This document shows positions 1 through 64,000 of a DNA stretch of 64,000 nt, one piece after another. The position numbers were made by a program, and so were the translations under genes. The stretch spans positions 124,001 to 188,000 of the forward strand of contig CAIWCD010000018.1 of the NCBI GenBank assembly GCA_903911145.1. The letters are read 5' to 3'. The notes under the pieces are model-generated. The model ran no database searches. It saw nothing but the letters and a program-made list of their open reading frames with translations, and was not told where the DNA came from. The DNA is from an uncultured delta proteobacterium. Lineage in GTDB: Bacteria; Myxococcota; Myxococcia; Myxococcales; 40CM-4-68-19. Positions within the stretch are counted from its first letter, which is position 1, and every line of letters starts with the position of its first letter.

Positions 1-255
1 GCGTTCGAGTTGGTCATCGATGGTCTTGCTGGCGAGCTGCCTGCGCCTCTTGCGAAACTCATCGCGGCCGCGCAGGGAGCGGCCCGGCGCACCGATCGCA
101 GCTGGCTCCTCACGTTCGTCAACGGGGCCGATGCGCAGGAGGCCGTGCGCCTCGCGCTTTCGCACGGCGGCGCGCTGGTGTCGTTCACGCCGCATCGGAA
201 CACGCTCGAGGAGCTGTTCGTCTCGCGTGCACGAAGCACCGCGGTCACCTCGTGA
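1..255 (+). CDS. ABC transporter ATP-binding protein, C-terminal fragment (cut by window edge)
   Basis: The reading frame is open from the first base, so the gene begins upstream of the window. The last residues, HRNTLEELFV, match the usual C-terminal tail of drug/lipid-export type ABC ATPases, in which a Pro- or His-led stretch is followed by (S/T)LEE(L/I/V)FV. No Walker motif is inside the visible part, so the assignment rests on this tail alone. Its TGA overlaps the GTG start of the prepilin peptidase (GTGA), which indicates translational coupling to the downstream operon. The substrate cannot be told. Confidence 0.5.
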   Translation, partial: AFELVIDGLAGELPAPLAKLIAAAQGAARRTDRSWLLTFVNGADAQEAVRLALSHGGALVSFTPHRNTLEELFVSRARSTAVTS

Positions 256-1289
256 TCGAACTCGTCTTCGCTGCTGCGCCTGGCCTCTGGTTTGGATTTG
301 CCTTCGCGGTCGGTGCGGTGGTCGGCAGCTTCCTCAATGTCGTCATCGCCCGCGTTCCTGCGGGAGAGAGCGTCGTTCATCCGCGAAGCCGCTGCCCCCG
401 CTGCAAGCAGCCGATCGCCTGGTTCGACAATCTGCCGATCGTCTCGTGGCTCGCTCTGCGTGCGCGCTGCCGCCACTGCAAACTGCCGATCAGCATTCGC
501 TACCCGATCGTCGAGGCCTTGATGGGAGTGCTCGCGATCGCGATCGCGCGCGAGTTCGGGCCGACGCTTTCGGCCCTGGCGTTCTTTCTCGCCGCGAGCG
601 CGCTGGTCGCGCTGGCCTACATCGATCTCGATACCTGGCTGCTGCCGCACGAAATCACGCTGCCGCTTCTCGCGGTCGGCCTCCTCTCTCCCCTCTGGAA
701 TGGCGCGCTCGCGCTGCCGCTCACGGGCCTGATTCCCGGGTGGCCTTCGCTCGCGCTCGCGTTGATCTCCAGCGCCGGAGGTGCGCTCGCCGGTGGACTG
801 TTCCTCGCCGCGATCGCGTTCATGGGAGAGCGCCTGGGACGAGAGTGGATGGGCTGGGGCGATGTGTGGCTGCTCGCGGGAATCGGCGCCTGGCTTGGTC
901 TTCCGGCACTGCTGCCGGTGATGATGCTCGCGTCGGTGCAGGGCGCGCTGGTCGGCATTGTGCTGCTGCTGGCGGGACAGGCTCTCGGCGCGCGACCGGA
1001 TGCGACGCCACCCGCAACGGATCCGATGAACGATGCTCCAGCGCCGCAATCGCGCACGGCCGCGCCCAGTGCGGATGCGCGTGATGTCTCGCCCGCAGTT
1101 GCCGTTGCGCAGGACGAAGGCGAAGCGGCGAAAGGTGCCGTGGAACCAGAAGACGACGAGGAGTGGGTTCCTCCGCCGACCGCGGTTCCGTTTGGTCCCT
1201 TCCTCGTGCTCGGCGCGCTTGAGCAGTTGCTGCTTGGCGACCGCCTCTGGTCCGCCTGGATTTCTCTTCTGGCGAGACTGCTGCCGTGA
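252..1289 (+). CDS. pilD: Type IV prepilin peptidase / N-methyltransferase (A24 family)
   Basis: Integral inner-membrane aspartic protease that cleaves class III leader peptides of type IV pilins or pseudopilins and methylates the new N-terminus. The N-terminus has the family signature GSFLNVVIARVP, followed by the two-Cys-pair cytoplasmic domain (CPRCKQPI and CRHCKLPI). The first catalytic Asp lies in YIDLDTWLLP. The second lies in GWGDVWL, a variant of GxGDVKL. About 75 Ala/Pro/acidic residues are inserted before the last membrane helix, which is unusual. GTG start overlaps the preceding stop, and its own stop overlaps the histidine kinase start. No pilin gene is in the window. Confidence 0.9.
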   Translation: MIELVFAAAPGLWFGFAFAVGAVVGSFLNVVIARVPAGESVVHPRSRCPRCKQPIAWFDNLPIVSWLALRARCRHCKLPISIRYPIVEALMGVLAIAIAREFGPTLSALAFFLAASALVALAYIDLDTWLLPHEITLPLLAVGLLSPLWNGALALPLTGLIPGWPSLALALISSAGGALAGGLFLAAIAFMGERLGREWMGWGDVWLLAGIGAWLGLPALLPVMMLASVQGALVGIVLLLAGQALGARPDATPPATDPMNDAPAPQSRTAAPSADARDVSPAVAVAQDEGEAAKGAVEPEDDEEWVPPPTAVPFGPFLVLGALEQLLLGDRLWSAWISLLARLLP

Positions 1290-2680
1290 GCACACCGGCG
1301 AGCGGACTGCGCCTGCGCCTCTTCTCCGGCGTGCTCGGTGCGGGACTGCTCTCAGGCGCGCTGCTGGCGATCGCGCTGCTGCTCGACGTGCGCGATGTGC
1401 TCTACGCGCGGCGCCTCGCTGACGCGCGAGAATCGTTGCAGCAATCGTTGCATGACGCGCGCGCGCAGTGCGGCCCAGCGGTCGCTCAAGCGTGCCTTGA
1501 TGCGCTGCTTGCGCAGAGAAGTTCGCAGGGACTGCAGCGCAGCGAGAGCCCTTGTGTTGCGCCGATGCTTCGTGCGGGCGCGATGGCGACGCTCTGCGAG
1601 GCGCTTCCGGGCGGCGGCGGTCTTCGACTGACCATCCCGCTCGAGCCGGTGCGCGATCAGCTCCGTGCGCTCGATGAGCGGCTGCTCTTGTCTCTCGCGG
1701 CTTCGCTGGCGCTCTCGGTGCTGCTCTCGCTGGCGCTGCTGGAGCGCGGGGTTGTGCAGCGGTTGCGCGTCGCCATCTCAGCGCTCGAGAGCCTCGAGGC
1801 GCCGGGTGAGCACGCGCTCCTGCCGGAAGGCGGCGACGCGCTCGGGCGGCTCGGGGGGGCCGTGAATCGTTTCGGGAATCGTCTCACGGAGGAGCGCGCG
1901 CGGACGCAAGCGCAGATCGTCTCCTTGCAGCAGAGCAACCACGCGCTGGCCGATGAGCAGCGCGCGCTGCGCGAGACGCGGGCCGATCTCTCTCGCAGCG
2001 AGCAGCTTGCGAGCGTGGGGCGCCTCGCGGCGGGAGTTGCGCACGAAGTCGGCAATCCGATCAGCGCGGTGATCGCCTACGCCGCGCTGCTGCGAGAACG
2101 GCTCGCGCGCATCGGAGAAAATCCGAATGTGGCCGAGGCGCAGCAGTTTGCCGAGAGGATCGAGCGGGAAGCTGCGCGCGTCGATCGCATTCTTCGCGAC
2201 CTGCTTGATCTCGCCCGCCCGGCCGCGCCGCGACTGGAGCTGATCGACCTCCAAGGCTCTCTGGGCGCGGCCCGCGCGCTCGTCGAGCCGCAGCCGATGT
2301 TCCGCGATTGCGCGTTGCAGACCGAGCTGCCGAGCGCCCTTCCTCTCGTGCAGGGAGAGCCTCATTACGTCGTGCAGGTGCTGGTGAACCTCTTCACCAA
2401 TGCAGCCAAGGCCGGCGCACGAAAGATCCGCGTGCGCGCAACCATTGAGCCGGACGCCGTGTCGGTCGAGGTGAGCGATGACGGCAGCGGCATCGCTCAC
2501 GAGTTGCTCCCTCGTCTCTTCGAGCCGTTCGTGACGGGCTCGGCCGCCGGGCAGGGCACGGGTCTCGGACTTGCGCTCTCGCACGCGACCATGCAGCGGA
2601 TCGGCGGCTCGATCACGGCCCGCGCGGGCGCGCCGCAGGGGACAGTGATGGTGCTGCGCTTTCATCGCGGTGCCGCGTGA
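1286..2680 (+). CDS. Membrane sensor histidine kinase (NtrB-like core)
   Basis: Sensor kinase of 464 aa. A first membrane helix (about residues 10-32) and a second (about 130-155) flank a periplasmic domain of about 95 residues containing several Cys. A HAMP-like and coiled stretch follows. The HisKA phospho-acceptor is His253 in VAHEVGNPISAV. The HATPase_c domain shows NLFTNAAKAG, DDGSGI and GTGLGLALS. The kinase core is of the NtrB/AtoS type that usually partners sigma-54 response regulators, but no regulator is adjacent. It overlaps both neighbours by 4 nt, so it is co-translated with the prepilin peptidase and the GT-C protein. The signal is unknown. Confidence 0.88.
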   Translation: MSTPASGLRLRLFSGVLGAGLLSGALLAIALLLDVRDVLYARRLADARESLQQSLHDARAQCGPAVAQACLDALLAQRSSQGLQRSESPCVAPMLRAGAMATLCEALPGGGGLRLTIPLEPVRDQLRALDERLLLSLAASLALSVLLSLALLERGVVQRLRVAISALESLEAPGEHALLPEGGDALGRLGGAVNRFGNRLTEERARTQAQIVSLQQSNHALADEQRALRETRADLSRSEQLASVGRLAAGVAHEVGNPISAVIAYAALLRERLARIGENPNVAEAQQFAERIEREAARVDRILRDLLDLARPAAPRLELIDLQGSLGAARALVEPQPMFRDCALQTELPSALPLVQGEPHYVVQVLVNLFTNAAKAGARKIRVRATIEPDAVSVEVSDDGSGIAHELLPRLFEPFVTGSAAGQGTGLGLALSHATMQRIGGSITARAGAPQGTVMVLRFHRGAA

Positions 2681-4143
2681 GCGATTCACTTCCGCGCCGC
2701 ACGCCAGGTCGCACCGCGATCACGTTGCTCGTGCTCCTGCCTCAGCTCTGGATCTTTCAAGGCGGAGGGTGGAACCAGAACAGTCGCTTCGCGCTCGCGC
2801 GTGCGCTGGTCGTGCGCGGGAGCGTGCGCATCGATCCCGATGCGGAGTGCACCGGCGACAAGGCAGAGCGCGACGGGCACGTCTATTCCGACAAGGCCCC
2901 GGGGATCTCCTTCGCGGCGGCGGCGGCCCTCGCGCTGGTGGGGCCGGCGGCGCTCGCGTGCGGGCTCGACGACGAGCAGGCCACCTGGTGGCGAGCGGTT
3001 CCGTATCTCGTCACGCTGCTGGCAGTCTCGCTCCCGATCGCGCTCAGCGCTGGCCTGCTCTACGCAGAGCTGTTCGTGCTCTTCGGTGCAGTCGCCGCGG
3101 CGCTGGCCATCGCGATCATCTTTCTCGCCTCGCCCATTCTCGGTTACGCGGGGCTGCTCTACGGACACGCGGTGGCGGGCTGCCTTCTCTCGACGGCGTG
3201 GGTGCTGCTGCGTCGGGGCGCGGATGGCCGCACTGCTGCGAATCGCGCGGTCGCGCTCGCCGGCCTCTGCGCAGGCTGCGCGATCGTCGTCGAGTATCCC
3301 GCCGCATTGGGAGCGGTCGCGCTCGCGCTCTACGCCGCGTCGTTCCAGACGTTGCGCCGTGCGTTTGCATCTTCTCTTCTCGGCGCGCTGGCGCCGCTCA
3401 CACTCCTCGCGCTCTACCAGTGGAGCGCTTTCGGAAGTCCGCTCTCGCCCGGTTACGCGCACCTCGCGCCGAACGGCTTCACAGGAATGTCGAGCGGCCT
3501 CTTCGGCGTGCACGCGCCTCGCCTGCTTGCGCTCTGGCAGCTGACGTTTGGTGTTCATCGCGGACTCTTTCGCTTCTCGCCGGCGCTGTTGCTCGCACTT
3601 CCTGGCTGCGCGTTGCTGTGGCGTTCACACCAGACTGCAACGTCTCGCGGAGAGAGTCGCGCGCACCCGCTGCGTGCCGACGCGCTGCTTTCGCTCGGTC
3701 TCTTCGCGGCATTTCTGGCTCTCAACGCTGGCTACGTCTACTGGGACGGGCACGCATCGTTTGGCCCGCGCCACGCGCTGCCGGGAATCATTCTGCTCGC
3801 CATCCCGCTCGCGGCCGCGGCGCAGCGTTGGCCGCGCCTGGCACTGCTGCTGCTTGTTCCTTCGCTGCTTGTCTGCGGATTGGCGTGGGCGACCCATCCC
3901 GAGGCCGCGCCGCTCGACTGGGACCCGATTCGCGACAACTGGCTTGCGATCTGGAATCGCGGACAGATCGGCGCGAGTGTCAATTGGTTCAACAGCAAGG
4001 AGACGCTCGACTATCGCAGCGGCTTCACTCTGCCGCTGCTGTTCGGTCTCGACGGGAAGGCCGCGCTGCTGCCGCTTCTTCCGGTGTTCGCAGCCCTCGT
4101 CTGGTGGTGGCGGCGAGACGTTCGCGCGGGAGAGCCGCAGTGA
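2677..4143 (+). CDS. Polytopic membrane protein, GT-C glycosyltransferase-like
   Basis: A 488-aa protein with about 10-12 hydrophobic helices. The N-terminal region, with WNQNSRFALARALV followed by GDKAERDGHVYSDKAPG, resembles a bacterial family related to GT-C (dolichyl-phosphate-mannose type) transferases, whose first extracytoplasmic loop carries acidic residues. The long second half alternates helices and short loops and ends with a loop containing DWDPIRDNW. GTG start overlaps the kinase stop (GTGA) and its stop overlaps the next GT-C gene, so the two probably act in the same envelope glycan or lipid modification. Donor and acceptor cannot be read from the sequence. Confidence 0.7.
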   Translation: MSDSLPRRTPGRTAITLLVLLPQLWIFQGGGWNQNSRFALARALVVRGSVRIDPDAECTGDKAERDGHVYSDKAPGISFAAAAALALVGPAALACGLDDEQATWWRAVPYLVTLLAVSLPIALSAGLLYAELFVLFGAVAAALAIAIIFLASPILGYAGLLYGHAVAGCLLSTAWVLLRRGADGRTAANRAVALAGLCAGCAIVVEYPAALGAVALALYAASFQTLRRAFASSLLGALAPLTLLALYQWSAFGSPLSPGYAHLAPNGFTGMSSGLFGVHAPRLLALWQLTFGVHRGLFRFSPALLLALPGCALLWRSHQTATSRGESRAHPLRADALLSLGLFAAFLALNAGYVYWDGHASFGPRHALPGIILLAIPLAAAAQRWPRLALLLLVPSLLVCGLAWATHPEAAPLDWDPIRDNWLAIWNRGQIGASVNWFNSKETLDYRSGFTLPLLFGLDGKAALLPLLPVFAALVWWWRRDVRAGEPQ

Positions 4144-5429
4144 GTGCAAGCGAATCGCGCAAGGCCGCTCCGGAAGAGGACGAGCGCGATCGGGCTGCCA
4201 CGGGATCGACCGCGCGACGTGACGTTCTCGTCGGTGGGTTGCTCGCGATCGCCGGTGCGCTGCTGCACGCGCTCTGCGTTCCCGATTCGCTGCGCGAGCG
4301 CAGCGACCTCGCGCACTACCTCGAGTCCGCGGCCCGCTGGGCTCTCGATGACGCGGCTCCCTACCGCGAGATCCCGTTCGAGTATCCTCCCGCTGCACTG
4401 CTCTTTCTGCGACTGCCCGTCGCGCTGGTTTCGTCGGGGTTGCTCCATTTCGAATCGGCGCTCGCGCTCGTCCTCGCCCCGTTCGACGCGCTCGCGCTCT
4501 TCTCTGCGTTCTGGATCGCGCGGTTGAGCTCGATGCAGCGCGAGCAGTCTGGGCACGGGCTTGCGCACGAATCGAACTCGCGCGCGTTGCTCCCTGAGGT
4601 CGCGACATTCGCGTTCGCGTGGTGCGCGCTCCTCCTGTGCGGGTCGGTGCTCTTCACCCGATTCGACCTCGCGCCCGCTGCGCTGCTCGCGCTCTCGGTG
4701 GCGCTGCTGGCGACGTCTGCGGATTTGGCGAACATCGGCGGAGCCGCTCTGGGCGCGGCTGCGGCGCTCAAGCTCTATCCGTTCTGGGCAGCTCCCGCGC
4801 TCTGCGTTCCACTCGTGCGTGCGCATCGGCTCGGCCGCCCGGTCGCCTCCGGCCTCGTCGCTGCGCTCCTGCTCTCTCTGCCCGCGATGCTCCCTGCGGG
4901 CGCGTCTGCATTCTCGTTTCTCGGCTACCACGCCTCGCGCGGTGTGCAGATGCAGAGCCTGTGGGGCTCTCTCTGGATGGTTCTTGGCCAGCAGGGTCTC
5001 GCCCACGTGGAGCTCGCGCATCGCTTTGGCGCGGAGGAGGTCACGAGCGCGCCGGCCGCGCTGGGCTTGATCGGGACGCTCCTGCCGATCGCATGGATGC
5101 TTCTCTGTGCACGCGTCGCGACGCGCACGCAGGTCCATCTCGCAGCCTTGTGCGCCCTCTGCGGATTCGTCGCGTTCGGCAAGATCGGCTCGCCCCAGTT
5201 CTCCATCGTGCTCGCGCCGCTCGCTGCTGCGGCTCTCTTCGACGCGCCTCTTGCTGCGCTCTGCGTGCTCGGATCGATCGCTCTTGGCGCGTGGCAGTTT
5301 CCCTTCCATCACCAGGAACTCGTGCAGAACCAGGGCCCCTGGGCGGCGGTGGGCCTTGTGCGAATGCTCCTTGTTGCGAGCGCGGCAATTTCATTGGCAC
5401 TCAAACGATCGCCATCGAGGCCGCGCTGA
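4140..5429 (+). CDS. Glycosyltransferase family 87-like membrane protein (DUF2029 type)
   Basis: A 429-aa polytopic protein. The GTG start at 4140 overlaps the preceding TGA and was chosen for coupling; the frame is open much further upstream but there it only shadows the previous gene. After one helix it has the GT87/DUF2029 hallmarks: an Asp/His-containing loop (SDLAHYLESAARW) and YREIPFEYPPAALLF, the tyrosine-proline loop of polyprenyl-phosphate-mannose-dependent transferases. Later features are FTRFDLAPAALLAL and LKLYPFW. It probably transfers a sugar on the periplasmic face. The last residues (SLALKRS) are encoded by a half copy of the dispersed palindromic repeat, so the C-terminus may be a late acquisition. 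Confidence 0.75.
   Translation: MSASESRKAAPEEDERDRAATGSTARRDVLVGGLLAIAGALLHALCVPDSLRERSDLAHYLESAARWALDDAAPYREIPFEYPPAALLFLRLPVALVSSGLLHFESALALVLAPFDALALFSAFWIARLSSMQREQSGHGLAHESNSRALLPEVATFAFAWCALLLCGSVLFTRFDLAPAALLALSVALLATSADLANIGGAALGAAAALKLYPFWAAPALCVPLVRAHRLGRPVASGLVAALLLSLPAMLPAGASAFSFLGYHASRGVQMQSLWGSLWMVLGQQGLAHVELAHRFGAEEVTSAPAALGLIGTLLPIAWMLLCARVATRTQVHLAALCALCGFVAFGKIGSPQFSIVLAPLAAAALFDAPLAALCVLGSIALGAWQFPFHHQELVQNQGPWAAVGLVRMLLVASAAISLALKRSPSRPR
5393..5410. repeat. Dispersed palindromic repeat, single-arm copy
   Basis: ATTGGCACTCAAACGATC is identical over 18 nt to the reverse complement of 43264-43281, one arm of a full copy of the dispersed repeat. It lies inside the last codons of the GT87-like gene and is AT-rich compared with its surroundings. 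Confidence 0.7.
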
Positions 5430-5563
5430 ATTCCTCCGCGGCGAATCGACCGCCGGTCGCGTCAAACGCGCATCGTGCACGCCACCTGTGATATGCGCCG
5501 CCGCTCCATACTTCGGAAGCACCCACGTCAACGCAGCACCACGCAGAGCGAAGAAGCGTCCAA

Positions 5564-7660
5564 ATGAACGACACCCCCGAGTCCAAGAATCTCTCGAACG
5601 ACGAGCACACGGCCGCAACCGAGGGCCAGACGAACAACGCCGCCCTGCGCCCCAAGAAGGGCGGGACGCCGTCCTTCGAGGAGATCATGGCTGCCGTCGA
5701 CGCGCCCGCGGTGACGCCTGCGCCTCGTGCGCAGCAGAAGCCCGCGCACAAGCCGCAGCCTGCCTCGCCGCCCTCGTTCGAGGAGATCATGGCGAGTGCG
5801 ACGCAGCCTCCGGCGGCGCAGCCCAGGAGCGAGGATCGTGAGCGCAAGGGTCCACGTGCGCCGCGCAAGGATGATCGCAAGTGGCCGGTGGTGGTGCGCA
5901 AGATCACGCTGCCCAAGCCGGGCGACGCGCCGCGCACGGAAGCAAAAAGCGCGGAGGCGGCGCACGACGCGAGTGCACAGCCGGGTACGGCAGCCGAAGG
6001 CGGGGAAGGGCGCAGCCAGCCGCAGCGCGAGCACCGTCCGCGCGACGAGCGGCACCAGGAGCGCAAGCAGGAGAAGCGTGAGCCGCGCGCACCGCAGCCG
6101 CTCGCCGAGTCGATGTTCGCGCAGCCTGGCGCCGATGAAGGCGGAGATTTCGCGGCGCTCTTTGCGTCCGCGGGAAGCGGGAAGCGGCAGCGTCTGAGCG
6201 CGGGCGCGAAGGTGACGGGAAAGATCGCCCACCTCGGCGCCGAAGTGGCGCTCCTCGATCTCGGCGGCAAGGGCGAAGGCATCATCGATCTGCGCGAACT
6301 GCGCGACGACAAGGGCGAGCTGACGGCGCACCTCGGCGATTCGATCGATGGCTTCGTGCTCTCCGCACAGGATGGCAACGTCGTCGTCACGCGCAGCGTT
6401 CCCAAGGGCGCGGGGCGGGAGGCTCTGCAAGCCGCGTTCGCCGCAGGCTTGCCCGTCGAGGGTGTCGTCGCCGCGCTCAACAAAGGCGGCCTCGAGATCG
6501 ATCTCGGAGGCCAGCGCGCGTTCTGCCCGACCTCGCAGATCGACATCCGCTTCGTCGACGATCCGTCGGTCTTCGTCGGCCAGAAGCTCAAGTTCCGCGT
6601 CATGGAGATGCGCGGCGGCAACGCGGTTCTCTCTCGCCGCGCCGTGCTCGAAGAGGAGCGCAAGGGCAAGGCCGAGGAGCTGCGCGCAAGCCTCCACGTC
6701 GGCGCGAATCTCTCCGGTGTGATCACGTCGGTTCGCGACTTCGGCGCGTTCGTCGATCTCGGCGGGCTCGAAGGTCTCGTGCATGTCAGCGAGCTCTCAC
6801 ACGCGCGCGTCGCGCATGCGCAGGAGGCCGTGAAGGTCGGCCAGAACGTGCGCGTGCAGGTGCTGCGCATCGAGCAGACCAAAGAGAAGGACGGCAAGCA
6901 CGTCGAGAAGATCGCGCTCTCGCTCAAGGCTCTCGAGCAGGATCCGTGGGACGCGCACCGTGCGTCACTCTCCGAGGGGCAGAAGCTGCAAGGCAAGATC
7001 GCGCGCCTGCAGCCGTTCGGCGCCTTCGTCGAACTCTTCCCTGGCGTCGATGGACTCGTGCACGTCAGCGCGCTCTCCGACCGTCACGTCACGCACCCGC
7101 GCGACGTGGTGAAGGAGGGCGAGACGATCTGGGTGCAGGTCGAATCGATCGACGACTCTGCGAGGCGTGTCGCGCTCCGGCGCATCACCGACGAGGAGGC
7201 CGCGCAGGAAGGTCCCGTGGCTCCGCGTGCGCGCGAAGGCCATGGGCGCGGCCCGCATGAATCCGGCGCGCAGGGCAAGGAGGCTCGCGAGGCGAAGCCT
7301 GCGGCGCCGCGTGCGCGTCCGGGCGATGTGGTCGAGGCGACTGTCGAGCGCTGTGAAGCGTTCGGCGTTTTCGTGACGTGGGCGAGCGGCGCGCTGCGCG
7401 GGCTCATTCCCAACGCTGAGCTCGGCACTCCGCGCGGCTCGGACAACAAGAAGACCAATCCTCCGGGCAGCACGTTCAAGGCCCAGATTCTCGACATCGA
7501 CGAGCGCGGCCGTTACCGCCTGAGCAAGACCAGCGCGGAAGCGGCGCTCGATCGGGCCGAGTATCAGGAGTACCAGAGCAAGATGAAGAAGGCCGCCGGC
7601 AAGGGCTTCGGCACGCTCGGCGATCTGCTCCGCGCCAAGCTCGCGCAGAAGGACGAGTAG
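5564..7660 (+). CDS. S1 RNA-binding domain protein (ribosomal protein S1-like)
   Basis: A 698-aa protein. The first ~205 residues are charged, low-complexity and probably disordered, and contain two near-identical short motifs PSFEEIMA (residues 36-43 and 70-77). Five S1/OB-fold repeats follow at about 209-275, 280-355, 378-455, 465-545 and 583-670. The third and fourth are the most canonical (FGAFVDLGGLEGLVHVSELS; FGAFVELFPGVDGLVHVSAL). S1 proteins bind single-stranded RNA and help mRNA load on the 30S subunit. The number and order of repeats fit a divergent bS1 or a myxobacterial S1 paralogue, and I cannot tell which. It stands alone, with 134 nt upstream and a perfect palindrome downstream. 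Confidence 0.85.
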   Translation: MNDTPESKNLSNDEHTAATEGQTNNAALRPKKGGTPSFEEIMAAVDAPAVTPAPRAQQKPAHKPQPASPPSFEEIMASATQPPAAQPRSEDRERKGPRAPRKDDRKWPVVVRKITLPKPGDAPRTEAKSAEAAHDASAQPGTAAEGGEGRSQPQREHRPRDERHQERKQEKREPRAPQPLAESMFAQPGADEGGDFAALFASAGSGKRQRLSAGAKVTGKIAHLGAEVALLDLGGKGEGIIDLRELRDDKGELTAHLGDSIDGFVLSAQDGNVVVTRSVPKGAGREALQAAFAAGLPVEGVVAALNKGGLEIDLGGQRAFCPTSQIDIRFVDDPSVFVGQKLKFRVMEMRGGNAVLSRRAVLEEERKGKAEELRASLHVGANLSGVITSVRDFGAFVDLGGLEGLVHVSELSHARVAHAQEAVKVGQNVRVQVLRIEQTKEKDGKHVEKIALSLKALEQDPWDAHRASLSEGQKLQGKIARLQPFGAFVELFPGVDGLVHVSALSDRHVTHPRDVVKEGETIWVQVESIDDSARRVALRRITDEEAAQEGPVAPRAREGHGRGPHESGAQGKEAREAKPAAPRARPGDVVEATVERCEAFGVFVTWASGALRGLIPNAELGTPRGSDNKKTNPPGSTFKAQILDIDERGRYRLSKTSAEAALDRAEYQEYQSKMKKAAGKGFGTLGDLLRAKLAQKDE

Positions 7661-7670
7661 GTGCCCGCGA

Positions 7671-7709
7671 GAATGGTTTGTGTACCAATCATCGGTACAC
7701 AAACCATTC
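7671..7709. repeat. Perfect palindrome: dispersed repeat copy between convergent genes
   Basis: GAATGGTTTGTGTACC and its exact reverse complement GGTACACAAACCATTC flank a 7-nt centre (AATCATC). It is the most symmetric copy of the dispersed repeat. It lies 10 nt after the S1-like stop and 52 nt before the stop of the convergent TonB receptor gene, where a 16-bp RNA hairpin could end transcription in both directions. There is no T-tract. Confidence 0.85.
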
Positions 7710-7761
7710 TGCCGCTTCTGCGGAGGGCCGCGCCGCCCACCACGCGGAAGCGTGCGTCAGT

Positions 7762-10692
7762 CTAAAACGTCGCCGCCAGCGTTATCCGGATCACCCGACC
7801 GTACTGCGTCACCAGATGGTGAGCGGTGGGGAGCTCGGTGCCGCCCGGCAGGTTCACCTGCTCGTTGAGCAGGTTCTGCGCATAGACGCCGTAGCGCAGG
7901 CCCCATTTGCTGTAGACGCCAGCGATGCCCATGTTCCAGCGCAGCGAATCGCCGACGGCGATCGGGGCGATGCTCGGGTTGTCTTCCTGCGTGAGGCGCG
8001 TGCCGTTGTAGATGAGCTCGGTGGCGAACGTCAGCGAGCCGGGGATGATCGGGTACATCAAACGAAGTGCGCCCGCCTGTGAGAGCGAGTTCGGCACCTG
8101 GACTCCCGTCGGGTCGGTTGAGTTTGCGTAGGCGTACCAGAGTTCGAAGAGCGTGCCCGCGCCCGGCTGCCAGCGCGCCTCCGCCTCGATGCCCCAGCTG
8201 ATCGCGGTGCCCGGAAGGTTCTGCAGCTGCGCGCAGTCGGGGCAGGGCGTGTAGTTGTGATCGAGCGTCACGTTGCCGATCAGGTCGGTGCCGCGGCTGT
8301 AGTAGACCGCTGCCATGATCGACACGTCGTCGGTGAGCTGGTGGGTATGCTCAAGCTCCGCCGTCATCACGCGCTCCGGATTGAGCTTCGGTGCGGCTGC
8401 CGTCGACGTGTAGTCGGTGTAGTAGCGCTCGGCGAATCCCGGAGCGCGGAACGCCTGCCCGAAGAGCAGCTTGGTGGTGCCGTCCTCGTAGGGCTGCACG
8501 ATCACGGCGATGCGCGGATTGAAGACCAGCGGCTTGGGCAGATTGGTGTGATCGTCCATGCGCAGCGCGGCGTTGATGCGGAAGCGCCGGTGCAGCGTCA
8601 GTTCGTCTCCGATGTACGCGCTGTAGACGGTCTCGCTGTTGGGGACGCCGCCAGCATTTCCCGCAGCGTTGTCGAAACCGACCGTGCCCGGGACAATCGA
8701 AGTGATGTGGATGCGAAGCCGATCCTGCGCCTCTCCACCGATGAAGAGGTGGTTCTTGAAAAACTCCGGCAGTCGCACGCGCAGCTCTCCCGAGAGCCAA
8801 TCCTCCTGCGTCGAGTCGTATCCCTGTCCGACGAGATAGGCGCTGCTGCCGCTGTATCGATAGGCGTCGTAGGAGATGCGCGCATCGAGGCCCAGCCCCG
8901 AGTCGAAGGTGTGATCGAAGTTCGCCTCGACAAATCCGCGACGGTCGATCGCCTGCGTTCCGGGCGCATTGAAGACCGTCTCGAAAGCCCCGGTGGGGAT
9001 CACCTTCTTGCGGCTCGTGTACGAGGCGATCAGCGAGAAGTCCTGCCAGCGCGCGCGCACGTCGCCGTGGCCGCTCTGCTCGCGGTCGAGATTCTGCGCG
9101 ATCTGCGCCTGTGAACCGCTCGCAGCCGGCGCCAGGTAAGCGGTGTTGCCGTCGCTGTTGGCGGCCGACGCGCGCAGCCAGGCGTAGCCCTGCTCTCCAG
9201 CGCTTGAGAGCGAGAGGTGTCCATACTCTTCGCCGTCGCTCCCCGCCGTCGCGGCTGCGCGGACGTGGTGTCCCTCGGGAGGAACCGAGTGGACCACGTT
9301 GATGACGGCGAAGAAGGCCGCGCTGCCGTAGAGCACCGAACCGGGACCGCGGATGATCTCGATGCGATCCACTTCGGAGAGATCGGCGTCGAACTCTCGT
9401 CCGATGAAGCTCTCGCCGTATGAGACCTCGTTGGTGATGTGCCCGTCGTTGAGCACCAGCACGCGATTGCCGAGCGTGCTCGGCGTGGAGACGCCACGCA
9501 CGCCGAGTGAGCTGTAGGTGTGGTCGTCGGTGACGTAGAGGCCGCGCACCGATCGCAGCGCTTCAGCGAGCGTCGCGTAGCCGAACGCGCGGATCTCGTC
9601 GCCGGAGATGACGGTGATGCTCGCCGGTGCGTCCTCTGCGCGGGTCAGCTTGCGCTCGGCCGCGACCACCTTGGGCTGCGCGTAGCGCAGTCGTGCCTCG
9701 ACGAACGTGCGCTCATCGACTTTCACCTCGACCACGCGAAGCACGGTCTCGCGGCTCTCGTAGCTGATCTCGACCTTGCGCACGCCGGCCGTGACTCCAT
9801 CGATCACGCCGGGCGTGAAGCCGACCTCTTTCCCGTCGACACGGATCAGTGCGCCGTCGAGGTTCGCCTTGACCACCAGTGTCCCCGCTGGCGCCGGAAC
9901 GGGCAGCAGCTTGAACTTCAGTCGTGCGGTGTCCGCCGCCGGGATCTCCACGCTCAGCTGCTGCGTCACGTATCCTGGCGCGCTCACGTAGACGGTGTGA
10001 TGCCCGGGCAGGATGTTCGCGCGCCCGCTCTTCTCGAGGAGCTGCTCGCCATCCGCCTCGTCGACGCGCAACTCGAACTGCGCGGGCTCGCCTTGCACTT
10101 CGAGCGCGCCATAGATGCGCTCGAGCGCGGTTCCCACGCGCGAGGTCTTGCCGGTCACCAGCGTCACCTCGGTGGTTCGCGACTTGTAGCCCGGGGCTTC
10201 GATGATCGCCGTCTCCTTGCCAGGCCTGAGCGCGAGCGTGATCGGCGTCTGTCCTCGCGCGCCGAGATCCTTGCGGTTGATGAAGACGGTCGCACCCGGA
10301 GGATCGGTCTTCACCTCGAGCAGAGCGAGCTGCGGCTTGAGCCGTTCGAGCGCCGTGTCGAGCTCCTTGCGATCGTCGGCCGGCATCGCGTCGTTCTGGA
10401 CCTCCGAGTAGAAGCGCCACGCCTCGTTGAACATCTGCAGCTTCTCGAAGCAGCGCGCGATGTTGAAGATGACGTTCCGGTTGCGCACCAGCCGGTTGGA
10501 CGCGAGGAACTCGCTGAGCGCATCCTCGATGTGTCCGCCGTGATAGAGCGCCGCGCCGCGCCGGAAGCGGAAGTCGGCCTCGTCGGCGGTGTCGTCGGCC
10601 TTGAGCGCGGGCGAGAGCGCCAGCAGCACCGCGAGCAGCGCGACGAAGGCGAAATGCTTTGAGTGCCAATGATTGGAATGCAAACGATTCAT
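7762..10692 (-). CDS. TonB-dependent receptor with N-terminal PEGA repeats
   Basis: A 976-aa outer-membrane receptor with an unusual front. A signal peptide (residues 1-31, cut after ALKA) is followed by a TPR-like helical stretch (about 35-115) and then three PEGA-like beta repeats (about 120-190, 195-265, 280-345; e.g. TDPPGATVFINRKDLG). The plug domain starts near residue 350 (DAPASITVISGDEIR, RIEIIRGPGSVLYGS), and a beta-barrel ends in the terminal aromatic LAATF. PEGA repeats are thought to bind cell-wall or surface components and are rare in TonB receptors. The start codon was chosen for the signal peptide; its n-region is encoded by a copy of the dispersed repeat. Likely downstream partner of the Imm1-like and kinase genes. 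Substrate unknown. Confidence 0.88.
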   Translation of the reverse strand: MNRLHSNHWHSKHFAFVALLAVLLALSPALKADDTADEADFRFRRGAALYHGGHIEDALSEFLASNRLVRNRNVIFNIARCFEKLQMFNEAWRFYSEVQNDAMPADDRKELDTALERLKPQLALLEVKTDPPGATVFINRKDLGARGQTPITLALRPGKETAIIEAPGYKSRTTEVTLVTGKTSRVGTALERIYGALEVQGEPAQFELRVDEADGEQLLEKSGRANILPGHHTVYVSAPGYVTQQLSVEIPAADTARLKFKLLPVPAPAGTLVVKANLDGALIRVDGKEVGFTPGVIDGVTAGVRKVEISYESRETVLRVVEVKVDERTFVEARLRYAQPKVVAAERKLTRAEDAPASITVISGDEIRAFGYATLAEALRSVRGLYVTDDHTYSSLGVRGVSTPSTLGNRVLVLNDGHITNEVSYGESFIGREFDADLSEVDRIEIIRGPGSVLYGSAAFFAVINVVHSVPPEGHHVRAAATAGSDGEEYGHLSLSSAGEQGYAWLRASAANSDGNTAYLAPAASGSQAQIAQNLDREQSGHGDVRARWQDFSLIASYTSRKKVIPTGAFETVFNAPGTQAIDRRGFVEANFDHTFDSGLGLDARISYDAYRYSGSSAYLVGQGYDSTQEDWLSGELRVRLPEFFKNHLFIGGEAQDRLRIHITSIVPGTVGFDNAAGNAGGVPNSETVYSAYIGDELTLHRRFRINAALRMDDHTNLPKPLVFNPRIAVIVQPYEDGTTKLLFGQAFRAPGFAERYYTDYTSTAAAPKLNPERVMTAELEHTHQLTDDVSIMAAVYYSRGTDLIGNVTLDHNYTPCPDCAQLQNLPGTAISWGIEAEARWQPGAGTLFELWYAYANSTDPTGVQVPNSLSQAGALRLMYPIIPGSLTFATELIYNGTRLTQEDNPSIAPIAVGDSLRWNMGIAGVYSKWGLRYGVYAQNLLNEQVNLPGGTELPTAHHLVTQYGRVIRITLAATF
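10655..10689. repeat. Dispersed palindromic repeat, full copy in a signal-peptide region
   Basis: The arms TTTGAGTGCCAAT and ATTGGAATGCAAA flank a single G. The copy covers codons 2-13 of the TonB receptor and encodes NRLHSNHWHSKH before the hydrophobic core of the signal peptide. Confidence 0.85.
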
Positions 10693-10738
10693 GACGTCCG
10701 CTCTCTCTGGGCAACCCGAGGTGATTGCCGACACGCTG

Positions 10739-11149
10739 CTACGACTTTCGCGCGCGTCGCTTCTGCGTCGTGCGTGGCGCAGGCGGAACGGTTGCGTCGT
10801 CGTGCCACGGTATTTGCGGTGGTCTTTCGCCACTGCGCAAGAACTCGTCCGCGGCGCGGAGCGCGACAAAGACAGGAACCGTCCAATCGGAGGGGAATCG
10901 GCAGCTGTCTCCGCGGCCGATGCGGAACTCAAGTTCAACGCCGCTTCCGCGCTTCTGCTCGCTCGCTGGCCTCCGCGACGTAAACCCGGGATCGCCGTGG
11001 TGCCGGACGAAGAAGCAGAGCGCGCGCTCGCCGGACTTGAGCAGCGCCATCGATGCGCCGCCGTTCACCGAGAGCCAGACCTCCGCGAACTCCACCGCGG
11101 CGCAGCCCAGCAAGGCCAGGCGCAGTTCGCGCGGATCGCAGGAGTCCAC
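10739..11149 (-). CDS. Imm1-family immunity-like protein
   Basis: A 136-aa product. The C-terminal block CRFPSDWTVPVFVALRAADE followed by FLRSGERPPQIPWHDD matches the Imm1 signature, in which a (Y/F)P..W.(V/L)P stretch precedes a helix and (G/E)RP...W. GERALCFFVRHHGDPGFTSR fits the central strands. Imm1 proteins neutralise secreted polymorphic toxins, mostly nucleases or deaminases. The GTG start is the first usual start codon, but family-like sequence (RIDLLIDGRAV) continues upstream in frame to about 11180, so translation may begin at a rare codon such as CTG 11200, just after the kinase stop. It lies between kinase and TonB receptor genes on the same strand. No toxin gene is visible. The tail is Arg/Lys-rich. 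Confidence 0.65.
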   Translation of the reverse strand: MDSCDPRELRLALLGCAAVEFAEVWLSVNGGASMALLKSGERALCFFVRHHGDPGFTSRRPASEQKRGSGVELEFRIGRGDSCRFPSDWTVPVFVALRAADEFLRSGERPPQIPWHDDATVPPAPRTTQKRRARKS

Positions 11150-11207
11150 GGCGCGTCCGTCGATCAGCAGATCGATGCGCTCTGGTCTCGTCGAGCCCAG
11201 CCGGCCC

Positions 11208-12971
11208 TCAGCGCTCGCCCTTGATGTCGTGGAGCTGCGGCGGCGCCTCGTGCGGGGGCGCCTCGTGCGGCTGCACCGCCTCTGCGATCTTCTTGAGGCG
11301 CACCGTGATGTCCTGCTTCTCGCTCGTCACCGACACTGTTTGCGTCAGCTCACGATAGCCGCTCAGCGAGAAGGTCAGCTTGTGCTCGCCGCGCGTCGTC
11401 GTCCAGACATACGGCGTCTTGCCGAGCAGCAGCGCGCCGTCGCTGACGTCCGCCTCTTCCGGATCGCTCTTGATCTGAACATTGACCGTCTGCGGCGCGA
11501 GCTTCTCGAGCTTGTAGTTGTGCTGTTGCGCGCCGGCCTTGAGCGGGAGCTGTGCGTCGATCGGCTGGTATCCGTCGAGGGAAAGCTGCACGTGCGCGGT
11601 TGCTTCTTGAAGCGCGAGTGGCTTGCTGGGCGTCGTCCCGACCGGCGCATCATCGACGAGCAGCGTCGCTCCGGGAGGCGTGCTCTGGATGGTCAGGTTG
11701 GTCACTGCGATCGCGGGCGGTGCATTCGGCCTGAGCAGCAGCACCACGGTCGCCACCAGGCCCGCGATGATGACGCCGACCGCGATCCCGAGATTTCGCT
11801 TCGGCTGCGGAAACGGCGCCGCTCCGCTCTCTGTGTTGATCTGCGAGAGGTCGATCTGGCTCTTGCCGTCGGTCGAGTTGGGCCGCTGGTTGACCGTGCC
11901 CCGGCCCGACGGAGTGCGCGCAGTCGCGGGCATGCTCGGGTTGCTGGTTCGCGACGGAGAGCCACCGGGCCCTCCGCGTCCGCCGAGTTGCTCGGGCAGC
12001 ACTTCGAGGCCGGGATCGCCGAGCAGTGGACCGAGCTTCGACTCCTTCTCGAGCCGCTCGCCGTAGACGCCCTTGAGGAACTCGCCGAGGTGCGCGTTCG
12101 ACGCGCTCATGCGTCCGCGAATCAGCCAATCTTCCAGTGCGAGCCGGAACTCCTGCGCCGTCTGGAAGCGCTGGTCGGGATCCTGTGCCAGCGCGTGCAG
12201 CACGATTCCATCGAGGCTCTGCGGCAGATTGGGATTGAGCGACGATGGCGGCGGCACGCGCGTCTGGCGAACGCGTTCTAGCGTCTCGACATCGCTGTCG
12301 GCCTTGAAGAGCCTCCGCCCGGTGAGCAACTCGTGCAGCACGACGCCGAGCGCGAAGATGTCGGTGCGCCCGTCGATCTCCTTGCCCGCGACCTGCTCGG
12401 GACTCATGTAGCTGTACTTGCCCTTGAGCGCGCCGGTGCGCGTGTGCTGCGCGCGGCCCGCCGCCTTGGCGACGCCGAAGTCGATCACCTTCACCCCGCC
12501 CTCGAACGTCACGAGGATGTTCTGCGGAGAGATGTCGCGATGGACGATGTTGTAGGGGCGCCCTTCGCCATCGTGCAGCGCGTGCGCGAACGCGAGTCCT
12601 GCGGCAGCATCGGCGATGATCCGGCAGATGAGCGGTACGCGCAACGGCTTGCCCGCCTGCTCGCACGCGCGAAACAGCCGGCGCAGATCGTCGCCGCGCA
12701 GGTACTCCATCGCGATGTAATAGGTGGACTCGACCTGCTCGAACTCGAAGACCTGGCAGATGTTCGGGTGGATGAGCTGGCCCGTCAGCCGCGCTTCATC
12801 CTTGAACATGGTGATGAACTCCTCATCCTCGCAGAGATGAGGAAGGAGCGTCTTGATCACCAGCAGCTTGGAGAAGCCATCGAGACCGCGCTGGCGGGCA
12901 AGGTAGACCTCGCCCATGCCACCACCGGCGAGACGTTTGAGAAGTTCGTAGCGGCCGAAGGACGGGTGCAT
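11208..12971 (-). CDS. Transmembrane Ser/Thr protein kinase with PEGA domains
   Basis: A 587-aa Hanks-type kinase. The glycine loop is LAGGGMGEVYLAR, followed by the ATP-anchoring Lys40 (LLVIKTLLPHL), the catalytic loop HRDISPQNILV, DFGVAKA and the MSPEQVAG activation segment. A Ser/Pro-rich linker leads to one membrane helix (about 391-412). The extracytoplasmic part has two PEGA repeats (STPPGATLLVDDAPVG and the DPEEADVSDGALLLG copy) and an acidic, His-containing tail. HRDISPQN and PEGA repeats are typical of myxobacterial kinases. The ATG start precedes FGRYELLKRL directly. It heads the presumed kinase-Imm1-TonB operon and is divergent from the DUF4337 gene, with an 81-nt shared promoter gap. 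Confidence 0.92.
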   Translation of the reverse strand: MHPSFGRYELLKRLAGGGMGEVYLARQRGLDGFSKLLVIKTLLPHLCEDEEFITMFKDEARLTGQLIHPNICQVFEFEQVESTYYIAMEYLRGDDLRRLFRACEQAGKPLRVPLICRIIADAAAGLAFAHALHDGEGRPYNIVHRDISPQNILVTFEGGVKVIDFGVAKAAGRAQHTRTGALKGKYSYMSPEQVAGKEIDGRTDIFALGVVLHELLTGRRLFKADSDVETLERVRQTRVPPPSSLNPNLPQSLDGIVLHALAQDPDQRFQTAQEFRLALEDWLIRGRMSASNAHLGEFLKGVYGERLEKESKLGPLLGDPGLEVLPEQLGGRGGPGGSPSRTSNPSMPATARTPSGRGTVNQRPNSTDGKSQIDLSQINTESGAAPFPQPKRNLGIAVGVIIAGLVATVVLLLRPNAPPAIAVTNLTIQSTPPGATLLVDDAPVGTTPSKPLALQEATAHVQLSLDGYQPIDAQLPLKAGAQQHNYKLEKLAPQTVNVQIKSDPEEADVSDGALLLGKTPYVWTTTRGEHKLTFSLSGYRELTQTVSVTSEKQDITVRLKKIAEAVQPHEAPPHEAPPQLHDIKGER

Positions 12972-13052
12972 CGCGAAAAAAATGTAGCACACGCGAGGCG
13001 GTCGGCGAGTTGAAGAAGGTCGCGTGCGCTCGCCGTTTGATACACTCCACAC

Positions 13053-13682
13053 ATGACCCAGACCGAGGCTGGCGCTGAAGGCGCCCCGAGACCGTCCAAT
13101 CCGAACGACCCCGCCAGTGCACACGCGCCGCTCGCGAAGAGCCATCGCTGGCACGAGCATCTTCCGCGCACGACGGCGGCGCTGGCTGTGCTCGCGGCGG
13201 TCTCCTCGGGCCAGTACACCGGCCAGTTCTCTCGCACGATTCTCGCGCAGGCCGAGGTGAGCGATCAGTGGAGCTACTACCAGGCCAAGTCGATCAAGCG
13301 GCACCTGACCCAGAACCAGGTCGACCTCTCTCGCGCGCTCGCGCAGGGCCACCCCGAGATGGCTGCGCAGCTCGAGGAGTTCGAGAAGAAGAACGCACTC
13401 GACGCCAAGAAGTACGAGGCCGATCTCGCGCAGATCCAGGCGGGCGCGAAGAAGATGGAGGACGAGAAGCTGCGCCATGAGAAACAGGGCGATCGCTTCC
13501 AGTTCGCGTTCGTCATTCTGCAGATGGGCGTGGTGCTCTCGACAGTGGCTGCGAGCGCGCGTCGGCGTGAACTCTGGATCTTCGCGATCCTCTGCGGCGT
13601 GCTGGGACTGCTCATCGCCGGTGACGCGTTCCTGCTGCTCGATCTGCGGCTGCGCCATCTGCCGCCGTTCGCTGGTGGCTAG
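13053..13682 (+). CDS. DUF4337 family membrane protein
   Basis: A 209-aa protein with an N-terminal helix (AALAVLAAVSSGQYTG), then SDQWSYYQAKSIKRHL, the signature stretch of DUF4337. A coiled-coil of about 70 residues rich in Glu/Lys/Ala follows, then two C-terminal hydrophobic helices. The family is inner-membrane and its function is unknown. A TTTGATACACT sequence just upstream could supply a -10 element. It ends 3 nt before the GTG of the ETHE1-like gene, so the two are probably co-transcribed. Confidence 0.8.
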   Translation: MTQTEAGAEGAPRPSNPNDPASAHAPLAKSHRWHEHLPRTTAALAVLAAVSSGQYTGQFSRTILAQAEVSDQWSYYQAKSIKRHLTQNQVDLSRALAQGHPEMAAQLEEFEKKNALDAKKYEADLAQIQAGAKKMEDEKLRHEKQGDRFQFAFVILQMGVVLSTVAASARRRELWIFAILCGVLGLLIAGDAFLLLDLRLRHLPPFAGG

Positions 13683-13685
13683 CGC

Positions 13686-14375
13686 GTGCCGGCTTTGATG
13701 CTGCGCCAGCTCTTCGATGCGACGAGCTCTGCCTTCACCTATCTGCTCGTCGATCCGGTCACGCGCGAGGCGGCGCTGATCGATCCGGTCCGCGAACAGC
13801 TTGAGCGGGACGTCTCGTTGGTGCGCGAGCTGGGGCTCACCTTGCGCTACTCGCTTGAGACGCACGTGCATGCCGACCACGTCACGAGCGCGGCCGCGAT
13901 CAGGGAGCGCACGGGCGCGAAACTGGTCGCAGGCGCGATGGGCGCGAGCTGTGCCGATCTGCATCTGCAAGGCGGAGAGTCGCTGGCGCTGGGCGCGTTC
14001 AGCATCCGCGCGCTGGCGACGCCGGGGCACACCGACGACTCGCTCAGCTACCTCTGCGCGGACCATGTGTTCACCGGAGATGCGCTCCTGGTGCGGACTT
14101 GCGGTCGCACCGATTTCCAGAACGGCGATCCAGGTGCGCTCTTCGATTCGATCACGCAGGTCCTCTTCGCGCTCGACGAGGAGACCGTTGTCTGTCCGGC
14201 GCACGACTACGTCGGCTTCACCACCTCGACGATCGGTGAAGAGAAGCGCTGGAACTCACGCGCAGCGGGCCGCACCCGCGACGAGTTCATCACGCTGATG
14301 CGCGGGCTCCAGCTGCCCGAGCCGAAGTTGATTCACGAGGCGGTGCCGCTCAACCGCGCCTGCGGCCAGCCCTAG
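13686..14375 (+). CDS. ETHE1-type persulfide dioxygenase (MBL fold)
   Basis: A 229-aa metallo-beta-lactamase-fold enzyme. The metal-binding signature is THVHADH, with further ligands in ATPGHTDDSLSY, FTGDALLVRTCGRTDFQNGD and CPAHDY. The GRTDFQ.GD block is characteristic of ETHE1-like sulfur dioxygenases, which use a mononuclear Fe(II) to oxidise glutathione persulfide to sulfite. The length fits. GTG start at 13686; an in-frame ATG lies four codons on. It follows the DUF4337 gene with almost no gap. No rhodanese or sulfide:quinone reductase is adjacent. Confidence 0.88.
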   Translation: MPALMLRQLFDATSSAFTYLLVDPVTREAALIDPVREQLERDVSLVRELGLTLRYSLETHVHADHVTSAAAIRERTGAKLVAGAMGASCADLHLQGGESLALGAFSIRALATPGHTDDSLSYLCADHVFTGDALLVRTCGRTDFQNGDPGALFDSITQVLFALDEETVVCPAHDYVGFTTSTIGEEKRWNSRAAGRTRDEFITLMRGLQLPEPKLIHEAVPLNRACGQP

Positions 14376-14418
14376 CGATTTTTCAGGCGCGCGATTTCGG
14401 GCGCGTGGGCGCGTCTCG

Positions 14419-15105
14419 TCAGCTGCAGAGGTGTGTGCGCAGCCACTCGTGCAGCGGCGCGTAGCCTCGCGCGGCAGCTTCGGCCTTGTCGAGCAGCTCA
14501 TGGCTGCTCATCCACGCGCCGCCCTTGAGGGTCTGCGTGACGAAGAGCCCCTTGTGCTTCGCGAGCTCGACGCGCGGATGATCGACCGGGACGCCCCGCG
14601 GTGGCTTGCCGAGCTTCTCTCCCTCGGCGAGCAGTCCGCGCTTCTTCGCCGCTCCCAGCGCGGCCGAGAGCGCATCGCCGCTCTCCTCGTTCATCACCCG
14701 CTTGCGATACCGCTCGAGCTGCGCCTCCTCGAAGAGCTGGAGTCCGCCGATGAAGCACATCTCCTGGGGCGCGACGCGCAGGTTCAGGCTTGGCGCGCTC
14801 TGCTTGTCGGCGCCCTCCCAGAGCACGACCTCGGCGTGCGTTTCGTAGGGCCGCTTGTCGCGCGAGAAGCGAACGTCGCGGTTGAGCCGATAGAGGCTTC
14901 CGCCCACGCGCGGCACGAACGTGAGGTTGGGCAGAACGTCGGAAAGCCGCGCCTGGAGCGCTCCGCAGAGCGCGGTCATCGCCGGCAACAGCTCGTTGTC
15001 CCAGGCCTCGCGGTGGGCGTCGAACCACTCCTTCTCGTTGTGCTCCGCGAGTTCGGCGAGGAACGCAAGGCCACGCTGTGGGATGCCAGCAAATGATTCG
15101 GACAT
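14419..15105 (-). CDS. DUF2461 (TIGR02453) family protein
   Basis: A 228-aa soluble protein. It has the family's opening F....GLAFLAELAEHNEKEWFDAH, then SLYRLNRDVRFSRDKRPYET, CFIGGLQLFEE and the closing VDHPRVELAKHKGLF. The biochemical role of this widely distributed family is unknown. The ATG was chosen because family similarity begins about six residues after it; the frame stays open upstream only as a shadow of the peroxiredoxin gene. It lies 20 nt downstream of the peroxiredoxin gene on the same strand, so they probably share a transcript. Confidence 0.85.
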   Translation of the reverse strand: MSESFAGIPQRGLAFLAELAEHNEKEWFDAHREAWDNELLPAMTALCGALQARLSDVLPNLTFVPRVGGSLYRLNRDVRFSRDKRPYETHAEVVLWEGADKQSAPSLNLRVAPQEMCFIGGLQLFEEAQLERYRKRVMNEESGDALSAALGAAKKRGLLAEGEKLGKPPRGVPVDHPRVELAKHKGLFVTQTLKGGAWMSSHELLDKAEAAARGYAPLHEWLRTHLCS

Positions 15106-15125
15106 CGCGCCCCCGCTTGAGTTCG

Positions 15126-15584
15126 CTAGACTGCGCAGCTGCTGAGCTGCTGGAAGTAGGCCGCCTCGTCGCGCGCGTCGCCCGGATTGTTCACGGTGAT
15201 GCCGCGGATGATGCCGTCCTTGTCGATGATGAACGTGCCGCGCTTGGCGATCCCCTTGTCCTCCAGATAGACGCCGTAGAGCTGCGCGACCTGGCCCTTG
15301 GGGTGGAAGTCCGCCAGCAGCGTGGCCGCGAGGTTCTCGTCGCGCTTGAACGCCGCGTGTGTAAACCGGCTGTCGACGGAGACGCCGAGCACTTTCGCGT
15401 GGGCCTGCTCGTAGCGATCCTTGTGCGAGGTGATCTCGTGCAGCTCCTTGGTGCAGATGCCGGAGAAGTCGAGCGGGTAGAAGAAGAGCACCACGTTCTG
15501 TCCGCGGAAGCTCGACAGCTTCGTCGCCTTGCCGGTCTCGTCGTTCAGCTCGAAGTCGGGGGCCTGGTCGCCAATCTTCAGCAT
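15126..15584 (-). CDS. Peroxiredoxin (AhpC/TSA family)
   Basis: A 152-aa thioredoxin-fold peroxidase that reduces peroxides through Cys44 in FYPLDFSGICTKEL. This spelling is closer to AhpE/BCP-type enzymes than to the VCPTE of typical 2-Cys AhpC. A second Cys at position 150, two residues from the end, could act as a resolving cysteine. TFIIDKDGIIRGI is the conserved back strand. The length is normal for the single-domain class. The ATG has a GAG-containing stretch upstream. First gene of a likely two-gene unit with the DUF2461 gene; divergent from the Kdo hydroxylase gene. Confidence 0.9.
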   Translation of the reverse strand: MLKIGDQAPDFELNDETGKATKLSSFRGQNVVLFFYPLDFSGICTKELHEITSHKDRYEQAHAKVLGVSVDSRFTHAAFKRDENLAATLLADFHPKGQVAQLYGVYLEDKGIAKRGTFIIDKDGIIRGITVNNPGDARDEAAYFQQLSSCAV

Positions 15585-15710
15585 GGGTGCTCCTGGTTGA
15601 GAAAGGGAGCGCTCGCAGTAGCAAGAGCGGTGGGGCGGCGGCAAGAGGACAAGCACTTGAGGCAGTCGTCGCTTGCGGAACCTGCGCGCGGCCTCTACCT
15701 TGCGCGGCCG

Positions 15711-16703
15711 ATGCTCCACACCGTTCCTCGCGAAGACCTCGACGCCCTTGTGCAGCATGAGCCGCGTGCGCTCTCCGATGCGCTCGAGCAGGGGCGCATC
15801 GTCTATTTTCCCAGCTGCCCGATCGCGCTGCCGGAAGAGGCGGAGTTGTCGTTTCTGCGCGAAGAGATCGGGCCGAATCTGCGGCGCAAGAACGTCAGCT
15901 GGTACTTCGATCGCGATCGCGTGAAGGGCCTCGAGACCGCGCCAGTCGTGGCCGAGCGTGCGCATCGACTTCTTCGCGAACATGCTGCGCGCGTGCGCGA
16001 GTTGCTCACGCGCGCGATGCCGGAGTTCTCGCGCGGCTGGACTCCCGGCACCACCAGCGTTCGCCCGTTTCAGGAGAAGGGCCGCGCGCTCTCCGCACAT
16101 GCGAGCAATGAGCTCGTCCACGTCGACGCCGGCGCGTACGGAGCGACGCACGGAGACCGCGTGCTGCGCTTCTTCGTGAACATCAATCCGCGCGAGGATC
16201 GCGTCTGGGTGAGTCGTGGCGCGTTCCCGGAGCTCTTTGCCGCGCATGGCCGCGAGGCGGGAATCGCGGGAGAGCCGGCCGATCCGATCGTTGGTACACC
16301 AATGATTGGTACACAAAGCAGTTCCCCGCAGCGCGGCCGCAACGATCCGGTTCGTGAAGGGCCGTTTGATCGCGCCTTCACGTCGGTCGTGAACGCCGGT
16401 GCGCGCCTCGCGCCTGCGCTGAAGATGATCGACAGCTCGCCCTACGACCGGCTGATGCGGCGCTTCCACAACTGGATGAAGGACACGCCCTCGTTTCGCG
16501 ATTCGCAGGTGGGCCTCCAGACGTTCCGCTTTCCTCCGCTCTCCGCGTGGATGGTGCTGACCGATCAGGTGAGCCACGCCTGCATCGAAGGGCAGCACGC
16601 GCTCATCGACACCTTCATCGTCCCGCTCGCCAACTGCCGACTGCGCGAACTGTCGCCATACGAGATCCTCCGCGCCCAGCGTGCTCCGGATGCGAGGACG
16701 TGA
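15711..16703 (+). CDS. Kdo 3-hydroxylase family protein (Fe/2-oxoglutarate dioxygenase)
   Basis: A 330-aa protein resembling KdoO, an inner-membrane-associated dioxygenase that hydroxylates the Kdo sugar of lipopolysaccharide. The iron facial triad is visible as HVDAGAYGATHGDRVLRFF (His and Asp) and a distal His in VLTDQVSHACIEGQHALID. WTPGTTSVRPFQ and FRFPPLSAWMVLTD are also family-like. It overlaps the glycosyltransferase 9 gene by 4 nt, fitting a lipopolysaccharide-core operon. About 12 residues near 193-204 (IVGTPMIGTQSS) are encoded by a full copy of the dispersed palindromic repeat and look like an in-frame insertion in a loop between conserved blocks. Confidence 0.8.
   Translation: MLHTVPREDLDALVQHEPRALSDALEQGRIVYFPSCPIALPEEAELSFLREEIGPNLRRKNVSWYFDRDRVKGLETAPVVAERAHRLLREHAARVRELLTRAMPEFSRGWTPGTTSVRPFQEKGRALSAHASNELVHVDAGAYGATHGDRVLRFFVNINPREDRVWVSRGAFPELFAAHGREAGIAGEPADPIVGTPMIGTQSSSPQRGRNDPVREGPFDRAFTSVVNAGARLAPALKMIDSSPYDRLMRRFHNWMKDTPSFRDSQVGLQTFRFPPLSAWMVLTDQVSHACIEGQHALIDTFIVPLANCRLRELSPYEILRAQRAPDART
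16286..16323. repeat. Dispersed palindromic repeat, full copy inside the Kdo hydroxylase gene
   Basis: TTGGTACACCAAT and ATTGGTACACAAA flank a single G. The outer ends are GATCG and GCAGTT, both also seen in the 43264-43301 copy. The length keeps the reading frame and adds IVGTPMIGTQSS to the enzyme. Confidence 0.85.
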
Positions 16704-17824
16704 CGAGAACGGGCCTGACTCCGCTGCGGGTGTTGCGTCTGAGAGATGAGCCCGAGGCGGTGATCGTGCTTCGCTTCTCGGCGCTCGGCGATGTGCTGCT
16801 GACGTCTCCGGCGATCGCTGCGCTGCGAGCCGCCTGGCCGCGCACGCGCATCGTCTATGCAATCAAGGAGCGCTTCACGCATCTGGTCGCGCACAATCCG
16901 CACGTCAGCGAAGTCGTCGGGCTGCGCGAAGGAGAAGGGCCGTGGAGCTACGCGCAGCGGCTGCGGGCCGCGGTGGGCCAGGCCCAGAGCGTGGCGGTAC
17001 TCGATCTGCACGGGAAGATCCGCAGCAAGCTCCTTCGCGCGTGTCTGCCTCCCTCGTGGACGCGCGTCGTCTGGCACAAGCGCGATCTGCTCGAGACGGT
17101 GCCGGTGAAGCTCGGGCTCAAGCCGCATCGCGCTTCGATGCTCTTCGCCGATCGCTACCATGCGGCGGTCGAGCAGTTGGTCGGCCGCACGCTCCCCCGT
17201 GGCGAGCTGCGCGCGTTCCTCGGCGCTGGCGATGCGGCGCGGGCGCGGGAGCTGCTCGGCCGCGCGGGCATTGACCTGGCGCGTCCGCTCGTCGGGATGT
17301 CTCCGGGAGCGAATTGGGAAACCAAGCGCTGGCCGGCCGAGCAGTACGCGCAGCTCGCACGTCACTCGCTCGCGTCGGGAGTGCAGGTCGTGATCCAGGG
17401 CAGCGAGCTCGAGCGCGACCTGGTGCAGCGTGTGGTTCGCGCGGCGGGCGAGGTGCAGAGCGCAGATGGTCGTGCGCTGCGCGCGGTCGATCTCGCAGGC
17501 CAGCTCGACCTTGCTGCGCTCGGCGGCGTGGTCTCGCTCTGCACCGCGTTCGTTGCCAACGACAGCGGCCCGATGCATCTCTCCCGCGCGCTCGGCGTGC
17601 CGACGCTCGCGCTCTTCGGCTCGACCGACCCGCGGATGTTCTCGTGGACGGGCCATCGCGTTCTCTTCAAGAGCGAACTTGCCTGCGCGCCGTGCTCGTT
17701 CTTCGGCCGCCGCCGCTGTCCACGCGGACATTTCCGCTGCATGCGCGAGCTCTCCGTCGACGAGGCGTGGCTCGCGCTGCAGGAGCTCCTTCGAGGCGGC
17801 GCGCGTGCGTCGCTCTCCGCATAG
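16700..17824 (+). CDS. Glycosyltransferase family 9 (heptosyltransferase-like)
   Basis: A 374-aa GT-B enzyme. Near the N-terminus VIVLRFSALGDVLLTSPAI is the GT9 signature. The C-terminal nucleotide-sugar domain contains VGMSPGANWETKRWPAEQYA and NDSGPMHLSRALGVPTLALF. GT9 enzymes add ADP-heptose to the inner core of lipopolysaccharide. A Cys-containing tail (ACAPCSFFGRRRCPRG) resembles the CxxC stretch found near the end of many members. GTG start at 16700 overlaps the Kdo hydroxylase stop, so both probably work on the Kdo/heptose core. Which heptose it adds is not clear. Confidence 0.88.
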   Translation: MTRTGLTPLRVLRLRDEPEAVIVLRFSALGDVLLTSPAIAALRAAWPRTRIVYAIKERFTHLVAHNPHVSEVVGLREGEGPWSYAQRLRAAVGQAQSVAVLDLHGKIRSKLLRACLPPSWTRVVWHKRDLLETVPVKLGLKPHRASMLFADRYHAAVEQLVGRTLPRGELRAFLGAGDAARARELLGRAGIDLARPLVGMSPGANWETKRWPAEQYAQLARHSLASGVQVVIQGSELERDLVQRVVRAAGEVQSADGRALRAVDLAGQLDLAALGGVVSLCTAFVANDSGPMHLSRALGVPTLALFGSTDPRMFSWTGHRVLFKSELACAPCSFFGRRRCPRGHFRCMRELSVDEAWLALQELLRGGARASLSA

Positions 17825-17833
17825 AGTCGCGCC

Positions 17834-19201
17834 ATGCCCATCGCAAGCGTCAATCCTGCCACCGGTGAGACTCTCCGCGTCTTCGCTGCGCACTCCGCCG
17901 CGGAAGTGGAAACGCGGCTCGACCTGGCTGCGCGCGCGTTTGCGACATGGCGCCGGGTGCCTTTGCTTGAGCGGGCGGCGCTGCTGGCGCGCGTTGCGAA
18001 TCTGTTCCTCGAGCAGAGGGAAGCGCTCGCGGAGTTGATGACGCTCGAGATGGGCAAGCTGCGCGGCGCTGCGCTCGCCGAGGTCGACAAGTGCGCGCTC
18101 TGCTTTCGTCACTACGCCGAACATGGGGCGGGCTATCTCGCGGAGCAGGAGATCGCGACCGACGCGCTGCGCTCGTTCGTGCGTCACGAGCCGCTCGGAC
18201 CGGTGCTCGCGGTGATGCCGTGGAACTTTCCTCTCTGGCAGGTCGTGCGTTTCGCCGCGCCTGCGCTGCTCGCCGGAAACGTCGGGCTGCTCAAGCACGC
18301 GAGCAACGTGCCGCAGGTGGCGCTCGCGATCGAAGCGATCATCGCGCAGGCCGGTGCGCCGCCTGGCGTGTTCCAGACGCTCCTGGTTGAAGGATCGCGC
18401 GCGTCCGCGCTGGTGGCCGATGCGCGCATCGTCGCGGCAACGCTGACGGGCAGCGACGGCGCCGGACGCGCGCTGGGCGAGGCCGCAGGAAAGGCGCTCA
18501 AGAAGGTCGTGCTTGAGCTGGGCGGAAGCGATCCGTTCCTCGTGCTGCCCTCGGCCGATCTCGAAAAGGCCGCGCGGACCGCCGTGCAGGCGCGCGTGCA
18601 GAATGCGGGGCAGAGCTGCATCGCCGCCAAGCGCTTCATCGTGCACGAGCAGGTCTACGCGCAGTTTGCCGAGCGGTTCGTCGCGCAGATGGCCGCGCTC
18701 AAGGTGGGCGACCCGCGCGACGCGGCCACCGAACTCGGTCCGCTCTCGACCGCGGCAGTGCGAGAGGAGCTCGACGTGCAGGTGCAGCAGAGCCTCGCGC
18801 TCGGCGGCAAGCTGCTCACCGGTGGTCATCGCTTGCCCGGGCCCGGATTCTTCTATGCGCCGACCGTCATCGCCGATGCGCCAGCGCACGCGCCGGTGCG
18901 CAGGGACGAGCTGTTCGGACCCGTTGCTGCGCTCATTCGCGCAAGCTCGCTCGACGAGATGATCGTGGTCGCGAACGAGACGCAGTTCGGTCTCGGCGCC
19001 GCGGCCTTCACGCGCGATCCGCTCGAGAGTGCACGGCTGATCGCGGAGCTTGAGGCCGGCTGCGTCTTCATCAATGGCCTGGTGAAGTCGGATCCGCGCT
19101 TGCCCTTCGGCGGCATCAAGAGCTCCGGGTTCGGCCGCGAGCTCGCAGGGCAGGGGATCCGCGAGTTCGTCAACGTCAAGACCGTCTGGATCGGCGCGTG
19201 A
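17834..19201 (+). CDS. NAD(P)-dependent aldehyde dehydrogenase (succinate-semialdehyde dehydrogenase-like)
   Basis: A 455-aa ALDH of the GabD/Sad size class. Visible are MPWNFPLWQVVRFAAPALLAG (cofactor region), the general base Glu228 in VVLELGGSDPFLV, the catalytic Cys262 in NAGQSCIAAKRF, and the C-terminal LPFGGIKSSGFGREL. The start NPATGETLRVF and the closing REFVNVKTVWI resemble the short succinate-semialdehyde dehydrogenases. The true aldehyde is not certain. Its TGA overlaps the GTG of modA. That link is translational, not obviously metabolic. Confidence 0.88.
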   Translation: MPIASVNPATGETLRVFAAHSAAEVETRLDLAARAFATWRRVPLLERAALLARVANLFLEQREALAELMTLEMGKLRGAALAEVDKCALCFRHYAEHGAGYLAEQEIATDALRSFVRHEPLGPVLAVMPWNFPLWQVVRFAAPALLAGNVGLLKHASNVPQVALAIEAIIAQAGAPPGVFQTLLVEGSRASALVADARIVAATLTGSDGAGRALGEAAGKALKKVVLELGGSDPFLVLPSADLEKAARTAVQARVQNAGQSCIAAKRFIVHEQVYAQFAERFVAQMAALKVGDPRDAATELGPLSTAAVREELDVQVQQSLALGGKLLTGGHRLPGPGFFYAPTVIADAPAHAPVRRDELFGPVAALIRASSLDEMIVVANETQFGLGAAAFTRDPLESARLIAELEAGCVFINGLVKSDPRLPFGGIKSSGFGRELAGQGIREFVNVKTVWIGA

Positions 19202-20025
19202 GCGCGCGAGGGTCGCTGCGCGCACTGCTCGTCGTGGCGCTGCTCTTCGCGTCCCCGGCGCACGCGGCCGACGCACCAGCGCGCGATGCAGAGAAATCGC
19301 TCCCGCCCGCTCCCAGCGCGGTCCGCGGCCCCCTTGTTGTGTTCGCCGCCTCCTCGCTGCATGAGGGCATGACCGCGCTGGGGCATCGCTTCACCGCGGC
19401 GACCGGACTCGATGTGCGCTTCAATTTTGCCGGCAGCCAGGAGCTGCGCACGCAGCTCGAGCAGGGCGCGCAGGCCGATCTCTTCGTCTCTGCCGATCGT
19501 CGCCATGCCGAGGCGCTCGAGCAGGCGGGGCTTGTGCTGGCGCCGACTCTCTTCGCGCGCAACCGGCTCACCATCGTCGTGCGGCGCGGAAATCCGGAAG
19601 GGGTCCAGACCCTCGCGGATCTGGCGGGCCTTGCGCACCTGGCCATCGGCGCGCACGAAGTCCCTGTCGGCGCATATGCGGAGCAGCTTCTCGCGCTCGC
19701 GGACAAACGCAGGCCGGGGCTTGCAGCGCACATCACCGCGAAGATCTCGTCGCGCGAACTGAACGTGCGGCAGGTCTTGATGAAGGTCGCGCTCGGCGAG
19801 GCGGACGCGGGCATCGTCTACGCGACCGACGCGCGCGCGATGGCCACCCGCGTGGCCGAGGTGCCTCTCCCTCCGGAACTCGCGCTGCGCACCGACGACC
19901 TGATCGCGATCGCGTCGCACGCGCAGAACCCGCCGGGCGCCTCAGCGTTCATCGCTTTCGTCCTCTCGGCAGCGGGACAGGCCGAGCTCTCCGCGTTGGG
20001 ATTCAGCGGACCGGAACTCCCTTGA
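19198..20025 (+). CDS. modA: Molybdate ABC transporter, periplasmic binding protein
   Basis: A 275-aa exported protein with a signal peptide (LLVVALLFASPAHA) and the ModA signatures LVVFAASSLHEGMTALGHRF and FNFAGSQELRTQLEQGAQAD. Then come RLTIVVRRGN and a C-terminal FIAFVLSAAGQAELSALGF, the usual end of ModA. It binds molybdate or tungstate for the ModBC importer. GTG start overlaps the ALDH stop, and its stop overlaps the TTG start of modB. No ModE gene or molybdenum-cofactor riboswitch is seen upstream, since the gene is coupled to the ALDH. Confidence 0.93.
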   Translation: MSARGSLRALLVVALLFASPAHAADAPARDAEKSLPPAPSAVRGPLVVFAASSLHEGMTALGHRFTAATGLDVRFNFAGSQELRTQLEQGAQADLFVSADRRHAEALEQAGLVLAPTLFARNRLTIVVRRGNPEGVQTLADLAGLAHLAIGAHEVPVGAYAEQLLALADKRRPGLAAHITAKISSRELNVRQVLMKVALGEADAGIVYATDARAMATRVAEVPLPPELALRTDDLIAIASHAQNPPGASAFIAFVLSAAGQAELSALGFSGPELP

Positions 20026-20819
20026 GCCGACTCGGTCGGGCGGCCGCGATCTCTGCCGCGCTGCTGCTGCTTGCGCTGCTCTCGCTTCCTCTCCTCGCGC
20101 TCGTCACCGAAGGCGCGCCGGCGATTCTTCTCGGTGCGCTTGGCTCGCCGCTCGTTCTTGCCGCCGTGCGCGTGAGCCTCGCGACCTCGCTCTGCTCGCT
20201 CCTGCTCGTGCTGCTGCTCGGAACGCCGCTGGCGTGGATTCTTGCACAGCGCCGCTCGGCCGCACTGGGCGCGGTCGAGCTGCTCGTCCAGTTGCCGATC
20301 GTCCTGCCGCCGTCGCTTGCCGGGCTCGCGCTGCTCTTCGCCTTCGGCCGTCGCGGCCTCCTCGGTGCGCTCTTTGCCCACGCAGGCTTCTCGCTCGCGT
20401 TCTCGCCGGCCGCGGTCATCCTCGCGCAGCTCTTCGTCGCTTCTGCGTTCTACGTGCAGGTCGCGACCAACGCCTTCCGCGCAATCGATGAACGCCTCCT
20501 CTCTGTCGCGCGCACGCTCGGCTGCTCTCCTGCGCGCGTCTTCTTCTCGGTCGCGCTCCCTCTCTCGCTGCGTGCGCTCCTCGGCGGCGCTGCTCTTGCG
20601 TGGGCGCGAGCGCTCGGCGAGTTCGGCGCGACGCTGCTCTTCGCGGGAAATCTTCCCGGCGTGACGCAGACGCTGCCGCTCGCCATCTACACGGCGCTCG
20701 AATCCGACACGCGCACCGCGGCCGCGCTGGGCCTGCTTCTGCTCATCGTCGCTCTGCTCCTGCTCCTTCTCGCGCGCCGGTCGGCCGCTGGCCTGTTGAC
20801 GCGCTGGAGTTCGCGATGA
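20022..20819 (+). CDS. modB: Molybdate ABC transporter permease
   Basis: A 265-aa inner-membrane permease with five to six helices. The conserved loop is seen as ARTLGCSPARVFFSVALPLS, followed by GAALAWARALGEFGATLLFAG, the ModB/CysTW signature. PIVLPPSLAGLALLFAFGRR is a classic ModB stretch. TTG start overlaps the modA stop (TTGA), and the stop overlaps the modC ATG (ATGA), so the transporter parts are made together. Confidence 0.93.
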   Translation: MSRLGRAAAISAALLLLALLSLPLLALVTEGAPAILLGALGSPLVLAAVRVSLATSLCSLLLVLLLGTPLAWILAQRRSAALGAVELLVQLPIVLPPSLAGLALLFAFGRRGLLGALFAHAGFSLAFSPAAVILAQLFVASAFYVQVATNAFRAIDERLLSVARTLGCSPARVFFSVALPLSLRALLGGAALAWARALGEFGATLLFAGNLPGVTQTLPLAIYTALESDTRTAAALGLLLLIVALLLLLLARRSAAGLLTRWSSR

Positions 20820-21553
20820 CCGGCCTGTCCGCGGGTCTCTCCGTCAACGTCTCCGCGCAGATCGGAGCTCTCTCTCTCGAAGTCGCGCTGCAACTCAATG
20901 AGGGCACGCTGGTGCTCGCGGGTCCGAACGGTGCAGGCAAGAGCAGTCTGCTCGCGCTCATCCTTGGCCTGCGCCGTCCTGCTCGCGGTCGGATCTCGTG
21001 GGCCGCGCAGCCGCTCTTCGACGCCGCCGCCTCGATCGACGTGCCCGCCGAAGCGCGCGGGCTCGGCTGGTTGCCGCAGGGCGAGTCGCTCTTTCCGCAC
21101 CTGACCGCGCAGGGAAACGTCGAGTTCGCCGTCGCGGCTCGCCACCCCGAACGCTCTCGCGCCGAGCGGACGGATCGCGCGCGTGCGCTCCTGGAGCGGC
21201 TGGGAGCATCGTCTTTGGCGGCACGAAAGATCGGTGAACTCTCCGGCGGTGAGCGCCAGCGGATCGCGCTGGCGCGCGCGCTCGCCTCCGAACCGCGCGC
21301 GCTGCTCCTCGATGAACCGCTCGCCGCACTCGATGCGACCTCGCGCCCCGCCGTCCGCGACTTCATCACCCAGACGATCTGCGAGCTGCTCCTGCCCACT
21401 CTGATCGTGACGCACGATCGCTCTGACGCAGCCGCGTTCTCTGCTCGCATGCTGGTGCTCGAATCGGGCCGCGTCGTGCAGGAGGGCTCGCTCGCCGAAC
21501 TCGAGGCCGCGCCACAAACCGAGTTCGTTCGCCGCTTCACGCAAGGGACCTGA
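20816..21553 (+). CDS. modC: Molybdate ABC transporter ATP-binding protein, short form
   Basis: A 245-aa ATPase. Walker A is GPNGAGKSSLLALILGL, the signature motif LSGGERQRIALARALASEP and Walker B ALLLDEPLAALD, then the switch His in LIVTHDRSDA. It lacks the C-terminal TOBE/Mop domain of classical ModC (about 350 aa), so it cannot sense molybdate through that domain. The substrate is assigned from the ModA and ModB neighbours. ATG chosen for the 4-nt overlap with modB. Confidence 0.9.
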   Translation: MTGLSAGLSVNVSAQIGALSLEVALQLNEGTLVLAGPNGAGKSSLLALILGLRRPARGRISWAAQPLFDAAASIDVPAEARGLGWLPQGESLFPHLTAQGNVEFAVAARHPERSRAERTDRARALLERLGASSLAARKIGELSGGERQRIALARALASEPRALLLDEPLAALDATSRPAVRDFITQTICELLLPTLIVTHDRSDAAAFSARMLVLESGRVVQEGSLAELEAAPQTEFVRRFTQGT

Positions 21554-21557
21554 CTCC

Positions 21558-22586
21558 ATGCGCGGCCGTTTGCGTCTACCATCACGGATGCTCCGAACAC
21601 TCGTCGGCGCGCCCGGTGCGCTTGCTCTCGTCCTGCTCTCGAGTGCGCAGCTCATTTCCTGCTCGCATCCGAAGCCGGAGAGCACGCCAGCATTCGCGAC
21701 CGGCGAACGTCCCGCGCCTCTCTCTGCCGGAGCCGTTCGATTTGCGGTGATCGGCGACTTCGGCGACGGCAGCGCCGATGAGATGGAGGTCGCGCGCCTC
21801 GTCTCGTCGTGGAACCCCGCGTTCATCGTCACGGTCGGTGACAACAACTATCCCGATGGCGCGGCGTCGCAGTTCGAGGCGCGTGTGGGCGCGGCCTATG
21901 GCGCGTTCATCCCCGGCGATCACGGCCCCTACGGCCTCGGGAGTGCGACGCCGCGCTTCTTTCCCACACTCGGCAATCACGACTGGCGCAGCAGCGTCGG
22001 GATGCAGCCCTTCATCGACTATTTCCGCACACCAGGGACCGGGCGTTACTACGACGTGCTGCTCGCGGACGGTCGTGTGCATCTCTTCGCGCTCGACTCC
22101 GATCCACACGAGCCCGACGGCAACGAGTTCGATTCGGTGCAGGGTCGCTGGCTCACCGCGCGGGCGGCCGCGTCCACCGCGTGCGTGCGCATCGCGGCCT
22201 TTCATCACGCGGCCTACAGTTCGGCGGAGCACGGTTCGACGAAACGGATGCAATGGCCGTTGCGCGCACTGGGAATGGACGCGGTGATGGCGGGTCACGA
22301 CCATGTCTACGAACGGCTCGAGGTCGACGGGATCCCGTACTTCGTCGACGGATTCGGCGGCTCGTCGCTCTATCGATTCGGCACGCCGCTTGAGCAGAGC
22401 CGCGCCCGCTTCAACGCCCGCCACGGCGCCATGCTGGTGACCGTGAGCGCGGGAGAGACGCGCTACGAGGGCTGGAGCGTCGCGGGCGAGCGGGTCGATT
22501 CCCTCTCTCTGCCAAATCGGTGCACCGCGCGAGCGGGCGAGATCGTTGGTACACCAATCAATTCGCCGGACGCCCGTCCGCACTGA
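21558..22586 (+). CDS. Lipoprotein metallophosphoesterase (calcineurin-like)
   Basis: A 342-aa exported phosphoesterase. A lipobox-like LISC with Cys35 follows a hydrophobic stretch; an in-frame ATG at 21588 would give a more ordinary signal peptide and may be the true start. Dinuclear-metal motifs occur in order: VIGDFGDG, TVGDNNYPDG, TLGNHDW, FHHAAYSS and AGHDHVYER. They fit the tartrate-resistant acid phosphatase branch. It follows modC by 4 nt. The last residues (EIVGTPINSPD) come from a half copy of the dispersed repeat, so the C-terminal tail may be acquired. Substrate unknown. Confidence 0.88.
   Translation: MRGRLRLPSRMLRTLVGAPGALALVLLSSAQLISCSHPKPESTPAFATGERPAPLSAGAVRFAVIGDFGDGSADEMEVARLVSSWNPAFIVTVGDNNYPDGAASQFEARVGAAYGAFIPGDHGPYGLGSATPRFFPTLGNHDWRSSVGMQPFIDYFRTPGTGRYYDVLLADGRVHLFALDSDPHEPDGNEFDSVQGRWLTARAAASTACVRIAAFHHAAYSSAEHGSTKRMQWPLRALGMDAVMAGHDHVYERLEVDGIPYFVDGFGGSSLYRFGTPLEQSRARFNARHGAMLVTVSAGETRYEGWSVAGERVDSLSLPNRCTARAGEIVGTPINSPDARPH
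22541..22563. repeat. Dispersed palindromic repeat, left half
   Basis: GATCGTTGGTACACCAAT is identical to the left arm of the 16286-16323 copy over 18 nt. The right arm is missing after CAATT. It encodes part of the C-terminal tail of the metallophosphoesterase. Confidence 0.75.
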
Positions 22587-22602
22587 GCCGGAGACGATCC
22601 CG

Positions 22603-23208
22603 ATGGATCTGCGCACGCTCTCCCGCGCCTACGACCGCAGCGCCGCGACGTACGATGAACGCTTTCGTGAGCTGCAGCGGCCGAAGTATCGCGTGGCTGC
22701 GAAGCTGCTCGAGTCGGTGCCGGACGCAGCCGGGATGCTCGCGCGCGATGCAGCGATTCTCGACGCGGGCGCCGGAAGCGGGCTCTTCGCTGAATGGCTC
22801 GCGGACGAGGCCGAAAGCAGTCCCGCCGTTCGCTCGCTGCTGCGCGCGCAGGCGTCGCGCGGTCGCCTGCTTGCTCTCGATGCGAGCGTCGAGATGGTCC
22901 GCCTCGCTCGCATGCGAGGTGTGCACGCGTTCGTCGCCGACCTCGCGCGCCCACCGCTGGCCGCGGGAAGCTGCTCGCTCGTCGTGTCGTTCACTGCGAT
23001 CCTCGAGCAGACGCGCGAGTCGATGGGGGCGCTCGCCGCGCTGCTCGAGCCGGGCGGTCTGCTCTGCGTGAGCTTTCTCGCGGGCGAGTCTCCGTCGTCG
23101 CAACAGCTCTCGCGCTGGAGCGGACTGACGCTCGCGGCCGCGCCCAGCCTGGCCGGGCAGGACCTCGTTCATCTTCTTCGCGCCGACGATCAGCTGCATC
23201 GCCAGTGA
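22603..23208 (+). CDS. SAM-dependent class I methyltransferase
   Basis: A 201-aa protein. The motif I nucleotide loop is AILDAGAGSGLFAEWL, the acidic end of strand 2 is RLLALDASVEMVRLARMRGV, and the post-motif is SFTAILEQ. It begins with LSRAYDRSAATYDERF, as in UbiE/arsenite-methyltransferase-like enzymes. The ATG at 22603 was chosen because the homology starts there and GGAG precedes it; the longer frame upstream overlaps the phosphoesterase. The acceptor is unknown. Part of the plus-strand run leading to the PilZ genes. Confidence 0.82.
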   Translation: MDLRTLSRAYDRSAATYDERFRELQRPKYRVAAKLLESVPDAAGMLARDAAILDAGAGSGLFAEWLADEAESSPAVRSLLRAQASRGRLLALDASVEMVRLARMRGVHAFVADLARPPLAAGSCSLVVSFTAILEQTRESMGALAALLEPGGLLCVSFLAGESPSSQQLSRWSGLTLAAAPSLAGQDLVHLLRADDQLHRQ

Positions 23209-23237
23209 CGACGCCGCTCGTGCGAGAATCACCCGCC

Positions 23238-23927
23238 ATGCCCACTCCGCGCGTCGCTCTCGTCATCCCGGTTCGGTTCACCACCGGCGACCACGCCGTC
23301 CAGACGACGACCCAGGAACTCTCGTCCGACGGCGTTCGCGTGCGCTGCCAGCGTCCGCCTGCGCTCGGCAGTGAGGTGCAGTTGCGGCTCTACCTGCCGG
23401 GGACACACGGCATCGTTGAGTTCGGGGCGGTTGTGCGTGCGCTCCTCTCCGGGAGCGAGTGCGGCTTCTGGGCCGAGTTCGTCACTTCCTCGCCGCTGGC
23501 ACGCGAACGGCTCGCTGGCCTTCTGGGTGCGCATCCGGCGGCCGGCGCTCGCGCTCCCACGACGAGCGCGCCCGAGCAGCGCGCGACTGTCCGCCACGCG
23601 GCCCGCTTCATCGTGCGATTCGAAACGGTCGAGGAGTTTGTCCTCCAGTACGCAGCCAACATCTCGGCCGGCGGCGTCTTCATCGCGACTGAACGTGCGC
23701 CTGCACTCGACACGATCATCTCCGTCTCGCTCGAGTTGCCCGGCACGGGCGAAGCGGTCGTCGCGCGCGCGCAGGTGGTCCATCGCGTCACGCCCGAGCA
23801 GGCCGCGGAGACTGGGAGAGAAGCGGGGGCGGGCGTGCAGTTCCTCGACGCGGGCGACGAATTTCGCAGTGCGCTCGACCGTTCGATCGACTCGATCCTC
23901 GCGCTCAAGCAGGAGCGCCCCGCTTGA
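23238..23927 (+). CDS. Double PilZ-domain protein (first of a tandem pair)
   Basis: A 229-aa protein with two PilZ-like beta-barrels. The first (residues 1-105) opens with VALVIPVRF and has SSDGVRVRCQ. The second (about 115-220) has RHAARFIVRF, then NISAGGVFIATERAP and VVHRVTPEQ...GAGVQFLD, matching the myxobacterial TIGR02266 subset of PilZ. PilZ domains bind cyclic-di-GMP through RxxxR and (D/N)xSxxG. Here RHAAR precedes the second barrel and NISAGG is present, while the first barrel lacks a clear RxxxR. The stop overlaps the start of a paralogue. Confidence 0.82.
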   Translation: MPTPRVALVIPVRFTTGDHAVQTTTQELSSDGVRVRCQRPPALGSEVQLRLYLPGTHGIVEFGAVVRALLSGSECGFWAEFVTSSPLARERLAGLLGAHPAAGARAPTTSAPEQRATVRHAARFIVRFETVEEFVLQYAANISAGGVFIATERAPALDTIISVSLELPGTGEAVVARAQVVHRVTPEQAAETGREAGAGVQFLDAGDEFRSALDRSIDSILALKQERPA

Positions 23928-24616
23928 TCCAGCGCGCGGTCGTCATTCCGGTGCGCCTCTCGATCGGTCCGCGCGTTCTGCAGAGCACGTCGCGCGCGCT
24001 CGATGCGGACGGCATCTTCGTGCGCTGCATCGCCCCGCCGCTCACGGGTGCGCGCGTTGAGCTGCGCCTCTATCTCCCGGGCGGGCCGCCCGAAGATCTG
24101 CGCGGGGTGGTCGTCGCGGAGAAGCTTCTGCGTGACGTCGGGTGCCGCGTGCAGTTCGTCGCGCCCACCGAGTCGCAGCGTTCGCGTCTGATGCAGCTGT
24201 TCTCGCCCGTGATGCTGCCCTATGCGCGCGCACCGACGCCTCATCGCTCGCCCGGCGCGCAGTTCGAGTTGCGTGCGCTCGCTCGCGTCCCCGTCGAGCT
24301 GCGCGTGCAGTTCGAGAGCGTCGATGTCCTCAGCGAGCAGCTCGCGGTGGATCTGAGCGCCGGCGGAATGTTCGTGCGCTGCGAGCTGCAGCCGGAGCTC
24401 GACGAAGAGGTTCGGCTGCTCTTCGAGTTGCCGGGAGATGAGGCGCCGCCGCTTGCTTGCAAGGCGCTGATCGTGCGCCGTGTGACAGAGCACGAGGCGC
24501 TCGCTTCAGGGATGCTCCCGGGTGTAGGCGTCCAGTTCATCGAGGCGGATGATCTGTTCCGCGCGCGCCTCGACTCCTGGCTCGCGCGCGCGCAGGGCCT
24601 CACGCCGCTGGAGTAG
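23924..24616 (+). CDS. Double PilZ-domain protein (second of a tandem pair)
   Basis: A 230-aa paralogue of the preceding gene with the same layout: VVIPVRLSIG and LDADGIFVRC in the first barrel; ALARVPVELRVQFESVDV, VDLSAGGMFVRCELQP and VRRVTEHEA...GVGVQFIE in the second. TTG start overlaps the upstream stop (TTGA), so the two are made in near-equal amounts and could form a heterodimer. The second barrel keeps DLSAGG, but the RxxxR is not obvious, so c-di-GMP binding is uncertain. A local duplication is the simplest origin. Confidence 0.8.
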   Translation: MIQRAVVIPVRLSIGPRVLQSTSRALDADGIFVRCIAPPLTGARVELRLYLPGGPPEDLRGVVVAEKLLRDVGCRVQFVAPTESQRSRLMQLFSPVMLPYARAPTPHRSPGAQFELRALARVPVELRVQFESVDVLSEQLAVDLSAGGMFVRCELQPELDEEVRLLFELPGDEAPPLACKALIVRRVTEHEALASGMLPGVGVQFIEADDLFRARLDSWLARAQGLTPLE

Positions 24617-24644
24617 CGCGGGATTGTTCGACGCGCGCTGACCG

Positions 24645-24674
24645 TTGACGCCTCCGTCGGATCTCCGCTAGTGG
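24645..24674 (+). promoter_or_regulatory. Candidate sigma-70 promoter of the M23 peptidase gene
   Basis: TTGACG and TAGTGG are separated by 18 nt and lie 42 nt upstream of the GTG start. They are in the only intergenic gap of this stretch. The -10 is weak. Confidence 0.4.
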
Positions 24675-24716
24675 GGACCGTTTGGCTCCGTCGAGCCGCA
24701 CCGAAGTGGAGGCGCT

Positions 24717-25700
24717 GTGGACCGGTCGTACACGATCCTGCTGGTCCCGGATCGCGACGCCAAAGTTCGCAAGATTCGCGTCGAGCACCGGATGCTGGTG
24801 CGCGCCGCAGTCGCGTCTTCGCTCGTCCTCATCGGTTTCGTCTCGATGGCCGCCCACTACTTCAGCGTCATCGGCCGCGTCTCTGAAAACGGCGTCCTGC
24901 GCGCGGAGAATCTCGAGCTGCAGAACTGGAAGCACGAGGCGGAGCACAAGTTCGCGCACCTCGACGACGAGCTCGATCGGGTCAAGCGGCTCAACTCGAA
25001 CCTGCGTCACATCACGTCGCTCGGCGAGGCCGATCGCAAGCTCGGCACCACGCCGTCCGAGCCGGCGATGCTTCCCGAAGGCGCGCAGCCCGCCGGAATC
25101 AATCCGCCGCCGTCAGGCATCGGCGGGCCGTACACGGGCGCGCTCAAGGCAGGCGATGAGGGCCGGCTGCACATTCCGGAACTCGACGGCGAATCGGAGC
25201 CCGATCTCCTCGGCAAGCTCGACGAGCTCGGCAAGAAGGTGAAGGCGCAGGAGCAGGAGGCGAGAGCGCTCCAGAGCTACTTCCAGGATCAGTCCGCGCT
25301 GCTCGCCGCGGCGCCGTCGATCTGGCCCTTGCGCGGCTGGATCACCAGCGAGTTCTCGGTGCGCAACGATCCCTACACGGGAGAGAAGACGATGCACGAA
25401 GGCATGGACATCGCGGCTCCCGTCGGCACGGCGGTCCGCGCTCCCGCAGATGGCACGGTCGTCTTCAACGGCAGCGAAGGCGGTTACGGACATGTGCTCG
25501 TCATCGACCACGGCTACGGCATCAAGACCCGCTACGGCCATCTCGCGCGCATCGACGTCAAGCTCGGGGACAAGGTCAAGCGCGGCCAGTTCGTCGCCGC
25601 GGTCGGCAACACCGGGCGCAGCACCGGCCCGCACGTCCACTACGAAGTGCGCGTCAACGGCGTCGCCGACAATCCGCGCAAGTTCCTCCTCGAGGAGTAG
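24717..25700 (+). CDS. M23 family cell-wall metallopeptidase (LytM-like)
   Basis: A 327-aa inner-membrane-anchored protein. One N-terminal helix (about 27-48) leads to a coiled-coil (about 60-105), a Pro/Gly-rich linker, a second helix and the C-terminal LytM domain from about residue 205. Zn ligands are His227 and Asp231 (HEGMD) and His308 (HVHYE, with His306 as the catalytic partner). The full set of catalytic residues suggests an active endopeptidase that cuts peptidoglycan cross-links rather than an EnvC-like activator. GTG start is preceded by GGAGG. It lies just upstream of secA but with a separate promoter between. Confidence 0.9.
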   Translation: MDRSYTILLVPDRDAKVRKIRVEHRMLVRAAVASSLVLIGFVSMAAHYFSVIGRVSENGVLRAENLELQNWKHEAEHKFAHLDDELDRVKRLNSNLRHITSLGEADRKLGTTPSEPAMLPEGAQPAGINPPPSGIGGPYTGALKAGDEGRLHIPELDGESEPDLLGKLDELGKKVKAQEQEARALQSYFQDQSALLAAAPSIWPLRGWITSEFSVRNDPYTGEKTMHEGMDIAAPVGTAVRAPADGTVVFNGSEGGYGHVLVIDHGYGIKTRYGHLARIDVKLGDKVKRGQFVAAVGNTGRSTGPHVHYEVRVNGVADNPRKFLLEE

Positions 25701-25736
25701 CCGTCACCGGGCGCGCTTCTCCGGCGTTCTCCCTGC

Positions 25737-25764
25737 TTGACAAGCGGCCGTCGCTCCCTATCTT
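25737..25764 (+). promoter_or_regulatory. Candidate sigma-70 promoter of secA
   Basis: A consensus -35 TTGACA and a TATCTT -10 are 16 nt apart, ending 38 nt before the secA ATG. Confidence 0.6.
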
Positions 25765-25802
25765 CCGCCCTCTTTACGCACGCACGTCCTGCCCAAGGCG
25801 CC

Positions 25803-28820
<3,018 letters not shown>

Positions 28821-28874
28821 GGAGTGTTCTCGTCGAGCCTTACGCCTGCGCTCGCGACCGAGTAGAATGCGGCG

Positions 28875-29066
28875 ATGGACGCGCTGCGACGCCACGACAT
28901 CGAACTCGCCCGCGCGACGCCTCCCGAGGAGCGTGCGCGCCAGGCGCTCGAGGCGATGCGCACCGGGATTCGCTTGAAGCGCGCTGGCCTGCGCGCACGG
29001 CTGCCGAACGCGATGGACGAAGAGATCGAAGCTGAGCTGCGCCGCTGGCTCGAACGCAATGAGTGA
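28875..29066 (+). CDS. Small hypothetical protein, possible partner of the nucleotidyltransferase
   Basis: A 63-aa, charged, mostly helical protein (many Arg, Glu, Ala, Leu). I recognise no family. It resembles in size and composition the small proteins encoded before nucleotidyltransferase toxins. Its stop lies inside the first codons of the next gene (8-nt overlap), which argues for coupled expression. A TAGAAT about 7 nt upstream could be a -10 element. Confidence 0.6.
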   Translation: MDALRRHDIELARATPPEERARQALEAMRTGIRLKRAGLRARLPNAMDEEIEAELRRWLERNE

Positions 29067-29652
29067 GTCTTCGCCCGAGTCCGCGCTTGCGCTGGTCGCA
29101 GCTGAACTGTTGCGGCGCGGCCAGCCGTTCGCGTTGGTCGGAGGACTCGCTGTCTCAATCCGCGGCGAGGTCCGCTTCACGCGCGACGTTGATCTCGCAA
29201 TTGTCGTCGCCAGCGATGCTCAGACGGAAGCTCTCGTGCGCGACCTCGCGCCAGCTGGCTACTCGGTGCTCGCGCTCGTCGAGCAGGAGGAGCGTCATCG
29301 TCTCGCGACGGTTCGCCTGCGTTCGCCGAATGGGATCGTCATCGATCTGCTCGCGGCCAGCGCCGGGATTGAACGCGAGGTGGTGGAGCGCGCAGGTCCG
29401 ATTGCCATCGAAGGGGCCGGCACGATTCCAGTGGCGCGCGCGGAGGAGCTCCTCGCGCTGAAGATTCTTTCGATGACCGATGCGCGACCGAATGACCGCT
29501 CGGACGCTCTGTCGTTGCTCGCGGTGAATCCTGAACTCGACCTGCACGTCGTGCGCGACCTGCTTGCGCGCATCACGGAGCGTGGATTTCATCGCAACCA
29601 GGATCTCGCAGCGAAGCTCGCGGGCCTGCTCGCGCTGCGCTCTCTGCTTTAG
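29059..29652 (+). CDS. AbiEii/MNT-like nucleotidyltransferase
   Basis: A 197-aa protein with the nucleotidyltransferase core: FALVGGLAVSIRGEVRFTRDVDLAIVV, i.e. Gly28-Gly29 and the Asp43-x-Asp45 metal pair. A later acidic strand is NGIVIDLLAAS, and the helix AEELLALKILSM has a Lys common in the AbiEii/DUF1814 group. Such proteins act as toxins or modification enzymes (NMPylation of tRNA or of the partner). The upstream 63-aa gene could be its antitoxin, but neither protein is close enough to a named pair to be sure. The stop codon TAG lies inside the left end of a MITE-like element, so the native C-terminus may have been changed. Confidence 0.72.
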   Translation: MSESSPESALALVAAELLRRGQPFALVGGLAVSIRGEVRFTRDVDLAIVVASDAQTEALVRDLAPAGYSVLALVEQEERHRLATVRLRSPNGIVIDLLAASAGIEREVVERAGPIAIEGAGTIPVARAEELLALKILSMTDARPNDRSDALSLLAVNPELDLHVVRDLLARITERGFHRNQDLAAKLAGLLALRSLL

Positions 29653-29816
29653 AGCACATCTCATAACCCCTCCCGTCGCGCCGCCAGCCGATTCGAGGCG
29701 CAACGCCGCCTCTCTCCTCGTTGCCGTACCACTCGGTACGCCGCCTCGTCGTTCGTTGCGCTGCTTGCGTCTCGGCTGCGGAAACCGCTCGGTCCGGGGT
29801 TATGAGATGTGCTCTA
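29650..29816. mobile_element. MITE-like element with perfect 21-bp terminal inverted repeats
   Basis: The left end TAGAGCACATCTCATAACCCC (29650-29670, first 20 of 21 nt: TAGAGCACATCTCATAACCC) is repeated inverted and exactly at 29796-29816. The element is 167 bp, carries no gene, and has an inner hairpin CGTACC-ACTC-GGTACG at 29725-29740 and a partly self-complementary interior. Each end carries TA, as expected for a TA target duplication of the IS630/Tc1 type. The TAG at each end is used as a stop codon by the convergent flanking genes. The parent transposase is not in the window. Confidence 0.75.
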
Positions 29817-30209
29817 GCCGCCCATCGGCGAGCAGAGCTCGACGAGGAAGCCGTCGAGATCGCGCACGTACGAGACGGTCTGGCCCCACGGCTTCTGCAT
29901 GGGCGTAAGCGCGATCGTGGCGCCTGCTGCGACTGCGCGACGGAACGCGGCCTCGACGTCGCTCGTGACGAGCCCGACCTCTGCAGACGCGGCGCGATCG
30001 CTCAGTCGATTCGGCGCGACCAGCTTCGCGACGGGCGTGAACTGCTCGTTCGCAAATGCGAGCGCCGTCGTGCCCGTTTCCATCTCCGCGTACATCCCGC
30101 TCTCGTGGAGAAACCGCCGCGTGAGGCCGAATGCGCGCTCGTAGAACTCGACCGAGCGCGAGACATCGGGGACGTAGATGATCAGGTAGCCAAGCTTGAT
30201 GTCGGTCAT
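29814..30209 (-). CDS. VOC (glyoxalase/bleomycin resistance) superfamily protein
   Basis: A 131-aa protein with two beta-alpha-beta-beta-beta modules: IKLGYLIIYVPDVSRSVEFYE opens the first, EVGLVTSDVEAAFRRAVAAG and YVRDLDGFLVELCSP close the second. Candidate metal ligands are few: the late Glu in LVELCSP is present, but an early His is not seen, so the enzymatic type is not clear. Its stop codon TAG comes from the right end of the MITE-like element. It has its own 3' convergence with the nucleotidyltransferase gene. Confidence 0.85.
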   Translation of the reverse strand: MTDIKLGYLIIYVPDVSRSVEFYERAFGLTRRFLHESGMYAEMETGTTALAFANEQFTPVAKLVAPNRLSDRAASAEVGLVTSDVEAAFRRAVAAGATIALTPMQKPWGQTVSYVRDLDGFLVELCSPMGG

Positions 30210-30245
30210 GGAATGTCCCTCGAGCGTTGCGTTTCGGGATCGCTG

Positions 30246-30279
30246 GCTTGATTGGCTACACGCGTCCGCGCAATCAAGC
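30246..30279. terminator. Hairpin between two minus-strand genes
   Basis: GCTTGATTG and CAATCAAGC form a 9-bp stem with a 16-nt loop in the gap downstream of the 30282-30779 gene. A third partial copy, GCTTGATTC, is at 30298. No T-tract, so terminator function is only inferred. Confidence 0.35.
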
Positions 30280-30281
30280 GG

Positions 30282-30779
30282 TCAGAGACTAGGGCTCGCT
30301 TGATTCGCTTTCGGTGCAAACATGGAAACTAGTTCCGGCACGGACTTGGTGTTCGCGAGAGTCTTCTTGAGCGTGAACAGCGGAAATGGACCGTTCACCA
30401 AGTGGAGAAATATTGCGTAGCCTCGCCCGCCAATGTCTCTGATTTCGAGCCGCTCGATCTCTGCGAACGATATGGTCTGCGCGATCGAACTTGCCGGAAA
30501 GAAACCTCGGGTGGTGAGCCGGATCTCGCGGAGAACGGTGTCGAAGATGACGAGGCGGCGCGGCGAGCCGAGCAGGACATAGACGGCAACGGCAATGAAA
30601 AACGAGATGAACCAAGGGTTGTTCGTCCGGATCCCCAAGTGCCCGAGGAGCGCGACGCCGAACGCGAGCAGGGGAAATCCCGACCAGCGGCTGCGCCAGC
30701 TGAGAGCGCCCTCGCTCGTTCCATCAGGTCGGCGTGCAACAAAATGCATCGCGGGTGGGTAGGCCAACCGCTTGAGCAT
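30282..30779 (-). CDS. Hypothetical two-helix membrane protein
   Basis: A 165-aa protein I do not recognise. Two adjacent hydrophobic helices (about 33-50 and 55-72) are followed by a C-terminal beta-rich region ([35 protein letters not shown]) laid out like the PH-like domains of bacterial membrane proteins. An internal ATG (residue 11) could be the start. It is noticeably less GC-rich in places than its neighbours. It is divergent from rpsB, with a 219-nt gap between. Confidence 0.65.
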
Positions 30780-30829
30780 TTCAATTCGAAACTGATTTCG
30801 GTCGCGAGCGTCGTTTGCGCCGCCCTCTC

Positions 30830-30858
30830 TTGCGCCCGCGCCGCCCCTCTGCTAGATC
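30830..30858 (+). promoter_or_regulatory. Candidate sigma-70 promoter of rpsB
   Basis: TTGCGC and TAGATC are 17 nt apart. The start site would leave a leader of about 135 nt before rpsB, long enough for ribosomal-protein control, though no known leader structure is evident. The Shine-Dalgarno is the very strong GGAGGTGGAGGAG at 30977-30989. Confidence 0.5.
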
Positions 30859-30998
30859 GCCGCGCCCCTCAATGCACAGAGAGGGCCGCGTCATTCGTGG
30901 CGCGAAATCACGCACACTTCCCGATCCGCACGGGGTTCCCAGGAGCATTCCGCTTCAGGGCCTGCGCGGGCGCGACGGAGGTGGAGGAGAAAAAAACG

Positions 30999-32006
30999 AT
31001 GTCTGAGAACACGCAAGTCGCTCCGGAAATGAAGGCAGCAATGGCCCCCGCGCAGGGCATCACCATGCGCCAGCTGCTCGAGGCGGGCGTTCACTTCGGC
31101 CACCAGACCAAGCGCTGGAACCCGAAGATGAAGCCGTACATCTTCGGCGCCCGCAACGGCATCTACATCGTCGATCTGCAGAAGACGGTGAAGCTCGCGC
31201 GCGAGGCGTTCAAGTTCGTCAGCGACATCTGCGCGCAGGGCGGCTCGGTGCTGTTCGTCGGCACCAAGAAGCAGGCGCAGGACACGGTCATCGAGGAGGC
31301 GAATCGCGCCGGGCAGTTCCACGTGACCACGCGCTGGCTGGGCGGCACGCTCACCAACTTCAAGACCATCAAGAGCGGCATCGACCGCCTCAAGTCGCTC
31401 GAGAAGATGTCGACCGACGGGACGTTCGAGCGCCTGCCGAAGAAGGAAGTCGCGGTTCTCCAGGGCGAGATGGACAAGCTCAAGAAGAACATGGGCGGCA
31501 TCCAGGAGATGTCGCGCCTGCCCGGCTGCCTCTTCGTGATCGACCCGAAGAAGGAAGAGATCGCGATCTCCGAGGCGACCCGTCTCGGCATTCCGATCGT
31601 CGGGCTCGTTGACACCAACTGCGATCCGTCGGGCATCGACCACGTCATCCCGGGCAACGACGACGCGATCCGCTCGATCCGTCTGTTCTGCGGCAAGATC
31701 GCGGACGCGGCCATCGAAGGGCGCGCACGCTACGTCGCGCACCACGGCAGCGAGGCCCAGGACAACAACGAGGCCGCGGCCGGTGATGACCGCGATGCAG
31801 CCAGCGAGCGTCGTCCGGGCCGTGGCGCCCGCGGTGCACGCAGCGGCCGTGGTGGTGCAGGTGGTGCGGGCGATACGCGCCGCGCTCCCGCTCGCCGCGA
31901 GGGTCCGGGACCGGACGTCGAAGTGGTCCGCAAGCCTTCGCTCAACGGCGAGGACAGCGTGGACGCCGCTGCCGCCGAGGGCACCGAGACGCCTGCCGAA
32001 GCGTAA
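30999..32006 (+). CDS. rpsB: 30S ribosomal protein uS2, with Arg/Gly-rich C-terminal extension
   Basis: A 335-aa S2 protein. Family blocks are [68 protein letters not shown] and [20 protein letters not shown]. The ATG after the strong Shine-Dalgarno gives about 22 extra N-terminal residues before the conserved start. After about residue 250 there is an 85-residue disordered tail with [18 protein letters not shown], acidic patches and an Ala/Glu end. Such a tail is absent from E. coli S2 (241 aa). S2 sits on the 30S solvent side near S1. tsf follows, as in most bacteria. Confidence 0.97.
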
Positions 32007-32027
32007 AGCCTTCGCGCAAGTCTCTTT

Positions 32028-32078
32028 CGGCCTCCGGCATTCACGGCACACCGCCGCTGAACGCCCGGAGGCCGTTTC
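32028..32078 (+). terminator. Intrinsic-terminator-like hairpin between rpsB and tsf
   Basis: CGGCCTCCGG and CCGGAGGCCG pair over 10 bp with a 27-nt loop and are followed by TTTCATT. Placed 22 nt after the rpsB stop, it may end part of the transcripts and so set the rpsB:tsf ratio. Confidence 0.5.
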
Positions 32079-32098
32079 ATTCGAGTCGAATCCAGATA

Positions 32099-32116
32099 GT
32101 TTGCACTCAAACGATC
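32099..32116. repeat. Dispersed repeat, short centre-deleted form
   Basis: GTTTGCACTCAAACGATC is the reverse complement of the outer parts of the full repeat, with about 14 central nt (CCAAT-N-ATTGG and flanks) removed. GTTTG/CAAAC makes a small hairpin. It lies 55 nt before the tsf start. Confidence 0.6.
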
Positions 32117-32170
32117 AACCGCTGGCCCGCTCCTGGCGCGGCCGGGCGAACACACGGATAGGAAACAGCA

Positions 32171-32833
32171 ATGGCTGAGATCACGTCGGCAATGGTCAAG
32201 GAACTCCGCGAGAAGACCTCTGCGGGAATGATGGACTGCAAGAAGGCGCTCGAGGCGACGCAGGGCGATCTGACGAAGGCGATCGACTGGCTGCGCGAGA
32301 AGGGCCTCTCGACGGCGGCGAAGAAGTCGGGACGCTCGGCGACGGAGGGCATGGTCGGCCACTACATCCACATGGGCGGCAAGATCGGCGTGCTCGTCGA
32401 GGTGAACAGCGAGACCGACTTCACCGCGCGCAACGAGACGTTCCAGGCGCTCGTGAAGGACATCGCGATGCAGATCGCGGCGATGAATCCGCAGTACGTT
32501 CGGCGCGAGGAAGTTCCGGCCGAGGTGATCGAGAACGAGAAGAAGATCGCGCGCGTGCAGCTGCTCGAGTCGGGCAAGCCCGAGGCGATGCTGGAGAAGA
32601 TCCTGCCGGGCAAGCTCGACAAGTTCTTCAAGGAGGTCTGCTTGATGGAGCAGATCTTCTTCAAGGATCCGAATGGCAAGAAGAGCGTGCAGGACGAGCT
32701 CACCGAGGTGATCGCGAAGATCGGCGAGAACATGACCGTGCGCCGCTTCACGCGCATGGCGCTCGGCGAGGGGCTCAAGAAGGAGGCGAAGGACTTCGCG
32801 GCGGAAGTGAGCGCGGCGGTCGCGGCGAGCTAG
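32171..32833 (+). CDS. tsf: Translation elongation factor Ts (short form)
   Basis: A 220-aa guanine-nucleotide exchange factor for EF-Tu. The UBA-like N-terminus is MVKELREKTSAGMMDCKKAL, with the invariant TGAGMMDCK-type stretch. VNSETDFTARNETF is the TDFV-like motif that opens the EF-Tu nucleotide site. At 220 aa it lacks much of the second coiled-coil subdomain found in the 283-aa E. coli protein, a form common in many phyla. Downstream of rpsB with a hairpin between. Confidence 0.97.
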   Translation: MAEITSAMVKELREKTSAGMMDCKKALEATQGDLTKAIDWLREKGLSTAAKKSGRSATEGMVGHYIHMGGKIGVLVEVNSETDFTARNETFQALVKDIAMQIAAMNPQYVRREEVPAEVIENEKKIARVQLLESGKPEAMLEKILPGKLDKFFKEVCLMEQIFFKDPNGKKSVQDELTEVIAKIGENMTVRRFTRMALGEGLKKEAKDFAAEVSAAVAAS

Positions 32834-32855
32834 TCTCTACTTAGTGTTCGATGTA

Positions 32856-33071
32856 CACGAAGGGCGCGCTTGCCTCTCGGGGCGAGGCGCCTTTTGTGCT
32901 TCGGCGTGGTGGGCGGCCGGCGGATCCGATCCATTTTTCCGTGCTCGCTTCTCGGTCCCCGCAAGGGGGACCTGCGAGGCTGCGACGCGGCAAAAATGGA
33001 TCGGACTCCCGCCGGCCTGTGTGGCCGAGCAACAGCGCGGCAAGATGCACGAGAGGCGAGCGTGCTTCGTG
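32856..33071. repeat. 216-bp symmetric foldback element between tsf and the DUF3052 gene
   Basis: This 311-nt gap (32834-33144) holds no convincing gene. From outside in, CACGAAG...TTGCCTCTCG pairs with CGAGAGGCGAG...CTTCGTG, GGCCGGCGGATCCGATCC with its counterpart near 32990-33022, CATTTTT with AAAAATG, and GGTCCCC (32954-32960) with GGGGACC (32966-32972) around a GCAAG loop. The arms are imperfect, but their midpoint (32963.5) falls exactly on the central loop. The RNA would be a long hairpin; as DNA it may be a foldback mobile element or a tsf terminator. Confidence 0.65.
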
Positions 33072-33144
33072 ATGGCGCGTGGGATACGTGCTGAGGCGCG
33101 GCCTCCGGCTGGGGGACCGATCAAGAGCGGAAGGAGCGGGGTGG

Positions 33145-33513
33145 ATGGTGAAGAGCGTGGCGGAAAAGATGCTGCTCAAGCCGGGGCAGCGGGTGCGGAT
33201 CGTTGGGGTACCCACGGATCTCGATGCGCTGTTTGTTGGTGTACCGCGGGCGAAGACGGCCGTGGCGGCCGAGGTGATTCTGCTCTTTGCCACGCAGCGT
33301 GCGGCACTGGAGAAGTCTCTCTCGACGCTGCTCGCGACGGCGCGCAAGAAGCGGATCTGGATTGCGTATCCGAAGGCGGGGCAGCTGGAGAGTGACTTGA
33401 ATCGTGACCTGCTCCACGACGAACTGGAATCGTTGGGGTTCAAAGCATTTCGCCAGATCGCGCTGGATGCGGTCTGGAGCGCGTTGGCGTTTTCGGGGAG
33501 GGAGTCGGCATGA
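33145..33513 (+). CDS. DUF3052 family protein
   Basis: A 122-aa protein. MLLKPGQRVRIVGVP, a middle strand AEVILLFATQRAALEKSL and the end RKKRIWIAYPKAG...DLNRDLLHDEL followed by GLKAFRQ-like sequence match DUF3052 proteins, whose function is unknown. ATG at 33145; GTG at 33141 lies out of frame with it. Its stop overlaps the hemF start (ATGA). The codons for IVGVPTD and LFVGVPR contain AT-rich strings like the dispersed repeat (GATCGTTGGGGTACCC; TTTGTTGGTGTACC). Confidence 0.78.
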   Translation: MVKSVAEKMLLKPGQRVRIVGVPTDLDALFVGVPRAKTAVAAEVILLFATQRAALEKSLSTLLATARKKRIWIAYPKAGQLESDLNRDLLHDELESLGFKAFRQIALDAVWSALAFSGRESA

Positions 33514-34457
33514 GCGAATTGCGCGAAGAGGTGGAGAGCTACTTTCGTGGTCTGCGTGATCGCATCTGCACGCGTCTGGGCGAGCTCGATGGCGGCGCGT
33601 TCGTGCGCACGTCGTGGGAGCGGGAGGGTGGCGGCGGCGGGGAGATGAGCGAGATTCGCGGTGCGCTGTTCGAGAAGGGCGGGTGCAATTTCTCGGCGGT
33701 GCGCGGCGGGCGATATCCGAGCGTGCCGAGTGTCGCGAGTGCGCAGGGGGAGGGGAGCACGGGCGCGCATGGAGCGGGCGCGGATGTCGCAAACCCGCGC
33801 CCAGCAAGGTCGGCAGAGGATCGCGCGCGCGACGATGCGGCGCTTGGGATCCTTCCGCCGCGGCCCGAAGAGCTGGCCGGAAAGGAGTTCTTCGCGACCG
33901 GCGTCTCGCTGGTGATCCATCCGCGCAATCCGTTCGTGCCCGTCGTGCATATGAACGTGCGCTATCTCGAAGTCGGCGGGCTGGGATGGTTCGGCGGCGG
34001 AACCGATCTGACGCCGTGCCGTCCATTTGCCGAGGACACCGCGCACTTCCATGCGACCTGCGAAAAGGCGCTCGCGCCTCATGGCGCCGCGCTCTATCCG
34101 CGCTGTTCCCAGTGGGCGAAGGACTACTTCTTCATCGCGCATCGCAAGAGCGAGCGGGGCGTCGGCGGCATCTTCTTCGACTACCTGCGCGGAACTCCTT
34201 TGCACTCAAACGATCTGCGCGCAGCCTTTTCCGTCGTGCAGAGCGTCGGCGATTCGTTTCTCGATGCCTACGCACCGCTCGTCGAGAAGCGGCGCGACAC
34301 GCCTTACACAGAGGCGGAGCGGCAGGAGCAGCTGCGCTGGCGTGGGAGATATGTCGAGTTCAACCTCGTCTACGATCGCGGCACGATCTTCGGTCTCAAG
34401 ACGGGCGGAAACGTCGAGGCGATCTTCATGTCGCTGCCGCCGCTGGTGAGCTGGTAG
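33510..34457 (+). CDS. hemF: Oxygen-dependent coproporphyrinogen III oxidase
   Basis: A 315-aa cytosolic enzyme that makes protoporphyrinogen IX from coproporphyrinogen III with O2. Signatures are TGVSLVIHPRNPFVPVVHMN, GWFGGGTDLTPCRPF, KDYFFIAHRKSERGVGGIFF, and RWRGRYVEFNLVYDRGTIFG ending in SLPP. Compared with E. coli HemF there is an insertion of about 45 low-complexity residues after GGRYPSVPSV (about 70-118), and four extra residues LHSN near 232-235 encoded by a short-form copy of the dispersed repeat. ATG overlaps the DUF3052 stop. Aerobic haem synthesis implies an oxygen-using cell. Confidence 0.95.
   Translation: MSELREEVESYFRGLRDRICTRLGELDGGAFVRTSWEREGGGGGEMSEIRGALFEKGGCNFSAVRGGRYPSVPSVASAQGEGSTGAHGAGADVANPRPARSAEDRARDDAALGILPPRPEELAGKEFFATGVSLVIHPRNPFVPVVHMNVRYLEVGGLGWFGGGTDLTPCRPFAEDTAHFHATCEKALAPHGAALYPRCSQWAKDYFFIAHRKSERGVGGIFFDYLRGTPLHSNDLRAAFSVVQSVGDSFLDAYAPLVEKRRDTPYTEAERQEQLRWRGRYVEFNLVYDRGTIFGLKTGGNVEAIFMSLPPLVSW
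34199..34215. repeat. Dispersed repeat, short form inside hemF
   Basis: TTTGCACTCAAACGATC is identical to the 32099-32116 copy over 17 nt. It adds LHSND to HemF at a point where E. coli HemF is shorter. Confidence 0.7.
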
Positions 34458-34519
34458 GCGGGCGTGGCTTTCGCTCTCATTGACAGTCCTCTCTGGCACG
34501 CCCTACAACGCCCCTCCTG

Positions 34520-35431
34520 ATGGCTGACCAGCTCGACGAATTGGCCGACTTGATTGCGACTCGCGCTCTCGCACGCCTGCGTGGCGAGGCCGGCGGGCAC
34601 GGGCACTCGCATTCGCACGCGGGGCAAGGCTCGAAAGAGGGCAGCGGCGGCGACTGCGTCACGCACGGTGGCTGCAACCCCTGCGAGGGCCGCGGCAGCT
34701 GCGGCGCGCGCTCGCTCGTCGAGGGCGGCGCCGTGCGACTCACGCCGATCAACATCCGCACCAGCAAGGACATCGCGCCGCTCATCGATCACACGCTGCT
34801 CAAGGCGGATGCGACGAGCGACGAGGTGATCAAGCTCTGCGACGAGGCGCGCAAGTACGGCTTCGCCACCGTCTGCGTGAACTCCAGCAACGTCGGCCTC
34901 GCGGCGAGACAACTCGCCGGTTCGTCGACGAAGGCGATCGCGGTGATCGGCTTTCCCCTCGGCGCGGGCACCACGTCGTCGAAGGTGTTCGAGACGCGCG
35001 AGTCGGTCCGCTGCGGCGCGGGCGAGATCGACATGGTGATCAACATCGGCGCGCTCAAGAGCAAGGATTACGTGCTCGTCGAACACGACATCCGCGCGGT
35101 CGTCGATGCGGCGCGGCCTGCACCGGTCAAGGTGATCCTCGAGACCGGCAGCCTCACGCGCGACGAGAAGATCATCGCCTGCGCGCTCTCGAAGGCGGCG
35201 GGCGCTGCGTTCGTCAAGACCTCGACCGGCTTCGGCACGGGCGGCGCAACGGCAGACGACATCGCGCTCATGCGCGCCATCGTCGGTGACACCGTCGGGG
35301 TGAAGGCCTCGGGTGGCGTGCGCACGACGGAAGACGCGCAGAAGATGATCCAGGCGGGCGCCAATCGAATCGGCGCGTCTGCGAGCATCGCGATCGTCAC
35401 CGGGACAAAGCCGGGCGCGAGCAAGTACTAG
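34520..35431 (+). CDS. deoC: Deoxyribose-phosphate aldolase with His/Cys-rich N-terminal extension
   Basis: A 303-aa class I aldolase that splits 2-deoxyribose 5-phosphate into acetaldehyde and glyceraldehyde 3-phosphate. The core starts near residue 85: [45 protein letters not shown], the Schiff-base Lys233 in [14 protein letters not shown] and [15 protein letters not shown]. The first ~80 residues are extra: an amphipathic helix ([20 protein letters not shown]), HGHSHSH, and Cys46-x5-Cys52-x2-Cys55-x5-Cys61. The helix-plus-linker layout is like microcompartment encapsulation peptides, and the four Cys could hold zinc or an iron-sulfur cluster; both are inferences. deoB follows 100 nt later. 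Confidence 0.93.
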
Positions 35432-35496
35432 CGAGGCAGCGCGCGCTCGCAAGTCCGCACTGGGCGCGGCTCTGCGCGATTCTTGTCGCGCTGATG

Positions 35497-35514
35497 ATTG
35501 CCGTTCAAACGATC
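35497..35514. repeat. Dispersed repeat, diverged single arm upstream of deoB
   Basis: ATTGCCGTTCAAACGATC matches the arm at 5393-5410 in 15 of 18 positions. It ends 17 nt before the deoB ATG. Confidence 0.5.
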
Positions 35515-35531
35515 TGTCGGAGAGCTCTCCC

Positions 35532-36719
35532 ATGTCCAACGACGCTGCTGCACGCGCTCCTCGCTTCACGATCATCGTGGTCGATTCGGTCGGTGCTGGC
35601 GCGCTTCCCGACGCGGCGGCCTACGGGGATGCGGGTGCGAACACGCTCGCGCACTGCGCGCAGGCAGCGGGCGGGCTCGTGCTGCCGAACCTGCAACGCT
35701 GGGGTCTGGGCAATCTCACCGGCATCCAGGGCTGCCCGCCGGCCGCGAAGCCGCGCGCGTCATTCGGGACCATGGCGGAACTCTCGCAGGGCAAGGACAC
35801 CACGACGGGCCACTGGGAGATGATGGGCATCGTGCTGGAGAAGGGCTTCACGACCTATCCGCACGGGTTCCCCGACGACTTGATGAACGAGTGGTTGAAG
35901 CTCTCGGGAGCGCCCGGCTTCCTCGGGAACAAGACCGCGAGCGGGACGACCATCCTCGATGAGCTTGGCGAAGAGCACATGCGCACGGGGCTGCCGATCG
36001 TCTACACGTCGGCGGACTCGGTCTTCCAGATCGCGGCGCACGAGGAGAAGGTTCCGCTCAAGACGCTCTACGCCTGGTGTGAAGCGGCGCGCACGGTGGG
36101 ACTGAAGCGCGGCATTGCACGTGTGATCGCGCGGCCCTTCATCGGCACGGGCACGGGCCACTTCAAGCGGACGTACAACCGGCACGACTTCTCGCAACCG
36201 CCGACGCGAGAGACGGTGCTCGATGCCTTGAAAAAGGTTGGTGTACCAACCATCGGCGTCGGCAAGATCCCCGATATCTACGACGGCCACGGGATCAGCA
36301 AGAGCGTGCACACCGAGGGGAATGCAGACGGTCTCAAGCAGACCGAGCAGCTGATGACGGAGCACGAGAGCGGGCTTCTCTTCGTCAATCTCGTCGACAC
36401 CGACATGCTCTATGGACACCGGCGCGATCCGATCGGCTATGCGCGCGCGCTCGCGGATTTCGATGCGGCGCTGCCGAGGCTTGAGGCGCAGATGCGGCCC
36501 GGAGACGTGCTCGCCATCACCGCCGATCATGGAAACGATCCGACCTTTCCGGGCAGCGATCACACGCGCGAGCAGGTGCCGCTGCTCGTGCATCGTGCGG
36601 GCTGCGAAGAGGGGCGCGCTCTCGGGCAGCGGGCGACGTTCGCCGATCTCGGCGCGACGGTGGCCGATTGGTTCGGCGTGAAGTCCGCGCTGGGCGCGAG
36701 TTTCCGCAACCTGCTCTGA
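35532..36719 (+). CDS. deoB: Phosphopentomutase
   Basis: A 395-aa alkaline-phosphatase-superfamily enzyme that interconverts (deoxy)ribose 1-phosphate and 5-phosphate, feeding DeoC. Metal and phospho-site motifs are RFTIIVVDSVGAGALPDA, AYGDAGANTLAH, the Thr-containing SQGKDTTTGHWEMMG, YTSADSVFQIAAHEE, VNLVDTDMLYGHRRDP and ITADHGNDPTFPGSDHTRE. Length is normal. It sits between deoC and a thioesterase on the same strand. A copy of the dispersed repeat overlaps the codons for KVGVPTIGV, a conserved part of the protein. Confidence 0.96.
   Translation: MSNDAAARAPRFTIIVVDSVGAGALPDAAAYGDAGANTLAHCAQAAGGLVLPNLQRWGLGNLTGIQGCPPAAKPRASFGTMAELSQGKDTTTGHWEMMGIVLEKGFTTYPHGFPDDLMNEWLKLSGAPGFLGNKTASGTTILDELGEEHMRTGLPIVYTSADSVFQIAAHEEKVPLKTLYAWCEAARTVGLKRGIARVIARPFIGTGTGHFKRTYNRHDFSQPPTRETVLDALKKVGVPTIGVGKIPDIYDGHGISKSVHTEGNADGLKQTEQLMTEHESGLLFVNLVDTDMLYGHRRDPIGYARALADFDAALPRLEAQMRPGDVLAITADHGNDPTFPGSDHTREQVPLLVHRAGCEEGRALGQRATFADLGATVADWFGVKSALGASFRNLL
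36237..36256. repeat. Probable dispersed-repeat arm inside deoB
   Basis: GTTGGTGTACCAACCATCGG differs from the left side of the 7671-7709 palindrome at only 2 of 20 positions and uses AT-rich codons unlike the rest of deoB. It encodes VGVPTIG, which is conserved in DeoB, so the match could be a coding coincidence. Confidence 0.4.
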
Positions 36720-36749
36720 TCGGGACGCGCTCCGTCCGAGGAGAACTTC

Positions 36750-37268
36750 ATGGCCACGCTGACCGGTGCACCGCAGACGACAGAGGAGCAGGAGCGGCTC
36801 AAGCTCGAGGAAGAGCGTCGGCACATCGACCGGCTCTTTAAGTGCAGCTACGGACATCGCGTGCGCTACGACGAGGTCGACGCGCAGTCGATCGTCGGCA
36901 ACGCGACCTGGCTCAATCTGTTGCAGCTCGCGCGCATCGAGTATCTGCGCAACATCGGGCTGCTCATCGAGGGTGGCAAGACGCCCGTGCAGATCGTCGT
37001 GCGGCGCGCGGTGGTCGAGTACGTCTCGCCCGCGCGCTTCGACGATGCGGTGATTCTGCGCACGCGCTGCTCGTACCTCGGCCACTCGAGCGCGCGCTTT
37101 GAGTACCTCGCCGACAGCGTCGAGAAGCTGCGCTACGTCGTCGCCGAGACCGTCGTGGTCTGCATCGACATGGCGACCTTCCGCAGCACGCCCTGGCCGC
37201 AGATCTTCCGCGAGCGGATCCAGGAGTTCGAGGGCGAGGGGCTGCAGGTCGGGCAGCTGATTCGCTGA
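36750..37268 (+). CDS. Acyl-CoA thioesterase (4HBT hotdog fold)
   Basis: A 172-aa protein. An N-terminal charged helix (EEQERLKLEEERRH) precedes the hotdog domain: HRVRYDEVDAQSIVGNATWL is the YxDxDxxGxV-like active-site strand, with the Gly replaced by Ser-Ile. LQLARIEYLRNIGL is the central helix, and VVRRAVVEYVSPARFDDAVIL the next strands. It probably hydrolyses an acyl- or aryl-CoA; substrate unknown. GAGGAG stands 10 nt before the ATG. It is 30 nt after deoB and may share its transcript without a clear metabolic link. Confidence 0.85.
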   Translation: MATLTGAPQTTEEQERLKLEEERRHIDRLFKCSYGHRVRYDEVDAQSIVGNATWLNLLQLARIEYLRNIGLLIEGGKTPVQIVVRRAVVEYVSPARFDDAVILRTRCSYLGHSSARFEYLADSVEKLRYVVAETVVVCIDMATFRSTPWPQIFRERIQEFEGEGLQVGQLIR

Positions 37269-37374
37269 AGCCGCGCATCGTCGTGCGGTGTCACATCGCG
37301 CCGCGAGGAAGTCTTATAGAGAAGGGCGTCGTCGCGTTCTCTCTCGAGAGGGCTCGAGCCCTATTCACTCAACC

Positions 37375-37380
37375 AAGGAG
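37375..37380 (+). promoter_or_regulatory. Shine-Dalgarno site deciding the lipoprotein start
   Basis: AAGGAG directly abuts one ATG (37381) but is 6 nt from the next in-frame ATG (37387), so the latter is the likely start. An upstream TATAGA at 37315 could be a -10 element. Confidence 0.6.
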
Positions 37381-37386
37381 ATGTTC

Positions 37387-38112
37387 ATGTTCGCTCGCCG
37401 CCTTTGCTCCGTTCTCTCGTGTGTCGCCGCCGCCGCTTGCAGTGGAACCAGCTCGGTCGACCAGAGCCAATACCTGGCCCAGTACAGTGCAGCGTTGTGC
37501 ACGAAGGTCGCCAACTGCTGCCCGACGGAGGCTGCCGACGCTGGGTTTACGGTGGCAGCCTGCGAGACGAAGGAGATTGCGGCAGCGTCTGCCGGTTTCG
37601 CCGCGCTCCTCGCGACAGGGCATGTCACCTACAACGGTGCCGCCGCCGCGAGCTGCAACAGCGAGATCGCAAGCGTGAGCTGCGGCGCGCTCGCAGGCGC
37701 TGGCGGTCCTGCGGATTGCGCGCTGGCGGTCGTCGGTACACAGCCGATCGGGGCTGCCTGCTCGTCGGGAAACGAATGCACGAGCGACTTCTGCAACAAC
37801 GTGACGGTGGACAACAACGGCCACGTCACAGCGCCCGGTGCCTGCGCGGCGCAAGCGGCAGCAAACCAGCCCTGCCCCGAGCCGAGCAACGGGATGGGCT
37901 CTTCGGGGCAACACTGTGCCGCCGGCACCGTCAATGTCTTCTCGGGCGGAAACTGCACGTGCGCGCCGACAGTCGCCAACGGGGCGGACTGCACGGTCAA
38001 CAGCGAATACCTCTGCACCTCGGGATACTGCGACCCGGCGACGACCAAATGCGCGACCGTTCCGGCCGATCTGACGGTGCAGGAGTGCACGGGCGCGATC
38101 GCCAACTTCTGA
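37387..38112 (+). CDS. Cys-rich lipoprotein of unknown function
   Basis: A 241-aa exported protein. The short signal peptide ends in a lipobox AAAAC with Cys18 as the lipidated residue. The mature part has 20 or so Cys, including KVANCCPTEAA, ACSSGNECTSDFCNN, NCTCAPT and CTSGYCDPATTKC. C..(S/T)(D/G)(F/Y)C-type clusters like these recur in myxobacterial surface lipoproteins and probably form disulfide-bonded loops. No enzyme motif is seen. It is flanked by its own promoter-like gap and a hairpin, so it is likely monocistronic. Confidence 0.8.
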   Translation: MFARRLCSVLSCVAAAACSGTSSVDQSQYLAQYSAALCTKVANCCPTEAADAGFTVAACETKEIAAASAGFAALLATGHVTYNGAAAASCNSEIASVSCGALAGAGGPADCALAVVGTQPIGAACSSGNECTSDFCNNVTVDNNGHVTAPGACAAQAAANQPCPEPSNGMGSSGQHCAAGTVNVFSGGNCTCAPTVANGADCTVNSEYLCTSGYCDPATTKCATVPADLTVQECTGAIANF

Positions 38113-38172
38113 TTCGCGCGCTGAGCGAATGCGGCGAACAGGCCTGCTGTCGAAGGCTTTTGGGACCCGCTC

Positions 38173-38204
38173 CACGCCGCTACGATCTGATCCGTGGCGG
38201 CGTG
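38173..38204. terminator. Hairpin between convergent genes
   Basis: CACGCCGC and GCGGCGTG form an 8-bp stem with a 16-nt loop, placed between the Cys-rich lipoprotein gene and the convergent permease gene. No T-tract. A role as bidirectional terminator is inferred from position. The rest of the 180-nt gap shows nothing. Confidence 0.4.
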
Positions 38205-38292
38205 TGACGTAGTTACAGATAATGTCCAAATGTATCGTCCGTCGCCGTTGCCTCGCACTTCGCGCGGGACTGTTCGTCGGCTGATGCGCCGA

Positions 38293-39192
38293 CTACCGAC
38301 CTTCCGGATCGTACGGCACGCCATCAGCGGCCGGCGCGCGCGTGCGTCCGCGGGAGAGCGCGAGCAGGAGCAGCGTCAGCGCGTACGGCAGCGCGAGGAA
38401 GAGTCCCTCGAGGTGCAGATCTGCCGCGTGGAATGTGAGGCTCAGCGATCTCTGCACGACCTCCGCGAGCGCGAAGAATACGCACGCAGCGGCCGCGCCC
38501 AGCGGTGTCCACTTGCCGAAGATCATCGCCGCGAGCGCCATGAAGCCCTGGCCCGCCGGCATGCGCACGTCGAACTGGCCGAGGATGCCGATGGAGAGCG
38601 TCGCACCGCCGAGTCCGGCGAGCGCGCCGCTGCCGATCACGCAGAGCGCGCGCAGCTTGAGCACGGAGACTCCCGCGGTCGCAGCGGCGCGCGGATGTTC
38701 ACCGACGGCGCGGATTCGCAGGCCCAGCGCGGTCCGCGTGAAAATCCAGTGCATCGCGAGTGGGAGCACGACGGCGAGCCAGGTGAGCGCGCTGTGACCG
38801 AAAATTCGCGGCAGTTGCGGTGACGGCGGACTCACGCCCGCCGAGCCGAAGATCGCTTCGAGCAGGAAGGTGACGAGGCTCATCGCGACGAGGTTGAGCG
38901 CGATCCCGCTGACGACCTGATCGGCGCGATAGCGGAGACTGAGCAGTGCGTGCAAAGCCGCGCTGGTGGCGCCCGCGAGCGCTCCGGCGACCAGACCGAG
39001 CCAGGGATTTCCCGTCCCGATCGCGACCGCTGCCGCGAAGAACGCGCCGAAGCGCATCATCCCTTCGAGACCGATGTTGACGACGCCGCTCTTCTCGCTG
39101 AGCACGCCGCCGAGGGCTGCGAGCACCAGCGGCGGCGCGAACTCGAGCAGCGCGTGGAGCGCGTCGAGCAGCGTCTGCGCAAGCGGACTCAC
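38293..39192 (-). CDS. BMP-type nucleoside ABC transporter permease 2
   Basis: A 299-aa inner-membrane permease of the branched-chain/sugar (BPD_transp_2) family. LAALGGVLSEKSGVVNIGLEGMMRFGAF is the classic N-terminus of YufQ/NupQ-like subunits, and AGLGGATLSIG and MAALAAMIFGKW-like sequence (FMALAAMIFGKWTPLGA) is the EAA-like coupling loop. GTG start overlaps the preceding permease stop by 4 nt. It is the last gene of the importer operon. The family takes up nucleosides or purines. Confidence 0.9.
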   Translation of the reverse strand: MSPLAQTLLDALHALLEFAPPLVLAALGGVLSEKSGVVNIGLEGMMRFGAFFAAAVAIGTGNPWLGLVAGALAGATSAALHALLSLRYRADQVVSGIALNLVAMSLVTFLLEAIFGSAGVSPPSPQLPRIFGHSALTWLAVVLPLAMHWIFTRTALGLRIRAVGEHPRAAATAGVSVLKLRALCVIGSGALAGLGGATLSIGILGQFDVRMPAGQGFMALAAMIFGKWTPLGAAAACVFFALAEVVQRSLSLTFHAADLHLEGLFLALPYALTLLLLALSRGRTRAPAADGVPYDPEGR

Positions 39193-40322
39193 GTGGCACC
39201 TCCGACTTCGCTTGATGCGCCAACGCCAGCCGTTGCGGAAACAGACGCGCGTCCGCGAAGCCGCGCCAGGAGCGGCGCAAAGATGCGCGGGGCGGCGACG
39301 AGCAGCACGGCGAGGCCCTGGATCAGCTCGGCGAAGCTGGGGTGGATCCCGACGAGTTGCAGACGCGTTGAGCCCGCGCGCAGCGCGCCGAAGAAGAATC
39401 CCGCGAGTACGGCACCCGGTGCGGTGACGCCGCCGACGAGCGCGACAGCGATGCCGTCGAAGCCGTAGCCGGTGCGAAAGACGCCCGGGTAGCGGTGCTC
39501 GGTGCCGAGGATGATGAGCGCTCCCGCGACGCCAGCGAGTGCACCGGAGAGGAACATCGCCTCGGCGATGCAGCGTGCGTTCGGGATGCCTTGTGCGCGC
39601 GCCGCATCCGGCCCGGCTCCGACACATCTCCACTCGAAGCCGCGCCGCGTGCGGGTGAGAAACAGCCAGACGAGCGCGGCGATCGCGAGCGCGATCGGCA
39701 GGCCGAGATCGAGGCGGCTGCCGCTCTGCGCGAAGAGCCGCGGAAGGAACGCTTCGTCGCGGATCGCGGCAGTGCCGGCGACGCTCACGTCTGCGCTGCC
39801 GGTGGCGACGGAGAGCGGTCCGCTCACGAGCCAGCCGTTGACGAGATCGATCGCGACCCAGTTGAGCAGAATCGTGCTGATGACTTCGTGCACGCCCCGC
39901 GCGGTCTTGAGCCACGCGGGGATGAGCGCCCAGAGTCCGCCTGCAAGCGCGGCCGCGCCGAGAGCGGCCGGGATGGCGAGGAACGCAGGCAGTGGCAGCG
40001 CGTTGCCGACAACAGCCGCAGCGAGCGCACCCCAGATGAACTGGCCCTCGGCGCCGATGTTGAAGAGGCCGACCGTGAACGCGACCGTGACCGAGAGGCC
40101 AGTGAGCACGAGCACGCTGCCCTTGAGCGCGCTCTCGCCGAGCGGACGCGCGCCGCCGAGCGCGCCCTGCAGCAGATCGGCGTAGCCATTCACGGCGTCC
40201 TTGCCGGTGGCGAGGATGGCGATGAAGCAGATCGTGAGTGCGCAGAGGATGGCGAAGAGCGCGGACCAGAGCGGCGCGCGGGCTGGGGCGAAGAGAGACT
40301 GGCGCCACGTCGAACTAGCCAC
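39189..40322 (-). CDS. BMP-type nucleoside ABC transporter permease 1
   Basis: A 377-aa permease (YufP/NupP-like), longer than its partner. After the first helix comes a loop ending in TGLSVTVAFTVGLFNIGAEGQ, then HEVISTILLNWVAIDLVNGWLV, the signature of this subunit, and YGFDGIAVALVGGVTAPGAVLAG, the coupling loop. It pairs with the following permease. Eight nt overlap with the ATPase gene. Ala/Val-rich C-terminal tail of about 25 residues. Confidence 0.9.
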   Translation of the reverse strand: MASSTWRQSLFAPARAPLWSALFAILCALTICFIAILATGKDAVNGYADLLQGALGGARPLGESALKGSVLVLTGLSVTVAFTVGLFNIGAEGQFIWGALAAAVVGNALPLPAFLAIPAALGAAALAGGLWALIPAWLKTARGVHEVISTILLNWVAIDLVNGWLVSGPLSVATGSADVSVAGTAAIRDEAFLPRLFAQSGSRLDLGLPIALAIAALVWLFLTRTRRGFEWRCVGAGPDAARAQGIPNARCIAEAMFLSGALAGVAGALIILGTEHRYPGVFRTGYGFDGIAVALVGGVTAPGAVLAGFFFGALRAGSTRLQLVGIHPSFAELIQGLAVLLVAAPRIFAPLLARLRGRASVSATAGVGASSEVGGAT

Positions 40323-42036
40323 GCGATGCCTCCGTCTGCGCTCGCCCTTGCTGGGCGCCGGTTTGCGCGATCGTGGCCGCGGCGCTCGTGTTGCCGAGCA
40401 TCAGCGGGCCGAGCACCGCATCGCTCGCGTCGGGCGCGCAGAGTCCTGCCACGCGACCCTCGTAGAGCACCGCGATCCGGTCGGCGAGCGCACGCAGTTC
40501 GTCGAGGTCGAGAGAGACGACGAGCACGGCCGCGCCCGCATCCCGCGCGGCGGTGAGCGCACTGTGCACGCGAGAGGTCGCGTGAAAATCGAGGCCGCGG
40601 CTCGGCTGCACAGCGATCACGAGCCGTGCCCGCAGGTCAGAGAGTTCGCGCGCCGCGACGAGCTTCTGCTGGTTGCCTCCGGAGAGATCTCCGGCGCGCG
40701 CGAGCGGATCCGCAGGCCGCACGTCGAAGGCCGCGAGCAGCTCGTTCGCGCGCGCGCGCCGACCTGCCCGGTCGATGAACATTCCGTGCGCCCAAGGCTC
40801 CTCTCGCTGGTGACCGAGCGAAAGGTTCTCCTCGAGCGACAGCAGTCCGCAGAGCGCGAGGCGATGGCGATCGGCGGGCAGATGGACGACGCCGCGAGCG
40901 CGCGCAAGCGCCGGATCGCGCGCCCAGCCATGCGGCGCAAGGCCGTCCTCTCCATCGAGCAGCAGCGCACCTGCGCAGTTGCGAAGCCCGGTCAGCACTT
41001 CGGCGAGTTCGGTCTGGCCGTTTCCATCCACGCCGGCGATGCCGAGGATCTCACCTGCACGCAGCTCAAGGTTGAGGCCGCGCAGGGCAGGGCGGCCGCG
41101 GTTGTCCGTGCAGACGAGATCGCGCGCGACGAGACGTGGTGCCGACTTGGTGTCGGCTTCCTGCAATAGATTGGGTGGGCGACCAATCAACTCCGCGGCC
41201 GCACCAGGGGAGGGAGCGCGAGCATCGGTCGTCGCTGCCCTTGTCGGCGCCACCCCGAGCACTGCCTTGCCTTCGGCACTTCGCGCTGCTGCGCCCAGCA
41301 CCGCCTCGGCGAGGGCCTCGGCGGTCGTCTCGGTCGCCTGGGCGGTCATCACCAGCCGTCCCCGCCGCAGCACGGCCACCCGATCCGCGACGCGCAAGAC
41401 CTCGCGCAGCTTGTGCGAGATGAAGATCACCCCGCGTCCCTCTGCGGCGAGTCCTCGCACGGTGCGCAGGAGTTCGTCGGCCTCGCTCGAGCTGAGCACC
41501 GCCGTCGGCTCATCGAGGATGAGCACGCGCGCGCCGCGCCAGAGCTGCTTGATGATCTCGACCCGTTGCTGCGCAGCGACGCTCAAGGATTCCGCGGGAG
41601 CATCGACGTCGATGGCAAGGCCCGCTCGCTTCGCGCAGTCGGCCACCTCGCCGCGGGCGCGATCGCGATCGACCAGGCCCAGCGCGGCCCCGACGCCTCT
41701 GCGCCGCGGCTCCCGCCCGAGCACCACGTTCTCCCAGACGGTGAGCGGACCGACCAACATGAAGTGCTGGTAGACGACGCCGAGGCCTGCGGCGATGGCC
41801 GCGCTCGGTTCGCCGGCAGGAAGCAAGGCGCCGTTCATCCGCACCTCTCCCGCATCGGAGCGATAGAGGCCGCAGGCGATCTGGATGAGCGTCGACTTGC
41901 CCGCACCGTTCTCGCCAATGAGCGCGAGAACCTCGCCCGGGGCGACGGCGAGCGAGACATCCTCAACCGCGGCGACACCGCCGAACCGCTTGACGATGCC
42001 GCGCAGTTCCAGAGCGCTCTGCGTGGACTCGCTCAC
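40315..42036 (-). CDS. BMP-type nucleoside ABC transporter ATPase (two fused domains)
   Basis: A 573-aa tandem ATPase (YufO/NupO/RbsA-like). Domain 1: Walker A ALIGENGAGKSTLIQIACGL, LSVAAQQRVEIIKQL, Walker B VLILDEPTAVLSSSEA. Domain 2: GIAGVDGNGQTELAEVL (no Lys, as usual in this family), LSGGNQQKLVAARELS and LVIAVQPSRGLDFHA. The linker (about 235-285) is Ala/Thr-rich and contains ELIGRPPN, encoded by a GATTGG/CCAATC palindrome. ATP hydrolysis drives import by the two permeases. It overlaps both neighbours. Confidence 0.92.
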   Translation of the reverse strand: MSESTQSALELRGIVKRFGGVAAVEDVSLAVAPGEVLALIGENGAGKSTLIQIACGLYRSDAGEVRMNGALLPAGEPSAAIAAGLGVVYQHFMLVGPLTVWENVVLGREPRRRGVGAALGLVDRDRARGEVADCAKRAGLAIDVDAPAESLSVAAQQRVEIIKQLWRGARVLILDEPTAVLSSSEADELLRTVRGLAAEGRGVIFISHKLREVLRVADRVAVLRRGRLVMTAQATETTAEALAEAVLGAAARSAEGKAVLGVAPTRAATTDARAPSPGAAAELIGRPPNLLQEADTKSAPRLVARDLVCTDNRGRPALRGLNLELRAGEILGIAGVDGNGQTELAEVLTGLRNCAGALLLDGEDGLAPHGWARDPALARARGVVHLPADRHRLALCGLLSLEENLSLGHQREEPWAHGMFIDRAGRRARANELLAAFDVRPADPLARAGDLSGGNQQKLVAARELSDLRARLVIAVQPSRGLDFHATSRVHSALTAARDAGAAVLVVSLDLDELRALADRIAVLYEGRVAGLCAPDASDAVLGPLMLGNTSAAATIAQTGAQQGRAQTEASRG

Positions 42037-43316
42037 TTCTTCGCGGGTGCCGCAGTGGGCTTCGGCGAGGTCGCTCCGGCAGGCAGCGGCGCAGGCACCG
42101 CAGCGATTTCACCGGGCACGTTGTTCAGTCCGAACGTCTCCGGCTGCAGCGCAGTGAAGCGCGCCAACTCCGCGATGGTGCCGGGCACGATGATGTGTCC
42201 ATCGACGATCGCGGTCCGCAGCTTCTCGACGTCGGCGATCGCTCCTGCCTTCGCCTCGTTGTTGATCGCGGGAATCACGTCGCCGCCAATCGGAGCGAGT
42301 CCGACGCCGCTCTCCTTCAAGCCCAGCGATTGATCGCCGCCGGTGAAGCGCCCCTCGAGTTCATCCGCGACCGCCTGGTACACCGCGATGTCGACATGCT
42401 TGACCATGCTGGTGAGCACGTTGCGCGGCGCGACCTTCGACTGATCGCTGTCGACGCCGATCACCAGCTTGTTCGCGCGCTCGGCCGCCTTGATCACACC
42501 GAGCCCGTCGAGACCCGCGGCGTGAAAGACGATGTCGCAGCCGCGCGCGTAGAGATCGCCGCCGACCTCGACGCCCTTCTTCTCGTCGTCGAACGTGCCC
42601 GTGTACGCGACGAGCATGTTCTTCTCTGCGGCAGGATTGACCGCGCGCACACCGGCGCGGAAGCCCGCCTCGAATTTCAGAATAAGCGGCAGCTGCATTC
42701 CGCCGACGAAACCGATCTTCCCGCTCTTGGTCAGCTCTCCCGCGAGCGCGCCGGCAAGGAAGCTGCCCTCCTGCTCGCGGAACGTCACGGCCCGCACGTT
42801 CGCGCGCGTCACCGGCTTCTTGCCGGCCGCGTCGAGCACGGGAGAATCGAGGAGGAGAAATTTCGCCTTTTCATTTCGCGCAGAGACCGCGCGCACGGCC
42901 GGTTCCATCATGAAGCCGACCGCGATCGTCAGCTCGACTCCTTGATCGATGAGCAGCTGGAGGTTCGGCTCGTAATCCTCCTGCGCCTTTCCCGAGAGCA
43001 CGAGCGGCGACGGGATCGGCAGATGCGAGACGGGCATCATGTCGGCCGGAAGGAGCGCCTGGAACTCAGCGTCGCTGAGCGTCTCATACCCGTGCGCGGT
43101 CGAGCGCACTCCGGCCGCCATCGCTTCCAGTCCGCGCAGCGCGCCATCGTTGAACGACTGATCTCCGCGCCCACCAACGTCGAGCGCGATCCCGATGGTG
43201 TGCGGCGGCAGCGGCTTCTTGCATCCCGCGACGCTCAAGCACGCGGCGAGCGAGAGCACGAGAGATCGTTTGAGTGCCAATAATTGGTATGCAAAGCAGT
43301 TGCGTGCCGCGGTCAT
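42033..43316 (-). CDS. BMP family nucleoside-binding lipoprotein
   Basis: A 427-aa lipoprotein with lipobox SVAGC (Cys32). The periplasmic BMP domain shows GIALDVGGRGDQSFNDGALRG, EGSFLAGALAGELTKSGKIGFVGG and VFHAAGLDGLGVIKAA, close to PnrA/BmpA-type purine-nucleoside receptors. ATG overlaps the stop of the upstream DUF5683-like gene, and its stop overlaps the ATPase start, so the whole importer is coupled. Residues 6-18 of the signal peptide are encoded by a full copy of the dispersed repeat. The tail is Ala/Pro/Lys-rich. Confidence 0.92.
   Translation of the reverse strand: MTAARNCFAYQLLALKRSLVLSLAACLSVAGCKKPLPPHTIGIALDVGGRGDQSFNDGALRGLEAMAAGVRSTAHGYETLSDAEFQALLPADMMPVSHLPIPSPLVLSGKAQEDYEPNLQLLIDQGVELTIAVGFMMEPAVRAVSARNEKAKFLLLDSPVLDAAGKKPVTRANVRAVTFREQEGSFLAGALAGELTKSGKIGFVGGMQLPLILKFEAGFRAGVRAVNPAAEKNMLVAYTGTFDDEKKGVEVGGDLYARGCDIVFHAAGLDGLGVIKAAERANKLVIGVDSDQSKVAPRNVLTSMVKHVDIAVYQAVADELEGRFTGGDQSLGLKESGVGLAPIGGDVIPAINNEAKAGAIADVEKLRTAIVDGHIIVPGTIAELARFTALQPETFGLNNVPGEIAAVPAPLPAGATSPKPTAAPAKK
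43264..43301. repeat. Dispersed palindromic repeat, full copy in a signal-peptide region
   Basis: TTTGAGTGCCAAT and ATTGGTATGCAAA flank a single A. The outer ends are GATCG and GCAGTT. It lies within codons 6-18 of the BMP lipoprotein gene and encodes NCFAYQLLALKRS. Confidence 0.85.
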
Positions 43317-44311
43317 GGGGACGCCCAGGGAGCATTGTCGTGGTGGAGGAAGTAGGCCTCGGCGACGTTCAGCGCCCAGACGCCGATGGTGACGCCGAGC
43401 ATCGTGTTGCGCGCGGTCGCGTAGTCGTTGGCTTGATCGAAGGCCTGGCTGCGCACCGAGAGCGGCGCGTTCACGTAGATTGTGTTCGCCTGGTGCGCGC
43501 GCACGGTGAGCCAGAGCGTGGCGACGAGAGACGCGCCAGTGGCCACTGCGAATGCGGCTCCGCGAATTTCGCGCTTGCTGCGAATCTGTCCCCAGCCCGG
43601 TAATAGCGCCGAGTGCCACGCGGCTTCTGGAGCGGTGAACGAGACCGCCAGCCGGGCCGGTTCGTGCGCGTCGAGTGAAAGCCTGTGCGGGCCAGGGGAT
43701 GACGGCGCGTGCGCGGCTTGATCCATGGCGGCGGCCTGAGCGACTGGTGCGGCCTTCTCAGCTGGAGTTGATGTCGCTGGCGAGATGGCAAAGTCGCTTG
43801 CTGAGAGCGGCGCGAGCGTCGAGGCCGCGGCCGCCACATCCTTCTTTTCTGCGTCCTTCTTCTCCGCCTCGACCTTCTCGGCGTCCTTTTTTTCGGCAAC
43901 CGCGCTCGCCTCCTCCGCGATCACGCGCAGAGGCGCATCAGGAGCGCCCGCGCGCGCGGGGCCGTTGCCGAACTCGTCGTAGCACTCGAGGTAGTAGTCG
44001 ATCGGTCCCGGCTTGTTCGGGATGGTCGCCTCGTAATCATCGAGGCCACCCTTGACCTTCTTCATGTCGACCGGCGCCTCGAATGGAGCGGTCCCGTAGC
44101 GAAAGTAGAGCTGCGGAAAGATCCGGCTCTCGTCGACGATGTGCGCGGTGACGCGGATCGTCTTGCCAGCGCCTGCATGCGGTGGCGTGTGCGTGATCAC
44201 TGGCGCTGTGGAGTCGCCGGCATGAGCAGCGAGAGAGCAGAGCAGCAGCGCGGCCGCGCACGCAGACAACAGCGTGCGCGACCCGTGGCGCAGAGGGAGC
44301 AAGAAGGTCAT
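43313..44311 (-). CDS. Exported DUF5683-like membrane protein with Ala/Lys/Glu repeat linker
   Basis: A 332-aa protein with a signal peptide (LLSACAAALLLCSLAAHA). An Ig-like/Y_Y_Y-like beta domain follows (APVITHTPPHAGAGKTIRVT to IDYYLECYDEFGNGP). The linker contains EKKDAEKVEAEKKDAEKKD, and the C-terminus has helices and HSALLPGWGQIRSKREIRGA, the DUF5683 signature. ATG at 44311 has GGGAGG upstream. It is coupled to the BMP lipoprotein (ATGA) and 10 nt downstream of the large lipoprotein gene. Function unknown; it probably spans the periplasm. Confidence 0.78.
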   Translation of the reverse strand: MTFLLPLRHGSRTLLSACAAALLLCSLAAHAGDSTAPVITHTPPHAGAGKTIRVTAHIVDESRIFPQLYFRYGTAPFEAPVDMKKVKGGLDDYEATIPNKPGPIDYYLECYDEFGNGPARAGAPDAPLRVIAEEASAVAEKKDAEKVEAEKKDAEKKDVAAAASTLAPLSASDFAISPATSTPAEKAAPVAQAAAMDQAAHAPSSPGPHRLSLDAHEPARLAVSFTAPEAAWHSALLPGWGQIRSKREIRGAAFAVATGASLVATLWLTVRAHQANTIYVNAPLSVRSQAFDQANDYATARNTMLGVTIGVWALNVAEAYFLHHDNAPWASP

Positions 44312-44321
44312 TGCAGCCTCC

Positions 44322-47051
44322 CTAGAAGAGTTCGCCGTCGCTGGTGAACTGATCGCGATGGACATCGAGCGTGCTGTTGCCGCTGGAGTCCTTGGTGCCG
44401 GTCACGGAGAACGCGTCGCCGAGCGCGATCACCTTCGACTTGCCGTGCAGCAGCGTCAGCGTCGCGGGCAGGTCGGCGGTGAACGAGTAGACGAGCGGCT
44501 GGGCCGTGGGCGCGAACGAGAGCGCCGTGACCTTCACCTGCGCCTGATCGTTGGTCGTCTTGAGGTCGCCGTCTGCATCGACGAGGACGGTGTCTCCGAC
44601 TGCGAGTTGTGTGGCTGGAGCGGCGAGCGTGAAGGTCGCTCCAGCGCCCCCGACGATGTCCTTGGTGATGGCGAGCTGGCTTGCGCTGCGCAACGCCCGC
44701 TCGCCGCCCAACGCCGGCATGCGCAGCAGCAGCGACGCGGTCGTGTGTCCCGCGTTGGGCGCGGTGGAGAGGACGACCGCGTTGGTCGTGGTGTCGACGC
44801 CGACCACAGTGGAGACGTCGACGATGGGCGCGGCGCTGCCGTTCTTCGGCTCGTAGAAGAGGACGAGATCGCCGACCGCGAACTGCACGGCGCTGCTGGC
44901 GGTCAGCGTGCTCGTCGTCGGAGCGACAGGCACCGTGGCAACGGTCGCGCCCTGAAGCGCGCAGACCAAGCTGCCCTGCTGCAGCGAGATCCCGTTGGCG
45001 AGCGGCGTGGTGAGCGTGATCCGATTCGTTGTCGGGTCGACCGCGGTGAGGCCAACGGCTTCGGCGACGAACTGTCCGCCCGACGAGAGGAAGACGAGGC
45101 TACTCGATGCACCCGCGGAGAAGTACGAGGCGTCGCGCACGACGATCAGCGTGTCGCCAGGCGAGCGCGCGACGGTGACCTCGGTGCAGGTGCCGCCTGA
45201 GTTGAACTCGACGCTGAGGAACGCCTGCGTCGCGCTGTCGAAGGACTGTCCGAGCGAGCCCGAGCCGTTCGCCCATGCGCTCGCGAGCACTTTCTTGATG
45301 GAGACGCGATTCGCCAGCGCAGTCAGCTGCGGGGTGGTCTGCGTGCGCATCGGCTCGGAGAAGCCGAGTTGCAGCGCTTTGACGAACGTGTCGCCGAGTT
45401 CGGTCGTCGCCGCGAACGGCACGCTGGCGTTGACGTCGATCGATGCGGTGGTGAGCAGGCCGCCGAACGTGTCGCCGGTGTCGAGGATCTTGCTCGGGTC
45501 GATGCTCGACGTGAACCCGAGCGCATCCTCTGACGTGACCGCGAATTGAATGTGATTGCCGAACGCCCAGGGGCCCGCGGTGTAGCCGAGGTGCAGTGCC
45601 CACGGGCTCACATTGGTCGCGACCACCGACTGCGCCTGGTTTGGATCGGGCAACTGAATCGATGCGGTGCCCTGCTCCTGCCAGTCGAGCGTGCCGGCGC
45701 CGTTCGATCCCGGCGACGTCGTGTTGCGCATGAACAGGTGGTAGCGCACCGCGCCCGGCACGCCCGTCCACTCCAGCTGCATTGGATTGGCCGCCGACCA
45801 GTTCGCGGTCGTGATCGTGTTGAAAACGAAGTCGCTGTTCGCGTCGAGCAGCCAGACCGTGTTGGCGTCGAAGATGGCGTGCGTCGCGGTCTGCGTCGAC
45901 GTGAACTGCCCAGCGAGAGCGAGGCTCGGCTGCGGGCTCGCGAGCGCCGTCGGCTCAGCCTGGACGGTGAAGTTGATCGTGCCGTAGGCGCCGGGCGCGG
46001 GACGGAATGCGATCGTCCCGTCCGCGAACCGCAACGAGGTGATGCGCAGCTCATAGCCGAGATTTGCATCGCTGGTCGGCTGCAGCGCAGTGGCGGGCTT
46101 GAACGAGGCCGTGACGCCGTGGCTCCAGGTGACCGTCAGCGCGATGGGCGGAGAGAAGCGCGTCGCGCCCCCCTCGAACTGCACCAACTCGAACGAGCTC
46201 ATCGTCGGATCGACCTCGGCACCGAAGGTGAGGAAGAGCGGGCCGGACGCGGACTGGAGCACGCCGGACTCGCCATTGTTGAGGTCCGCGATGGTGATCG
46301 GATAGGCCGTGTCGAGGTCGACGAAGCTCGAGGCGACGAGCGACTTCTGCACGTCTGCGAGATTGATCGCGAGATGCCCGAGGTCGGATGCGGTCGAGGG
46401 CTGAACGACGAGTGACTCCGAGAAGAACTGCGTGTCGGAGAGGCCGTCGCTGTCGCGATCCCACGGCAGCACGATGAGGTCGTATTTTGCGGGAGGGACG
46501 GCCGCGAACGTGAACGTCCCGTCCGCGCCGGCCTTGGTCTGGAACACCGGGGTACCGTCGATGGTGGTGAGCGCGATCTGCGCGCCGGTGGCGACCTGCG
46601 CGCCCGAGAAGACAGTTCCGGCGACCGCGACGGTGAGCTGCTGCGCGAGCGCGATGCTGGCGTCGAAACCATCGACGCTGCCGGTGAAGCCGGGAAAGCC
46701 CGTCGCGCCGGCGTCGCCGCTCGGCGTGGCGAGGAGCGAGGGGTTCACGGTCAGCGTGGTGGTCGGGTAGCCCGCGAGTTCGTACTGCACGAGCAGGTTC
46801 TGCTGCTGGAGCACGTCGGTGAACTGGAAGTAGCCGCGCGCATCGGTGGTGTGCGGCGCGAAGTTGTCGACGGAGAGCAGCGTCACCTTCACGCCGGAGA
46901 GCGGAACGCCCGTGCCTGAGTCGGTGACGACGCCGTGGACGACGAGGTTGTGGCCGAGGTCGTGCGCGTTCTGCGGATAGCAGCCGACCAGCGAGGCGAA
47001 CGAGAGAAGGGCGGCGGCGGCCGCGATGGCTGACCGATTCGTGATGTGCAT
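44322..47051 (-). CDS. Large lipoprotein with carboxypeptidase-regulatory-like domains
   Basis: A 909-aa lipoprotein. The lipobox is SLVGC with Cys24. Two CarboxypepD_reg-like (transthyretin-like) beta domains sit near the N-terminus: GVVTDSGTGVPLSGVKVTLLS with ARGYFQFTDVL, and a second with GTVFSGAQVATGAQIALTT. The long remainder is Thr/Ala/Val-rich beta sequence with Ig-like blocks and no catalytic motif. A surface or adhesive role is plausible. The ATG follows GGGGAG; an earlier in-frame start would spoil the signal peptide. First gene of the minus-strand run ending in the BMP importer. Confidence 0.8.
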   Translation of the reverse strand: MHITNRSAIAAAAALLSFASLVGCYPQNAHDLGHNLVVHGVVTDSGTGVPLSGVKVTLLSVDNFAPHTTDARGYFQFTDVLQQQNLLVQYELAGYPTTTLTVNPSLLATPSGDAGATGFPGFTGSVDGFDASIALAQQLTVAVAGTVFSGAQVATGAQIALTTIDGTPVFQTKAGADGTFTFAAVPPAKYDLIVLPWDRDSDGLSDTQFFSESLVVQPSTASDLGHLAINLADVQKSLVASSFVDLDTAYPITIADLNNGESGVLQSASGPLFLTFGAEVDPTMSSFELVQFEGGATRFSPPIALTVTWSHGVTASFKPATALQPTSDANLGYELRITSLRFADGTIAFRPAPGAYGTINFTVQAEPTALASPQPSLALAGQFTSTQTATHAIFDANTVWLLDANSDFVFNTITTANWSAANPMQLEWTGVPGAVRYHLFMRNTTSPGSNGAGTLDWQEQGTASIQLPDPNQAQSVVATNVSPWALHLGYTAGPWAFGNHIQFAVTSEDALGFTSSIDPSKILDTGDTFGGLLTTASIDVNASVPFAATTELGDTFVKALQLGFSEPMRTQTTPQLTALANRVSIKKVLASAWANGSGSLGQSFDSATQAFLSVEFNSGGTCTEVTVARSPGDTLIVVRDASYFSAGASSSLVFLSSGGQFVAEAVGLTAVDPTTNRITLTTPLANGISLQQGSLVCALQGATVATVPVAPTTSTLTASSAVQFAVGDLVLFYEPKNGSAAPIVDVSTVVGVDTTTNAVVLSTAPNAGHTTASLLLRMPALGGERALRSASQLAITKDIVGGAGATFTLAAPATQLAVGDTVLVDADGDLKTTNDQAQVKVTALSFAPTAQPLVYSFTADLPATLTLLHGKSKVIALGDAFSVTGTKDSSGNSTLDVHRDQFTSDGELF

Positions 47052-47139
47052 GGAGCTCCCCGGGGGCGCGAAGGCGCGTAACCTCTTGCAGCGCAGCGAG
47101 GCTGTCAACCATCGAGGAGGAATCGGCTAGAAGGGGACG

Positions 47140-50100
47140 ATGCGCGCTCCGGAGTTCCTCGTCTCTTCTCGCGCGGCAGTGCGGCGTGCGCGCGCGATCG
47201 AGTGGCTGCGGACGCAGGGAGCATCGTCGCGGCTGCTCGTGGTCGGGCCGACGCGTGAGGCGGCGATCGATCTGGTGCGCGAGGCTGGGCGCGGGCGAGC
47301 CGCGGGGTTCGGCTGGCAGCGGCTCTCGTTCATGGAGCTCGCGTCGACGCTCGCTGCGACGGAGTTGGCGCGACGACAGCTTGTGCCCATTGGGCAGCTC
47401 TCGCTCGAGGCGCTCTGCTCGCGGTTGCTCCACGACGAGAGCGAACGCGCACGGCAAGCGAACGAATCGATCGTCTTCGACGCGCAACTTCCGGGGACAG
47501 CTCGCGCTCTGGCGAAGACGCTGACCGAGCTGCGGATGGCTCTGGTGGCGGGCGAGCGCGTCGCGGCGGTGCGCCCGGAGTTGGCGCGGCTTCTCGCTGC
47601 TCTCGAGGGCGCGCTGGCGCGCGGAGGCTTTGCGGATCGCTCCGATGTGCTGCGCGTTGCCGCGGAACGCGCGCGCGCAAGCGAGTTCGCTGGACATCCG
47701 CTACTCGTGCTCGATCTGCCTGTCGGTTCGGCGCGAGAAGAGTCCCTGCTCGCCGCACTCGCGACAGACGCCGACCTGTTCGCCTGCGCTCCAGCTGGGG
47801 ACGAGCGCGCGATCGAGCGGCTTGCGCGGGCCCTGCGCGTGGAGCCGAGGGGAGAGCAGCCGCCTGAATCGTCCGCGCTCGCGAGACTGCAGCGCAGACT
47901 TTTTTCTCGCGTGCAGACCGATGGTGCAGAAGACGCCGTGGGCGCCGACGCGCGATCGGCAGCCACAGGTGCCGTCGAGATCTTCTCTGCACCGGGAGAG
48001 GGGCGCGAGTGCGTCGAGATCGCGCGCCGGGTTCTCGCGGCGGCGTCGCGGGGAGTCCCCTTCGACCGCATGGCGGTCCTGCTGCGCCAGCCTGAACTCT
48101 ATCGGCCGTTGCTCGAAGAGGCGCTCGCGCGGGCGCAGATCCCGGCCTGGTTCGCGCAGGGGACACAGCGGCCCGACCCGGCGGGACGTGCCTTTCTGAC
48201 GCTTCTCGCGTGCGCCGCCGACGGCCTCTCTGCGCGGCGCTTCGCCGAATACGTCTCTCTCGGCGAACTGCCGTCGCCAACGACTCCCGCACGCTCCTCC
48301 GACTGGATGCCGACAGGAGAGAGCGGCGAGCTGCTTGCGAGTGCGATCGAGCGCGCGGCCCAGAGCGCATCTTCAGCGGGTGAACAGCTCGAGGCGCAGC
48401 CACATCCTTCGAGTTGGCGCTGGGAGTCGCTGCTCAATGACGCGGCCGTGATCGGCGGTCGCGAGGTCGAGAACGCAGAGGAGCGCTGGAGCAGGCGGCT
48501 GGCGAGCCATCGCGCAGAACTGGTGCGTCGGGAGGAGTCGCTGCGTCTTGAGGATGAAGCAGGCGCAGAGAGTGCGAGGCGCGCACGCGAGGACCTTGAT
48601 GCTCTCGTCACGTTCGCAAGTCCGCTCCTGGCGCGGCTCGCAGCACTTCCGCGCGAGGCGAACTGGGGCGTCTGGTTGCCGCTCCTCGATGATCTTGCGG
48701 CGCACGCGTTGCGAAACGGCGAGCGGGTGCGTGCGCATCTCGCGCAGCTTGTGCCGCTCGCTCCCGTCGGGCCCGTGTCGCTCGCAGAGGTCGAGCTGCT
48801 GCTCGCTCGCGAACTCGCAGAGCGCTCCGCGTTCCCACCGGCCAACCGCGAGGGACGGCTGTTCGTCGCGCCGATCGACGCGGCCCGCGGTCTGGCGTTC
48901 GCGGAGGTGTTCGTGCCGGGGTTGGCCGAGCGGCTCTTTCCGCCGAAGGCGTTGCAGGACCCGTTGCTGCGCGATCGCGATCGCGTGCGCATCGACCCGC
49001 AGTTGGTGCTCGACGCGGAGCGCGTCGCCGATGAGCGCCTGCAGTTGCGGCTCGCCGCGGGCGCGGCAGGGGATCGGCTGGTTCTCTCCTGGCCGCGGCT
49101 GGAGCTGCAGACCGGCCGAACGCGCGTGCCCTCGTTCTACGGCCTCGAAGCGCTCGCTGCTGCCGAAGGGCGCCTGCCCGGATTCGCCGAGCTCTCCCAG
49201 CGCGCCGAGCTGGCCGCAGACTCCCACGGTTCGTGGCCGGCTCCTCGAGATCCGGCGTGTGCGATCGACGCAGCGGAGCACGATCTGGCGCTGCTGGCCG
49301 ACTCGCTGCATCGGCCCGAAGAGGAGACGCGCGGCCTCGGTCGCTATCTGCTCGCCGCCAATCCCGCTCTGCGCCGCGCTCTCTATCGACGCGCAGGTCG
49401 CGCGCGCCGTCGGTGGTTCTCCTCCGACGGACTCGTCGATGCATCGCCAGCAGCGCGCCTTGCGCTCGCGCCGCACCAGCTCGACGCGCGCTCCTACTCG
49501 GCCAGCGCGCTGCAGAACTACGCGGCCTGCCCGCTGCGATTTCTCCTGAGCGCCGTGCACCGTCTCGAGCCGCGCGAGGAGCCGCGGGCGATCGATGAGA
49601 TCGATCCGCTCTCTCGTGGCTCGCTCATGCACGAGGTGCAATTCGCTCTCTTCACTGCGCTGCAGGCCGAACAGGCGCTGCCGCTCTTCGACGCCGATCC
49701 TGCGCGGTGCAACGAGAAGCTCGCCCACGCGCTCTCGAGACTGGCGCCGATCGCCGACGAGATCGCTGCGCGCTTTCGCGATGAGCTGGTGCCCGCGATC
49801 GCGCGCGTCTGGGACGATTGCGTCGCGTCGATCAAGAGCGATCTGCGCGAGTGGCTCCGGCGAGTCTCGCTTGAGCCAGGCTGGGTTCCGGTCGAGTTCG
49901 AGCGCTCATTCGGTCTCGCCGATCGAGGGGCGCGCGACGCGCACAGCCAGACCCTGGCGGTGCATCTCGCAGGCGGACTCCAGCTGCGCGGCTCGATCGA
50001 TCTGGTGGAGCGACGCGCAGACGGGAAGCTGCGCGCGGTCGATTACAAGAGTGGCAAACAGCGCGCACAGCCAGGGCTGGTCATCGGCGGCGGCGCGCAA

Positions 50101-50427
50101 CTCCAGCCTGTTCTCTATGCGCTCGCCCTCGAGCAGCTCTTTCCTGATGCACGCGTCGACGCGGGGACGCTCTTCTACTGCACGCACGCGGGTGAATACG
50201 CCGAGGTGAGCGTGCCGCTCGACGAGGTGGCGCGGGCTGCGCAAAAGCTGCTCGCGCGCACGGTGGGCGAGGCGCTGCGCGACGGATTTTTTCCGGCGGC
50301 GCCACGCGCGGGCGAGTGCGCGCGCTGCGACTACCTCGAGATCTGCGGCGCTGGTGAGGAAGCGCGCATCGCGAAGAAGCCGCAGGAGCGGCTGCTCCCC
50401 CTGCACACGTTGCGAGGCTCGCCGTGA
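47140..50427 (+). CDS. AddB-like PD-(D/E)XK nuclease with iron-sulfur cysteines
   Basis: A 1095-aa subunit of an AddAB/RecBCD-type break-repair complex. The N-terminal helicase-like part is degraded: a clear Walker A Lys is not seen (LLVVGPTREAAIDL stands in its place). The C-terminal nuclease has LRAVDYKSGKQ with Asp968 and Lys970. Four Cys have the AddB spacing: Cys797 (NYAACPLRFLL), then Cys1060-x2-Cys1063-x5-Cys1069, expected to hold a 4Fe-4S cluster. Its stop overlaps the start of the AddA-like gene. Confidence 0.85.
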   Translation: MRAPEFLVSSRAAVRRARAIEWLRTQGASSRLLVVGPTREAAIDLVREAGRGRAAGFGWQRLSFMELASTLAATELARRQLVPIGQLSLEALCSRLLHDESERARQANESIVFDAQLPGTARALAKTLTELRMALVAGERVAAVRPELARLLAALEGALARGGFADRSDVLRVAAERARASEFAGHPLLVLDLPVGSAREESLLAALATDADLFACAPAGDERAIERLARALRVEPRGEQPPESSALARLQRRLFSRVQTDGAEDAVGADARSAATGAVEIFSAPGEGRECVEIARRVLAAASRGVPFDRMAVLLRQPELYRPLLEEALARAQIPAWFAQGTQRPDPAGRAFLTLLACAADGLSARRFAEYVSLGELPSPTTPARSSDWMPTGESGELLASAIERAAQSASSAGEQLEAQPHPSSWRWESLLNDAAVIGGREVENAEERWSRRLASHRAELVRREESLRLEDEAGAESARRAREDLDALVTFASPLLARLAALPREANWGVWLPLLDDLAAHALRNGERVRAHLAQLVPLAPVGPVSLAEVELLLARELAERSAFPPANREGRLFVAPIDAARGLAFAEVFVPGLAERLFPPKALQDPLLRDRDRVRIDPQLVLDAERVADERLQLRLAAGAAGDRLVLSWPRLELQTGRTRVPSFYGLEALAAAEGRLPGFAELSQRAELAADSHGSWPAPRDPACAIDAAEHDLALLADSLHRPEEETRGLGRYLLAANPALRRALYRRAGRARRRWFSSDGLVDASPAARLALAPHQLDARSYSASALQNYAACPLRFLLSAVHRLEPREEPRAIDEIDPLSRGSLMHEVQFALFTALQAEQALPLFDADPARCNEKLAHALSRLAPIADEIAARFRDELVPAIARVWDDCVASIKSDLREWLRRVSLEPGWVPVEFERSFGLADRGARDAHSQTLAVHLAGGLQLRGSIDLVERRADGKLRAVDYKSGKQRAQPGLVIGGGAQLQPVLYALALEQLFPDARVDAGTLFYCTHAGEYAEVSVPLDEVARAAQKLLARTVGEALRDGFFPAAPRAGECARCDYLEICGAGEEARIAKKPQERLLPLHTLRGSP

Positions 50428-64000: not shown

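Follow-up and report, generated by a model that had tools for sequence, protein, structure and literature searches.

The window, that is the whole stretch of 64,000 nucleotides analysed here, carries a cluster of three genes on its minus strand (Table 1). A gene for a Ser/Thr kinase with PEGA domains is followed after 58 nt by an Imm1-like gene and, after a further 46 nt, by the gene of a TonB-type outer-membrane receptor. These short gaps, together with the Pfam matches of the products, bear out the original prediction of a strand-wise trio of PEGA kinase, Imm1-like protein and PEGA-TonB receptor.

Table 1. Positions in the window of the three genes and of the parts of their products.
Feature	Position	Strand	Product or residues	Basis
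PEGA Ser/Thr kinase gene	12971-11208	minus	587 aa, inner membrane: kinase domain, one TM, two PEGA, C-terminal tail	
Imm1-like gene	11149-10739	minus	136 aa, GTG start	
TonB-type outer-membrane receptor gene	10692-7762	minus	976 aa: signal peptide, TPR, three PEGA, plug, barrel	
Receptor TPR region	10330..10590	minus	residues 35-121, five helices, predicted periplasmic	AlphaFold2, TPR_2 in homologues, hmmsearch
Receptor PEGA domains, three	9688..10326	minus	residues 123-335	Pfam, AlphaFold2
Receptor plug domain	9289..9672	minus	residues 341-468	PF07715
Receptor beta barrel	7765..9288	minus	residues 469-976	PF00593, Foldseek
Kinase catalytic domain	12153..12950	minus	residues 8-273	PF00069, Foldseek
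Kinase transmembrane helix	11733..11789	minus	residues 395-413	hydropathy; AlphaFold2 (helix 393-412)
Kinase PEGA domains, two	11289..11702	minus		Pfam
Kinase C-terminal tail	11211..11228	minus	DIKGER-COOH, predicted disordered (pLDDT<50)	fits [DGEA]IxxxR motif

In Pfam scans the receptor scores 88 bits for PEGA, in three stretches (PF08308, cut-off 20.8), 66 bits for the plug (PF07715) and 96 bits for the barrel (PF00593), the last two being above cut-off and matched in 22/22 homologues. PEGA was also found in all 22 receptors scanned, and TPR_2 in 19 of them. An AlphaFold2 model built with 22 sequences (mean pLDDT 83) places a helical region in front of beta domains, followed by plug and barrel; both the profile match and the beta-domain folds agree with the earlier assignment of the repeats to PEGA. 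The TPR region matches the consensus TPR structures 8bu0 and 9qhb (hmmsearch), and is the second most conserved part of the receptor, after the plug. Pfam scans gave no match to an STN domain, in whose place the TPR and PEGA domains stand, and no clear TonB box could be assigned. The solved structures nearest to the whole receptor model are CirA, BtuB and FpvA, with PfeA also matched (Foldseek). The receptor may act in uptake, but no evidence points to a substrate. Attempts to name one were abandoned: all NCBIfam profiles score far under their cut-offs (the best, TonB-hemin, 106 against 317), and PDB matches are scattered across CirA, PfeA, YncD and BtuB.

Receptor matches at E<=1e-70 were found in 102 of 179 Myxococcota genomes, so that within this phylum a TPR-PEGA front on a TonB receptor is not the uncommon architecture that had been supposed. 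Named matches include Myxococcus, Corallococcus, Polyangium and Labilithrix, besides uncultured Myxococcota; L090, a locus in the window genome's family (f1), comes from a soil MAG. At the same threshold no match was obtained in the listed f6 members, in G030 (f4), or in G003 and G004, both of family f1. Among the matches listed, full-length relatives are restricted to Myxococcota, those outside the phylum covering only plug and barrel. Naming an M. xanthus orthologue of the window receptor was given up, MXAN_0518 being at most a candidate by its position. MXAN_0518 is a TonB-dependent receptor detected by one peptide in the vegetative outer membrane of M. xanthus (PMC3222651). A literature search for MXAN_0571 gave no paper. 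The original prediction also suggested that the cluster may be an undescribed signalling-uptake unit, and in the open-access literature we found no paper joining PEGA domains with TonB receptors; an earlier description elsewhere is possible.

Two further receptors of this type have other neighbours. The window genome encodes a second TPR-PEGA receptor (L060:7581-11413, G000:C48; 34% identical), whose TPR positions 80-83 differ from those of kinase-linked receptors. A gene for a small PEGA protein lies downstream of it, and it has no kinase neighbour. A second receptor of the same family in G002 (L061:8751-12589, G002:C198; 47% identical) is overlapped over 4 nt by an upstream histidine kinase gene (HisKA, HATPase_c), which replaces the Ser/Thr kinase; this histidine kinase is without evident periplasmic domain.

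The window kinase matches Pkinase (PF00069) at 125 bits and PEGA at 74 bits in two stretches (cut-off 20.8). Its AlphaFold2 model shows the kinase domain with confidence, as well as a transmembrane helix, a well folded second PEGA domain and a disordered end of about 20 residues; the kinase domain is structurally closest to PknB (Foldseek). Against the NCBIfam PASTA-kinase model the protein reaches 270 bits, the cut-off being 450. Among the receptor-linked kinases, the complete PF00069 domain is present in 40/40, and the HRD and DFG catalytic motifs are present and conserved in the alignment. All 38 paired kinases whose topology was checked by hydropathy have a transmembrane segment followed by 85-225 aa. 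PEGA is less regular: it was detected in 30 of the 40 linked kinases and undetected in 10, including all four of family f11, which have only a short periplasmic linker and a tail, the linker being Pro/Lys-rich in L256 and L257. Several Polyangia-type linked kinases are likewise without PEGA and combine a linker with a conserved C-terminal tail.

The original prediction would be supported, in its own terms, by a kinase kept beside the receptor in several genomes. All 28 non-Myxococcaceae Myxococcota genomes in which the DNA before the receptor gene could be read have a Ser/Thr kinase gene there, upstream and in the same orientation (6 from f1, 1 from f2, 5 from f3, 4 from f11 and 12 named Polyangia-type loci); this count includes L079, whose contig holds only the tail-bearing 3' part of the kinase gene. 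The distance between the two genes is -4 to 131 nt, except in the window (515 nt, holding the Imm1-like gene), L059 (260 nt) and L080 (307 nt), and since genes outside the window were called with our own small codon-usage caller, starts and gaps in other genomes may be off by some codons. In 14 Myxococcaceae genomes with both genes on one contig, the same tailed kinase is encoded on the receptor's strand, 38-88 kb upstream. The orthologous kinase adjoins the receptor in G109, lies at about 1 kb in G106 with one gene between, and is separated from it in G105 (L252:8289-9800, G105:C46) by a hybrid histidine kinase/receiver gene. No kinase adjoins the Myxococcaceae receptors of G113, G111, G108, G148 and G152. 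The kinase-receptor pair is well supported as a conserved unit, and is most simply read as ancestral, the two genes having separated within Myxococcaceae. The idea that the unit includes a further conserved gene, downstream of the receptor, was rejected, the neighbours there being variable (GNAT, SDR, ornithine-cyclodeaminase-like; read by eye).

Some loci differ in gene number or neighbours. Two tandem kinases, with tails DIRRSR and EIRRER, precede a single receptor at L080:2583-5690. In G113, two receptors of the same family stand in tandem at L247 (G113:C205), and the genome encodes four receptors and a single tailed kinase (DIKTAR), the latter on a separate contig. At L260:9673-10380 (G111:C23), a gene for an FHA domain, a reader of phospho-Thr, is located 36 nt upstream of the receptor, and the kinase is not adjacent.

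The Imm1-like gene does not belong to this unit, contrary to what had been proposed. Its product matches PF14430 at 35.1 bits (cut-off 22.4) over only the C-terminal 60% of the model, and no toxin gene was recognised near it. The other readable f1 genomes have 0-6 nt between kinase gene and receptor gene. Homologues of Imm1 occur in 2/40 relatives (G003 and G005), in both at another place. The gene is a lineage-specific insertion, seen only in the window genome.

What sets the linked kinases apart from unlinked ones is their very end. Between transmembrane segment and C-terminus the linked kinases are strongly variable, and yet they end alike (GIKAER, GIKTGR, DIKLER, DIRLER, EIKMER, DIAMDR). 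The corresponding motif, [DGEA]-I-x-x-x-R-COOH at the extreme, periplasmic C-terminus, first came to notice in the alignment and was subsequently checked against controls, Polyangia-type loci being read after it had been seen. It is present in 37/40 linked kinases and in 0/75 unlinked ones (Fisher p 5e-27, a value overstated because related sequences were counted as independent, although the contrast is still sharp); even the loose motif IxxxR occurs in only 2/75 of the latter. The controls, all with complete C-termini, were 16 kinases of the window genome, 25 of G012, G013 and G038, 23 of the f11 genomes G041 and G044, and 11 of receptor-lacking genomes, where none bears the motif. Conversely, 34 of the 706 genes called around receptors encode the terminal motif, and 33 of these are receptor-paired kinase genes or fragments. 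Two of the three exceptions end in SPFKTKxxR and belong to a duplicated pair family. The third, adjacent to the L087 receptor, has neither PEGA nor tail, ends in YACPK, and may not be an orthologue, because its domain groups with unlinked kinases. Since PEGA is absent from some linked kinases, weight moves from PEGA to the tail, which by the alignments is the common denominator of these proteins.

The linked kinase domains do not form one clade. In a tree made by a quick method from 39 linked and 62 unlinked domains, a single clade of linked domains was rejected (AU p 4e-42), and on the receptor tree the partners from two Polyangia-type kinase lineages are intermixed. The kinase domain has thus been exchanged and a tail-bearing partner retained. 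Whole pairs have also been duplicated: the second receptors of G101:C21 and G105:C46 have kinases of their own, with a 4-nt gene overlap and the shared changed tail SPFKTKxxR, and the G076:C17 receptor has its own kinase with the tail EIRTDR. We asked as well if tail variants track the tree of the receptors more closely than that of the kinases and dropped the idea, the changes numbering 7 against 7 for the variable position, and 11 against 12 for three positions.

We consider it likely that kinase and receptor work together as a single system for signalling across the envelope, each being one half of it, with the tail docking on the receptor front. The TonB-type barrel would bind an extracellular ligand, which it may import. 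Binding would shift the position or accessibility of the periplasmic TPR-PEGA front, and the partner kinase would sense this change through its periplasmic part, in which a flexible linker leads to the terminal [D/G/E/A]-I-x-x-x-R-COOH. Docking or release of the tail could then alter the kinase, hence the phosphorylation of cytoplasmic targets. Physical contact, docking site, direction of the signal and activation are what we infer here. To judge from the conservation of the tail, it probably docks on the periplasmic front of the receptor; the TPR is a candidate site, as a guess favoured because within the receptor only the plug is more conserved. The groove residues N77, A79, R80 and C81 of the TPR are conserved, but they were discarded as receptor-specific readers of the tail, for non-receptor TPR-PEGA proteins have them too, and the tail-binding site is therefore not singled out. 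Other points that speak against the proposal are the distance between the two genes in most Myxococcaceae, the tailless kinase at L087, the receptors without an adjacent kinase or with a histidine kinase in its stead, and a variable tail position that fits neither tree better than the other. A broader version, in which throughout the phylum the receptor TPR captures the IxxxR-COOH of the kinase and the tail acts as a portable plug wiring different kinases to one receptor family, is put forward tentatively, as a possibility about which we are more doubtful than confident.

Pairing and tail would also fit if the kinase, through its tail and linker, held or regulated the receptor (gating, anchoring or assembly) rather than reading it, and the periplasmic linkers of the f11 kinases L256 and L257, rich in Pro and Lys, recall TonB-like spanning segments. 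A pure anchor, however, would not require the complete kinase domain that 40/40 partners keep, and an exchanged kinase domain has always been replaced by that of another Ser/Thr kinase; we regard such a role as rather unlikely. The exchange of kinases bears also on the possibility that adjacency is only the trace of an old operon without direct functional link, the tail serving another purpose, for instance envelope sorting or proteolytic control. That the genes are apart in most Myxococcaceae, neither having been lost, would agree with this. Nevertheless, across exchanged kinase lineages the tail is confined to receptor-linked kinases, with 0/75 among unlinked ones and 0/11 among the complete kinases of receptor-lacking genomes, and whole pairs duplicate together with altered tails, which makes an old operon improbable as the explanation.

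The original prediction had put forward the shared PEGA domains as the principle of recognition, kinase and receptor binding each other or one common ligand through them. Both window proteins and all 22 scanned receptors do have PEGA. However, the window genome contains 45 PEGA matches, so that sharing the domain is weak evidence, and on the kinases the tail is more regular than PEGA, the 10/40 linked kinases without detectable PEGA including the f11 proteins and several of Polyangia type, which have only linker and tail. As a general principle recognition through PEGA does not hold, and we judge this reading very improbable. Two halves of a signalling system joined by the kinase tail remains the interpretation that we prefer.

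Membrane Ser/Thr kinases are very numerous in myxobacteria, and for most of them the input is not known. With the pair described here, one kinase family gains a concrete candidate for a cell-surface sensor, together with a six-residue handle, and if the proposal is true a kinase could be matched with its receptor from the sequence only. Cultured Myxococcus, Corallococcus and Polyangium have the pair, which makes it practical to test. Like PASTA/PknB-type kinases, the kinase has an N-terminal kinase domain, one transmembrane segment and extracytoplasmic repeats; where they have PASTA, however, it has PEGA (or a linker alone) together with a conserved tail at its end.

The TPR domains of Hop bind the C-terminal EEVD peptides of Hsp70 and Hsp90. 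By analogy, the partner opposite the receptor TPR has an extreme C-terminus that is conserved and follows a flexible linker, and we propose that the TPR may bind this tail. Receptor residue N77, placed by eye, presumably occupies the helix-A position of the Hop-type clamp asparagine; it is also present in non-receptor TPR-PEGA proteins. In contrast to Hop, the receptor TPR has about 2.5 repeats and is periplasmic, and the motif is IxxxR instead of EEVD.

The closest parallel in layout is with TonB-dependent transducers, where contact is made in the periplasm between the N-terminal domain of the receptor and the C-terminal domain of an anti-sigma factor (PMC11637429, PMC7186176). As in FecA-FecR-FecI, FpvA, FoxA-FoxR and PupB-PupR, a TonB-type barrel carries an extra periplasmic N-terminal domain, and its gene goes together with that of a partner in the inner membrane, which would touch this domain with its periplasmic C-terminal part. 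FpvA, itself a transducer, belongs to the best structural matches found for the whole receptor model. Unlike in these systems, the receptor front consists of TPR and three PEGA domains, not STN, and the partner is a Ser/Thr kinase that ends in a short linear motif, where they have an anti-sigma factor whose C-terminal part adopts an STN fold. No anti-sigma or ECF sigma partner was found in the unit among the flanking genes annotated, the conserved partner being the Ser/Thr kinase. The pair thus falls outside the known transducer class, STN and sigma/anti-sigma partners being absent, with a layout that is transducer-like; if the proposed system is real, transducer signalling extends past sigma/anti-sigma pairs.
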